Below, one piece after another: positions 1-52,584 of a stretch of 52,584 nt of DNA. The stretch covers positions 1-52,584 of the forward strand of contig JAJFUE010000164.1 in the NCBI GenBank assembly GCA_021372575.1. Direction: 5' to 3'. The notes beneath the pieces were generated by a model that saw nothing but the letters and a program-made list of their open reading frames with translations, searched no databases and was not told where the DNA came from. The number at the start of each line of letters is the position of its first letter. The first letter of the stretch is position 1. The translations under genes and the position numbers were made by a program. This DNA comes from a bacterium (GTDB lineage: Bacteria; Sumerlaeota; Sumerlaeia; MVZB01).

Positions 1-1
1 C

Positions 2-412
2 ATCGTCGATTACGAGCCCGACGTGTTGCTGCTCGACATCATGCTGCCGAAGATGAACGCGTATCAGCACCTGCACTCGCTTCGGAGCAACATCAGCTAC
101 AAGGCCCTGCCGGTCATCGTGATTTCGGCCAAGTCGTCCCAGCGCGACCAGGACTACGCGCTGCGCCTCGGCGCCAATCACTTCCTGCCCAAGCCGTACC
201 GGATCGACCAGCTCCTCAAGCTGATCCAGACGGCCACGTCCGTGCCCGGGTTCAAGGTCCAGTCCAAGCGGCTCTCGCTCAAGGAAATCCAGGATATCGT
301 CGCCGCGGACGAGCAGTCCCGGCAGGATCACACCGAGGCCACCGTGCGCCGCCGCCAATACGAACAGATCCGAAACATCGCGAACAACGAGCGCCCGCGC
401 CGGGAAGAGTGA
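2..412 (+). CDS. Response regulator receiver protein (5' truncated by window edge)
   Basis: The reading frame is open to the first bases of the window, so the N-terminus lies outside. What remains is the second half of a CheY-like receiver: an acidic strand end (DVLLLDIMLPKM) in which the Asp of LLLD is the likely phosphoacceptor, the switch-region Ser of VIVISAKS, and the conserved Lys-Pro of HFLPKPYRID. After the receiver there is a charged tail of about 55 residues with no recognisable output domain. This suggests a single-domain regulator or an adaptor working through protein contacts. The cognate kinase is not visible. The TGA stop (410-412) is the first part of a 7-base tandem tract, and a strong intrinsic terminator follows. 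Confidence 0.85.
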   Translation: MVDYEPDVLLLDIMLPKMNAYQHLHSLRSNISYKALPVIVISAKSSQRDQDYALRLGANHFLPKPYRIDQLLKLIQTATSVPGFKVQSKRLSLKEIQDIVAADEQSRQDHTEATVRRRQYEQIRNIANNERPRREE

Positions 413-444
413 AATATGAAGTGTGAAGGGTGAATTGTGAATGC
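410..444. repeat. 7-base tandem tract (GTGAANN type) over a stop codon
   Basis: Five 7-base units of the form GTGAAAT / ATGAAGT / GTGAAGG / GTGAATT / GTGAATG run from the stop codon of the receiver gene to the base of the terminator stem. The TGA stop is part of the first unit. Confidence 0.6.
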
Positions 445-478
445 GGGATGGGAAAACCCATCCCGCGTTTCGTTTTTT
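443..478 (+). terminator. Rho-independent terminator after the receiver gene
   Basis: A perfect 10-bp stem (443-452 with 457-466, GCGGGATGGG) closes a four-base AAAA loop and is followed by a T-rich run, GTTTCGTTTTTT. It lies 30 bases after the receiver stop codon. Confidence 0.9.
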
Positions 479-490
479 GGCTGCGAAGGC

Positions 491-518
491 TCATCTTTCA
501 TCTTTCATCTTTCAGCTC
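491..518. repeat. 7-base tandem tract (TCATCTT)
   Basis: Three exact TCATCTT units and a fourth degenerate unit lie between the terminator and the next gene. The same 7-mer type recurs at 6295-6320 and, degenerate, at 25316-25377. Confidence 0.7.
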
Positions 519-569
519 TCGTTGGTATTAACTTTCCGTCAGCCGAATTGCACGAGGGAGCATTGATTC

Positions 570-950
570 ATGTATATCGCCTATACCGTCTTGTTCATCG
601 GCCTGTTTTGCGTGATCGGATTCGTGGCGGCGGTCGTTTCGACCGTCATGCACTGGGACGAGCCGGACAAACGTGTTGAGTGCCTCGAAAAGCTTTACAT
701 CCGCGTCCCCGCGTTGTTTTTCGGCGTGGGCGCGTTCTGCTTCACGATCATCATGATGTTGTGGACATACGGGACGATCAGCCCCACCGAAACCAAAACG
801 TTCCCGATGAACAACAACGGCGCGATCCATTACGTCAACGCGGCGCTGCACCACTCGATGTGGGTCGCCACGGGCGTATGCGTGCTTGGTTTCCTGATTT
901 CTCTCGTTGTGTATGGCGCGCGAAAGAAGAAGACAGCCGCACATCATTGA
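570..950 (+). CDS. Small polytopic membrane protein, unknown function
   Basis: A 126-residue protein with three likely membrane segments (about residues 3-27, 46-70 and 96-117), a polar loop between the second and third, and a basic C-terminus (GARKKKTAAHH) that should be cytoplasmic. A purine-rich GAGGGAG lies about 9 bases before the ATG and supports this start. I recognise no family. It stands alone: the upstream gene ends in a terminator and the downstream gene is convergent. Codon use matches the GC-rich neighbours, so it looks like a real native gene. Confidence 0.75.
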   Translation: MYIAYTVLFIGLFCVIGFVAAVVSTVMHWDEPDKRVECLEKLYIRVPALFFGVGAFCFTIIMMLWTYGTISPTETKTFPMNNNGAIHYVNAALHHSMWVATGVCVLGFLISLVVYGARKKKTAAHH

Positions 951-1052
951 ACTGGAGGCAACAGAGAGCCGATTTCTCCGTCGCTAACGTTGCCTGCTGT
1001 TGTTGCAACTCCGCGCGCTTTGCCCTTCTCTGCTTCTCTGCGACAAACGTTT

Positions 1053-2017
1053 TTATGCCGATTGTTCAGGTTTTGCGTGTTTGGAGTCATGCTCTTGTTC
1101 CGGGCCTTTGGCCGGGGGCATCGGGGGCTTGGGCGGCTGCTGGCTGCCTTTCTCGAGCATCGCCCGGATGCGCGCGATCTCGCGGTCCTGGCGATCGAGC
1201 TGCTGCCGCATCGTGGCCTGTTGACGCTCCAATTGCGCGATCCGGCCCAGCCAGAAACCGCGGCCGCCTGCGCCATCGGGACCGCGGCCCGGCCCGAATC
1301 CATCGTGCGGCATGCGGGCCAGCATCGGCATCGAATCGACGAGGTAATCGGCATAATCTTTGCCGAGCACCTGCCTGACGAATTCGCGCGGGTTGTCCTG
1401 CTGCAGTTGCGCGATTCCCTGCCGCCATCGGCGCATTCGGTCGCGATCGGCCGCCGAAAGCGTTTTGTCGTCGAGCGACTGGTCGAGGATCTTCGCTAGC
1501 CCCGCAGCCCAGCGGTCGCGATTGAAGATCGCCTGCCGCAGGATGCGCGTCGCCTGCTCGTTGTTGTCGTGATCGGCCTCGATGAGCGTGTGCAGCTCGC
1601 CGGCGAGCTTGTCGATTTCCTTGCGCGCGAGGATCGAGGCGGGGTCCATCTGGCCCCCCTGCACGCGGTCCTTGTTCTGCGCCAGTTTCTTCATGAGCTG
1701 TTCGCGGCGGGCGGTGTTCTCGCCAAAACGGCGCGACGCCTCGCGCAGCCGCTCGTCGAACTCGCGCCACTTGCCGAGCGTGTCGAGCATCGGCTTTGGC
1801 GACGCGCCCGGCTTTCCCGGCCCGCGCTGCATCGTGCCGCTCGTCGGTTGCGCCGCGCCGGCCGGCTTCTCGTCGCGCGTCGCGACGTTCAGTTTCTGGT
1901 CGCGAGGCGCGGCGGGGACCAGCTCGGCCGGCCGGCTCGAACTGGTTTTCTCCTGCGTCTGCGCCGGCCCAACGGCCATCACCAGCAGCGCGATCGTCCC
2001 TGCCAGCAGATGTGTTC

Positions 2018-2021
<4 letters not shown>
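1053..2021 (-). CDS. Secreted helical protein, last gene of a kinase/sigma-54 activator operon
   Basis: A 322-residue protein with a Sec-type signal peptide at residues 1-22 (hydrophobic LLAGTIALLVMAVG, then AQTQ). A low-complexity Pro/Ala linker runs to about residue 85, then a long charged helical region rich in Arg, Glu and Gln. A Gly-rich patch near 245-260 precedes a short coiled coil (RIAQLERQQATMRQQLDRQ) and a Pro/Lys tail. No enzyme motif is visible. Its ATG overlaps the stop of the upstream sigma-54 activator by four bases (ATGA), so it is translationally coupled and probably controlled by that system. A periplasmic stress or sensor role is possible, by analogy with helical Spy/CpxP-like proteins, but I see no LTxxQ motif. 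Confidence 0.75.
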
Positions 2022-3418
<1,397 letters not shown>

Positions 3419-3458
3419 GTTTGTCTCTCGCTTGGTGCTCGTCGTTCGAATCCAAACC

Positions 3459-5009
3459 TTATGGCCGGTTCGCGGCCGCGATCCGCGCCGACTTCTTCGT
3501 GTCCATCGAGACGTGGTTGAGCGGCGGACCGTCCTCGGCGCGCGGCAGCGTCAGCACAAGGCTGGTTCCGTGCGTGGAGCCCGGATTCGCCAGGCTGAGG
3601 CTGCCTCCGGCGGCAGCCGCGATCTGGTGGCTGACGGCCAGCCCGAGTCCCGCCCCGCCGGGGCGCGTCGTGAAGAACGGCTCGAAAATCCTCGTCGCGA
3701 TCGCCTCCGGGACGCCCGGGCCCTCGTCGGTCACGCTGAAGTGGATCTGGCGCGTGCCGGCTTCGATGCGCAGCCACACCCGCCCGTCTTTGGGCGACGC
3801 CTGGATCGCGTTGAGCAGCAGGTTCATGATCACCTGCCGCAGCCGCGCCGGCGCGATGCGCGCCCGCCATGCGGGGGCCATCTGGCCCGCCTGCGACGGG
3901 GTCTCCAGTTCGATCGTGACGCCGTGGCGCTCGGCGGCCGAACGCAGCATGCTCAGCACGCCCTGCGAAACGGCCACCGCCGGCGCCGCGCCGGACTCGT
4001 CCGCCGACCTCTCGCCGCGCGTGGCATCGAGGAACTGGCTGACCAGGTGATCCATGCGCTCGATTTCCTCGACGATCTCGCGGCATGCGCCGATCGATTC
4101 ATCGCCCGCGCCCTGCCCGATCAACCCGTGCTCCAGGTCTTCCGTGTAGGCGCGCATGATCCCGAGCGGATTGCGCAGCTCGTGCGCGAAGCCCGCCGCC
4201 AGCGTTCCCATCGAAGCCAGCCGGTCGGCCTCGGCCACCTGCCGCTCGATGAGTTGCTGCCGGCGCAGCAGCCTGAAGATCAGCAGGCCGATCAGGGCCG
4301 TCAACAGTGTGATCACGATCCCGGCGCGGCTGAGGGTTCCGGAAAGCTTGTTGATTTCCGAAAGGTAGGTGCGGCCGGCGACGAGGCACACCAGTGCCTG
4401 CACGCGCGGCGAACGCACGGGATTGGTCAACGCCCGCGTGGCCGTCGTCGTGGCGTCGTAAAAATTCGATTCCTCGCGCACGAGTATCGGCACGTAGTAG
4501 CGCTTGAACGGCAGGTCGCCCGCCTGATATGCCGGCGAAGCCTCCGGGATCCCCAGTAGCGCGTTGTTGATCTCCAGGCTGTCCATGCGCCAGTATTCGA
4601 ACGGCCTCAGCAGCGCGTTGCGCTCGGCCGTGTCGTAAAGAACCCGGTTGCCGGTGCTGATGACGACGATCCGTTCCAGCCGCGCCTCATGGGCCAACCG
4701 GTCGATCGGCGCCGTCAGCGACTGGTCGAGGCCCATCGCGTAGAGTTCGGGGTCGGGCGGCTGCTCGGCCGATTCGGTGTCGGCCTGGGCACTGTCCTGC
4801 TCGATCTGGGTCATTGCCGAGACCGGGCCCTGAAGCTCCGTCCCGGCGATCCGCGCCAGGTCCGCCAGGTGCGATTCGAGTTCCATTTCCTTGGAAACGC
4901 GGGCGGCCTGCACGGCAAACCACCCACCCGCATACTGGATGAGCAGCATGAATGCCAGCAGCACGCACGCCCATAAAGCGGTCCATCGCCAGGAAGATTT
5001 CGTTTTCAT
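3459..5009 (-). CDS. Membrane sensor histidine kinase (NtrB/ZraS-like)
   Basis: A 516-residue kinase. The ATG at 5009 is preferred over an upstream one because AGGAGG (5014-5019, read on the minus strand) sits 4-5 bases before it and the product then starts MKTKSS directly before the first membrane segment (about 10-30). A periplasmic sensor region of about 190 residues is closed by a second membrane segment (AGIVITLLTALIGLLIF). HisKA follows with H276 in FAHELRNPLG, then HATPase_c with N-box NLLLNAIQASP, G1 DEGPGVPE and G2 GGAGLGLAV. It is first in an operon with an NtrC-type regulator and a secreted protein. The stimulus is unknown. Confidence 0.93.
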   Translation of the reverse strand: MKTKSSWRWTALWACVLLAFMLLIQYAGGWFAVQAARVSKEMELESHLADLARIAGTELQGPVSAMTQIEQDSAQADTESAEQPPDPELYAMGLDQSLTAPIDRLAHEARLERIVVISTGNRVLYDTAERNALLRPFEYWRMDSLEINNALLGIPEASPAYQAGDLPFKRYYVPILVREESNFYDATTTATRALTNPVRSPRVQALVCLVAGRTYLSEINKLSGTLSRAGIVITLLTALIGLLIFRLLRRQQLIERQVAEADRLASMGTLAAGFAHELRNPLGIMRAYTEDLEHGLIGQGAGDESIGACREIVEEIERMDHLVSQFLDATRGERSADESGAAPAVAVSQGVLSMLRSAAERHGVTIELETPSQAGQMAPAWRARIAPARLRQVIMNLLLNAIQASPKDGRVWLRIEAGTRQIHFSVTDEGPGVPEAIATRIFEPFFTTRPGGAGLGLAVSHQIAAAAGGSLSLANPGSTHGTSLVLTLPRAEDGPPLNHVSMDTKKSARIAAANRP

Positions 5010-5044
5010 GAGGCCTCCTGCCGTACCATATAGTACAGCAAATG

Positions 5045-5098
5045 GACCATATCGTGCCAAAAAGCAATCAAAATCACCCGTTTTGGCACGCTATGGTC
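5045..5098. promoter_or_regulatory. 18-bp inverted repeat upstream of the kinase operon (operator or leader hairpin)
   Basis: The arms at 5045-5062 and 5081-5098 are complementary at 17 of 18 positions (core TCGTGCCAAAA) with an 18-base spacer. It lies 36-89 bases before the kinase start. It could be a dimer binding site, for instance for the operon's own activator, or a leader hairpin, because the candidate sigma-54 promoter lies just upstream of it. Confidence 0.6.
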
Positions 5099-5103
5099 AA
5101 AAG

Positions 5104-5119
5104 AGCAAACGGTGAGCCA
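5104..5119 (-). promoter_or_regulatory. Candidate sigma-54 promoter of the kinase operon
   Basis: On the minus strand TGGCTCACCGTTTGCT has GG and GC separated by exactly 10 bases, as in the -24/-12 consensus TGGCACG-N4-TTGC. The -12 half matches fully and the -24 half matches 5 of 7. Transcription would start near 5092, within the inverted repeat. Autoregulation by the operon's own sigma-54 activator would explain it, but a single match of this quality can arise by chance. Confidence 0.4.
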
Positions 5120-5144
5120 GTTGTGGAATGGAATTAGATGAGAA

Positions 5145-5180
5145 TAGGACCTATAGGACTTATAGGACCTATAGGTCCCA
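5145..5180. repeat. 9-base tandem tract (AGGACCTAT), four units
   Basis: Four 9-base units AGGACCTAT / AGGACTTAT / AGGACCTAT / AGGTCCCAT lie 8 bases from the stop codon of the gene at 5188-6186. The same phased family occurs at 7255, 9874, 18748, 19567, 41624 and 50370. Confidence 0.85.
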
Positions 5181-5187
5181 TCAATTG

Positions 5188-6186
5188 CTACCGCCAGTTC
5201 GCTTGCTTCGGCGGCTTTTCTTGGCCGCTCAGCACTTTGCCGACCGAGTGCATGACCGACTCGTAGAAGTTGCCCGAGCGCGGGCGGAAGACCTCGAACT
5301 TCTCGCCGGGCGAGCCGACGAACGGCCGCAGCACCCACGCCAGCTGTACGCCGACGAAGATATACAGCAGCAACCACAGCGCGATCAGTCCCTTTGAGGC
5401 GCGCGGCCTCGCGGGCGCCATCCACCGGATCGACCCCAGCATGTATTGCAGGCCGATCGTGCCGGCGTAGGCGAAGATCGCCACGTGCAGCAGCTTGATG
5501 AAGTCGTAGGTCGTCGAGGTCACCGAGAAGAAGAACGCCACGGTCGCCATCGAGGCCAGCACCGTGCAGGTGATCGCCGTCGCGCTCACCAGCAGCACCA
5601 GCACCTGGCGCCAGCTGTGACGCTCGCCCATGAAGGCGTTCGACACGTAGATCGGAGAATAGACGATCGCGCCGACGCCCATCAGCAGCACCGGGACCTT
5701 GATCGCGGTGATGAACATCAGCGTGACCTTCGCGCCCAGCGACAGCGTCGAGCCCTGCAGGAAATTCGTCGCGCCCATGACCGCGCCGTAGATCGCGCCC
5801 ATGATGATCGCGATGGAAATCAGGATGAGCGCGATCTGCGGCAGATTCGGGTCGTCGCGGCGCATCGATTCCATCAGCGAGTGCGGGTGCGTGAGCAGGT
5901 AATCGACCTGTCGCCAGAATCCGTGCGGGAATACCGCCGGCTCGGCGGGCTCCTCGAACGGCCGCGAGCGCAGCGCCTCGAACTGGGACGGCCCGGCAGG
6001 GGCCTGTCCATCGAGCAAATCGTTTTTCATCCGAGCCTCCTCCGAAGGGAATAGTTTTTCGCTGATATCGCGCATGGGTTCGATCGTGCCTGGGGCGGAT
6101 GGTTTCGCCGGGCCGTCCTGCATCACCTGCTCCGCCGCGCGATCGAGCTCATCCTGCGTGCCGGGATTCTCATCGTTGGGGTTCAT
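5188..6186 (-). CDS. Polytopic membrane protein with acidic N-terminal tail (paralogue of 6320-6997)
   Basis: The ATG at 6186 is preferred because AAGGAG lies about 8 bases upstream; a longer frame begins at 6216. The 332-residue product has a hydrophilic Pro/Glu-rich N-terminal tail of about 110 residues and then five or so membrane segments, with a last segment LIALWLLLYIFVGVQLAWVL. Its C-terminus (WVLRPFVGSP, then FEVFRPRSGNFYESV) closely matches the end of the next protein (WLLRPWLGSW, then YEVLRPRGGSFIEAV), so the two are tandem paralogues. The layout resembles a Yip1-like or putative permease membrane family seen in Planctomycetes-type genomes. No transport or catalytic residue can be assigned. 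Confidence 0.75.
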   Translation of the reverse strand: MNPNDENPGTQDELDRAAEQVMQDGPAKPSAPGTIEPMRDISEKLFPSEEARMKNDLLDGQAPAGPSQFEALRSRPFEEPAEPAVFPHGFWRQVDYLLTHPHSLMESMRRDDPNLPQIALILISIAIIMGAIYGAVMGATNFLQGSTLSLGAKVTLMFITAIKVPVLLMGVGAIVYSPIYVSNAFMGERHSWRQVLVLLVSATAITCTVLASMATVAFFFSVTSTTYDFIKLLHVAIFAYAGTIGLQYMLGSIRWMAPARPRASKGLIALWLLLYIFVGVQLAWVLRPFVGSPGEKFEVFRPRSGNFYESVMHSVGKVLSGQEKPPKQANWR

Positions 6187-6216
6187 CGCGTCCTCTCCTT
6201 TATATGGAGCGTTCAT

Positions 6217-6250
6217 TCGTGCTCGTGCTCGTGCTCGTAATCGTAATCGA
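6217..6250. repeat. Composite 6-base tract (CGTGCT)n(CGTAAT)m
   Basis: Three TCGTGC-type units are followed by two TCGTAA-type units. The order, CGTGCT block before CGTAAT block on this strand, is kept in the tracts at 7001, 33021 and 51103, and in reverse complement at 8023, 16112 and 20255. Confidence 0.85.
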
Positions 6251-6294
6251 ACAACCGATCCGATCTACTCAACACCGATGCTTATGATGATTTT

Positions 6295-6320
6295 TTCATC
6301 TTTCATCTTTCATGTTTCAT
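6295..6320. repeat. 7-base tandem tract (TTCATCT) at a gene end
   Basis: Units TTCATCT / TTCATCT / TTCATGT / TTCATCA run up to the stop codon (6320-6322) of the minus-strand gene at 6320-6997. Same family as 491-518. Confidence 0.65.
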
Positions 6321-6997
6321 CACGTCAAAAGCGCCCACACCGCCTCGATAAACGACCCTCCGCGCGGCCTTAACACCTCGTACGGCCCCGACCACGATCC
6401 CAGCCATGGCCGCAGCAGCCACGACATCTGCGTGCCGACGAACGCGTAGAGCATTCCCCACGCCAGCATGAACTTGAAGCCGATCGGCCGGCCCGCCCGG
6501 CGCGCCGTCGCGCGAAAAACCACCCCGATCACGATGAGGCTCGCCATCGCCGCCAGCGCCAGCACCGCAACGTGCATGAGGATCAGGAAACTGTAGCCCT
6601 GCCTGGAGGTCGTGATCGTGAAGAAGATGCTCAGCGGCGCATAGCTGGCCACGGCCGCCGCGTTGGCGCTGATCGCCAGCAAAAGCAGCCGCAAGCACTG
6701 GCCCGGCCTCAACTGCGGCCCGAACAACACGTTCAGCACATATAAAGGATAGAAGCACACGGCGAGCGAGAACATGTAGAGCATGGGCATCTTGACGGCC
6801 GAGACGACCGGCGGCAGCCACTCGGCGCGGAACAGCCCCATCGACACCCCGTAAAACGCGTAGAGCGAAACAATGAGGCCGATCAAAAACCTCTCGAATC
6901 CCGCCGCCCCCGTATCGCCCACGACCAGCTCCCCGCCGAGATCGGGGTTCACCAGCGCTGTCCACCACCGCCGAAGATTGTCAGCTGTCCGGCCCAT
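6320..6997 (-). CDS. Polytopic membrane protein (paralogue of 5188-6186)
   Basis: A 225-residue protein with about five membrane segments and a short soluble N-terminus (MGRTADNLRRWWTALVNPD). It lacks the long acidic tail of its neighbour but keeps the same core and C-terminal signature (VGTQMSWLLRPWLGSWSG, then VLRPRGGSF). The conserved Arg-Pro pairs in a loop after the last membrane segment are shared by the two paralogues and may mark a functional surface. The two genes run in the same direction, separated by about 130 bases that hold 6-base and 7-base repeat tracts, and could be cotranscribed. Function unknown. Confidence 0.75.
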   Translation of the reverse strand: MGRTADNLRRWWTALVNPDLGGELVVGDTGAAGFERFLIGLIVSLYAFYGVSMGLFRAEWLPPVVSAVKMPMLYMFSLAVCFYPLYVLNVLFGPQLRPGQCLRLLLLAISANAAAVASYAPLSIFFTITTSRQGYSFLILMHVAVLALAAMASLIVIGVVFRATARRAGRPIGFKFMLAWGMLYAFVGTQMSWLLRPWLGSWSGPYEVLRPRGGSFIEAVWALLT

Positions 6998-7000
6998 CGT

Positions 7001-7050
7001 TCGTGCTCGTGCTCGTGCTCGTAATCGTAATCGTAATCGGATCGTAATCG
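7001..7050. repeat. Composite 6-base tract (CGTGCT)n(CGTAAT)m
   Basis: Three TCGTGC units are followed by three TCGTAA units and a degenerate copy (GGATCGTAATCGG). It directly abuts the start of the gene at 6320-6997. The remaining intergenic stretch to 7363 holds a 9-base tract at 7255-7299 and no supported gene. Confidence 0.85.
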
Positions 7051-7254
7051 GAACCGACCGATCAATCCATCATTATTCAATAACAACCCGAACGATCACC
7101 CCACTCGGCGGGCAACAATCTCCAGATTCGGACCAGTCGCGGCAAAAAAGCGTAATTTCAGTAAAGTCAGTTTGGTAACCAGCATGGTCACTGGAGAAAT
7201 CACCCCAAAAAGGCATGCCTTGTGGTCAATTTCGCCAATCATCGGCATGTCCGT

Positions 7255-7299
7255 ATAACTCCCATAGGTCCCGATGGGTCTCATAAGTCGCATAGGTCG
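7255..7299. repeat. 9-base tandem tract (ATAGGTCCC-like), five degenerate units
   Basis: Units ATAACTCCC / ATAGGTCCC / GATGGGTCT / CATAAGTCG / CATAGGTCG are phased at 9 bases, 65 bases upstream of rnhA. Same family as 5145-5180, more diverged. Confidence 0.7.
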
Positions 7300-7363
7300 C
7301 ATTTGCATTTGCCGGCCGGATGCTTAAAAATGGTTCCGTCACGTTTTTGCGGAAAGGATCACG

Positions 7364-7852
7364 ATGGCCGACACGGGCGAACTCAGGGATTCGGATCGCG
7401 ATGAGGTTCTGCTGTATTGCGACGGCGCGTGCTCGCCCAATCCGGGGATGGGCGGCTGGGGGGTGGTGCTGGTCTCGCCGCGCCACGGCATCACGCGCGA
7501 ACTCAGCGGCGCCGAGCCCGCCACGACCAACAACCGCATGGAGATCCGGGCGGCAATCGAGGGCGTGCGCGCGCTCAAGCGCCCGTGCCGCGTGCGCATC
7601 ACGACCGATTCCGAATACCTCAAGAAGGCATTCACGGCCGGGTGGCTCGAAAAGTGGCAGGCCAACGGCTGGCGCACCGCCGGCCACAAGCCGGTCCTGA
7701 ACGTCGATCTGTGGCAAGAGCTGCTCGACGCGCTCGAGCCGCACATCGTCACGTGGGCCTGGGTGCGCGGCCACACCGACCACCCCGAAAACTCCCGCGC
7801 CGACGAGTTGGCGGTCGAAGCAAGGAAGAAGCTGGCGCAGAGCGACATTTAG
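7364..7852 (+). CDS. rnhA: Ribonuclease HI
   Basis: A 162-residue single-domain RNase H that cleaves the RNA strand of RNA-DNA hybrids in the cytoplasm (Okazaki primers, R-loops). The full catalytic set is present: D20 in [14 protein letters not shown]60 in NNRMEI, D82 in TTDSEYL, H137 in WVRGH and D147 in NSRADELA. The basic handle region (residues 86-112, with two Trp) is also present, so this is the bacterial HI type. AAAGGA lies about 7 bases before the ATG. It is a lone gene between repeat-filled intergenic regions, and a 7-base tract begins directly after its TAG. Confidence 0.96.
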
Positions 7853-7853
7853 T

Positions 7854-7881
7854 TCGTGGATCGTGGATCGTGAATCGTGAA
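7854..7881. repeat. 7-base tandem tract (TCGTGGA), four units
   Basis: Exactly four units TCGTGGA / TCGTGGA / TCGTGAA / TCGTGAA begin two bases after the rnhA stop. The same four-unit block recurs at 37495-37522 (reverse complement) and 41584-41611. Confidence 0.85.
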
Positions 7882-7977
7882 AAGCAAAATCTCGAGCCTT
7901 GCTGGATGGGCATCGGGAAATCCGGAGCGCCCGTCACCGATTAATGCCGCTTTAGCACGGCAACCGCGGCATTCCAT

Positions 7978-8094
7978 GCAGTAGCCCGAGCGTGAGCGAG
8001 GGACCGGCGGGCGACAGGTTTTCGATTACGATTACGAGCACCAGCCTACGCCAAGGCTTCGGCTGGCAAGCCGAGCACGAGCACGATCTGCGGC
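7978..8094. repeat. Compound dispersed element (AGCCCGAGCG element plus 6-base tract with nested hairpin)
   Basis: A 26-nt element containing AGCCCGAGCGTGAGCGAGG (7978-8003) is followed by a variable spacer, then GATTACG units, a 30-nt hairpin module (8041-8070, CCAGCC paired with GGCTGG) and AGCACG units. The same compound lies inside a coding sequence at 16064-16175, and the element without the nested hairpin lies in the atp operon at 20211-20290. Confidence 0.85.
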
Positions 8095-8111
8095 CTCAGA
8101 TAATTCTTTAT

Positions 8112-8139
8112 CTTGGCGTTCTTGGCGTCTTGGCGTATA
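8112..8139. repeat. Solo copy of the 28-bp TTGGCGT arm
   Basis: This 28-base sequence of CTTGGCGT units matches the terminal inverted repeats of the GxxExxY cassette at 22939-23400 apart from one or two positions. Here there is one copy and no GxxExxY gene. It lies 12 bases before the glycosyltransferase start codon. Confidence 0.85.
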
Positions 8140-8151
8140 AATTTTCCCGCC

Positions 8152-9294
8152 ATGGGACGACCGCTCAAGATCTTCCACATCAACATGCACCGCCACTGGG
8201 GCGGGCAGCCCAACCGTGTGCTGACCGAATCGCTCGGCCTCCGCGAGCTCGGCCACGAGGTGTGGGTCTCCGGCCCGCGCGGCTGCCTGCTGGTTCAGCG
8301 CGCGCAGGCGGCCGGCCTTGCCACGTTCGACGACCTCGACCTGCTGCGCGGCCTGCATCCCGTCTCGCAATACCGCGACTACCGCGCCCTCGCCGACCTG
8401 TTCGCCCGCGAGCGCTTCGATATCATCCACACGCACGGCTCGCAGGACTCGTGGCTGTCGCTCTTCGCCGCGCGCTCGATCACGCCGCAGCCGATCCTCG
8501 TCCGCACGCGCCACAACACGTTCCCCGTGGCCGGCCACGCGCTCAACAAGTGGCAGTGGCGCCAGTTCGACTGGGTCATCACGATCAGCCCGCAGGTCAA
8601 CGACCTCGTCTCCGGCCCGACCGGTTTCCCGCGCGACCGGATCACGGCGATCTACTCCGCGCCCGACCCCGACCGCTTCTTCCCGCGCGAGCCCGACCCG
8701 AAAATCCGCGCCGAGCTCGGCATCCCCGAAGGCGTCCCGGTCATCGGCAAAGTCGCGCGGCTCGCGCCGGAAAAAGGCCACCACCTGTTCCTGCGCGCGG
8801 CGGCGTTCGTTTTAAAAGAATTCCCCGAGGCGCGCTTCGTCTGCGTCGGCAAGGGGCGCTCGCGGGGTGACATCGAGGCCCTTGCGCGCGAGCTCGGCAT
8901 CGAGCGCAACGTGGTCCTGACCGGCTTCCGCGAGGACGTCCCCGACATCGTCGCGCTGTTCGACATCTTCGTTCTCTCACCGACCTCCGGCGAATCGCTC
9001 GGGACGTCGATCCTCGAGGGATTTTGCATGGAAAAGCCGGCGATCGCGACCGAGGTCGGCGGCACCGGCGAATCCGTGCGCGACGGCAAGACCGGTTACC
9101 TGATCAAGCCCGCCCCCGAAGAAATCCAGATCAAAAAGCTCGCCGAAGCCATGCTGAAACTCCTCCGCGACCCCGCCCTGCGCAAACAAATGGGTCAGGC
9201 CGGCCGCGCAATGGTCCTCGAAGAATTCAGCCCCCGCCGCCTCGCCGGCCGCTGCGACGAAATCTACCAGCGCCTCGCCGCTGAACGCAGATAA
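8152..9294 (+). CDS. GT4-family glycosyltransferase
   Basis: A 380-residue GT-B glycosyltransferase. The start at 8152 (MGRPLKIFHINMHRHWGG) is chosen because the first Rossmann strand follows at once, whereas the longer frame would translate the 28-bp repeat. The N-terminal acceptor domain has a glycine-rich loop (HWGGQPNRV). The C-terminal donor domain has VARLAPEKGHH and the E-x7-E motif ESLGTSILE that contacts the nucleotide sugar. It should transfer a sugar from a nucleotide donor onto a lipid, glycan or small molecule at the inner face of the membrane. No neighbouring polysaccharide cluster shows the substrate. Nearest annotations would be LPS or cell-wall glycosyltransferases. Confidence 0.9.
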   Translation: MGRPLKIFHINMHRHWGGQPNRVLTESLGLRELGHEVWVSGPRGCLLVQRAQAAGLATFDDLDLLRGLHPVSQYRDYRALADLFARERFDIIHTHGSQDSWLSLFAARSITPQPILVRTRHNTFPVAGHALNKWQWRQFDWVITISPQVNDLVSGPTGFPRDRITAIYSAPDPDRFFPREPDPKIRAELGIPEGVPVIGKVARLAPEKGHHLFLRAAAFVLKEFPEARFVCVGKGRSRGDIEALARELGIERNVVLTGFREDVPDIVALFDIFVLSPTSGESLGTSILEGFCMEKPAIATEVGGTGESVRDGKTGYLIKPAPEEIQIKKLAEAMLKLLRDPALRKQMGQAGRAMVLEEFSPRRLAGRCDEIYQRLAAERR

Positions 9295-9396
9295 CGGAAT
9301 TCCAGTTCGGAGTTCAAGCTTCAGCTTGCTCCGGAATAATTCTTGATCCAAATTCCCCGCCGACTATTATGTAATCGATCGAACTTCTTCGCGAAC

Positions 9397-9843
9397 ATGG
9401 AACGGCATTTGATGTCAGTTTATACTGTGATCTTCTGCACCTGGGGATTGATCCTTTTACTTGTTCTCGCGCACGTTATTACCGGAATCTCGAATATTCA
9501 TCATGAGGCAAAGAAGATATCGCAGGGAAAAGGAGATTCCCCCACGCATATCCGTTCGCTTTCGATGAATGCTTTGCTCGTCGTAATTTGCACCGGGGCG
9601 TGTTGCGTGATCGTCCTTTTTATGGCCTCCGAGATATTTTCTTCACCATCCCCGACCATCTTTCAGTCGTACCAGATTGAGAGTCACGGCAACAAGATAT
9701 ATACCAATAAATTCTTATATTTATTTACCGTTACAATTATCAAAATCTCACTCGCACTCTTTTTCCCGTTATTCATATGGAACATCCTGATCGACAAGCG
9801 GTTCACAAACGCACTCCGGAAACGATTCAAGGGCCAGGGATAA
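9397..9843 (+). CDS. Small AT-richer membrane protein, unknown
   Basis: About 148 residues with three likely membrane segments (VYTVIFCTWGLILLLVLAHV near the start, MNALLVVICTGACCVIVLF, and a C-terminal LYLFTVTIIKISLALFF) and a basic end (RKRFKGQG). Base composition and codon use (many ATA, TTA, AAA) are clearly AT-richer than the surroundings, suggesting recent acquisition. The start is uncertain: ATGs at 9397 and 9412 are both possible and an in-frame codon exists at 9343. No clear ribosome site was found. No family recognised. Confidence 0.6.
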   Translation: MERHLMSVYTVIFCTWGLILLLVLAHVITGISNIHHEAKKISQGKGDSPTHIRSLSMNALLVVICTGACCVIVLFMASEIFSSPSPTIFQSYQIESHGNKIYTNKFLYLFTVTIIKISLALFFPLFIWNILIDKRFTNALRKRFKGQG

Positions 9844-9873
9844 CTGCCGATTAGTTTTGCAATTTTCGCTTCC

Positions 9874-9909
9874 AGGTCCTATAGGTCCTATAAGTCCTAT
9901 TCGTCCCAT
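9874..9909. repeat. 9-base tandem tract (AGGTCCTAT), four units
   Basis: Units AGGTCCTAT / AGGTCCTAT / AAGTCCTAT / TCGTCCCAT end 16 bases before the permease start. Same phased family as 5145-5180, in the opposite orientation. Confidence 0.85.
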
Positions 9910-9925
9910 TCCCGGGGAGCCAACC

Positions 9926-11602
9926 ATGCAGCAGCAAGACGAACCCGTTCCGTTCGATATCCCAACCAAATACCCGATCTTCGTCCGCCGAGACCTTGAC
10001 GGCTTCTTCGGCCTGTTCGTCGATAACCTCGTCCAGATCCTCGTGATCACGAGCCTGTGCACGGCGATGGCGGGGCTTTCGGCGGACTTCATTTTCAAAA
10101 ACGTGTTGCCGGCCGTCGCGCTGTCGGTGCTCGTCGGCAACCTGTTTTATTCGTGGCAGGCGTGGCGGCTCGCCAAGCGCGAAGGCCGCGCAGATGTGAC
10201 CGCCCTCCCCTACGGCATCAACACCCCGAGCGTGATCGCGTTCATCCTGTTCATCATGGCGCCGGTGTATGCCGCGAACAAGGCGACGTTCGGCGATCAG
10301 GGCGCGGCGATGCTGGCGTGGAAAGTCGGCATGGTCTCATGCCTCGCCAGCGGCGTGATCGAGTTCCTCGGCGCGTTCGCCGCCGGCTGGTTGCGCTCGG
10401 TGACGCCACGCGCGGCGCTCCTGGGTTCGCTCGCCGGCATCGCCATCGGCTTCATCTCGATGACGTTCACGCTACAGGCATTCGAGCGGCCGCTGCTGGC
10501 GCTCGTGCCGCTGGGCGTGATCCTGATCCAGTATTTCTCCGGCGTGCGGCTGCCGCTCGGCATCCCGGCCGGCATGCTCGCGCTCATCATCGGCTCGGCC
10601 ACGGCGTGGGGACTCAAATACGGCCTCACGCACGACTGGCTCGCGATCCTGCCGGGTCACCTTGCCGAGCCGATCCGCGCCGGCGTCAGCTTCGAAGTCG
10701 CGCACATCAAGCCCGAAAACATCGTCTTCTCGCCGAAGCTTTACCTGCCGATCCTCGCCGTCAAGGACCTCCTCGGCGGATTCAGCCAGCTCACGACTTA
10801 CATCGCCGTGATCGTGCCGATGGCGCTGTTCAACCTGATCGGCTCGTTGCAGAACATCGAGTCCGCCGAGGCCGAAGGCGACCGCTACGCCACGTTCCCT
10901 TCGCTCGCGGTCAACGGCCTGTGCTCGATCGTCGCGGCCGCGTTCGGCTCGTGCTTCCCGACGACGATCTACATCGGCCACGCCGGCTGGAAGCGGCTCG
11001 GCGCGCGCACGGGCTACTCGGCGCTCAACGGCATCGTCATCTCGGCGCTGTGCTGGGGCGGTCTGATCGGGTTCGCCAACAGCCTCATCCCGCAGGAAGC
11101 CATCGTCGGCATCTTGGTGTGGATCGCGGTCATCATCGGCGCGCAGGCGTTCCAAGCGATCCCGCGTGCGCACGCCCCGGCCGTCGTACTGGCGCTGTTC
11201 CCGACGCTGGCCGCGTGGGGGCTGGTCGTGTTGAATCAGGGCATTATTTCCGCCAAGTCGGGCCTTGACGCGATCGGGCTCGCGGGCATCGATCCGAACG
11301 CGCACCTCGGCGGCATGATCTCCCTCGACCACGGCTTCATTATTACGTCGATGGCATGGGGCGCGCTGGGCGTGTGCCTGATCGAGCGCAAATTCTTCGC
11401 CGCCGCCAACTGGACCGCCGCCATGGCGTTCATGTCGTTCTTCGGGCTGATCCACGCATGGAACCCGGTGGCGTTGTCCTCGCCCGTCTATGCCGGGATC
11501 GGCACCGGCTGGCGTTACGCGATCCCTTACGCGATCATCACGCTCATCCTGCTGGCGCTCGCCCCCCGTGCTGCGAAAACCCCCGCCGGGGCGGGGCATT
11601 GA
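9926..11602 (+). CDS. NCS2-type xanthine/uracil/vitamin C permease family protein
   Basis: A 558-residue polytopic protein with 12 or more membrane segments. The start at 9926 (MQQQDEPVPFDIPTKYP) is supported by GGGGAG 6 bases upstream; the longer frame would translate the 9-base repeat. Family features are the soluble N-terminus ending in FVRRDLDGFFGLFVDN, the short TALPYGINTP helix-break segment, and GSCFPTTIYIGHAGWKRLG in the second half, as in nucleobase-ascorbate transporters of the AzgA-like branch. It probably imports a purine or related compound with protons across the inner membrane; the substrate cannot be read from sequence. Its TGA overlaps a large inverted repeat that may terminate transcription. 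Confidence 0.85.
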   Translation: MQQQDEPVPFDIPTKYPIFVRRDLDGFFGLFVDNLVQILVITSLCTAMAGLSADFIFKNVLPAVALSVLVGNLFYSWQAWRLAKREGRADVTALPYGINTPSVIAFILFIMAPVYAANKATFGDQGAAMLAWKVGMVSCLASGVIEFLGAFAAGWLRSVTPRAALLGSLAGIAIGFISMTFTLQAFERPLLALVPLGVILIQYFSGVRLPLGIPAGMLALIIGSATAWGLKYGLTHDWLAILPGHLAEPIRAGVSFEVAHIKPENIVFSPKLYLPILAVKDLLGGFSQLTTYIAVIVPMALFNLIGSLQNIESAEAEGDRYATFPSLAVNGLCSIVAAAFGSCFPTTIYIGHAGWKRLGARTGYSALNGIVISALCWGGLIGFANSLIPQEAIVGILVWIAVIIGAQAFQAIPRAHAPAVVLALFPTLAAWGLVVLNQGIISAKSGLDAIGLAGIDPNAHLGGMISLDHGFIITSMAWGALGVCLIERKFFAAANWTAAMAFMSFFGLIHAWNPVALSSPVYAGIGTGWRYAIPYAIITLILLALAPRAAKTPAGAGH

Positions 11603-11680
11603 GGGTAGGTCGGGTCTTCGACCCGACTCTTTGTCGTTTAAAAAATCCCCGGAGTCGGGTCAAAGACCCGACCTACCCTC
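11601..11680. repeat. 29-bp inverted repeat of GTCGGGTC hairpins at the permease 3' end
   Basis: Arms 11601-11629 and 11652-11680 are complementary at 28 of 29 positions around a 22-base spacer. Each arm is itself a hairpin (GTCGGGTC, three-base loop, GACCCGAC). The permease TGA (11600-11602) overlaps the first arm. It can act as a terminator-like barrier, although a T-run is lacking. Related copies are at 24864-24893, 29149-29210 and, diverged, 14027-14052. Confidence 0.85.
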
Positions 11681-11762
11681 CTGCTGTCCGGTTTCGCTTG
11701 TCTTCGCCAGCGTTTTAACCTAACTTAGTCGGCTGTCGATGACACATGGAGGACAAAGGGAA

Positions 11763-12356
11763 ATGATCCCTGCGGTTGTTTTGTTCAGCGGCCTGGATGC
11801 GGTGTTCGCGATCAGCGCGATCCTCGGCACGATCCTGTTCATCGTGCGGATTGTGTTCATGCTCATGGGCATGGGCCACGACATCTCGGCCGATGTCGGC
11901 CACCTCGACGTCGGTTCGCAGGACCTGCCGCACGACCACGGCGCCGGCACCGAGGGCGGCTTCCGTCTGTTGACGGTCAACGGCCTGATGGGCTTCTTCA
12001 TGATCTTCGGCTTCCTGGGCCTGGCGCTGCACCGCGGCAGCGGCGTCATCGAGTCGCTGTCGATCATCGGCGCCACCGCCGGCGGCCTGGCCATGATGGC
12101 CGTCATCGCCTGGCTCATGCACTACATGCAAAGCTGGGCCTCGAGCGGCAACATCGACGTCCACAGCGCCATCGGCCAGCAGGCCACCGTCTATCTGACG
12201 ATCCCGGAAAACGGGACTGGCCAGGTCGAGGTCTGCATGCAGAACCGGCTGCGCATCATGGACGCCACCTCCGAGGATCTCAAGCCAATCAAGACCGGCG
12301 AGCGCGTCGAGGTCGTCAACCTCGTCGCCAACACGCTCGTCGTGCGTCATCTGTAA
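11763..12356 (+). CDS. NfeD-like membrane protein, partner of flotillin
   Basis: About 197 residues. N-terminal hydrophobic segments (LDAVFAISAILGTILFIVRI, then GLMGFFMIFGFLGLAL and IGATAGGLAMMAVIAWLM) are followed by a small beta-rich C-terminal domain of about 65 residues (IGQQATVYLTIPENGTGQVE to GERVEVVNLVANTLVVR), the OB-fold typical of NfeD. A His/Asp-rich loop (HDISADVGHLDVG and HDHG) separates the first two segments. The flotillin gene follows after 31 bases, the arrangement known from yuaF-yuaG in Bacillus. NfeD proteins act with flotillins in membrane-domain organisation. The start at 11763 has GGAGG about 10 bases upstream; an ATG at 11739 is the alternative. Confidence 0.85.
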   Translation: MIPAVVLFSGLDAVFAISAILGTILFIVRIVFMLMGMGHDISADVGHLDVGSQDLPHDHGAGTEGGFRLLTVNGLMGFFMIFGFLGLALHRGSGVIESLSIIGATAGGLAMMAVIAWLMHYMQSWASSGNIDVHSAIGQQATVYLTIPENGTGQVEVCMQNRLRIMDATSEDLKPIKTGERVEVVNLVANTLVVRHL

Positions 12357-12387
12357 TTTATTGCATTCATAATAAGGAGACACGAAC

Positions 12388-13965
12388 ATGCCTGATCTCG
12401 TCGGCGGAAGCACTCTCTGGGTAATCCTCGTCCTGGCGGTCGTCATCCTGCTGCCGGGCATCTTCCTGATGATCGCGTCGCGCTACAAGCGCTGCCCGTC
12501 GGACATGATCCTCGTCGTGTTCGGCAGCGTCGGCAAGGGGCAGTCCGCGATCTGCATCCACGGCGGCGCCAAGATCGTGTGGCCGCTCATTCAGGACTGC
12601 GCCTACATGTCGCTGACGCCGATGACGATCCCGATCCCGTTGCAAAACGCCCTGTCACTCCAGAACATCCGCATCAACGTCCCCTCGACGTTCACGATCG
12701 GCATCAGCACCGACCAGGCGATCATGAACAACGCCGCCGAGCGCCTACTGAACCTGCGCCGCCAGGAAGTCGAGGACATGGCGCGCGAAATCATCTTCGG
12801 CCAGCTCCGCCTCACGGTCGCCTCGCTCACCATCGAGCAGATCAACCAGGACCGCGAAAGCTTCCTGCTGGCGATCCGCAAAAACGTCGAGCCCGAGCTC
12901 AATAAAATCGGCCTCTACCTGATCAACGTCAACATCACCGACATTACGGACGAGTCCAACTACATCGCGTCAATCGGCAAGAAGGCCGCTGCCGAGGCCG
13001 TCAACCAGGCCAAGGTCGATGTCGCCGGCCAGGAAAAACTCGGCTCCATCGGCGAGGCCGAGGCCGTCCGCGAACGCACGATCAAGGTCGCGCAGAACGT
13101 CGCCGAGTCCGAGAAGGGCAAGAAGGCCGCCGAGGCCGGCCAGCGCATTTACGTGCAGCAGCAGGAGACCGCGGCGAGCGTCGGCGAGGCCGAGGCCCAT
13201 CGCGAACGCGAGATCAAGGTCGCGCAAAACCTCGCCGAGGCCGTCAAGGGCAAGAAGGCCGCCGAGGCCAGCCAGCGTGTCTATGTCGCCGGCCAGGAAT
13301 CCGAGGCCGTCAAGGGCGAGAACATCGCCAAGGCGTCGATCGCCAAGTACGAAGCCGACCTGAACGTGGCGCAGGCGCAGGCCAAGCAGCAGGGTGAAGT
13401 CGCGCGGCGCCTCGCCGAGGCCGAAATCCAGAAGGCGCAGTATCAGGCCGAGGCCCAGCGCCTCACGGCCGAGGAAGTCGCCCCGCAGGAAATCCAGAAA
13501 CGCATGGTCGAGATCGCGGCCGAAGCCCAGGCCGAAAAGAGCCGCCGCGAGGCCAAGGGCCAGGCCGACGCCATCCTGCTGCGCTACGAAGCCGAGGCCA
13601 AGGGTATCCGCCAGGTGCTCGAGTCCAAGGCGCAGGGCTACGCCAACCTCGTCAACAGCTGCGGCGGCGACGCCCGCGCGGCCGGCACGCTGCTCATGAT
13701 CGAGAAGATCGAGCAGATCGTCGCCCGCCAGGTCGAGGCGATCAAGAACCTCAAGATCGACAAGATCACGGTGTGGGACAGCGGCAACGGCGGCCACGAC
13801 GGCGCCGGCTCGAGCACGTCGGCGTTCCTGTCGAGCCTCGTCAAGAGCCTCCCCCCCATGCAGGAAGTCGCCGCGATGGCCGGCATCGAACTCCCCGAAT
13901 ACCTCGGCCGCACCGCCGAGAAAAAGGAACCCAAACCCGAACCGCCAAAGCCCGCGAAGGCATAA
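12388..13965 (+). CDS. Flotillin (SPFH-domain) family protein
   Basis: A 525-residue protein with an N-terminal membrane anchor (residues 9-30, LWVILVLAVVILLPGIFLMI) and an SPFH/PHB domain (about 35-200; ASRYKRCPSDMILVVFG and NVNITDITDESNYI are typical). A long Ala/Glu/Lys/Gln coiled coil (205-440) is followed by a flotillin C-terminus (LLMIEKIEQIVARQVEAIKNL) and a Pro/Lys tail. It should form large oligomers on the inner membrane and scaffold functional microdomains. It is cotranscribed with the NfeD gene just upstream. AAGGAG precedes the ATG by 10 bases. The coiled coil contains an unusual tandem duplication of exactly 44 codons. Confidence 0.93.
   Translation: MPDLVGGSTLWVILVLAVVILLPGIFLMIASRYKRCPSDMILVVFGSVGKGQSAICIHGGAKIVWPLIQDCAYMSLTPMTIPIPLQNALSLQNIRINVPSTFTIGISTDQAIMNNAAERLLNLRRQEVEDMAREIIFGQLRLTVASLTIEQINQDRESFLLAIRKNVEPELNKIGLYLINVNITDITDESNYIASIGKKAAAEAVNQAKVDVAGQEKLGSIGEAEAVRERTIKVAQNVAESEKGKKAAEAGQRIYVQQQETAASVGEAEAHREREIKVAQNLAEAVKGKKAAEASQRVYVAGQESEAVKGENIAKASIAKYEADLNVAQAQAKQQGEVARRLAEAEIQKAQYQAEAQRLTAEEVAPQEIQKRMVEIAAEAQAEKSRREAKGQADAILLRYEAEAKGIRQVLESKAQGYANLVNSCGGDARAAGTLLMIEKIEQIVARQVEAIKNLKIDKITVWDSGNGGHDGAGSSTSAFLSSLVKSLPPMQEVAAMAGIELPEYLGRTAEKKEPKPEPPKPAKA
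13051..13314 (+). repeat. Intragenic tandem duplication, 2 x 132 bp, in the flotillin coiled coil
   Basis: Unit 1 (13051-13182) and unit 2 (13183-13314) each encode 44 residues beginning GEAEA and containing KGKKAAEA, with high identity at base and protein level. A degenerate third start (GENIAKA) follows. Forty-four residues is four hendecads, which keeps a coiled coil in register. Confidence 0.85.
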
Positions 13966-14353
13966 GTTCGCAGCCTTCAGGCGGAATCTTAAGTTCGTAG
14001 TTCCGCCTTCAGGCGGATGAATTATCAGTAGGTCGCTTCGGCTCGAAGCGACATGGAATGCGAAACGTTCGTAGTCCCGCCTTCAGGCGGAACGCATTGA
14101 AACGCGGCCCTGAAAGGGCCACCCAGTCCAGACAGCCCAGGGTGGAGCGAAGCGAAACCCTGGGTTTTGCATTTGTAAATCATCCAAGCCCTGAAAGGGC
14201 GGCAGAGTGGGGTCACCGCGCGGCAATATGTGACGCCCCTTGGGATCAGCCGCCCATCACATTCAGGTTGTGAATCCCCTTCGTCCGATGCACAATCAGC
14301 GCGTCTACGAAATCCGAAAGTTGTAAACATTCTTCACCGAAGAAGAGACTCAT
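13966..14353. other. Intergenic region packed with hairpin repeats
   Basis: No gene is supported here. Visible modules: three copies of a GTTCGTAG plus CGCCTTCAGGCGGA hairpin (13966-13984, 13993-14017, 14067-14091), a GTAGGTCGCTTCG hairpin related to the GTCGGGTC family (14027-14052), GGCCCTGAAAGGGCC at about 14105-14119, a 33-nt AGCCCAGGGTGGAGCGAAGC element (14134-14166) and a second CCCTGAAAGGG (14189-14200). The last 120 bases before the next gene are unstructured and should hold its promoter. Confidence 0.75.
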
Positions 14354-15139
14354 ATGAGCGAGAAAATAGAATCTTTGGCCATGCAATGCGAAACCGTTCT
14401 CGAGTCCGTGCTTGGACTCTCGCTTCATCTAATCAATTCCATACGATTCAATCGGCGGGACCCACAACAACTCTATTCCGTCTGCCTATTTTCCCGGTTA
14501 CATGAACTTGCATTTGGATGTAAAGCGATGTTGGAGAAGAATACTTTCGTGGGCATACCAATACTTCTGAGAAGTATGTTTGAAGCTGATATCGATCTTA
14601 CAAATGTGATGAAGACCACCGATTATCCTAAACGGATGTATGCATCCTTTCTTGAGCAGAAAATACGCCTGACGAAAGAGGCGGCGTCATCACGACCCAA
14701 CCCGTTTTTGGCGGACATTCGTAAATATCGGAAGCCGCAAGAGGATCTTGATGAAATGCAGAGCGAACTGGACGAGCTCAAGAACGATAAAACTGGTCCA
14801 ATCTCAATTCGTTGTCGAGCGGAGTTTGCTGGTAAATTAGATGAGTATCTATCCGTCTACAATATGCTCTGCCTCGATACACATAACAATATCAGGTCTC
14901 TTGAAGATTGGTATTTAGATGTGACCAATGCAGATGAATATCGTGTTGTGGTATCCAAAATGACAAAGGCGGACATGCTCCACTACCTCAGTGCAATCCC
15001 TGGAATCCTGCTTTACCAATGTAAGGCATTGGCCGATTTTCTTGGAATAAAGGATATCGAGTTTGCTCCCTATTTCGAGGAATTGAATAAGATGCAGACT
15101 GATCTCAAGACGCATGCCGATGAAGACATTATAGCCTAA
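14354..15139 (+). CDS. DUF5677-like protein, AT-rich accessory gene
   Basis: A 261-residue soluble, mainly helical protein. IPILLRSMFEADIDLTNVM, the central EQKIRLTKEA helix and the later CLDTHNNIRSLEDW resemble DUF5677-type proteins, a family of unknown function often found singly in accessory DNA. The base composition (around 43-45% GC by eye) contrasts sharply with both flanks, and upstream there is a repeat-rich region and downstream a 9-base tract, so horizontal acquisition is likely. The start ATG at 14354 follows GAAGAAGAGA. No catalytic motif was identified. A role in abortive infection or other defence is possible but not shown. Confidence 0.65.
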   Translation: MSEKIESLAMQCETVLESVLGLSLHLINSIRFNRRDPQQLYSVCLFSRLHELAFGCKAMLEKNTFVGIPILLRSMFEADIDLTNVMKTTDYPKRMYASFLEQKIRLTKEAASSRPNPFLADIRKYRKPQEDLDEMQSELDELKNDKTGPISIRCRAEFAGKLDEYLSVYNMLCLDTHNNIRSLEDWYLDVTNADEYRVVVSKMTKADMLHYLSAIPGILLYQCKALADFLGIKDIEFAPYFEELNKMQTDLKTHADEDIIA

Positions 15140-15144
15140 GAAGT

Positions 15145-15188
15145 AGAATTACGGGAATTACAGGGGAATCAGGGGAATTACGGGGACA
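15145..15188. repeat. 9-base tandem tract (GAATTACGG)
   Basis: Degenerate 9-base units GAATTACGG / GAATTACAG / GGGAATCAG / GGGAATTAC / GGGGA lie between the convergent ends of the DUF5677-like gene and the GT-C-like gene. Same period as the AGGACCTAT family but a different consensus. Confidence 0.65.
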
Positions 15189-15238
15189 TTCTATAGGGGA
15201 TAACGGCTCTCCCGAACCATCAATACAGTTCATCTTCA

Positions 15239-16831
15239 TCATTTCTTCCCGAGCAATTCGGCTTTTCTTGCGAGTTCTTGTTCGGCTAGGTCGCGGTCGC
15301 CCAGGGCGAGGTGGATTCGGATGCTGGTGTCGAAATCGGCGGGACGGAGGCCGCCAAGCTTCCAGGTGTGCTCGATCGCGAGCTGCATGATGAAGATCGC
15401 CACGGCGACGGCGAGCATTGCCGCCGTGCGCGCGGCGCGTCGGCTTTGCAGCGCCGCGATCAGGCCGATCACCCCGCGGCCGGCGAGCGGGATCAGCGCC
15501 GGGAGTAAAAACAGCCTCAGCCGCCCGAGCGGGAACACCGCCGACAGCGCCGCGATCAGCAATACCAGATAAACGATTGAAACCGAACTGGCCGACCCGC
15601 GCCGTAGCGCGCCGAGCCATCTTTTCGTCCGGCCGCGCACGATCCCCATCGCCGCCAACGGCAGCAACCATCTGAAATCGAGACTCAGATTCAGAATCGG
15701 AACATATAACTTGAAATACGCGTAACAGGTATTGTCGGCGGCCTCGCCGGCGGTCATCAGCGCCAGCGCGCGCCGGCCCCAGTGCTCGAAGAACAGCCAC
15801 CACTGGCCGTGGTAGGAATCAAAAACGCCGCGCACGATCCCCAGCGGCCGGCCCGTCGCGTGGTTCATCAGGTCCACGAACGACTGCACGGGGGAACTCC
15901 ACGTCACGCCGCCCGCCGGCGCCGAGGCCTCGTTGGCCAGCGCCCACGTGATCGGCGAGCGGGTGGAAACCGCAAACGGCGAGGCGCCCACGGCAACGTT
16001 GCGCGCAAGCAGCGGCGCGAAGCCGAGGAGGAACCCGAGCGCAAGCAGAAGGATCGAGCCCATGCAGTAGCCCGAGCGTGAGCGAGGGACTACCTCGCGT
16101 GCGGTGCTTCGATTACGATTCCAGCCTTCGCCAAGGCTTCGGCTGGCAAGACGATTACGAGCACGAACGAGCATACATATAAATACGCACAGAACGACCG
16201 GCGGGGTCCCCTCGTGCAGCATCGCCAACACGCCTAGCCCCAAGCCGATCCAAAACGCCGTCACCCGCTTCGGCCGGCGCATCCAACCCGTCAGTCCGAA
16301 CAAAATCCACATCGTCAGCGCCAGCGCGAGCGGCTCCTTGAGCGGCTGGCTGGCGATCATCAGCAGCGGGCCATAGATTGACGCCATGATTCCGGCTGCC
16401 AGCCCCGCCGCCCGGCCGAACATCCGTCGCGTCACCAAAAAGCTCAACACCGCGATCGCCGCCACGGCGAACATCTGCACGGCGCGTGCGGCATCGGCCG
16501 GATCCAGTCCCGCGCGGATGAATCCCGCCAGCATGTAGCAATACAGCGGCGCCTGGTAGAACACGTGCGGGCTGTACCACCCGCGCCAGACCTCCGCCGG
16601 CGCCGCGACCATCCATAAATGATACGGGTAATACACGTCGCGCCCCAGCCAGTCGCCGGCCGCGATCCTTTTGGCCTGCTCGGCGAACACATGCATGTCG
16701 GTCTGGTCCCACTGGTGCCAGTGGCTAAGCGGCAGGCCGCGCACGGCATGCAGGACCATCCCGTCCCACGCCAGCGCCACGGCCAGGATCAGGCCGATCG
16801 AAAACCAGGTCTTGCCAATCGTCGGGCGCAT
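15239..16831 (-). CDS. GT39-like polytopic glycosyltransferase or membrane protein, carrying an in-frame repeat insertion
   Basis: About 530 residues with around ten membrane segments and an N-terminal luminal loop (QWDQTDMHVFAEQAKRI, then GDWLGRDVYYPYHLW, and FYQAPLYCYMLAG) typical of GT-C enzymes that use polyprenyl-phosphate sugars. The C-terminal soluble part (LALGDRDLAEQELARKAEL) is TPR-like. Between two membrane segments the protein contains about 35 Arg-rich residues (RARNRLASRSLGEGW to PRSRSGYC) encoded by the compound dispersed repeat at 16064-16175. Reading frame and topology are kept: the insert is strongly basic and would face the cytoplasm. GTG (16834) and ATG (16831) are adjacent; ATG is chosen. 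Acceptor unknown. Confidence 0.75.
   Translation of the reverse strand: MRPTIGKTWFSIGLILAVALAWDGMVLHAVRGLPLSHWHQWDQTDMHVFAEQAKRIAAGDWLGRDVYYPYHLWMVAAPAEVWRGWYSPHVFYQAPLYCYMLAGFIRAGLDPADAARAVQMFAVAAIAVLSFLVTRRMFGRAAGLAAGIMASIYGPLLMIASQPLKEPLALALTMWILFGLTGWMRRPKRVTAFWIGLGLGVLAMLHEGTPPVVLCVFICMLVRARNRLASRSLGEGWNRNRSTAREVVPRSRSGYCMGSILLLALGFLLGFAPLLARNVAVGASPFAVSTRSPITWALANEASAPAGGVTWSSPVQSFVDLMNHATGRPLGIVRGVFDSYHGQWWLFFEHWGRRALALMTAGEAADNTCYAYFKLYVPILNLSLDFRWLLPLAAMGIVRGRTKRWLGALRRGSASSVSIVYLVLLIAALSAVFPLGRLRLFLLPALIPLAGRGVIGLIAALQSRRAARTAAMLAVAVAIFIMQLAIEHTWKLGGLRPADFDTSIRIHLALGDRDLAEQELARKAELLGKK
16064..16175. mobile_element. Compound dispersed repeat inserted in frame within a coding sequence
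   Basis: The order is the AGCCCGAGCGTGAGCGAGG element (16064-16089), a spacer, GATTACG units, a 30-nt hairpin module (16121-16150, 29 of 30 identical to 8041-8070), and GATTACGAGCACGA. This is the same compound as the intergenic copy at 7978-8094, but inside the gene at 15239-16831, where it adds about 35 codons without a stop or frameshift. Confidence 0.85.
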
Positions 16832-17072
16832 CACGGGAGCATCTTAAAGACCCGGGGCCGGATTTGCCAGTGCGGTATCTTTTTCGTGCCCAGCAACCGT
16901 AAAGTATGGATAATTGTCAGAATAAATATTGATGTGCGCCCTTTTTGCTTGAAGGTATGATTTTAGACCGGCTTAATGTGCCTTAAGTGTCATGGTGGCC
17001 CGGTCGATCCATGAATAGGCGGGTGGGCGCGCATCGATTCCATGGCTGATTGCCGCCACGGGCGGAGGTCGC

Positions 17073-17297
17073 ATGGAGCCCAAGCGGGACAAACAGGAAC
17101 CGGACGCATACGCCAAGGCGGGCCTGGCCATGATGATCCCCATGCTGATGGCGGCCGGCCCGATCGCCGGGCTGCTCGTCGGCTGGGCCCTGCAACGCTG
17201 GCTGGGCTGGGGCAAGTGGATCCTGTGGGTGATGCTGGTGCTGGGCCTGATCGCCGGCGCGCGCGAAACGATTAACGTTATCAAGCGCCTCTCCTGA
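17073..17297 (+). CDS. atpZ: AtpZ/AtpI-type F-ATPase assembly or accessory protein
   Basis: A 74-residue protein with a charged N-terminus and two membrane hairpin segments (LAMMIPMLMAAGPIAGLLVGW and WILWVMLVLGLIAGARETI), the layout of the 'putative F0F1-ATPase subunit' (ATPase_gene1/AtpZ) family. The central Gly-x-x-x-Gly turns and the Trp-Gly loop fit. GGAGG lies 6 bases before the ATG. First gene of the ATP synthase operon, 18 bases before an AtpI-like gene. Known members act with AtpI in c-ring assembly or as a small Mg/Ca channel, in the inner membrane. The 240-base region before it must hold the operon promoter; I cannot pick a convincing one. Confidence 0.85.
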   Translation: MEPKRDKQEPDAYAKAGLAMMIPMLMAAGPIAGLLVGWALQRWLGWGKWILWVMLVLGLIAGARETINVIKRLS

Positions 17298-17314
17298 AGG
17301 GGCGCGCAATAACC

Positions 17315-17761
17315 ATGACTGAAACGATCAACAGTTCGGTCCAGGACGGGCCAGCGTTCAAAGGGCTGGAAGCTCCGTTCCTGCGGCGCACCGCCATTGC
17401 AACGCTCCTCACACTGGCTCTCGTATTTCTGAACGCATGGGTGTATTTCGATCGCGGCTGGGCATACCGCTACCTCTTTACCGGAATCTGGACGCTGTTG
17501 TTTCTTGGCCTGACCCCCCTCATCCTCAAGGAAATGCTGTTCACGCGGCGCGTGCTGCACGCCTTTGCGCTGATCGGCGCAAAGCTTCTCCTGCTGGCGC
17601 TGATGGTCGCCGCGTTCGTCGTGTGGTCGAAAGCCAAACCCGGCGCGGCCAGCTTGGGCTCGTCGCTGACGGCCGGCGTCAGCACGCCGCTCGTCGTCAT
17701 CGTCCTGCGCGCGATCGGTTCGCAGATGAAATCGACACCGGCGGGGCGCCCCAATGGCTGA
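17315..17761 (+). CDS. atpI: ATP synthase protein I-like membrane protein
   Basis: A 148-residue protein with four likely membrane segments (about 28-45, 54-72, 82-103 and 118-138), the size and layout of AtpI/ATP synthase I family proteins, which help assemble the c-ring. It ends by overlapping the start of atpB by eight bases (17754-17761), so the two are translationally coupled. Sequence identity to known AtpI is not obvious by eye; the call rests on position, size and topology. Confidence 0.75.
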   Translation: MTETINSSVQDGPAFKGLEAPFLRRTAIATLLTLALVFLNAWVYFDRGWAYRYLFTGIWTLLFLGLTPLILKEMLFTRRVLHAFALIGAKLLLLALMVAAFVVWSKAKPGAASLGSSLTAGVSTPLVVIVLRAIGSQMKSTPAGRPNG

Positions 17762-18755
17762 GACGACACACACCACGCCCATGCACGCGGCCGAGTCCCC
17801 CGCGGCTCACGACGCGCAGACCACGCACGCCCAGGCGTGGCCCTCCTATCTCATGCCCTCAGAGCCGCCGAACATCGCGACGTTCATCCAGGCGATCATC
17901 GATCCGAAATACCGCACCGAACTCGAAGAGGGCAAGCGGCCCGAACCCGCCGAGGCGATCACGCTGGGCCACCGCATCGTGGTGAAGGACGGCGTCCGGC
18001 ATGAAGTGCCGGTGTTCGAGATCCCGATCAACCCGCTCTTCTCGATGTTCTATGCGCTGATCATCGTGCTGGTCGTGCGGCGCGCGCTCAAGAACGCGAG
18101 CATCCATCACCCCGGCCGCCTGCAGATGTTCGTCGAGGCGATCATGGGCGGCCTGCACCGGTTCTTCCTCAACGCCGTCGGCCAGGACGGCCGCCCCTAC
18201 ATCCCGTACCTCGGCACGCTGTTCCTGTTCATCTGGATCAACAACGTGGCCTCGCTGATCCCGGGCATGAAATCGCCGACGAGCTCGATCAAGATGACGG
18301 CCGCGCTGGCGATCGTGACGTTCATCTACGCGCGCGCCCAGGACATTCGCGCCAGCGGGTTCCGCGGCTACATTTATCACCTGCTCGGTAGCCCGACGGA
18401 CGCGGTGACGTGGGCGATGTCGCCGCTGTTCTTCATCATCGAGGCGCTCGGTGAGATCATCAAGCCGCTGTCGCTGGCGCTGCGCCTCTACGGCAACATC
18501 TTCGGCGAGGACAAGCTGCTCGCGACGTTCCTCGGCCTCGGCATGATGATTGTCGGCGTGCTGGTGAAGACGCCGACCCCGATCGTCGGCGTGCCGCTGC
18601 ACCTGCCGTTCTACTTCCTCGTGCTGCTGCTTTCGACGATCCAGGCCGTCGTGTTCTCGCTGCTGGCCGGGATCTACCTGATGCTCATGATGCCGCACAA
18701 GGCGCACGAAGAGCACCCCGCCGCTCCCCAGGGGGCGATGAGAGAAAACCTATAG
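17754..18755 (+). CDS. atpB: F-type ATP synthase subunit a
   Basis: A 333-residue subunit a forming the proton half-channels at the rotor interface. The essential arginine is R244 in LALRLYGNIFGED. The preceding IEALGEIIKPLSL and following LPFYFLVLLLSTIQAVVFSLL helices are diagnostic. The N-terminal tail of about 90 residues before the first membrane helix is longer than in E. coli, and His-rich at first, an extension common in this type of operon. The TAG stop (18753-18755) is formed by the first unit of a 9-base repeat tract, giving the unusual ending GAMRENL. Confidence 0.95.
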   Translation: MAETTHTTPMHAAESPAAHDAQTTHAQAWPSYLMPSEPPNIATFIQAIIDPKYRTELEEGKRPEPAEAITLGHRIVVKDGVRHEVPVFEIPINPLFSMFYALIIVLVVRRALKNASIHHPGRLQMFVEAIMGGLHRFFLNAVGQDGRPYIPYLGTLFLFIWINNVASLIPGMKSPTSSIKMTAALAIVTFIYARAQDIRASGFRGYIYHLLGSPTDAVTWAMSPLFFIIEALGEIIKPLSLALRLYGNIFGEDKLLATFLGLGMMIVGVLVKTPTPIVGVPLHLPFYFLVLLLSTIQAVVFSLLAGIYLMLMMPHKAHEEHPAAPQGAMRENL

Positions 18756-18780
18756 GACCTATAAGACCTATAAGACCTAT
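18748..18780. repeat. 9-base tandem tract (ACCTATAGG) carrying the atpB stop codon
   Basis: Units ACCTATAGG / ACCTATAAG / ACCTATAAG / ACCTAT lie between atpB and atpE. The atpB TAG is inside the first unit, and the AGGAGG site for atpE begins a few bases after the tract. Confidence 0.85.
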
Positions 18781-18797
18781 CAAACAGGAGGATTGAC

Positions 18798-19037
18798 ATG
18801 GAGCACTTGATTGCGTTGGGTTACCCGCTCGGACTCGGGCTGGCGGTCATCGGTTCGGGCCTCGGCCTCGGCCGCGCCGTCGGTTCGGCGATGGAAGCGA
18901 TGGGGCGTCAGCCGGAAGCCGCGGCCAAGATCCAAACGGCCATGATCATCGGCTGCGCGTTCATCGAGGCGCTTTCGATCTATGCACTGATCTCGGCGTT
19001 CATCTGGAGCATCGTGAAGCCGACTGTCGGCGCCTGA
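18798..19037 (+). CDS. atpE: F-type ATP synthase subunit c
   Basis: A 79-residue helical hairpin proteolipid of the c-ring. Helix 1 carries the glycine-rich stretch GSGLGLGRAVGSA, the polar loop is R37-Q38-P39, and the ion-binding carboxylate is E57 in CAFIEALSIYAL. The Gln of helix 1 and the Ser/Thr after the Glu that mark sodium-type rings are Leu and Ala here, so protons are the likely coupling ion. AGGAGG lies 6 bases before the ATG, a strong site that fits the high copy number needed. Confidence 0.95.
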   Translation: MEHLIALGYPLGLGLAVIGSGLGLGRAVGSAMEAMGRQPEAAAKIQTAMIIGCAFIEALSIYALISAFIWSIVKPTVGA

Positions 19038-19058
19038 GACTAAAGAATCGAGTCCATC

Positions 19059-19559
19059 ATGGAACTTTGGGCGCAATTCGGCGAACTGGTGACGAATGCC
19101 GTCACGTTCATCGTGTTCTTCTGGATCATGAAGCGCTTCGCGTGGGGGCCGCTGCTGAACCTTCTTGAACGGCGCCAGCAGGCCGTCGAGGAGGGCTTCG
19201 CGGACATCGATCGGCGCAAGGCCGACACCGAGAAGCTGCACCAGGACTACGCCGCGCACCTGCGCAACATCGAGCAGGAAGGGCGGGCCAAAATCCAGGA
19301 AGCGGTCGCCGAGGGCCGGCGCGTCGCCGACGAGATCGTCGAGAAGGCGCGCGCCGAGTCGCAGGCCATGGCCGAGCGGGCGCGGCGCAACATCGAGATC
19401 GAGCTCGCCAAGGCCCGCGTCGAGTTGCGCGACGACATGGTCAGCATGACGATGATGGCCAGCGAAAAACTGCTGCGCCAGCGCGTCGATACCGATACCG
19501 ACCGCCGGCTGGTCTCCGAGTTCCTTGCCGACCTCGACAAGGAAATGCAGGCGCGCTGA
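19059..19559 (+). CDS. atpF: F-type ATP synthase subunit b
   Basis: A 166-residue peripheral-stalk subunit: one N-terminal membrane helix (about residues 8-26, LVTNAVTFIVFFWIMKRFAW) followed by the typical WGPLLNLLERRQQAVEEG start of a long, highly charged right-handed coiled coil. The C-terminal part (SEKLLRQRVDTDTDRRLV) should bind the delta subunit. It follows atpE by 21 bases. There is no second b or b' gene, so a homodimer is expected. Confidence 0.94.
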   Translation: MELWAQFGELVTNAVTFIVFFWIMKRFAWGPLLNLLERRQQAVEEGFADIDRRKADTEKLHQDYAAHLRNIEQEGRAKIQEAVAEGRRVADEIVEKARAESQAMAERARRNIEIELAKARVELRDDMVSMTMMASEKLLRQRVDTDTDRRLVSEFLADLDKEMQAR

Positions 19560-19566
19560 CGGGCAA

Positions 19567-19638
19567 ATGACCAAAAGGACGTAAAGGGCCAACGGGACGC
19601 ATCTGACCCATTGGACCCATTGGACGCATAGGGACCCA
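19567..19638. repeat. 9-base tandem tract, eight units, between atpF and atpH
   Basis: Eight phased 9-base units, from ATGACCAAA and AGGACGTAA to CTGACCCAT, TGGACCCAT, TGGACGCAT and AGGGACCCA, fill the gap up to the base before the atpH start codon. The units nearest atpH are the most regular. The last GGGACC may serve as part of the ribosome site. Confidence 0.85.
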
Positions 19639-19639
19639 T

Positions 19640-20209
19640 ATGGAATTTCATCGCGAATACTCTCTGGTGGCCCGCAGCTATGCGAGGGCGCTTTTGGGCG
19701 TCGCCCGCAAGGAGGGCCGGCTCGACCGCCTTGCGGCCGAGGCCCAGGCCCTGGCCCAGGGCTTCGCGGCCGTCCCCGACGCGCTGATCTTCCTCGACAA
19801 CCCGCAGGTCTCGACCGAGAAGAAGCTCTCCTATCTCGCCTCGACGGTCGAGGGGCGCATCGAGCCGATCCTCGTGCGCATGCTTCACATGCTCGTGCAA
19901 CGCGACCGCGTCCGTTATCTCGGCGAGATCTTCGAATACTTCGCCGAGCTTGCGGATGAAGAACAGGGGATCGGGCGGGCGATCGTCGAAACCGCGCGCG
20001 AGCTCGGCGACGACGAGTGCCGCAACCTGAGCGTCACGTTCGAGCGTTACACGAAGCACCGCCTCAACATCGACTGGCGCATCGACCCGCGCCTCATCGG
20101 CGGCGTCGTGTTCCGCTTCGGCGACCTCATGATCGACGGAAGCCTCCGGTCAGGCCTCGACGAGATCCGCGAGAGGTTGATGGAGACGACCGTGTTGGGG
20201 AAAGAGTGA
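19640..20209 (+). CDS. atpH: F-type ATP synthase subunit delta
   Basis: A 189-residue OSCP/delta subunit that ties the peripheral stalk to the top of F1. The N-terminal six-helix domain begins with SLVARSYARALLGVARKEG and the C-terminal beta-hairpin has the family signature DPRLIGGVVFRFGDLMIDGS followed by SLRSGLDEIRERL. The ATG follows directly on the 9-base tract. After the TGA the 26-nt AGCCCGAGCG element begins within two bases. Confidence 0.94.
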   Translation: MEFHREYSLVARSYARALLGVARKEGRLDRLAAEAQALAQGFAAVPDALIFLDNPQVSTEKKLSYLASTVEGRIEPILVRMLHMLVQRDRVRYLGEIFEYFAELADEEQGIGRAIVETARELGDDECRNLSVTFERYTKHRLNIDWRIDPRLIGGVVFRFGDLMIDGSLRSGLDEIRERLMETTVLGKE

Positions 20210-20210
20210 T

Positions 20211-20290
20211 GCAGTAGCCCGAGCGTGAGCGAGGGACACGCGACCGAGAGGCGATTCGATTACGATTACGATTACGAGCACGAGCACGAT
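20211..20290. repeat. AGCCCGAGCG element plus (GATTACG)n(AGCACG)n tract in the atp operon
   Basis: The 26-nt element (20211-20236) is followed by a short spacer and a 6-base tract: three GATTAC units, then two GAGCAC units (20255-20290). It separates atpH and atpA. If translated it would give an artificial Asp-Tyr/Glu-His N-terminus on AtpA. Confidence 0.88.
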
Positions 20291-20314
20291 TTTGTAGCTG
20301 AGGGGATGGTTCAC

Positions 20315-22036
<1,722 letters not shown>

Positions 22037-22039
22037 ACC

Positions 22040-22933
22040 GTGGCGGTCGAATCGCTCAAAACCCTGCGCCGGCGCGTGCGGACGGTCCGCAACATCAAGC
22101 AGATCACGCGCGCCATGGAGATGGTCTCCGCCGCCAAGCTGCGCCGTGCCCAGGCGACGCTTCTGGCCGCGCGGCCCTACGCGCGCAAACTGCAGGATCT
22201 GCTGGCGCGCGTCGCCGCAAGCTCGACCGTCGCCGGCAACCCGCTCTTCCACGAGCGCCCGGGCAAGCGCCGCGTGCTCGTCGTCTTCACGTCCGACCGC
22301 GGTCTGGCCGGCTCGTTCAACGTGAACATCGCACGCACCGCCGAGGAACAGATGCGCTCCGAGCCCGACGCGCAGTGGCGCCTCATCTGCATCGGCCGGC
22401 GCGGCCGCGATTACTTCACGCGGCGCGGCTATGACGTCATCGACTCGGTCGTCGGGCTCGGCGGCCAGGCCGACAGCCAGCAGGCCACGCGCCTCGCCGA
22501 CCGCCTGCGCGAGATGTTCCTCGCCGGCGAGGCCGACACGATCGACCTGCTTTACGCGCGCTTCATCTCGACGGTCGTGAACCGACCGATGGTCGTCCAG
22601 TTCCTGCCGATGACGCCCGAGGCGTTGCAAATCGGCAAAAAAAAGGAGCCGGCAATAGCCGCCCACGAAACCGAATACATCATCGAGCCCTCGCCGCAGG
22701 CGGTGTTCGACCAGCTGCTTCCCCGTTACCTGAGCTCGCGCGTCTATATCACGATGGCCGAGCAGGCCACGAGCGAGCACAGCGCCCGCATGGTCTCAAT
22801 GAACAACGCGACCAAGAACTGCACCGAGCTCGGCGACCAGCTCACGCTCAAGCTCAACAAGGCCCGCCAGGGCGCGATCACCAAGGAGCTCCTCGACATC
22901 GTCGGCGGCGCCGAAGCGCTGCAGAAGGGGTAA
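22040..22933 (+). CDS. atpG: F-type ATP synthase subunit gamma
   Basis: A 297-residue central-stalk subunit. N-terminal helix VRNIKQITRAMEMVSAAKLR and C-terminal helix with ATKNCTELGDQLTLKLNKAR and AITKELLDIVGGAEAL form the coiled-coil shaft. The start is a GTG three bases after the atpA stop, with the ribosome site inside the atpA C-terminus. An inserted cassette separates it from atpD. Confidence 0.95.
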   Translation: MAVESLKTLRRRVRTVRNIKQITRAMEMVSAAKLRRAQATLLAARPYARKLQDLLARVAASSTVAGNPLFHERPGKRRVLVVFTSDRGLAGSFNVNIARTAEEQMRSEPDAQWRLICIGRRGRDYFTRRGYDVIDSVVGLGGQADSQQATRLADRLREMFLAGEADTIDLLYARFISTVVNRPMVVQFLPMTPEALQIGKKKEPAIAAHETEYIIEPSPQAVFDQLLPRYLSSRVYITMAEQATSEHSARMVSMNNATKNCTELGDQLTLKLNKARQGAITKELLDIVGGAEALQKG

Positions 22934-22938
22934 AAACA

Positions 22939-23400
22939 TTTACGCCAAGACGCCAAGAACGCCAAGAAGAGGAAAATGAAGTGAACGAACCGAGTGAGAA
23001 AGCAGATCGTTTGGCGAATCTTGTAATCGGCGCTGCGATCGAAGTCCATCGCGAACTTGGGCCGGGCTTGGATGAGCTGATCTATGAAAATTCGATGGAT
23101 GTCGAGTTGAAACTGCGCGGCATCCCGTTTAAACGACAGCCTGTTTATGGCGTGCTTTATAAGGGTGAGGACGTCGGGGTGAAAAGGCTCGACATGATGG
23201 TGGATGATGAATTGGTACTGGAAATGAAATCCGTCGAGAAAATCATCCCGCTATACCAGGCCCAGGTTCGAGGCTATTTGAAAATCACAAAAAAGGAACT
23301 TGGTCTCTTAATCAATTTCAATGTCCCTGTTTTGAGAGACGGAATCCAAAGAATCGTCCTGACACATTGAATCTTGGCGCTCTTGGCGTCTTGGCGTAAA
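22939..23400. mobile_element. GxxExxY cassette with 28-bp terminal inverted repeats, inserted in the atp operon
   Basis: The left end (22939-22966) and right end (23373-23400) are 28-base inverted repeats made of TTGGCGT units, identical at 27 of 28 positions. Between them is one gene, for a GxxExxY protein. The 462-bp unit lies between atpG and atpD, which are adjacent in standard operons. A solo copy of the arm is at 8112-8139. I see no clear target-site duplication and no transposase. Confidence 0.75.
22981..23370 (+). CDS. GxxExxY family protein (PD-(D/E)XK nuclease-like)
   Basis: A 129-residue protein with the family signature GLDELIY (GxxExxY) after VIGAAIEVHRELGPG. The likely nuclease core is the acidic DMMVDDELVLEMKSVEKI, which has the spacing of D-x(n)-E-x-K, and is followed by YQAQVRGYLKITKKELGLLINF. 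It belongs to the PDDEXK_3/GxxExxY group, whose function is not established as far as I know. The start is GTG with GAGG 8 bases upstream; an ATG just before runs into a stop. Lower GC than the atp genes and the flanking inverted repeats mark it as an insertion. It is in the operon's direction, so it should be cotranscribed. Confidence 0.9.
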   Translation: MNEPSEKADRLANLVIGAAIEVHRELGPGLDELIYENSMDVELKLRGIPFKRQPVYGVLYKGEDVGVKRLDMMVDDELVLEMKSVEKIIPLYQAQVRGYLKITKKELGLLINFNVPVLRDGIQRIVLTH

Positions 23401-23429
23401 AAACGAATTATCTCGGCTCTCTGGCGTAA

Positions 23430-24863
<1,434 letters not shown>

Positions 24864-24922
24864 GTGGTATGTCGGGTCTTCGACCCGACTCTGGATGCAG
24901 TAGCCCGAGCGTAAGCGAGGGA
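24864..24922. repeat. GTCGGGTC hairpin followed by the AGCCCGAGCG element, between atpD and atpC
   Basis: A single GTCGGGTC hairpin arm (24864-24893, loop TTC) starts right after the atpD TAA. It is followed by a 26-nt element copy with one mismatch (24897-24922). Two repeat families are thus stacked inside the operon without splitting it. Confidence 0.88.
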
Positions 24923-24967
24923 TAACCTGACCGGGCAATGAATTGATTGCGATAAGGGATTGGGCGA

Positions 24968-25228
24968 ATGGCCGACTTCAAGCTCCAGGTCTATACGCAG
25001 GAAAAGAAGATCTACGACGACGACGTGACGTCGATCGTCGTCCCCGGCCTCCAGGGCTACTTCGGCGTGCTCGCGCATCACGCGCCCTTGCTGGCCGCGC
25101 TCGGCCAGGGCAAGCTGACCGTGCGCAAGGGTGCCGAGGAACACGTCTATGAGATCGCGGGCGGATTCCTCGAGGTGCGCGACAACATCGCGACCATGCT
25201 CGTCGATAAACTCCGCGAAGCCGCCTGA
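24968..25228 (+). CDS. atpC: F-type ATP synthase subunit epsilon, short form
   Basis: An 86-residue protein that is only the N-terminal beta-sandwich (DFKLQVYTQEKKIYDDDVTS, then VPGLQGYFGVLAHHAPLLAAL and VYEIAGGFLEVRDN). The C-terminal two-helix domain that gives epsilon its ATP-hydrolysis inhibition in E. coli is absent, and no continuation is visible in other frames before the terminator. Short epsilons are known, for example in green sulfur bacteria, so this may be native. It lies last in the operon. Without the inhibitory arm, regulation of hydrolysis would need another route. Confidence 0.93.
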   Translation: MADFKLQVYTQEKKIYDDDVTSIVVPGLQGYFGVLAHHAPLLAALGQGKLTVRKGAEEHVYEIAGGFLEVRDNIATMLVDKLREAA

Positions 25229-25255
25229 CACACTAAGCCAAACCCAAAACTGAAG

Positions 25256-25297
25256 ACACGGATTAGCGATAAGATATCTCTAATCCGTGTTTTTATT
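25256..25297 (+). terminator. Rho-independent terminator of the atp operon
   Basis: Eleven-base-pair stem ACACGGATTAG (25256-25266) with CTAATCCGTGT (25280-25290), a 13-base loop and TTTTATT directly after, 27 bases past the atpC stop. Confidence 0.92.
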
Positions 25298-25315
25298 GTG
25301 CTATTTCCACAATTT

Positions 25316-25377
25316 CATCTCTCATCTCTCATCGCTCATCGCTTGTTTCATTATTCCTCATTCATCATTCATCATTC
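25316..25377. repeat. 7-base tandem tract (TCATCTC-like)
   Basis: Degenerate 7-base units TCATCTC / TCATCTC / TCATCGC / TCATCGC and then TCATTATTCC / TCATTCATCATTCATCATTCC. Same family as 491-518 and 6295-6320. It lies just beyond the end of the candidate RNA on the opposite strand. Confidence 0.65.
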
Positions 25378-25378
25378 C

Positions 25379-25555
25379 AAAAAAAAACTCCCGGCGCGCA
25401 TTGCCGCCGGGAATCTTTATCATGGAGGTGGGAATCAGGGAGCCGGTCTGAGTTTTGGGGTGTGGCTCACGTCATGGCATCGTGTGCTTGAACGATATTC
25501 AGCGTTCCACTATTTCCTGACGTGTGCGGGAGAAAACCCTTTCGGCTCCTTGACG
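25379..25555 (-). ncRNA. Candidate structured small RNA ending in a terminator
   Basis: Read on the minus strand this gene-free stretch folds into a rod: outer stem 25543-25549 with 25439-25445 (GGAGCCG), a second stem 25533-25539 with 25450-25456, an internal bubble, a 7-bp stem 25518-25524 with 25468-25474 (CACGTCA), and an apical hairpin 25503-25510 with 25484-25494. It ends in an 8-bp GC hairpin (25389-25396 with 25405-25412) followed by nine T (25387 to 25379). Length near 175 nt and the rod-with-bubble form recall 6S RNA, but I cannot match a 6S consensus, so the identity is open. Confidence 0.5.
25389..25412 (-). terminator. Rho-independent terminator (minus strand) after the candidate RNA
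   Basis: An 8-bp perfect stem TCCCGGCG with CGCCGGGA is followed, on the minus strand, by nine consecutive T. It would end transcripts coming from the candidate RNA or the histone-like gene. Confidence 0.85.
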
Positions 25556-25578
25556 TAAATCAACGCTCACAAACGAGT

Positions 25579-25601
25579 GGGCGGACCCTGGTGGTCCGCC
25601 C
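25579..25601 (-). terminator. GC-rich hairpin after the histone-like gene
   Basis: A 9-bp perfect stem GGGCGGACC / GGTCCGCCC with a five-base loop begins five bases after the stop of the lysine-rich gene. Only a weak T-rich stretch follows on the minus strand, so it may be a 3'-end stabiliser or attenuator and not a full terminator. Confidence 0.6.
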
Positions 25602-25606
25602 ATGGA

Positions 25607-25837
25607 TTACTTCTTGGCTGCCGGCTTCTTGGCGGCTTTTTTCGGAGCGGCCTTCTTCGTGGCGGCCTTCTTCGCGCTCTTCTTGGCGGCGGTCTTCTTG
25701 ACGGCCTTCTTCGCGACCTTCTTGGCGACCTTCTTGGCGGCAGCCTTCTTCACGCTCTTCTTGGCGGCGGTCTTCTTGACGGCCTTCTTCGGAGCGGCCT
25801 TCTTCGCTGCAGCTTTCTTCGCGACCTTCTTTGCCAT
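25607..25837 (-). CDS. Lysine/alanine-rich histone H1-like protein
   Basis: The ATG at 25837 (MAKKVAKKAAAKKAA) is preferred over 25882, which would add 15 unrelated residues; GGGG lies about 9 bases upstream. The 76-residue product consists almost entirely of Lys, Ala, Pro, Thr and Val in KKAAPKKA / KKTAAKKS / KKVAKKV repeats, like the C-terminal tails of eukaryotic histone H1 and bacterial H1-like proteins (AlgP, Hc1). It should bind DNA through charge and compact the nucleoid. The base repeats could change copy number by slippage. The neighbour downstream is the candidate small RNA. Confidence 0.85.
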   Translation of the reverse strand: MAKKVAKKAAAKKAAPKKAVKKTAAKKSVKKAAAKKVAKKVAKKAVKKTAAKKSAKKAATKKAAPKKAAKKPAAKK

Positions 25838-26401
25838 TGTGCGTAACCCCTTTCCTGTAGCTTTGAGTGTTTCGAACCACACCCCGATTTGCTTTTGCGT
25901 TCGATCGACTCATTTGGCGAGAGCAGGTTCGCGTCTGCGAAGATTACCTGCGGGGAGGACTCACCCATTCATCGATCTGACGCCAACATGGTTTAACCAA
26001 ACCATGTAACAATGTTTTTTCCAAGGATCAGGATTTAAGTCAAGATGAAAAATCATTCTTGAACATTCAAAGCGCGGAATTTTTTGCGCCGCTTCGATCT
26101 TTAATTCGCGACTCTGTCGCGCGCAAAATATAAACATTAAAAAAACCCTTATAAAATAAGGCCAAAAACAATGCGCCGATTTTGCGCGCGACACGGGCGC
26201 GTCATGAGGCGTGATGAAAAATATTTTGCGCCCGATGAAGATTTTTTCCGCGCCCGAAAATTTTCTCATCATCCATTCGCATCGATGAACGCGCCGATCA
26301 CGATCGATGAGAGTCATCTCGCACGACTCTCCATGCGTCGTTGTCGCTCGACTGCATGTGGTCCCATGCGATGCGATGTGCTTCAATAGGGTCAGGAGTG
26401 G
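25838..26401. other. AT-rich divergent intergenic region
   Basis: No gene is supported. About 25986-26007 is a 9-bp palindrome (ACATGGTTT, loop AACC, AAACCATGT) followed by AATGTTTTTT, which could be a weak terminator or operator. From about 26020 to 26280 the sequence is markedly AT-rich (runs such as AAAAAAACCCTTATAAAATAA) and probably holds promoters for the divergent histone-like and mnmA genes. A small open frame at 26171-26389 lacks a ribosome site and family features. Confidence 0.6.
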
Positions 26402-27523
26402 ATGATGATCGGGCGCATGATCGATTCTCTTGGGTGCTGGCGCGGACGTCGCGTCGCGGTCGCGATGAGCGGCGGTGTCGATTCGTCGCTCGCGGCCGCG
26501 GCCCTTTCACGCGCCGGCGCCCGCGTCATCGGCATCCACATGCGCACGCGCGCCGCGAACTCGTCAATCGCGTGCTCTTCCAAAGACGACGCGGCCGATG
26601 CGCGCGCCGTCGCGGAGCGATTCGGCTTCGAGTTCCACGACTACGACCTGCACGAACTGTTTCGCGACGCGGTCATCGAGCCGTTCATCCGCGAGTATCT
26701 CGCCGGCCGCACGCCGAACCCCTGCGCGATCTGCAATCGCCGCCTCAAGTTCGGCGCGCTCCTCGACCGCGCGCGCGCGCTCGGCGCCGATGCGATCGCC
26801 ACCGGCCACTACGCGCGCGTGCGGCTCAACTCCGACTCCGGCCGCTACGAACTTTATTGCGCCGCCGACCACGCGAAGGACCAAAGCTACTTCCTGTTCG
26901 GCCTCGATCAATCCCAGCTTGCCCGCATCGTCTTTCCGCTCGGCGCGCTCACGAAGGTTCAAGCCCGCGCCATCGCGCGCGACATGGGCGTCGCCGTCGC
27001 CGAGAAAACCGACTCGATGGAGATCTGCTTTATCCCGGACAACGATTACCGCCGCTTTCTTCTTGAAGAAGCCCCCGAACGCCTGCACGACCGCGAGGGC
27101 CTGATCGTCAACGCGGCCGGCGAGGAGCTTGGCCGCCACGACGGCGTCCACAACTTCACGATCGGCCAGCGCAAGGGCCTGCGTATCGCAGCCCCGCGCC
27201 CGCTTTACGTGATCGGCATCAAACCCGAAACGCAAACGGTCGTCGTCGGCTTCGCTGAAGAGTTGTTCACCCGCGCGCTCATGATCGAACGCATGAACTG
27301 GGTGAGCATCGCGCCGCAAGCCGCGCCCCTGCGCGCGCGCGTGCGGATCCGCTACCGCAGCAACGGCTCGATGGCGATTATTTACCCCGACGGCGACACC
27401 CGCGCGCGCATCGAATTCGACGACCCCGTCCGCGCCGTCACCCCCGGCCAGGCCGCCGTGGCGTTCGACGAAAACGACGACCAGCGCGTGCTTCTCGGCG
27501 GCTGGATCAAAGAAAAGCAGTAG
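26402..27523 (+). CDS. mnmA: tRNA-specific 2-thiouridylase
   Basis: A 373-residue enzyme that thiolates U34 of tRNAs for Lys, Glu and Gln using ATP and a sulfur relay. The PP-loop S23-GGVDSS is preceded by VAVAM. The catalytic cysteine pair is C108 in TPNPCAICN and C209 in SMEICFIPD. The middle domain has GRHDGVHNFTIGQRKGL and the end is the usual beta-barrel. Several ATGs are clustered (26402, 26405, 26417) behind AGGAG, so the exact start is uncertain by a few codons. The TAG stop is part of a 26-nt AGCCCGAGCG element, so the last residue(s) are repeat-encoded. Confidence 0.96.
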   Translation: MMIGRMIDSLGCWRGRRVAVAMSGGVDSSLAAAALSRAGARVIGIHMRTRAANSSIACSSKDDAADARAVAERFGFEFHDYDLHELFRDAVIEPFIREYLAGRTPNPCAICNRRLKFGALLDRARALGADAIATGHYARVRLNSDSGRYELYCAADHAKDQSYFLFGLDQSQLARIVFPLGALTKVQARAIARDMGVAVAEKTDSMEICFIPDNDYRRFLLEEAPERLHDREGLIVNAAGEELGRHDGVHNFTIGQRKGLRIAAPRPLYVIGIKPETQTVVVGFAEELFTRALMIERMNWVSIAPQAAPLRARVRIRYRSNGSMAIIYPDGDTRARIEFDDPVRAVTPGQAAVAFDENDDQRVLLGGWIKEKQ

Positions 27524-27542
27524 CCCGAGCGTGAGCGAGGGA
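27517..27542. repeat. 26-nt AGCCCGAGCG element carrying the mnmA stop codon
   Basis: A full copy of the element; its GCAGTAG start supplies the final Gln codon and TAG of mnmA. The next gene begins 29 bases later. Confidence 0.88.
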
Positions 27543-27570
27543 TTCGCAATCGCAGCTCAATGGTAAACTC

Positions 27571-29154
27571 ATGAAGTTGATGACCACACTTCGGATCGCC
27601 CTCGCCTGCTTGTTTCTCACCGGCTGTTCCGCGCCGCAACAGGAACAGGTCAAGGCCGGGCCGGAGACGCTTGTCGTGAGCCAGGGCTCGGACCTCCTCA
27701 CGCTCGACCCCTATTTCATCCTCGAGTCGCCGACGTTCTGCATTCAGCGCAACGTGTTCGATCCGCTGACCGACATTGACGAAAACCTTCGTCTCAAGCC
27801 ATGCCTCGCCGAGAGTTGGGAACACAACGAACAAGGCGCGTGGACGTTCTTTCTTCGCAAGGGCGTGACGTTCCACAACGGCAACCTGTTCACCGCGTCG
27901 GACGTCGTCTATTCGATCCGGCGCGCGCTCGACTGGCCATCCTCGCGCGTGAAGTCTGAAATTCAAACGATCAGGACCATCGAGGCCGTCGATGACCTGA
28001 CAATCCGCATCACGACGACGAAACCCGACCCGATCCTGCCGCTACGCCTCACGAGCATCCTGATGCTCGATCGCGAGACGTGCGAGCCGGCCGTCGCGAA
28101 GGCAGGCGACGATTGGCTCTACGCGCACGAAAATGGCACGGGCGCCTACCGCGTCGAGCAGTGGCGCAAGGACCAGCACTGCATCCTCGCCGCGAACGAA
28201 AAGTATTGGGCCGGCGTGCCGGCGGTCAAGCGCATCAACTTCATCGCGACCGCCGAGGCCTCGACGCGCATGATGCTCCTGCAGCGCGGCGACATCGACA
28301 TCGTGGTGAACGTCCCGCCGCGCGACCTCAAGACCGTTGAGTCCCTTGCCTCATGCCGCGTCGAACGCCGCCCCGGCCTGCGCCTCATTTACCTCGGGCT
28401 CGACACGGGGCGCGACAAGAGTCCAGGCGTGCCCGACTCGCCGCCGAATCCGTTGCGCGACCGCCGCGTGCGCCAGGCGATCGCGCTCGGCATCGACAAC
28501 CGCCTGATCATCGCAAAGATCCTCGGCGGCAACGCCACGCCCGCCGACCAGCTCCAGCCCGAGGGCGTGACCGGATGCATCACCGGCTTCGAGTTCAAGC
28601 GTCCGGATCGCGAACGCGCCAAGGCGCTGCTCGCCGAAGCCGGCTATCCGAACGGATTCCGCATCCGCCTCGACGGACCCAACGACCGCTACATGAACGA
28701 CGAGCAGATCGAGACGGCGGTTGCCAACCAGCTTGCGCGCATCGGGATCAAGGTCGATGTCAACGCGCTGCCCAAGGCGCAGTTCTTCAGCCTTGAGCGA
28801 GCCGGCAAATGCTCTTTCTTCCTCAGCGGCTGGTCCAATACCAACGGCGACGGTGCGCCGACGTTCGAGCACCTGCTGCACACGATCAATGAGGCGGCCG
28901 GCCTCGGCGGCGCCAATCACTCGACCAATTACTCGAATCCCGAGCTCGACAAACTCACCGAATCGGCCGCCGTCGAGTTCGACCCCGCCGTGCGCGCGCG
29001 CGACCTGGAACAAGCCAATCGCATCGCGATGGAAGACCTGCCCCACATCCCGCTTCATTTTCAGATGGATCTCTACGCGGTTTCGAACCGAATCGACTGG
29101 CACCCCCGCCGCGAAACCCAAATCCGCGGCATGGAAGTGAAATGGAAACGGTAG
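27571..29154 (+). CDS. Family 5 (peptide/nickel-type) ABC transporter substrate-binding lipoprotein
   Basis: A 527-residue lipoprotein with signal peptide and lipobox LTGC (C19). The family 5 fold is clear: SQGSDLLTLDPYF, NVFDPLTDID, PCLAESWE, WTFFLRKGVTFHNG with ASDVVYSIRR, then GTGAYRVEQW, RRVRQAIALGIDNRLII and EQIETAVANQLARIGIKVDV. It should capture oligopeptides or similar solutes in the periplasm. No permease or ATPase gene is adjacent, so its transporter is encoded elsewhere. It may be cotranscribed with mnmA. The final TAG lies within a GTCGGGTC repeat. Confidence 0.92.
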   Translation: MKLMTTLRIALACLFLTGCSAPQQEQVKAGPETLVVSQGSDLLTLDPYFILESPTFCIQRNVFDPLTDIDENLRLKPCLAESWEHNEQGAWTFFLRKGVTFHNGNLFTASDVVYSIRRALDWPSSRVKSEIQTIRTIEAVDDLTIRITTTKPDPILPLRLTSILMLDRETCEPAVAKAGDDWLYAHENGTGAYRVEQWRKDQHCILAANEKYWAGVPAVKRINFIATAEASTRMMLLQRGDIDIVVNVPPRDLKTVESLASCRVERRPGLRLIYLGLDTGRDKSPGVPDSPPNPLRDRRVRQAIALGIDNRLIIAKILGGNATPADQLQPEGVTGCITGFEFKRPDRERAKALLAEAGYPNGFRIRLDGPNDRYMNDEQIETAVANQLARIGIKVDVNALPKAQFFSLERAGKCSFFLSGWSNTNGDGAPTFEHLLHTINEAAGLGGANHSTNYSNPELDKLTESAAVEFDPAVRARDLEQANRIAMEDLPHIPLHFQMDLYAVSNRIDWHPRRETQIRGMEVKWKR

Positions 29155-29210
29155 GTCGGGTCTTCGACCCGACTCTATGATTTTTGTCGGCTCGAAGAGC
29201 CGACCTACCG
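29149..29210. repeat. Paired GTCGGNTC hairpins forming an inverted repeat between convergent genes, with both stop codons inside
   Basis: The left arm (29149-29174) and right arm (29186-29210) form a 25-bp inverted repeat with an 11-base spacer containing TTTTT. Each arm is itself a hairpin. The TAG of the solute-binding gene (29152-29154) and the TAG of the minus-strand glycosyltransferase (29205-29207) both come from the same CGGTAGGTCGG sequence in the arms. Probably acts as a bidirectional terminator. Confidence 0.9.
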
Positions 29211-30377
29211 GATCTCTTTAAACAGCTCCATGATCCGCTCGCCGTTGTAGCGCCACGAGTGGTCGCGTTCGGCGCGGCGGCGCGCGGCTTCGGACATCGC
29301 CTTCAACTTCTCGCGGTCACCCATCATCTGCATGATCAGCCGCGCCATCTCGCCCGTGTCGAGCGGCTTGAAGATGAACCCCTCGCGGCCGTGATCGAGC
29401 GCGTCGTGGATCGCCGGATACGACGGCGCGAGCACCGGCACGCCGCTCGCCTGGTATTCGAACAGCTTCGCCGGCGACGACCAGTAGGTCGTGTCCGGCA
29501 CGACGGCCGCGTCCATCGCGCGGATGTGCCGCGGCACATCCTCGTACGGGACCGAGCCGATGAACCTGATCAAGTCCCCGAGGCCGCGCCCCCGCACGCG
29601 CTCGCGGTTTTCATCAAGCTTGTGGCCTTCGCCGCCGACGATCATGAACGCGAACGGCGCGGCGCCGCCGTCGCGCAGTTTCTCCGCGACCTCCTCAAGC
29701 AGCTTGAGTCCGTGCCAGCCCGCGAGCGTGCCGACGTAGCCGATCACGAACCGGTCCTCGAGGCCGTGCCGCCTGCGCACTTCCGCCCCGTCGATCGTGG
29801 GGTTGAACTTTTCGAGGTTGACCGCCATCGGCATCCTGACGACCGCGTTGATCGGCACGCCGAGGCTTGCGACTTCCTTCCGCAGCGGCTCGCTGACGAC
29901 GATCACCCGCGGTGCGGAGCGAATAATCCCGCGCTCGACCATCCGCGCCAGTGGCGCCAGCCGGATGCGGTCCTGCTGCTCGCGCGTGAGGAACGCGTTC
30001 ACCTCGAGCAGCCGCGGCAGATTGTGCCGCCGCGCCGCATGCAGCCCCGCGCGGCTGTAGAGCGAATACCGCTCATAGATCGCGTCCGGCCGCCACTCTT
30101 CAATGAGCCGCTCGAGCGCCTTCCCGAACCGGTAGTCCAACACCACATGGCGCAGGTCGAACCCGAGCTTGCGCGAGCGCGGCGGTTCGACCGCCACCGT
30201 GTCGAGCGTGCCGCAACCCTCGGCGCCGTCGCGATCGCCCGCGGGATTCGAGCACAGCAGGCGAACCTCGTTGCCCAATTCGGTCAGGACGGAACACGTC
30301 TCGCGCACGTGCGTCGAGCAGCCCTTGCGCCCGAAAATCGGAATGCCGGGATCGGCGCAGAGATAACAGATTTTCAT
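29205..30377 (-). CDS. GT4-family glycosyltransferase
   Basis: A 390-residue GT-B enzyme starting [19 protein letters not shown]; the ATG at 30377 overlaps the pdxJ stop by four bases (ATGA), and upstream in-frame sequence is pdxJ antiphase. The N-terminal domain binds the acceptor ([11 protein letters not shown] loop). The C-terminal donor domain has [32 protein letters not shown] and [18 protein letters not shown]. It probably adds a sugar to a cell-surface glycan. Cotranscription with cdaA-cdaR-pdxJ looks accidental in function. Confidence 0.9.
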
Positions 30378-31126
30378 GGCCGGCTCCGGAAGCGCTCGGG
30401 CGCGGTGGTGGCAAGCTCGACGAGGCGCGCCATTTCGGTCACCGCCGGCGCAAGCCCGATGAAGATTGCGCGGCTCATGATCGAGTGCCCGATGTTGAGC
30501 TCGCGCATCCCTTCGATCGCGGCCACCGGCAGCACGTTGTGATAGTTGAGGCCATGGCCCGCATTCACGATCAGGCCGACCGACCGTGCGAGCTCGCAGG
30601 CTTCGATCAACGTTTCGAGCTGCTTTTGCCGCTCGATCGCCGTGCGCGCGTTGCAATACGTCCCGGTGTGGAATTCAACCTCGGTCGCGCCGCAACGCAC
30701 GGCCGCCTCGATCTGCGCCGGCACCGGATCAATGAACAGGCTCACCGAGATCCCCGCGTCCTTGAGCCGCGTCGTCGCCTCGCTGACCTGCTGGTATTGC
30801 CCGACGACGTCGAGCCCGCCCTCGGTCGTGACCTCTTCGCGCTTCTCGGGAACCAGCGTCGAAATGTCCGGCATGAGCTCGATCGCGCGATCGACGATCT
30901 CCCGCGTCGAGGCCATCTCGAGGTTCAGGTGCCCGCGCACGACCTGCCGGATCAGCTCGACGTCGCGATCCTGGATGTGACGCCGGTCTTCGCGCAGGTG
31001 AACCGTGATGCCGGTCGAGCCGGCATCCTCAACGATGCCGACCGCAAGCACCGGGTCGGGCTCCACTCCGCGCCGCGCCTGGCGCAGCGTGGCAATATGA
31101 TCGATGTTAACGCATAACGTAGCCAT
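30374..31126 (-). CDS. pdxJ: Pyridoxine 5'-phosphate synthase
   Basis: A 250-residue TIM-barrel enzyme that condenses 1-deoxyxylulose 5-phosphate with 3-amino-2-oxopropyl phosphate in vitamin B6 synthesis. Signatures: [14 protein letters not shown] at the N-terminus, [42 protein letters not shown] and [11 protein letters not shown]. Length is typical. The ATG is 24 bases after the cdaR stop; the ribosome site is weak. Its stop overlaps the start of the glycosyltransferase gene. Confidence 0.97.
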
Positions 31127-31150
31127 GTTCGGGCTTGGGCCTTTCTATGA

Positions 31151-32206
31151 TCAAGAAGAATGCGACGGGCGCGCGGGCTTCGGCGTGGGCTTGGGCGTCT
31201 GCGCCGGGGTTCTTGCGCTGAACTGGACCTCAATCGTGTTGGGAATGCAGCGGACCATGCGCACCAGCGGGCTGTTGCCGGCCTTCTTCATGTGCGCCTC
31301 GATGCCGATGCGCTGGACTTGGTCGGCCACGGCGGCCGGATCGCGCGCCGGATAAACTTCGAAATCGTCCTTGGTCAGCTGGCGCAACGCGGACTCGGGT
31401 CCCTCGACCTCGACGCTGACCGTCTCGGGCTTGAGCTTCGCCTGCATCGTGTCGCTCGGCAACGGAACGGTCACCGCGACCGCGTGATAAATCCGCCGCA
31501 CCATCCGCTCGGTGATGCCAATGTTGACCGTGACCTGATTCTGCTGGCCGACGAGCTGGATGCCCTCAGGCAGCACGAGCTTCGGATACACCTCGCAGCT
31601 GGCCTGGACCTGGCCCAGGTCGATCGGTGTGGTCTTGATGATGCGCTTGCCGCGTTCGCGCAGCGCCTGCAGCGCCTCGATGGATCCGGTCACGACGACC
31701 TCCGCCGGCCGGGCCTGCGGCTTGTCGGTCAATTCCATGTTGCGCGGAAGCTGGCCCGTCGTGACGGTCTCGACCGTGGCGGTCGTCGTGCGCAATATCG
31801 CGGTGAGCTGAATTTTCGCGGGAACGACCTCGACGACCTGGATCGCCTCGGGAACGTTCTGCTTGTCGATGTCGCGCGGCGCAAGCTGGTACGTTGCCGT
31901 CTGCGGCTGCGTCTGGTCGGGCTCGGTGCGGAAGATGCGCGACGCGTCGATCGAGAACCCGAAGTTGCGTGCAACCGCGGAGTTGTGCAGCTCGCCGGGG
32001 TAGCGCACCTGGATGCGCACGACATCGGGGTTGGGCGTCACCACCATGTTCGGCGGCACGTTGATCAGCGTGACCGAGATGTCGTTCAGCCAGTTCGTCT
32101 CGAGTTTCTGCTGCTGCGCGATCGCCCACACGACGATCGCGATGAACACGGCCGGCACGATGAGCGAAATCTCCTCGCGAATGCGGCGGCGACGTTCAGC
32201 CGACAT
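31151..32206 (-). CDS. cdaR: CdaR/YbbR-domain protein, regulator of diadenylate cyclase
   Basis: The ATG at 32206 (MSAERRRRIREEIS) overlaps the cdaA end by 11 bases; the longer frame is antiphase cdaA. The 351-residue product has one N-terminal membrane helix (LIVPAVFIAIVVWAIA) and then about 300 extracytoplasmic residues with two to three YbbR-type beta domains (for example WLNDISVTLINVPPNM), ending in a Pro/Lys-rich tail with PKPTPKPARP. CdaR proteins modulate CdaA activity at the membrane. The coupled cdaA-cdaR order is the standard one. Confidence 0.9.
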   Translation of the reverse strand: MSAERRRRIREEISLIVPAVFIAIVVWAIAQQQKLETNWLNDISVTLINVPPNMVVTPNPDVVRIQVRYPGELHNSAVARNFGFSIDASRIFRTEPDQTQPQTATYQLAPRDIDKQNVPEAIQVVEVVPAKIQLTAILRTTTATVETVTTGQLPRNMELTDKPQARPAEVVVTGSIEALQALRERGKRIIKTTPIDLGQVQASCEVYPKLVLPEGIQLVGQQNQVTVNIGITERMVRRIYHAVAVTVPLPSDTMQAKLKPETVSVEVEGPESALRQLTKDDFEVYPARDPAAVADQVQRIGIEAHMKKAGNSPLVRMVRCIPNTIEVQFSARTPAQTPKPTPKPARPSHSS

Positions 32207-33011
32207 GGACGTCCTCCGCGGCGGTCTTTTCCTCGACCGGGATGTTGAGTTCCTTTTGCAGCCGGCGGCGCAGGTCCTCGATCTTGAGCCCGCGCTCGAT
32301 CTTGCCATCGACCGCGACCGAGACCGTGCCCGTCTCCTCGCTCACGATCACGACCACCGCGTCGGTCTCCTCGCTCATCCCGAGCGCCGCCCGATGCCGC
32401 GTGCCCAGGTCACTGCTCAGGAGCTGCTCGTCCGACAGCGGCAGGATGCAGCCGGCGGCGACAAGCCGGTCGCCGCGGATGATTGCCGCGCCGTCATGCA
32501 GCGCCGAATACGGCGTGAAGATCGTGCGGATCAGCTCCGGCGATATCGCCGCGTCGAGTTCCGTGCCGCTGCCGAGATACGGATCGAGCGGGTTGCGGCG
32601 CTCGAACACGATCAGCGCGCCCACGTTGCGGTTGCTCATGATGTTGACCGCCGAGCACACCTCGTCGATCGCCGTCCGCTCGCGGCCGCTGAACAGCGAC
32701 CGGAACAACCGGAACTGGCCAAGGTTGATCAGCGCGCGCCTGAAATCATGCTGGAACACGATCAGGAAAATGAGCATCACGACGATCCACGAGTTCTGGA
32801 AGATAAGGATCATCGCCTCCATCTTCCACGTGCGCACGAGCAGGTACAAAAGCATCGTCCCGGTCATGAACGCGATGAAACCCATCAGCGCCACATACGA
32901 CCGCGACCCCCGCAGCAGCGCGAAAATGCCATAAAAGAACAGCGCGACCATGACAATGTCGGCCAGGTCGATCCACCGAAAGTTATGGAATGCGGAAATC
33001 AGTTCCTGCAT
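32196..33011 (-). CDS. cdaA: Diadenylate cyclase (c-di-AMP synthase)
   Basis: A 271-residue membrane enzyme making cyclic di-AMP from two ATP. Three N-terminal membrane helices (about 15-35, 40-60 and 68-85) precede the DAC domain with D173-G174-A175 in YSALHDGAAII and R205-H206-R207 in LGTRHRAALGMSEETD, the two catalytic motifs. It also has the SNRNVGALIVFER strand typical of the CdaA class. It is the first gene of the run cdaA-cdaR-pdxJ-GT. In other bacteria c-di-AMP controls potassium and osmotic balance and cell-wall homeostasis; targets here are not visible. Confidence 0.96.
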   Translation of the reverse strand: MQELISAFHNFRWIDLADIVMVALFFYGIFALLRGSRSYVALMGFIAFMTGTMLLYLLVRTWKMEAMILIFQNSWIVVMLIFLIVFQHDFRRALINLGQFRLFRSLFSGRERTAIDEVCSAVNIMSNRNVGALIVFERRNPLDPYLGSGTELDAAISPELIRTIFTPYSALHDGAAIIRGDRLVAAGCILPLSDEQLLSSDLGTRHRAALGMSEETDAVVVIVSEETGTVSVAVDGKIERGLKIEDLRRRLQKELNIPVEEKTAAEDVHVG

Positions 33012-33020
33012 CGCGGCTCT

Positions 33021-33043
33021 TCGTGCTCGTAATCGTAATCGAT
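33021..33043. repeat. Short composite 6-base tract (CGTGCT)(CGTAAT)2
   Basis: TCGTGCTCGTAATCGTAATCG lies 10 bases from the start of cdaA, in the same orientation as at 6217, 7001 and 51103. Confidence 0.8.
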
Positions 33044-33183
33044 AAATCGCAGCGGGCTTGCAATGAATCGGACACGCCGGTCCTCACGCTTGCCACAACC
33101 CCGCCACAGGCGTTACCTTGTTATTATGCGGATATATGGGCCGCTTGCAACATTTGTAACCATGCCGGAAGGATTGATTTTTC

Positions 33184-33879
33184 ATGCACTGCGCCGTGAA
33201 CTGGACGCTGGGCGGCCCGCGGCGGGCCGTCAAAGCCCTGCTGTTTGACATGGACGGCACAATGATCGACTCGCGCCGCTACCACATGGGCGCGTGGCGC
33301 AAACTCGTCGGGCAGCTCGGCCTTGGCGACCGCGAATTCGCCATCGCCGAGCGCGGATTCGGCATGACCAACCGCATGATCTTCACCCAGTGGTTCGGCC
33401 CCAACGGCGAAAAAAACCACGACTACGACGAGCTCTCCGAGCGCAAGGAGTCGTTCTTCCGCGAGCTCATCGCGGGAAACCAGGGCGCGCGCGCCGGCCT
33501 CAAGCGGCTCCTCGAGCGCGCCCGCCGCAACGGCATCCGCACCGCCGTCGCCACCTCATCGACCGCCTCCAACACGACGTTCCTCCTGCGGCAGATGGGA
33601 CTCCAGCGTCATTTCGACGCCGCCGTCTGGTCACGGCCCGGCCTGCGCAGCAAGCCGCATCCGGACTTTTTCCTCGAGGCGGCGCGCCGGCTCGCGATCC
33701 CCCCCGCGCGTTGCGTCGTGTTCGAGGATTCGATCCACGGCTTCTGGGCGGCGCGCCGCGCCGGCATGGGCCTCGTCGCCATCGCCGAGCGCCCCGAAGA
33801 CCTCCTCCGCTGCCGCCTGTGGACCCCCTGGGTCGCCCGCGACTTCATATCGGTTGAGAAATTTTTAAGGTTCAGGTGA
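33184..33879 (+). CDS. HAD-superfamily phosphatase (beta-phosphoglucomutase-like)
   Basis: A 231-residue HAD hydrolase. Motif I is LLFDMDGTMID with D22 as nucleophile and D24 as general acid. Motif II is the Ser/Thr of AVATSSTASNT, motif III Lys in KPHPDFFLEAARRL, and motif IV VVFEDSIHG. The helical cap after motif I (RYHMGAWRKL onwards) is subfamily IA, so small phosphorylated metabolites, such as sugar phosphates, are likely substrates. AAGGA lies about 10 bases before the ATG. The stop codon overlaps the ATG of the YgiT-type gene (TGATG), so the two are coupled. Confidence 0.9.
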   Translation: MHCAVNWTLGGPRRAVKALLFDMDGTMIDSRRYHMGAWRKLVGQLGLGDREFAIAERGFGMTNRMIFTQWFGPNGEKNHDYDELSERKESFFRELIAGNQGARAGLKRLLERARRNGIRTAVATSSTASNTTFLLRQMGLQRHFDAAVWSRPGLRSKPHPDFFLEAARRLAIPPARCVVFEDSIHGFWAARRAGMGLVAIAERPEDLLRCRLWTPWVARDFISVEKFLRFR

Positions 33880-34114
33880 TGGTCTCGATGAATTATGATT
33901 GCCACGTGTGCGGATCGGAATTGATCCCGGCGAGAACGGTGATGCCGTTCAAGACCGGGTCGAATGCGATTGTGATCATCAAGGGTCTGCGGTTTTGCAG
34001 TGCAATTCGTGCAGAGAGTATCTGATTGAAGACGCGGTCATGGAACGGGTCGAAGAAGTGCTTGCGCGCGTTGCAAGGGATTCCGAACTCGAAGTGATTC
34101 GATTTGCCGCCTGA
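33879..34114 (+). pseudogene. YgiT-type zinc-finger protein, frameshifted
   Basis: Frame 1 from the ATG at 33879 encodes CHVCGSEL, then RTVMPFKTGSNAIVIIKGL. After about 33990 the family pattern continues only in another frame: VLQCNSCREYLIED, then VMERVEEVLARVARDSE. The two CxxC pairs and the acidic tail are those of YgiT/MqsA-type zinc fingers. One extra base near 33989-33990, giving Leu-Pro-Val, restores a protein of about 78 residues. As given, frame 1 stops at 34023-34025. It may be a real one-base deletion or a sequencing error. The start overlaps the HAD gene stop. Such proteins often act as antitoxins, but no toxin gene is adjacent. Confidence 0.7.
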
Positions 34115-34142
34115 GACCCCAGTTTCCTTAAGGATGTCCACC

Positions 34143-35063
34143 ATGAATTCAGTTCTGCGCGGAATTGCGTGCTGCCTCGCCCTGGCTGCGATATTCGCTT
34201 TCGGCTGTAAATCGACCGGAAGGACAGCTACGCCGAACACGTTGCTGCCGCCAATTGTCGACTCGGCCTGGCTCGCTTCCACGCTCGGCCGGCCTGATTT
34301 AAAGATCATCGACGTACGCTCGTCTGCCCAGACTGGTTACAACCGCGGCCACATCCCCGGCGCGCTCGGCCTCAACATCGAAAACCTGCGCGGCAACATC
34401 GGCGGCATCCCCTCGATGCTGCTCCCGGCGCCCATGCTCGCCGAACATTTCTCGCTCATGGGCATTCATCCCTCCGACACGATCGTCCTCGTTTATGGCG
34501 AGCGCCCGATGGATGCCACGCTCGTGGCCATGGCGCTCGAGCGGCTCGGTCACACAAACCACACGATCCTCGACGGCGGCTTCGCCCAGTGGAAGCAAGA
34601 GGGCCGGCCCATCGACACGAAACTGCCCTCCGTCAAGCCATCGCATTACCGCGCCGCAGCCCACGCCGATTGCTTCACGGTCGATGCCAACGCGCTCAAC
34701 GACGCGCTCCAGTCCGGCGCGATCATTCTCGACGTGCGCCCGAAGGATTATTTCACCGGCAAGAAATCCGACGAGGCGCGCGGCGGCCACATCCCCGGCG
34801 CCATCAACCGCGTCTTCAGCGACGACCTCGCCTCAACCGCTTCGATCTCCCGTTTCAAGGACACGGCCGACCTCGAAGCGGCCTACCGCGCGATCATCCC
34901 CGACAAGAACGCCCCCGTTTACGTGCACTGCCGCACGGGCCATTCTGCCAGCCAGACATACTTCGTGCTGCACCGTCTGCTCGGCTACCGCAACGTCAAA
35001 TGGTATGACGCCAGCTGGACCGAATGGGCGGCGCGCCCCGAACTGCCGGTCACGAAGGATTAA
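34143..35063 (+). CDS. Exported double-rhodanese thiosulfate sulfurtransferase, lipoprotein
   Basis: About 306 residues. The ATG at 34143 has AAGGA 8 bases upstream and gives a lipoprotein signal with lipobox FGC near residue 22; the longer frame starts inside the zinc-finger gene. Domain 1 (about 40-160; LKIIDVRSSAQTGYNRGHIPG) lacks a cysteine at its active loop and is structural. Domain 2 (165-300; AIILDVRPKDYFTG, GGHIPGAIN) has the active C263 in VHCRTGHSASQTYF. It should transfer sulfane sulfur, for instance from thiosulfate to a thiophilic acceptor, at the outer face of the inner membrane or in the periplasm. Confidence 0.92.
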   Translation: MNSVLRGIACCLALAAIFAFGCKSTGRTATPNTLLPPIVDSAWLASTLGRPDLKIIDVRSSAQTGYNRGHIPGALGLNIENLRGNIGGIPSMLLPAPMLAEHFSLMGIHPSDTIVLVYGERPMDATLVAMALERLGHTNHTILDGGFAQWKQEGRPIDTKLPSVKPSHYRAAAHADCFTVDANALNDALQSGAIILDVRPKDYFTGKKSDEARGGHIPGAINRVFSDDLASTASISRFKDTADLEAAYRAIIPDKNAPVYVHCRTGHSASQTYFVLHRLLGYRNVKWYDASWTEWAARPELPVTKD

Positions 35064-35097
35064 TGCCCCAGGCTTCAGCCATCGACATTGAGCCGCG

Positions 35098-35367
35098 CTA
35101 CGGCGTGATCATGCCGCGCTCGGGCATCTTGATTTTCTCGTCCGATTTTCTCAACTCGCGTTCCATGTCGCGCATCTTGTTGTCGTCCGTCGGGAACGCG
35201 CTCTCGTTGAACTCGCTCTTCTCGTAGATCGGTATCCCATACCAATACGTGCGCGTGATGGTGTGGTATTCGTCCGACGTCGTCTTGTGTTTGATCCCCG
35301 ACGCGCAGCCGGCCGTCATCATCAAAACCGCCGCGCAGATCGAGAAAATCGCCATTCGTGTCTTCAT
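35098..35367 (-). CDS. Small lipoprotein, unknown
   Basis: The ATG at 35367 has AAGGAG about 7 bases upstream. The 89-residue product has a signal peptide and lipobox TAGC (near residue 21), then a short polar domain with TYWYGIPIYEKSEFNES and a charged helix (MRDMERELRKSDEKIK). It resembles small outer- or inner-membrane lipoproteins found singly in genomes. It is convergent with the rhodanese gene. No family recognised. Confidence 0.75.
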   Translation of the reverse strand: MKTRMAIFSICAAVLMMTAGCASGIKHKTTSDEYHTITRTYWYGIPIYEKSEFNESAFPTDDNKMRDMERELRKSDEKIKMPERGMITP

Positions 35368-35671
35368 GCGCGCTCTCCTTCTTGCCCGCTGAATGTTAGC
35401 AGAAGCACAAGAACGCCACAAAACGAGAATGAACCGGAGCCCGCCCACGCGCACAAGCCGATCGAGGAGAGTTCACTGAAAGCCAAAGGAACCATCACCG
35501 GCAAAATCGCGCTGGAATTCCAGCGCGGCGTCTCCGAATTGGTGTCTCCGAATTGGGATTGATGATTCTTGAACCACGAAGCGGTTCGATCTCAACCGAT
35601 CGTCATTGGTCGTGTATAAAAAACGAAATGGATCGTGAGTACGATTCACTCCACGATCCACGACCCACGCT
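35368..35671. other. Intergenic region with repeats, no gene
   Basis: It contains the lipoprotein promoter side, a duplicated GAATTGGTGTCTCCGAATTG, a GAACC/GGTTC hairpin (35569-35591, second copy at 51221-51243) and a 7-base tract (TCCACGA / TCCACGA / CCCACGC) that reaches the stop codon of the phosphatase gene. Confidence 0.7.
35569..35591. repeat. Dispersed 23-nt hairpin TTGAACCACGAAGNGGTTCGATC
   Basis: GAACC and GGTTC pair around ACGAAGC. The copy at 51221-51243 differs at one position. Both lie in repeat-rich intergenic DNA. Confidence 0.75.
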
Positions 35672-37369
35672 TCATTCCAGCGATTTCGTCACCAGCAGCG
35701 TGAAGTCGTCGAACGGCTCCGTGCCGCTGCTGAAATCCAGTGCGGCTTCGTCGATGCGCCGACAGATCTGCTCGGCCGACTGGTTCCCGAGCAGCCCGAA
35801 CATGTCGATCAACCGCTGCGTGCCGAAGCATTCGTTCTGCCCGTTCATCGTGTCGGTAACGCCATCGGAATAAATCAGCAGCATCGTGCCCGGCGGCAGA
35901 TCCACAACGTCCTGTTCATAGACCGCCCCCGGGATCACGCCCAGCAGGCAGCCGCCCGTCTCGAGCGTCGTGATCCTGCCGTCGCCCGCGCGCAGCAACG
36001 GATACACATGCCCCGCGTTGCAGTACGTGAACCGCCGCTCGGCCGGGTCGAGCACCCCAAGCATCAGCGTCACGAACATGTTGTCGGTCGAGTCGCGACA
36101 GATCAGCTGGTTGAGCCGCTCCATCAGGTCGCACAGGTGATTATCGACCAGCCCGCGCATCTCGAGCTGCACCGCCGTCCGCATCTCCGCCAGCAGGATC
36201 GCCGCCGGAACGCCTTTGCCCGAAACGTCTGCGACCGCCAACACCATGCGCCCGTCGGGCAGCGGAATCACATCGAAGTAATCGCCGCCAACCATGCGCG
36301 CCGGCCGGTTGAACCCGAAAATCTCGAACCCGGAGATCTCCGGCATCGCGCGCGGAAGCAGGTGTTCCTGAATGGTGCGCGCGATGGCAAGCTCGCGGTC
36401 GTGCGCATGCTGCTCGAGCAACTGCCGGTGAAGCTGCGAGTTCGCCAGCGCGATCGAGGTCTGGTTCGCGATGCCGCCGACAAGCCGCAGGTCGTCCTCC
36501 GTGTAGCCCTGCGCCGTGCGCCGCCGATCCAGGTAAATCACCCCCTGCGCGGTATTTTTGTACATCAGCGGCGCGCAAATCGCCGAGTGAATCTGCTGCG
36601 TCGCAATCGACTCCGCGATGTTGAACCGATTGTCGGTCGAGGCGTCGCCGACAAGCAGCGCCACCTGGTCGCTGATCGCCTGCGAGATGATCGAATTCGA
36701 AATAATGATGTCCTCGTTCGAGCTCGCCGGCCGCCGGATCAGCTTCGGCAGCAGCACCGCATGCTCCTGGTCGTAAAGCAGGATCCCGACGCGATCGGGC
36801 TCGAGCGACTGCTCGATCAGCTCGACCACGCGCTCCATCAACTCGTCCACGTCCAGCAGCGTGCTCGTGAGGTCCATGACCTTGTAGATGATGCTCAGCC
36901 GCTCGGCGTCGTCGCTGCGCACGACCAGCCGCGGCGCGACGGGCGTGTCTTCCGAGCTCAGCTTGACGATGTGCCGCGGAATCACCGGCTCATGATCCTG
37001 GCACACCCGCATCCCCGTGCCGGTCGAGTCCGCGCCGTATTCACCGTCGCGCTCGAACACGAAAATGGTTTCGCCGATCTGGATTCGGTCGCCGGGCGTC
37101 AGGTGCGCTTCGGCCTCGACGAGTTTCGCGTTGAGCAGGCTGCCGTTCTTGCTGCCGCGGTCGCGGATATACCAGCCGTCGTCGCGCAGGACAAGCAGCG
37201 TGTGATTGCGCGACATGCGCGGGTCGATGATCTGAATCTGGTTGTCCGGTCCGCGCCCGATCGTCACCTGCGGCCCGGAAAGCGGGAAAATCATGCCGAC
37301 CTGCTCGCCGGTTTCGATCACCAGCCGGCTTCGATGCGCCCTTGAAGCTTTCGGTGTGATGAGAGTCAT
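35672..37369 (-). CDS. FHA-GAF-PP2C (SpoIIE-type) serine phosphatase
   Basis: A 565-residue cytoplasmic signalling protein. FHA domain at about 15-105 (TIGRGPDNQIQI, RMSRNHTLL, DRGSKNGSLLNAKLV) binds phosphothreonine peptides. GAF domain at 160-310 (LLDVDELMERVVELIEQSLEPD to GIANQTSIALANSQ). SpoIIE/PP2C domain at 335-563 with metal ligands in MVGGDYFDVI, VADVSGKGVPAA, NAGHVYPLL, IYSDGVTDTMN and the terminal PFDDFTLLV. It links a phosphorylated partner to dephosphorylation of an anti-anti-sigma-like target. No anti-sigma or STAS gene is adjacent. The TGA is followed at once by a 7-base tract. Confidence 0.94.
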   Translation of the reverse strand: MTLITPKASRAHRSRLVIETGEQVGMIFPLSGPQVTIGRGPDNQIQIIDPRMSRNHTLLVLRDDGWYIRDRGSKNGSLLNAKLVEAEAHLTPGDRIQIGETIFVFERDGEYGADSTGTGMRVCQDHEPVIPRHIVKLSSEDTPVAPRLVVRSDDAERLSIIYKVMDLTSTLLDVDELMERVVELIEQSLEPDRVGILLYDQEHAVLLPKLIRRPASSNEDIIISNSIISQAISDQVALLVGDASTDNRFNIAESIATQQIHSAICAPLMYKNTAQGVIYLDRRRTAQGYTEDDLRLVGGIANQTSIALANSQLHRQLLEQHAHDRELAIARTIQEHLLPRAMPEISGFEIFGFNRPARMVGGDYFDVIPLPDGRMVLAVADVSGKGVPAAILLAEMRTAVQLEMRGLVDNHLCDLMERLNQLICRDSTDNMFVTLMLGVLDPAERRFTYCNAGHVYPLLRAGDGRITTLETGGCLLGVIPGAVYEQDVVDLPPGTMLLIYSDGVTDTMNGQNECFGTQRLIDMFGLLGNQSAEQICRRIDEAALDFSSGTEPFDDFTLLVTKSLE

Positions 37370-37494
37370 GCGTACATCCCTGTATGGTGGTTCTCAAGAG
37401 CTGATCATGGGGATCATACCCCGTGCCAATATCCGATTGCAAGCCGCCGCAACCCCTGTATATTTTATCGGTTGTCACAACGAGCACCTGTAAT

Positions 37495-37522
37495 TCCACG
37501 ACCCACGATCCACGATCCACGA
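37495..37522. repeat. 7-base tandem tract (TCCACGA), four units
   Basis: TCCACGA / CCCACGA / TCCACGA / TCCACGA, the reverse complement of the tract type at 7854-7881 and 41584-41611, lies in the divergent promoter region between the phosphatase and the kinase. Confidence 0.85.
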
Positions 37523-37591
37523 ATCTCAAGTTCACCCTCCCCCGACCGATAAGAAACGGGGGGCTTGGGCCTTTTCGACCCCGGTACGCCT

Positions 37592-39081
37592 ATGGACTCG
37601 AACTTGAAGCGACACCTTCCGACCGCCGATTCGCGCCTGCGCATGCGCCTGATCATCAGCGTTCCCGCGTTGCTGATGCTCGTCTGCATCGGCACCGGCC
37701 TCGTGTCGTACCTGTCGTTCGAAGCCTATTGGGACCGCTTCATCCAGAACGGCATGGGCGATCTTGCGGGCCGCCTGCTGCGCGTCCACCTTTCGGCGAT
37801 GCTCATCCTCGCGGTGGTCGCCGGCTCGATGGGCCTGCTCCTTGCCCATGCGATCCTCAAGCCGATCCGCGCCATCGCCGACGCCACGCGCAACATCGCC
37901 GACGGCCGCCTCGAGATCGACACGCCCAAGCTGCCCGCCGCGCCCGAACTCGAGGAACTCTCGCATTCCTTCGACGACATGATCCAGCGCCTGCGCGAAT
38001 CCTTCATCGAGCGCAACCGCCATCTGATGGCCGGCATCCCGATCGGCGCCATCACCACCGACTCCGCCGGTCGCATCAGCGCCGTCAGCCCGCAAGCCGC
38101 AAGCATCCTGAACCTGCCCGAGCAGGCCCTCGTCGGCCGCAAACTTGAAGACCTCGGCGACGTGCTCCCCGCAACCTCGCGCGCGATCATGGCCGGCATC
38201 CTCGACCGGCTCGTCGATCGCGCCGCCCTCGAGGACGAGGAGTTCACGGTCGGTTCCGAAGCCGACAACACAAACGGCGTCATCGTCAGCTCGACGTGGC
38301 TGCGCAATTCGCGGCAGGAACCCTATGGCCGCCTCCTCTGTTTCCGCCCGTCCGCGCCGATGAGCGACCTCTCGGACCACCTCAGCCGCACCGACCAGCT
38401 CGCCGCGCTCGGCACGTTCTGCCTCGGCCTCGCGCACGAGCTGCGCAACCCCCTCGGCGCGATCAAGGGCCTCAGCCAGCTCCTGCAACTCGAGCGCGGC
38501 CTCCAGCCGAACGCTCAGGAATACATCCGCCGCATGGTCGGCGAGGTCGATCGCGTCGATCGCTTCATCGGCCGCCTCCTCGAGATGACCGATGAGCCGA
38601 CCGACACGCCGCGCCTCGCCTCCATTGACGACATCATCCGGCTCGCGCGGCTTCAGGCCGAATTCGAAGTCGAGCCGGCGCGCCGCGAAAAAATCATGCT
38701 GCGCTGCCGGATCGCGGCCGGCCTGCCGCAGGTGCGCATCCAGTCCGAGCGCGTCGGCCAGGCCGTCGGCCGCATCCTGCAAAACGCCTACGAATCGGCC
38801 GCGCCCGAATCTGTCATCGAGATTACGGCCGCGTTGGGCGCAAAAGGCATCGAGCTCAGCATCCATAACGATGGCTCCACGATCGCGCCCGAGAACCGCC
38901 GCCGCATTTTCGAGCCGTTCTTCACCACGCGCGAGCGTGCCACCGGCCTCGGCCTCACGATCGCACGCCAGGTCATCGCGCAAAACGGCGGCTCCCTCGA
39001 TTGCGCGTGCGGCGGCAACGACGTGACGTTCATCGTCCGCCTGCCCGCCGAGACGCCGATCGCGACGGAGGGTATCCGCCC

Positions 39082-39085
<4 letters not shown>
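37592..39085 (+). CDS. Membrane sensor histidine kinase with HAMP and PAS domains
   Basis: A 497-residue NtrB-like kinase. Two membrane helices (about 24-46 and 68-90) flank only a short extracytoplasmic loop, so sensing is probably membrane-embedded or cytoplasmic. HAMP (about 90-145; HAILKPIRAIADATRNIADG) is followed by PAS (150-255; GIPIGAITTDSAGRISAVSP), HisKA with H282 in LAHELRNPLGAIKGL and HATPase_c with LQNAYESAAPES, FEPFFTTRERATGLGLTIA. The start is uncertain because the ribosome site is weak. Its stop overlaps the ATG of the next gene (ATGA), so kinase and regulator are made together. Confidence 0.92.
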
Positions 39086-40506
<1,421 letters not shown>

Positions 40507-40667
40507 TGCGGCAGAAAACCGTTGGTTTCCTGTCGCCCCTGGGGCTCGGTCATTCAGGCGCTCTGGACCGGGGGCTCCTTCGCGCGCATTTTTTTCTTGC
40601 GCGCCCGGCCTCGTTCGAATATAAGTTTAGTAATGAACAGTTGATATAAGAATCAGGAGCGGCGGTC

Positions 40668-41603
40668 ATGAAAAATCTCAGGCGGGTGTGGCGGGTCTTG
40701 CGGTGGTTTGCCGGCGTGGCGGCGATCCTCGTTGCCGGTGTGGTGTGTTACGCCTGCGCGGCCGGCCGCATGGTCGATCGCGAGATCGCCAATACGCCGC
40801 GCGACGCGAAGACCGGCATCGTCCTCGGCGCCGAGCCGATCGACATCGATCCGCCGTCGGGCGACCGGCCGACCACGGCCGTCCTCATGCTGCACGGCTT
40901 CGTCGGTTCGCGCCGCGATTTCGCCGACCTCGGCGTCCGCCTCGCCGCGCAGGGTTATCACGTGCGCCTGGCGCGCCTGCCCGGCCACGGCACCACGCCG
41001 CGCGACTTCGCCGAGCAGACGCCCGAGTCGATGCTCGCCGGCGCGCGCGCCGAACTCGCCAGTCTGCGCAAGCAGTATAAAGCCGTTTACGTGATGGGCT
41101 TCTCGATGGGCGGCGCGATCGGCTCGATCCTGGCCAGCGAGGGCGACGTCGATCGCCTCGTGTTGATCTCGCCGTATTACGGAGTGACATACCGCTGGTT
41201 CTACATCCTGCCGGCCGAAACGTGGAACGGGATGCTCGGCTGGGCGATCCCATACGTGGTCAAGACCCCCATGTTCGTGCAGGTCAACCGTGTCGAGGCG
41301 AAGAAGGAAATCTACAGCTATCACGCCGTGCCGACGCGCGGCGCCGCGACGCTCATGACGCTCGGCCGCAAGGCGCGCACGCCCGAGACGCTCGCCGCGA
41401 TCAAGTGCCCCGTCCTGATGGTCGCCTCCGAGGGCGACATGGCAAGCTCCCCCCGCTGGTGCCACAAGGCCTTCGCCCGCATCGGCGCCACCAACAAGCA
41501 CGAAGTCTGGTTCACCACCCGCTCGAACCACCACCTGATGTGGGATTACGACCGTGAAGAAGCCAAGCGCGCGATCCAGGAGTTCGTGGATCGTGAATCG
41601 TGA
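40668..41603 (+). CDS. Alpha/beta hydrolase (serine esterase/lipase type) with N-terminal membrane anchor
   Basis: A 311-residue protein: one N-terminal hydrophobic segment (WFAGVAAILVAGVVCYACA), then an alpha/beta hydrolase fold. LMLHGFVGSRRDF is the oxyanion region, S146 in GFSMGGAIGS the nucleophile, D in VASEGDMASS and H in RSNHHLMWDYD complete the triad. It resembles monoglyceride lipase/carboxylesterases (GxSxG with HGFxGS). AGGAG lies about 8 bases before the ATG. The last five residues (VDRES) and the TGA come from a TCGTGAA/TCGTGGA 7-base tract. A bidirectional terminator lies downstream. Confidence 0.88.
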   Translation: MKNLRRVWRVLRWFAGVAAILVAGVVCYACAAGRMVDREIANTPRDAKTGIVLGAEPIDIDPPSGDRPTTAVLMLHGFVGSRRDFADLGVRLAAQGYHVRLARLPGHGTTPRDFAEQTPESMLAGARAELASLRKQYKAVYVMGFSMGGAIGSILASEGDVDRLVLISPYYGVTYRWFYILPAETWNGMLGWAIPYVVKTPMFVQVNRVEAKKEIYSYHAVPTRGAATLMTLGRKARTPETLAAIKCPVLMVASEGDMASSPRWCHKAFARIGATNKHEVWFTTRSNHHLMWDYDREEAKRAIQEFVDRES

Positions 41604-41611
41604 ATCGTGGA
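41584..41611. repeat. 7-base tandem tract (TCGTGGA) encoding the end of the hydrolase
   Basis: TCGTGGA / TCGTGAA / TCGTGAA / TCGTGGA. The hydrolase stop (41601-41603) lies in the third unit, so the tract supplies the C-terminal residues and stop. Confidence 0.88.
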
Positions 41612-41623
41612 TCGTGCAGCCAT

Positions 41624-41682
41624 CCCATAATTCCCATAATTCCCATGATTCCCATAGGTCCCATACGTCCCATACGTCCCAT
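41624..41682. repeat. 9-base tandem tract (CCCATAATT / CCCATACGT), six to seven units
   Basis: CCCATAATT / CCCATAATT / CCCATGATT / CCCATAGGT / CCCATACGT / CCCATACGT / CCCAT, perfectly phased at 9 bases, between the 7-base tract and the terminator. Confidence 0.9.
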
Positions 41683-41699
41683 TCCCCCACCCCCAAACG

Positions 41700-41742
41700 A
41701 AAATCCCGAACCCGTTCGAACGGATTCGGGATTTTCTCTTTT
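41700..41742 (+). terminator. Bidirectional rho-independent terminator
   Basis: An 11-bp stem AAAATCCCGAA (41700-41710) with TTCGGGATTTT (41725-41735), extended by CGTTCGAACG in the loop, followed by TCTCTTTT on the plus strand and by T-rich sequence on the minus strand. It serves the convergent hydrolase and DUF4838 genes. Confidence 0.88.
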
Positions 41743-41782
41743 ATTATTTTCGAATTTCGATATTCGAATTTCGGATTTATTT

Positions 41783-44083
41783 TTAATCCAGCTTCTTCAT
41801 TTCCTCCGCCAACCCCGGCAGTCCCGTTCCGCGGGCGTTACCGCGACCACCCGGTATGAGCCTCGTCGCATCAAGCCCGTTCTTGCGGTTGACGTGCGTT
41901 GAGCCCCACTGCATTGACTTCGTGTCCGCCTCGAGGATCTTCGAGTATTTCTCGACGCCGGCATAGGCCTCGCGCGCCGCCTGCTTGTCGCCGGCATTGA
42001 GCGCCATGCGCGTGGCGATGATCCGGTCGTAGATGTTCATCTGGTTTTCGCCGTAGGTAAACAGGCCGTCATCTTCGGCAATTCGTTTCCTAACGTCATC
42101 CGGCAGCCGCATCGCCTTGACCTTCTCGAGCTTCACGTGCGCGTCCTTGAGCGCCGCCATCGTCTCGTCCCAGTCCGGCCCATCGTCCTTGTCGAAGTGC
42201 GCCGTCTGATACTGCATGTGATTGCTCGTGAAGATTTGTTTGCTGTTCTTCATCAGGTTGGCCGCGATCGGGTAGCGCACCTCATACGAGTTGCACATCG
42301 CCGTGCGCAGGCTCCCGTAGAAGTCGCGCATGCCGTCGGCCGCCTCGCCGTAGCGCCCGGCATAGTAATCGTCGAGCAGCTTGTCCACGTCCTGCATCGG
42401 GTTCCACAGCATGCGCGCCAGTTGCCACTGCGTCAGCGTGCGCGTGCCCCAGTTGGCGACCGGCGTGTGCATGTAGTGCATGTGCCGCGCGCCGTGCCGG
42501 TAATACCACGGGATGTCGGCGCGCATGATCTCGTCGAGCACGACCGGCAGATGGTTGAAGTGCGACACATTATAATATTCGCCGACGAACATCTGCCCCT
42601 TGAACGTGCGGCTGTCGCCCTCGGCCCAGCCAAGGTAATTGCCGAAGTATTTCTGATTATAGCTGCACTTGGGATCGGCGAACGTGTGCACGTAGCAGCG
42701 GTCGATCGGAAAGAAGATCGGCTGGCACTTGTTGTAGTCGAAGTCGGCCGGCAGCGGCTTGGTCGGCGGCTCGATGATGTCCGCATACGTCAGGAACTGG
42801 ATCGAGAGGTCGTGCTTGAGGCGCCCGTCCTTGCGCGCCTTGTCGATCTCCGCGCGCAGCCGCAGGATCAGCCCCATGTTGCGGTCCGTGTGCGAGCCGA
42901 GCTTCTGGCACTCCGCGCAGTCGCAGAAGCAGTTGTAGCCGTCGAACATCCAGAAGTTGATCGAGTCGGCCAGCGCCCACTTGCCCTTGCTGAGCGCGTT
43001 CACAACGTTCTTCATGAACTCGGCCACGCCGTCAGGATTCGAGTCGCAGATGTTCGTGCCGGCGTCGCCGCGCATGTTGAACATGCGCTTGCCCTTCTTC
43101 ATGCCGTACCACTCGGGGTGGACTTCCTTGTATTGCAGGATGCCGTCGCCGTTCTGGTCGCCTTTGTAGTCGCCCTTCGGATACGGGTCGGCCGGCTTGC
43201 CCTTGCTCGCCGGGAACTCGGGAACGTAATACGGATACTCCGAATCGTGGTTGATGTATTTGGTTTGCAGGTCGTGGCTGCCGCAGGTCAGTTGGATGCC
43301 GCGCATCTTGGCGTTGGCCGGGTCGGTCTGCTCGACCGTCCAGAAGTTCATCCGGTTGCGCCCCATCCATTCAATGAACTCCGGCGTGCCGCGGTCTTCC
43401 CACGCCCAAAACCCGCGCGTGAAAAACTTCGGTCCGTCGATGACGTCTATTGCCATGATAGGGGGTTCGGTTTGGAGATTTTTACTATCTAACGAGGTCA
43501 CCCAATAGCCGACGGGAGGCACGTATTCGTTCATCTCGCCCGGGCCGTACCAGCGCACGCCGAGCCGGTCGAGATACCCGTATGCCGCGTAGAGCGTCCC
43601 GATGCGATCGGCGCCGGCAAGCACGAGCACGGGCGGATTCATGTCGGGCCGACCGATCATCCGATACGTCTGGTTCTTGCCCTTTTCTTTCGCGTCGAGC
43701 CCGAGCTTTTTCGCGCGCGCGGCGACCTGCTTGTTGCTGCGCGCGTTGCCGACGAGGATCGCCGGTCCCTTGAGCTTCGTGTCGTCATCAACGATCGGGA
43801 AGTTCTTCGCGTCGGCCGGATCGAGCCCCGTCACCTTGCAAAGATAATTGTGCAGCTCGAGCGCCGCGAGCGCCTCGGTGCAGACGATCGTGTCCGGCCC
43901 CTCGGCGACGCTCCAATCGACCTTGTCGCGCGCCGCGACGGCATCCTGCGCCGTCTTGAACGACCCGAGGTTCACGACGATCGCCGTGTGCGATTTCGCC
44001 GTAAAGCCGCCTGGCAGATGCGAGCAGCCGACCGCGGCCAGCCCCAGCAGGATAAAGAACACGGTTCGTGCAGATCGGTTCAT
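41783..44083 (-). CDS. DUF4838 lipoprotein (glycoside hydrolase-like) with an EF-hand loop
   Basis: A 766-residue lipoprotein; ATG 44083 has AAGGA 7 bases upstream and lipobox VGC near residue 20. The N-terminal alpha/beta domain (35-190; LVGNARSNKQVAARA, RIGTLYAAYGYLDRLG) resembles the small domain of alpha-glucuronidases and hexosaminidases. The DUF4838 barrel follows (FTRGFWAWEDRG, WMGRNRMNFWTVEQ, HPEWYGMKKGKR, then the Cys-rich WMFDGYNCFCDCAEC). A canonical EF-hand calcium loop, D309 to E320 (DQNGDGILQYKE), sits just before HPEWYG. It is probably exported and acts on polysaccharide. DUF4838 proteins are common in Planctomycetes, Verrucomicrobia and relatives. Confidence 0.88.
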   Translation of the reverse strand: MNRSARTVFFILLGLAAVGCSHLPGGFTAKSHTAIVVNLGSFKTAQDAVAARDKVDWSVAEGPDTIVCTEALAALELHNYLCKVTGLDPADAKNFPIVDDDTKLKGPAILVGNARSNKQVAARAKKLGLDAKEKGKNQTYRMIGRPDMNPPVLVLAGADRIGTLYAAYGYLDRLGVRWYGPGEMNEYVPPVGYWVTSLDSKNLQTEPPIMAIDVIDGPKFFTRGFWAWEDRGTPEFIEWMGRNRMNFWTVEQTDPANAKMRGIQLTCGSHDLQTKYINHDSEYPYYVPEFPASKGKPADPYPKGDYKGDQNGDGILQYKEVHPEWYGMKKGKRMFNMRGDAGTNICDSNPDGVAEFMKNVVNALSKGKWALADSINFWMFDGYNCFCDCAECQKLGSHTDRNMGLILRLRAEIDKARKDGRLKHDLSIQFLTYADIIEPPTKPLPADFDYNKCQPIFFPIDRCYVHTFADPKCSYNQKYFGNYLGWAEGDSRTFKGQMFVGEYYNVSHFNHLPVVLDEIMRADIPWYYRHGARHMHYMHTPVANWGTRTLTQWQLARMLWNPMQDVDKLLDDYYAGRYGEAADGMRDFYGSLRTAMCNSYEVRYPIAANLMKNSKQIFTSNHMQYQTAHFDKDDGPDWDETMAALKDAHVKLEKVKAMRLPDDVRKRIAEDDGLFTYGENQMNIYDRIIATRMALNAGDKQAAREAYAGVEKYSKILEADTKSMQWGSTHVNRKNGLDATRLIPGGRGNARGTGLPGLAEEMKKLD

Positions 44084-44507
44084 GGTGAAATCCTTTGAAT
44101 GAATTCCCGGAAAGCGCCCGGCCGCGGCTAAACACAACCCCCCCACCCAGCCTCGTCCGACAAAAAGCAAAACGCCCGCCGATAGACGCGCTTACGGTCA
44201 TGGCCCGTCGTATGTGTTTAGCGGCCTCGAGATGATCGTGTTTAATTAGCGTGAATACCCAGCCCCGGCAGGGGCGGCATAAGTTAGCCCAGGGTGGAGC
44301 GAAGCGGAACCCTGGGTTGGCGGGTTCTTTTCATTACGAGCCCCGGCAGGGGCGATACAGTCTGCCTTGCGTTCATGTGCCGCCCCTGCCGGTGCTTTGC
44401 CTCACTCCCGAATCTCGGGCATTGCAATAAAAACCAGATCGAAATGAACATGGTGGTGCAAGGCTGCACCACCATGAATGAGCAATCCAATCGATTGTTT
44501 ACTTCGC
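44084..44507. other. Intergenic region with AGCCCAGGGTGG and CCGGCAGGGG repeats, no gene
   Basis: Two copies of AGCCCCGGCAGGGGCG (44261-44276, 44339-44354), an inverted relative (GCCGCCCCTGCCGG, about 44380-44394) and a 33-nt AGCCCAGGGTGGAGCGAAGC hairpin (44286-44318; 32 of 33 identical to 14134-14166). A small GTGCAAGGCTGCACCAC hairpin is near 44455. No coding frame is convincing. Confidence 0.8.
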
Positions 44508-45737
44508 TTACGACCCGAACTTGTTGAGCTTGCCGGCGTTGGCCAGCAGCAGGCCCATCAGCTTCTCGCTGTAGATCGTGCCGATGCTGCCGCGCAGGCA
44601 TTCGCTCTCACTGAACGCCTTCGTGTCATCGACGTCGCAGTTCTCGCCGCACACCAGCAGCGGCACCGGGTGGAACGAGTGTCCCTTCATCACGTACGGC
44701 GTGCAGTGGTCGCCGGTGATCGCGATCACGTTCGGCCCGAGCTTCAAAATATCGGCCAGCGCCGCGTCGAACTCCTCGATGACGTGCACCTTGTAATCCA
44801 AATTCCCGTCCTCGCCGCTCGAGTCGGTCTTCTTCACGTGGAAGAAGAAGAAATCGTATTCGTTCCACACGGCCTTGAGCGTCTCGACTTCCTCGGCGAT
44901 CGTCTGGCCGGTTTCCAGCACCTTCATGCCCGCGAGGCTCGCCACGCCGCGATACAGCGGATACGTCGCGATCGCGCACGGGTTCAGTTTATACAGATCC
45001 TGAAACGACGGCAGGCCCGGATCGACCGAGAACCCGCGCAGCACCAAACCATTTGCCTTCGGCTCGTCGGCGATCGTCTCGAACGCCTTCGCGATGAACT
45101 TGTTGGCGATGTCGGCGGTCTTCTTCGCCGCCGCGCTGTCGGTAAACGCCTTCGCCGGCAGCGTCTCGAGCCCGACCTTTTGCGGGTCGGTATCGAGCAC
45201 TTCGGGCGCAAGCCCCGGCGCTTCGAAAATTGTGCAGAACCGGTATTCCTTGACCGGCAGGACGTGGATTTTCACGCCATCGATTTCCTTGATCGCCGCC
45301 TGCAGCTTGGCGCAGATGCGCGCGCCCTCTTCGCTCGGGATGCGGCCGGCGCGCCGGTCCGTGATCTTCTTGTCGGCCCCGAGCGTGCAGAAGTTGCCGC
45401 GCGTCGCGACCATGTTCTCGTTCAGCCTGAAGTTGATCCCGCACGCCTCGAGCACGCCGCGGCCGATCTCATGTGCCGGGACGATCGGGTCATAGCCGAA
45501 CAGCGCCAGGTGGCCGGGCCCCGACCCGGGCGTGATGCCGACGTCGGCCGGATTGGCGCGCCCCAGCGCGCTCCTGGTGGCCAGTGCGTCCAGATTGGGT
45601 GTCTTGGCGATTTCGAGCGCGGTCTTCGGCGAGTTCATCGTGTGAATCCCGCCGACGCCGTCCATGACGATCAGGACGATCTTGGAGTCGGTTTTAACGG
45701 CCAGTTTTTGCAGCAATTGCTGACGGGCAGTAGCCAT
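44508..45737 (-). CDS. apgM: 2,3-bisphosphoglycerate-independent phosphoglycerate mutase, archaeal type
   Basis: A 409-residue alkaline-phosphatase-superfamily enzyme that interconverts 2- and 3-phosphoglycerate in glycolysis. Metal site and nucleophile: IVLIVMDGVGG (D26), S72 in PGSGPGHLALFGYDP, FHVKKTDSSGEDGN and IAITGDHCTP. TDRRAGRI is the substrate lid. The ATG at 45737 has AAAGG about 9 bases upstream; a longer frame exists. It stands alone between repeat-rich regions. A proposed homoserine kinase relative (ThrB-like) is the nearest alternative, but the catalytic Ser context fits ApgM. Confidence 0.9.
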   Translation of the reverse strand: MATARQQLLQKLAVKTDSKIVLIVMDGVGGIHTMNSPKTALEIAKTPNLDALATRSALGRANPADVGITPGSGPGHLALFGYDPIVPAHEIGRGVLEACGINFRLNENMVATRGNFCTLGADKKITDRRAGRIPSEEGARICAKLQAAIKEIDGVKIHVLPVKEYRFCTIFEAPGLAPEVLDTDPQKVGLETLPAKAFTDSAAAKKTADIANKFIAKAFETIADEPKANGLVLRGFSVDPGLPSFQDLYKLNPCAIATYPLYRGVASLAGMKVLETGQTIAEEVETLKAVWNEYDFFFFHVKKTDSSGEDGNLDYKVHVIEEFDAALADILKLGPNVIAITGDHCTPYVMKGHSFHPVPLLVCGENCDVDDTKAFSESECLRGSIGTIYSEKLMGLLLANAGKLNKFGS

Positions 45738-45905
45738 GTGGATGACCTTTCGTGGTTCGATCAGGATTGCACCGGGGGCCTCGCGGAACACCGGCTTCAT
45801 GCTTTAAATTCGATATATACCCGCAAACCCCGGCAACCGGCCAGAGATTTCGGAGCGAGCACGACGGCTGTGGCATGCCGCGTAGTTCGCCGCGCGATTA
45901 ATTCT

Positions 45906-48233
45906 TTACGCATCGGATCCATACGACCCATGTTTCCCAAACCCCACGATGATGACCGACACGAATCCGACCAGTCCGATCAAGATGCAGATTCTTTCCC
46001 GCCATCCGGGGTATTCAAAGCTTACCCGGTGCCGGCCGGCGCTGAGCCATGCGCCGGTCTGGCATCCGTTGACGCGCAGCGGCTTTTGCGGCTCGCCCCC
46101 GTCGATCCGCACGCGCCAGCTCGGATAATAGCTCTGGTTCAAGACCAGGAACCCCGGCCGCTCCAGGCTGCAACTGACGTTGACGTGTTGAGGATCGGGC
46201 CACTCCACCCGCTCGACGACGTCGTTTCCGGCGCCATCGGCCGAGCCGGTTTCCACTCCGGCCGGAACGTCGGCCTTCGCCATCCGGATGCAATCGCGGT
46301 CGGGCATCGATTCCTCAAGATCGACGCAGAGCCAGTCGTCGTTCTTCAACGTCTTCAGGCTGCGGGAAATCCACGCGCCGCCGGCCCACGATTTGTTCTC
46401 ATACAGATATGCGTGAAAATACTTGCCCGGGATGTCCCCGACCGGCCGCAGCCTCGGCGAGGCGAGCTCGATCGGCGAAACCAGCCAGCGCCCGCCCAGG
46501 AAACCGCTCCATGCGATGTATCCCTCGGGCGTCGGCGAAAACGACTCGATGGGAACGCCCTCATGGGCATCGAGGTTCGACAGGACCCCGAGCACATGCT
46601 GGTCGCCCATGATCATCCCCGTCCAAAACGGGCCCATCCCGGCATAACCCGTCACGGCTTGCCAGTTCCAAATCGACGCGTGCTCGGATACCAAAAAACG
46701 GTGCAGTTCCTTGTCGATGGTCGGATTCGGGCTCCAGCCGGGCCTCAGGTCGAACGCCGTGAGCGAAATGGGCAGGTTTCCATACGCGCTCAGCCGTTCG
46801 GCGAATCCGTCCGGATCGGCGCCCGCCTTTTCGAGCATGTCCAGCGTTTGCGGCCGGCTCACCAGCGCCGAGCTGTCGCCCATCGGGTTCAGCCGGCGCG
46901 TCACCCAAGCGATGTCGAGCGCCGTGACGAGCAGCACCATCGAGACGCACGCGATCGCCACGCGCGGCGTGAACCATCGAAACCGGCCAAGCAGGCGTAG
47001 CAACCCGTCGAACCCGAGCGCCGCCAGCATCGTCACCGCCATGTTGAACCCCCACAGGTAACGGTGCGGAAAGCGCGACGTGAGTTCCTTCGGGATCATT
47101 TCAGGGATCCAGTCGGTCAACGCATACGAGGATGCGAACGCAAGCAGCAGGCTGGCACCCCCGATCGCGAACAGCGCGATCCACAATCGCCACCGCCTTA
47201 CGCTGAAGAAGACGCAGCCCGCCGCAAGCGCGAGCGGCAGCAGCCCGATATAAAGCGATTCTTCCCACACGAACGCCCCGAAATACGTGCCCGGCCCGGC
47301 GCCGCCCTTGGCCGGATCGCCCATCAGCATCGGCCGCGCCAGCATCCCGAGCGCCCTCAGATCCGGCCAACGTCGCATGTTGGAGCGGTGGATCCACTGC
47401 ATCATGTCGCATATCGGCGCCACCGTGGGCAGCGCCAGGGCGACCCCGATCAGCCCGGCCGCCCCAAGCGCCAGCGTCCGTTCGCCCCAGAACCGCCAAT
47501 CCCGCCATTGCCGGCACAATCCCCCGATCCTGATGATTCCCCAGGCGAAGAAAACGACGGCCGCGTGATGCAGAATCTCGGGATGCCCCGCCAGCCCGAG
47601 CATCCCCATCGAAAACCCCAGCCCCGCCACGTCGCGCCGCCCCGGCCGGATCAGCAGGCGGTCGAGGAACAGCCACGCCCACGGGATCCATGCCATCGCC
47701 TGCATGATGTTCAGTTGCCGCACGTGGGCCGTCAGGTGCAGCCCGATGCTCATCAACACCGCCGCGAGCAATTGCCCCCCCAGCCCCGCGCCGAAATGCC
47801 GCGCCACCATCGCCCCGCCCACCCCCGCGATCAGTAGGTGCAGCACGATCGTCCACGCCGTCGCCGTCCCCGGGCCCGCCACCATATAGAACACCGCCGA
47901 CGGCGGGTAATACGGCACGGCCTCCGGAAGCGACGCCAGCGGAAGCCCACCGAACGCCCCCGGATACCACAGCGGCAATCGCCCGCGCGCCAGTTGCGCC
48001 CCGCCCCACGCCCTCAGCGGCAGGTTCTGGTCGGTCAGGTCGCTGAGCCCGAACCGCTCGCACGAAATCGGAATCTGCCGGCCGGCCACCAGCCCCGGGT
48101 AGGCGATCGCGACCGCGACCAGCGCCGCGAATAAAGCCGCCCCCGCCGCCTTCCAGGCCGGCAATCCGTTTGATGTTCTGGGGTCTGTTCCTCGCATGTC
48201 CCGCGCCGTTCGATTCCAATCGGCTGCGCGCAT
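45906..48233 (-). CDS. YfhO-like large membrane protein
   Basis: About 775 residues with a first membrane helix (AALFAALVAVAIAYPGLVAG), a conserved extracytoplasmic loop (SDLTDQNLPLRAWGGAQLARG, YYPPSAVFYM), some ten more membrane segments and a large C-terminal beta-rich extracytoplasmic domain ending in SYYPSWRVRIDGG and a last helix. This is the YfhO/GT-C-like architecture (bacterial membrane protein YfhO), linked in Firmicutes to lipoteichoic acid glycosylation. Which sugar and acceptor are used here is unknown. The frame stays open upstream through the antisense of the ABC-F gene, so the start (48233 or 48197) is chosen by the family's N-terminus. Confidence 0.85.
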   Translation of the reverse strand: MRAADWNRTARDMRGTDPRTSNGLPAWKAAGAALFAALVAVAIAYPGLVAGRQIPISCERFGLSDLTDQNLPLRAWGGAQLARGRLPLWYPGAFGGLPLASLPEAVPYYPPSAVFYMVAGPGTATAWTIVLHLLIAGVGGAMVARHFGAGLGGQLLAAVLMSIGLHLTAHVRQLNIMQAMAWIPWAWLFLDRLLIRPGRRDVAGLGFSMGMLGLAGHPEILHHAAVVFFAWGIIRIGGLCRQWRDWRFWGERTLALGAAGLIGVALALPTVAPICDMMQWIHRSNMRRWPDLRALGMLARPMLMGDPAKGGAGPGTYFGAFVWEESLYIGLLPLALAAGCVFFSVRRWRLWIALFAIGGASLLLAFASSYALTDWIPEMIPKELTSRFPHRYLWGFNMAVTMLAALGFDGLLRLLGRFRWFTPRVAIACVSMVLLVTALDIAWVTRRLNPMGDSSALVSRPQTLDMLEKAGADPDGFAERLSAYGNLPISLTAFDLRPGWSPNPTIDKELHRFLVSEHASIWNWQAVTGYAGMGPFWTGMIMGDQHVLGVLSNLDAHEGVPIESFSPTPEGYIAWSGFLGGRWLVSPIELASPRLRPVGDIPGKYFHAYLYENKSWAGGAWISRSLKTLKNDDWLCVDLEESMPDRDCIRMAKADVPAGVETGSADGAGNDVVERVEWPDPQHVNVSCSLERPGFLVLNQSYYPSWRVRIDGGEPQKPLRVNGCQTGAWLSAGRHRVSFEYPGWRERICILIGLVGFVSVIIVGFGKHGSYGSDA

Positions 48234-48371
48234 GATAACCCGCGGCCGAATACCCGGTCGAGGCAAGATGTCGCCGGGGAATCGTTTGAAATTTCTGAAT
48301 GATTCGGATTTATAAATTGTTTCCTCTTGATTAGAATGTTTTCCGACCGTGTTTTGAGGGCGGCCGGTGTC

Positions 48372-50330
48372 ATGTTGAACGTCAGCAATCTCGAAAAATA
48401 TATCGGCGGGCGCGCGCTGCTCGACAAGGTGACCTTCCAACTGCAGCCCGGCGAGCCGGTGTCGCTCGTCGGCGCCAACGGCTCGGGCAAATCGACCCTC
48501 ATGAAGATCTGCGCGGGCCTGGTCTCCAGCGACGGCGGCGACATCAGCATGCCGCGCGATGCCACGATCGGCTACCTGCCCCAGCACGCCGACTTCGATT
48601 CGGAGGGCTCGCTGCGCGAAGAGCTGCGCGCCGTCTTTCGCGAGGTCCTCAGCCACGAGGCCGAAATGGAAGAGCTCGCCCACAAGATGGGCGAGGTCGA
48701 TCCGCACGGCGAGGAATACGCGCGCATCGCCGACCGCTTCGGCCACCTCCAGCACGAAATCGAGCGCCTCGGCGCCTACGACATGGACGCCCAGGTCGGC
48801 CGCATCGCCGCCGGCCTCGGCTTCAGCTACGACGACCTCGAGCGCCCCTGCCGCGAGTTCAGCGGCGGCTGGCGCATGCGCATCCTGCTCGCCCGCCTCC
48901 TGCTGCGCAACCCCGACATCATGCTCTTCGACGAGCCGACCAACCACCTCGACCTCGAAACGATGATCTGGCTCGAGCAGTGGATCCGCGCCTCCGACGC
49001 CTCCGTCCTCATGGTCAGCCACGAGCGCGCGTTCATGGACAACCTCTCCAAGCGCATCTTCGAGATCTACGCGGGCAAGCTCACGGTCTATCGCGGCAAC
49101 TACACGGACTACCTCGAGGCGCGCCAGGAGCGCTGGGCCCAGTGGGCGCGCGAATACGCCAACCAGCAGGACGAAATCGCCAAGACCCAGAAGTTCATCG
49201 ACCGCTTCCGCTACCAGGCCACCAAGGCCCAGACCGTCCAGTCGCGCATCAAGATGCTCGAGCGCCTCGAGCGCATCCCGCCGCCGCCCACCGAGCCCGG
49301 CTCGATCCACTTCAAGTTCCCCGAGCCCGACCGCGGCTCCAAGGAAGTCTTCATCGGCGAGAACCTCAGCGTCGGCTACGGCGACCGCCGCGTCCTCGAA
49401 GACATCGACTTCGCCGTCTATCGCGGCGAGCGCGTCGCCCTCGTCGGCCTCAACGGCGCCGGCAAATCCACCCTCATGAAGCTCATGACCGGCCGCCTCA
49501 CCCCGAGCGCCGGCGATTTCCGCGTCGGCGGCGCAACGTCGATCGGGTATTTCGCCCAGTATGAATCGGAAGATCTTTCGCCGGTCAACACGGTCTGGCA
49601 GGAGGTCAGCTCCGTCGCCCCCATCGGCATGGACCAGCAGGTGCGCAACATCCTCGGCGGCTTCTACTTCATGGGCGACGACCTCGAGAAAAAAATCGAG
49701 GTCCTCTCCGGCGGCGAGCGCACACGCGTGCGCCTTGCGCGCATGCTTTTCTCCGGCGCCAACACGCTCCTGCTCGACGAGCCGACAAACCACCTCGACC
49801 TCGCCAGCCGCCGCACGCTCGAGGACGCCATGCTGCGCTTCCCCGGCACGCTCGTGTTCGTCAGCCACGACCGCGTGCTGCTCGAAAAAGTCCCCACGCG
49901 CATCGTCGAGATCCGCGACGGCCGCCTGCGCAACTTCGCCGGCAACTACTTCGACTACTGCCGCGCGCTCGAGTCGCTCGGCGAAACGAGCCCGCTCGTC
50001 GATCCCTCGGCCAGGGGCGGCGCGCCCTCGCGCCCGGAGAAGAAGTCCGACAACGGCAACGGCGACGCGACGCTCGACCGCGAAGCGCGCAAGGAACGCC
50101 AGCGCAACCAGCGTCGCCTCGAAAAAGCCGCCGCGCAACTCGAGGAAAAGATCGCAGCCATGGAAGCCGAAGTCCGGACGCTCGACGAGAAGCTCATGAT
50201 GCCGAACATCTATTCCAACCCATCGCGCCTCGCCGAAATCGGCGCCGCCCGCAAGCAGCTCAAAACCGATATCGAGCAACTCTATGCCGAATGGGAAAAA
50301 GCCGGCGAAGCCCTCGAAGCCGAGTCGTAA
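48372..50330 (+). CDS. ABC-F family ATP-binding protein (Uup/YheS-type)
   Basis: A 652-residue cytoplasmic protein with two ABC domains and no membrane segment. NBD1: VGANGSGKST, FSGGWRMR, MLFDEPTNHLD. A linker with the P-site tRNA-interaction motif follows (QDEIAKTQKFIDRFRYQATK, MLERLERIPPPP). NBD2: VGLNGAGKST, LSGGERTRVRL, TLLLDEPTNHLD. A C-terminal coiled coil (RNQRRLEKAAAQLEEKIAAM) is typical of Uup-like members that act on the ribosome or DNA. The start at 48372 (MLNVSNLEKYIGG) follows the family. Divergent from the YfhO-like gene. Confidence 0.94.
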   Translation: MLNVSNLEKYIGGRALLDKVTFQLQPGEPVSLVGANGSGKSTLMKICAGLVSSDGGDISMPRDATIGYLPQHADFDSEGSLREELRAVFREVLSHEAEMEELAHKMGEVDPHGEEYARIADRFGHLQHEIERLGAYDMDAQVGRIAAGLGFSYDDLERPCREFSGGWRMRILLARLLLRNPDIMLFDEPTNHLDLETMIWLEQWIRASDASVLMVSHERAFMDNLSKRIFEIYAGKLTVYRGNYTDYLEARQERWAQWAREYANQQDEIAKTQKFIDRFRYQATKAQTVQSRIKMLERLERIPPPPTEPGSIHFKFPEPDRGSKEVFIGENLSVGYGDRRVLEDIDFAVYRGERVALVGLNGAGKSTLMKLMTGRLTPSAGDFRVGGATSIGYFAQYESEDLSPVNTVWQEVSSVAPIGMDQQVRNILGGFYFMGDDLEKKIEVLSGGERTRVRLARMLFSGANTLLLDEPTNHLDLASRRTLEDAMLRFPGTLVFVSHDRVLLEKVPTRIVEIRDGRLRNFAGNYFDYCRALESLGETSPLVDPSARGGAPSRPEKKSDNGNGDATLDREARKERQRNQRRLEKAAAQLEEKIAAMEAEVRTLDEKLMMPNIYSNPSRLAEIGAARKQLKTDIEQLYAEWEKAGEALEAES

Positions 50331-50369
50331 TCAACGGACCACACGGCACATCGTTTCATTCGCATCGTT

Positions 50370-50419
50370 CCCATAACTCCCCTAAGTCCCATGAGTCCCA
50401 TAGGTCCCATAAGACCTAT
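50370..50419. repeat. 9-base tandem tract (CCCATAGGT), five to six units
   Basis: CCCATAACT / CCCCTAAGT / CCCATGAGT / CCCATAGGT / CCCATAAGA / CCTAT. Same family as 41624-41682. The rest of the 275-base gap to ribH holds an AGCCCTGGCAGGGGCGA hairpin (about 50469-50485) and no gene. Confidence 0.88.
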
Positions 50420-50605
50420 GCCCCCATGCAACCGCCGCCCCCCCAAAAACGCGTCAGCGCCAAACCCCCGAGCCCTGGCAGGGGCGACACAATATGGCTC
50501 ATCGCCCAAGCCCATTCGCAAACGCAACTTGACGGATTCCCTCCGCCATTTCACAATATGAATCCGATTGTTGGAGTATAGACTCTTTCGACAGGAGACG
50601 CGGTG

Positions 50606-51088
50606 ATGGTCAACAAAATTCAGGGCAATCTCGAGGCCAAGGGGCTGCGGGTGGCCATTGTCGCCGCGCGCTTCAACGAGTTCATCGTCAGCCGCCTCAT
50701 CGACGGCGCGATCGACGCCCTCGTGCGCCACGGCGCCGCCGAATCCGACATCTCCGTCATGTGGACCCCCGGCTCGTTCGAGATCCCGCCCGTCGCGCGC
50801 AAGTGCGCCGACTCCGGCAAGTTCGACGCCGTCATCACCCTCGGCGCGGTGATCCGCGGCGGCACCGACCACTATCAATACATCGCCGCCGAAGCCGCCA
50901 AGGGCATCGCCCACGTCGCGTTCGAGGCCCCGATCCCGGTCATCTTCGGCGTGCTCACCACCGATTCGATCGAGCAGGCCGTCGAGCGCGCCGGCACCAA
51001 GATGGGCAACAAGGGCGCCGAGGCTGCCATGGCCGCCATCGAAATGGTCAACCTGCACCTCTCGCTCGATAAATCTCTTTCCCAGTAA
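50606..51088 (+). CDS. ribH: 6,7-dimethyl-8-ribityllumazine synthase
   Basis: A 160-residue enzyme that condenses 5-amino-6-ribitylamino-uracil with 3,4-dihydroxy-2-butanone 4-phosphate, the penultimate riboflavin step. Motifs: [20 protein letters not shown] (substrate loop with F and N), [26 protein letters not shown] with the catalytic His, [17 protein letters not shown] and [15 protein letters not shown] lies about 9 bases before the ATG. nusB, often the next gene, is not there. No FMN riboswitch is recognised upstream. Confidence 0.97.
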
Positions 51089-51102
51089 CTCGTGGGATTT
51101 TT

Positions 51103-51136
51103 TCGTGCTCGTGCTCGTAATCGTAATCGTAATCGA
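51103..51136. repeat. Composite 6-base tract (CGTGCT)2(CGTAAT)3
   Basis: Two TCGTGC and three TCGTAA units, then TCGA, just after ribH. Same orientation and block order as at 6217, 7001 and 33021. Confidence 0.85.
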
Positions 51137-51220
51137 AAATCGTGTCATCCCACTCTTTTACGCCCGCGGCCATATCGGCCGCCCGCTGCGACTCGCGCTG
51201 ATTGAATTGACGACTCGTTC

Positions 51221-51243
51221 TTTGAACCACGAAGTGGTTCGAT
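51221..51243. repeat. Dispersed hairpin TTGAACCACGAAGTGGTTCGATC (second copy)
   Basis: Second copy of the 23-nt hairpin at 35569-35591, with one substitution in the loop. Confidence 0.75.
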
Positions 51244-51273
51244 CATCTTGTCCCAAAGGCGCGCGTACTCGGC

Positions 51274-52119
51274 GTGAATAACCACACTACACTCGCCCTT
51301 TACGCCCGCGGCCACGTCAACCGGGTCGGCCCTATTCCTTTGCATGTTGCCCTTTCCGAACTCGAAAAATCGGCCCCCGCCGCGATCGCCGATGATGCCT
51401 GGTCCGCCGCCGGCGTCGCCGTGGCCATCGCCGAGGCCTTCGACGAAGCACGCGCCATCGGCGGCCGCGCCATCACCGACGTCACGTTCGCGCTCCACAC
51501 GCGCCTCGGCCTGAGCCGCACTGCCCCGCCGACCCCTTACATCCAGCTCGTTTCGCTCGATCCCTACATGGAATGGCTCACCCCGCGCATGGCCGAGGGC
51601 TCGCCGTGGCGCCCGATCGTCGCCCGCTGGATCGACATCATCAACGAGCGCCTCACGATGCACCGCTACGCCGACCGTGCCCACCGCCGCCGCCACGCCC
51701 GCGACCTCATCGCCGCCCCACTGGCCGCGCTCGCGAACACCGAACCGGCCGACCCGCTCATCGATTTCGCCGAACATGCACTCACGTTTTACGACCTGCT
51801 CCTTGCCGACGCCTTCGCGACTCGCGGCTGGAACCGCATCGACCTTCCCGCCGCCGACCAGCTCGGCGGCTTCTACAGCCTCGCCGACGAAGCCCGCCCC
51901 CCCGAGCCCGCGCACATCGCATCCATGGTCGCCGCGTTATCCGAAGAATTAAACTCGGCCCCGACCGTCTCTCCCGCGCTCGATCCATGGCTCGCTCGCA
52001 TCACTTCGCTGATGCGCGAAGCCCTCGCCCACCGCGCCGCCGGCTCGTGGCCCGACTGGATGTTCACTCAACCCGGCTTCCTCGACCGCCTCCGCTCCTG
52101 GCTGACGCACAACTCCTAA
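51274..52119 (+). CDS. Hypothetical helical protein, unrecognised
   Basis: A 281-residue soluble protein from a GTG start, helical, rich in Ala, Pro and Arg, without membrane segments or signal. Visible stretches: GHVNRVGPIPLHVALSEL, FALHTRLGLSRTAPPTPYI, YMEWLTPRMAEGSPW, DLLLADAFATRGWNRIDLP and WPDWMFTQPGFLDRL. I recognise no family or catalytic motif. Codon use and GC match native genes. Fifty bases upstream lies the 23-nt hairpin, and it could be cotranscribed with ribH only by read-through. The nearest upstream start candidates are poor. Confidence 0.6.
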   Translation: MNNHTTLALYARGHVNRVGPIPLHVALSELEKSAPAAIADDAWSAAGVAVAIAEAFDEARAIGGRAITDVTFALHTRLGLSRTAPPTPYIQLVSLDPYMEWLTPRMAEGSPWRPIVARWIDIINERLTMHRYADRAHRRRHARDLIAAPLAALANTEPADPLIDFAEHALTFYDLLLADAFATRGWNRIDLPAADQLGGFYSLADEARPPEPAHIASMVAALSEELNSAPTVSPALDPWLARITSLMREALAHRAAGSWPDWMFTQPGFLDRLRSWLTHNS

Positions 52120-52151
52120 CCATTCCCACTGTTGAAGCTCCATCCTCCTAG

Positions 52152-52471
52152 CCCCGCGTTTTAACGCTTGTCATTCCCCAAATTTTAACGAGCCAATGAT
52201 TGCAGTCAGGCCGCGACTGGCGATGTGAACGCACCAAAGGTGCGTCCGCGAGTAGCCCCCGGCGAAGCGCAGCGCCGCCGGGGGTGAGATGGGAAGCGGA
52301 AATTGCGCCCCGAAGCGGGCGCCAGAAACCACATACTCGCGGGCGCCCCTTTGGGGCGCCTCTATCGTCGCATTTCCTATCCCCCGGCGGCGCTACGCGT
52401 CGCCGGGGGCTACTCGCTGCGGCCCCTTCAGGGCCAACAGAATTGGGAATGACAAGCGATGAATCGCGGGG
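52152..52471. repeat. Large nested inverted-repeat element, gene-free
   Basis: The outer arms (52152-52179 and 52445-52471; CGCTTGTCATTCCC with GGGAATGACAAGCG) enclose inner 34-base arms (52251-52284 and 52381-52414) that pair at about 32 of 34 positions and each fold into their own CCCCCGGCG hairpin. Small hairpins such as GCACCAAAGGTGC and GGCGCCCCTTTGGGGCGCC fill the rest. The sequence from 52120 to the window end shows no supported gene. Confidence 0.85.
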
Positions 52472-52584
52472 TTATGAGGACTGGTGATGAATCGTCGAGT
52501 GCGGATCAGGACTCGTTTTCCCATCTTTTTGCTTGAGGCTCCCGTTTCAATTGAACTCCTTGATTGTTTTCGGTGGTGAGAAAT

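Follow-up and report, generated by a model that had tools for sequence, protein, structure and literature searches.

Of the systems described so far, the closest to the locus considered here is REPIN/RAYT (TnpA-REP), in which paired, hairpin-forming extragenic repeats with variable spacers occur together with single remnants, and an enzyme gene lies beside the repeats (PMC3116915, PMC2817692, PMC8266576). The RAYT enzyme is thought to spread the REPINs. Our locus is similar in that inverted extragenic hairpin pairs with variable spacers are accompanied by single remnants and many gene-less copies, and in that a low-copy nuclease gene is framed by the same repeats. However, the framed enzyme is of the PD-(D/E)XK type, where RAYT is an HUH tyrosine transposase, the arm consists of three or more heptamers with spacers of 1-5 nt in place of one short palindrome, and no Y1 gene was found with these arms. 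As the enzyme is unrelated, this is not a RAYT system; we think it probable that it is a minimal mobile unit with a REPIN/RAYT-like way of working built on a different nuclease. Insertion sequences and MITEs also offer a parallel, having one gene within terminal inverted repeats, gene-less derivatives and duplicates at new sites. They differ in that the present cassette contains no recognised transposase, belongs to units of only about 480 nt and has left no visible target duplication, and in that most gene-less copies here have the arms alone in common.

The window, that is, the whole stretch of 52,584 nucleotides that was analysed, contains the cassette and the following related features.

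22040..22933, + strand: atpG, upstream neighbour of the cassette
22939..22967, + strand: left arm, with heptamers CGCCAAG at 22943-22949, 22951-22957 and 22960-22966, spacers A and AA
22981..23370, + strand: GxxExxY gene, GTG start, 129 aa, PD-(D/E)XK nuclease with its active site intact by sequence
23372..23400, - strand: right arm, inverted, with CTTGGCG at 23373-23379, 23382-23388 and 23390-23396
23411..23430, - strand: degenerate extra copy of the right arm outside the cassette, 20 nt, 75% identity
23442..24863, + strand: atpD, downstream neighbour of the cassette
8112..8135, - strand: lone arm of this repeat family without a gene, in another part of the window

An earlier note on this DNA had described inverted arms agreeing at 27 of 28 positions. 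An inverted-repeat search of the window extended them to 29 nt each, complementary at 28 of 29 positions and spaced 404 nt apart, a pairing that is far from chance. Each arm has the form CGCCAAG-A-CGCCAAG-NN-CGCCAAG, i.e. three heptamers. The cassette is 462 nt long and, as had been claimed, it encloses a GxxExxY gene alone (22981-23370 is the sole convincing reading frame between the arms) and splits atpG from atpD. Five bases separate the end of atpG at 22933 from the left arm, and 41 bases separate the right arm from the start of atpD at 23442.

The cassette protein matches TIGR04256 (GxxExxY) with an E-value of 3.9e-36 and 124 bits (curated cut-off 35) and PF13366 (PDDEXK_3) with an E-value of 2e-35 and 122 bits (curated cut-off 22), in each case over nearly the full length of the model, and it is a full-length member of both families. 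These two were the only matches in Pfam and NCBIfam, and no known transposase of the DDE, serine, tyrosine or HUH type was found. Residues G20, E23, Y26, D62, E72, K74, Q86 and Y90 are invariant among the 25 members compared, the cassette protein included, and both the GxxExxY motif and the PD-(D/E)XK catalytic residues are present. The AlphaFold model has a pLDDT of 95.6, and its best structural matches with Foldseek are lambda exonuclease (E 1.7e-4) and then Cas4 (E 0.004), both at a TM of about 0.5. A lambda-exonuclease/Cas4-like fold with an intact active site is predicted from this model. Lambda exonuclease, Cas4 and RecB-type nucleases thus share with the cassette protein its predicted fold and the D, ExK and QxxxY residues (for Cas4, PMC5704561), whereas the protein described here has only 129 residues, is encoded outside phage recombination and CRISPR loci and is tied to iterated repeats. 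A search by sequence for solved relatives returned none, lambda exonuclease and Cas4 chains included. Identity as Cas4 or as a defence system was rejected, since the library of defence models gave no strong match and only a partial one to Cas4b at E 0.018. The PHROGs search with the cassette protein gave no match. Plasmid or phage cargo was also rejected, the gene family being present in 8 of 72,556 plasmid records and, at the search sensitivity used, in 0 of 50,697 phage records. At two loci, L099 and L105, single reading frames contain two tandem GxxExxY domains.

Analysis of GxxExxY genes in other genomes, most of them draft metagenome assemblies, placed the cassette in a wider setting. The genes occur in 31 of 39 genomes of the class, with 1-8 per carrier genome. 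When flanks of 250 nt around each gene were scored, inverted arms were found at 72% of 71 class genes and, by the same score, at 0.9% of 323 control ORFs; the controls were ordinary ORFs of the same loci, Uma2 having too few members in the class to be used by itself. Species genomes were scanned with a profile made from five closer members, and among the best 80 matches, which favour one protein clade, arms accompany 76% of 76 genes compared with 2% of 251 control ORFs. These loci are from Bacteroidota, Chloroflexota, Planctomycetota, Cyanobacteria, Acidobacteria, Verrucomicrobia, Proteobacteria, methanogenic archaea and others. With no preset motif, the commonest local 7-mers are mostly CACAGAG, CGCAGAG, CACGGAG, CGCAAAG, CACGAAG, CACAGAT, CACGAAT, CGCGGAT and CGCCAAG. 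Arms fitting C[AG]CN[AG]A[AGT] were present at 62% of 149 genes and 0.8% of 377 control ORFs, and reversed decoy units gave arms at 4.7%. Across units the median length is 481 nt for the unit and 32 nt for the arm. GxxExxY genes are therefore generally framed by arms of their own heptamer in many bacterial phyla and in archaea, at about 75% of genes against 1-2% of controls. The earlier note had asked for such a comparison of flanks and had held that a lack of TTGGCGT arms at other GxxExxY genes would refute its own reading. The architecture of the arms proved to be the same, but the heptamer differs from the TTGGCGT type, and taken literally the other genes do lack those arms. At L053 the gene is flanked on both sides by an entire repeat palindrome and not by half of one.

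The heptamer varies with the protein it accompanies. Mapped onto a tree built from 153 proteins, the final heptamer base (G, T or A) requires 5 changes, whereas 1000 shuffles averaged 15.4 and never fell below 11; within the class alone 4 changes are required, compared with 13.6. The link to the protein tree is weaker for positions 2 and 5 and for the whole unit, and position 4 showed none. From this comparison of sequences, the gene and its arms constitute one evolutionary unit. Joint inheritance would equally give covariation, which is thus evidence of a unit and not of binding. The link between heptamer and clade also provides ready enzyme/substrate pairs for specificity tests.

The arms are not confined to the cassette. 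The exact 15-mer core, CGCCAAGACGCCAAG, has 34 copies in this genome and 0-3 copies per genome in 38 genomes of class relatives, and a control pattern with the core read backwards had no occurrence. These copies are mostly gene-less, being inverted pairs or single arms. Twenty further loci, together with those read earlier, contain about a dozen inward-facing pairs with loops of 9 to about 120 nt, one outward-facing pair and about ten single arms. The gene-less pairs fold into DNA hairpins with z-scores of about -9 to -15. Their loop sequences are mostly unrelated, AGCAAT being common to the shortest ones, which indicates that the gene-less pairs did not simply arise from the cassette by deletion. 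In 36 arms of this genome the two bases of the spacer are off consensus in 42% and 61% of copies and the seven positions of the third heptamer in about 3%, a variability that can be read for the third heptamer, heptamers one and two having served as the search pattern. A conserved third heptamer beside a variable spacer is as would be expected of a recognised motif.

Comparison between genomes shows gene-less repeats to be abundant only where the gene family is present, much as REPINs are found only or mainly where their enzyme gene is. Counting four heptamer families only, so that all counts per genome are lower bounds, the median density is 0.3 copies per Mb in the 8 genomes lacking the gene, none of which has more than 5 copies in all, and 4.3 copies per Mb in the 31 genomes that carry it (p 0.001). 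At least 2 repeats per Mb are found in 0 of 8 genomes without the gene and in 20 of 31 with it (p 0.0012), and the number of repeats follows that of GxxExxY genes with a Spearman coefficient of 0.68. Once arms adjoining genes are removed, gene-free copies (3-63 each) remain in every one of the 13 genome-heptamer pairs that have a matching gene, compared with a median of 0 in unmatched pairs (within-genome permutation below 1 in 20000). Counts are nevertheless high in several unmatched pairs, with many repeats and no matching gene among those examined.

The earlier note had taken gene and arms to be a mobile unit, and comparison of sequences now supports their mobility well, through a duplicate, an empty site and cassette-free junctions in relatives. 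Two copies in G005, L080 and L083, are 96.1% identical over 462 nt and have unrelated flanks, the identity covering the gene with its arms and continuing for 14 nt outside the left one; this is the one near-identical gene-bearing pair found among 74 class copies. In G018 a unit lies right after a stop codon and ahead of a dnaE-like gene (named from its sequence). The congener G012, where the search found no GxxExxY gene, has a corresponding junction of about 70 nt that shares the left flank and lacks the unit, and whose right edge has diverged. A target-site duplication can be seen neither at the G005 duplicate nor at the G018/G012 site, though the right flank has diverged at the latter. At atpG-atpD, this cassette is absent from relatives in which the two genes are adjacent. 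The junctions of G011 and G022 hold gene-less repeat pairs of other heptamer families, and in G005 a GxxExxY gene is located just downstream of atpD. Gene copies are patchy among relatives, and some contain stops or are truncated. The cassette was also said to keep the direction of its operon, and this extends to the family, with 65 genes oriented with and 9 against their operon in co-directional gene pairs (rough ORF calls).

In G002, the nearest relative of the same family with this stretch, a nucleotidyltransferase-like and HEPN-like pair is found at atpG-atpD (L042 1031-1934); the junction therefore tolerates insertions of different kinds. L052 (G004) and L073 (G029), from different families, have related GxxExxY genes with CGCAGAG arms and similar DNA on both sides, apparently at a leuC-leuD-like junction. 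With flanks so alike, this could be an old copy that has stayed in place by inheritance, or a site that has been targeted repeatedly.

It is possible to outline how such a unit might work. The GxxExxY nuclease would recognise the heptamer array, probably in hairpin form or as an exposed single strand, and process it, starting copying or joining events. By this means it could copy or move its own cassette and also, in trans, the gene-less pairs, the cassette moving rarely and the pairs more often. That the nuclease recognises and cuts the arms is something we infer, recognition being suggested by the covariation together with the variability of the spacer. Whether GxxExxY genes and heptamer arrays form a separate mobile class across phyla, with a small nuclease of lambda-exonuclease/Cas4 fold as the sole protein, spreading its cassette and, in trans, the hairpin repeats, and with the heptamer coevolving, we judge to be about an even question. 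No published account of an association between GxxExxY and repeats was found in the open-licence literature, and a minimal mobile DNA built around this unusual nuclease is apparently undescribed. It would offer a testable function for a widespread nuclease family, for which we found none, and would account for a large class of short repeats, among them the CACAGAG, CGCAAAG and CACGAAT types, found in many phyla. It also suggests a second origin of the REPIN/RAYT way of life with an unrelated enzyme.

Homing is a different way in which the gene could have reached its present position. The enzyme would cut existing gene-less pairs and repair from a gene-bearing copy would fill the loop, the repeats having spread by other means. 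PD-(D/E)XK homing enzymes exist and provide a precedent, the gene occupies exactly the position of the loop, and the atpG-atpD junctions of G011 and G022 hold gene-less pairs of other heptamer families. As in homing endonucleases, a lone small nuclease gene sits in a host operon and is patchy among relatives. However, the inverted arms are dispersed genome-wide, there is no intron or intein, and the cassette lies between genes and not within a recognition site inside a gene. Furthermore, the G005 duplicate includes 14 nt outside the left arm, the empty site in G012 has no pre-existing pair, arms of 24 nt are short for homologous repair, and the repeats follow the presence of the gene, which makes a separate spreader unnecessary. 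We consider homing unlikely.

A cellular role would make the heptamer arrays binding sites for repair, replication or regulation, with the nuclease serving the host and movement incidental. Such a role would suit heptamers that are far more conserved than the spacer, a gene usually co-oriented with its operon, and the rarity of the family in plasmid records and its absence from phage records at this sensitivity. It would not suit copies that are patchy among relatives and in some cases stopped or truncated, nor a recent duplicate and an empty site, and a single function would not require a genome to keep several paralogues, each paired with a repeat family of its own. On balance this seems quite improbable. 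That RAYT/Y1 (HUH) transposases mobilise the repeats with GxxExxY as a passenger is most improbable and was rejected. Y1 genes are common across the class, this genome having 13, and their number is weakly correlated with that of the repeats (Spearman 0.36). However, such arms flank none of the 24 Y1 genes, and the partial correlation with repeats is -0.02 for Y1 given GxxExxY but 0.66 for GxxExxY given Y1. Five genomes in which Y1 has no match contain 13-124 repeats, and a passenger would neither regularly carry arms nor covary with them. The preferred reading is still that of a mobile unit driven by its own nuclease.

Repeats of other kinds are found near these elements. This genome has two more GxxExxY genes, which adjoin GGAGGAAAC-type and CGGATGA-type repeats, and both (L010 and L011, on contigs C41 and C87) are within nested arrays of these types, with neighbouring arms at L010 pointing in the same direction. 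At L007 1500-1650, L216, L221, L222 and L225, CGCCAAG arms adjoin or surround CGCAGAG/AAGCAGAG-type arrays, as if repeats of different families used common intergenic spots. A second dispersed repeat in the window, GCAGTAGCCCGAGCGTRAGCGAGGGA, is without a heptamer array and has 5 copies where none would be expected by chance, all on the same strand.

7978-8003, 16064-16089, 20211-20236, 24897-24922 and 27517-27542, + strand: copies of GCAGTAGCCCGAGCGTRAGCGAGGGA
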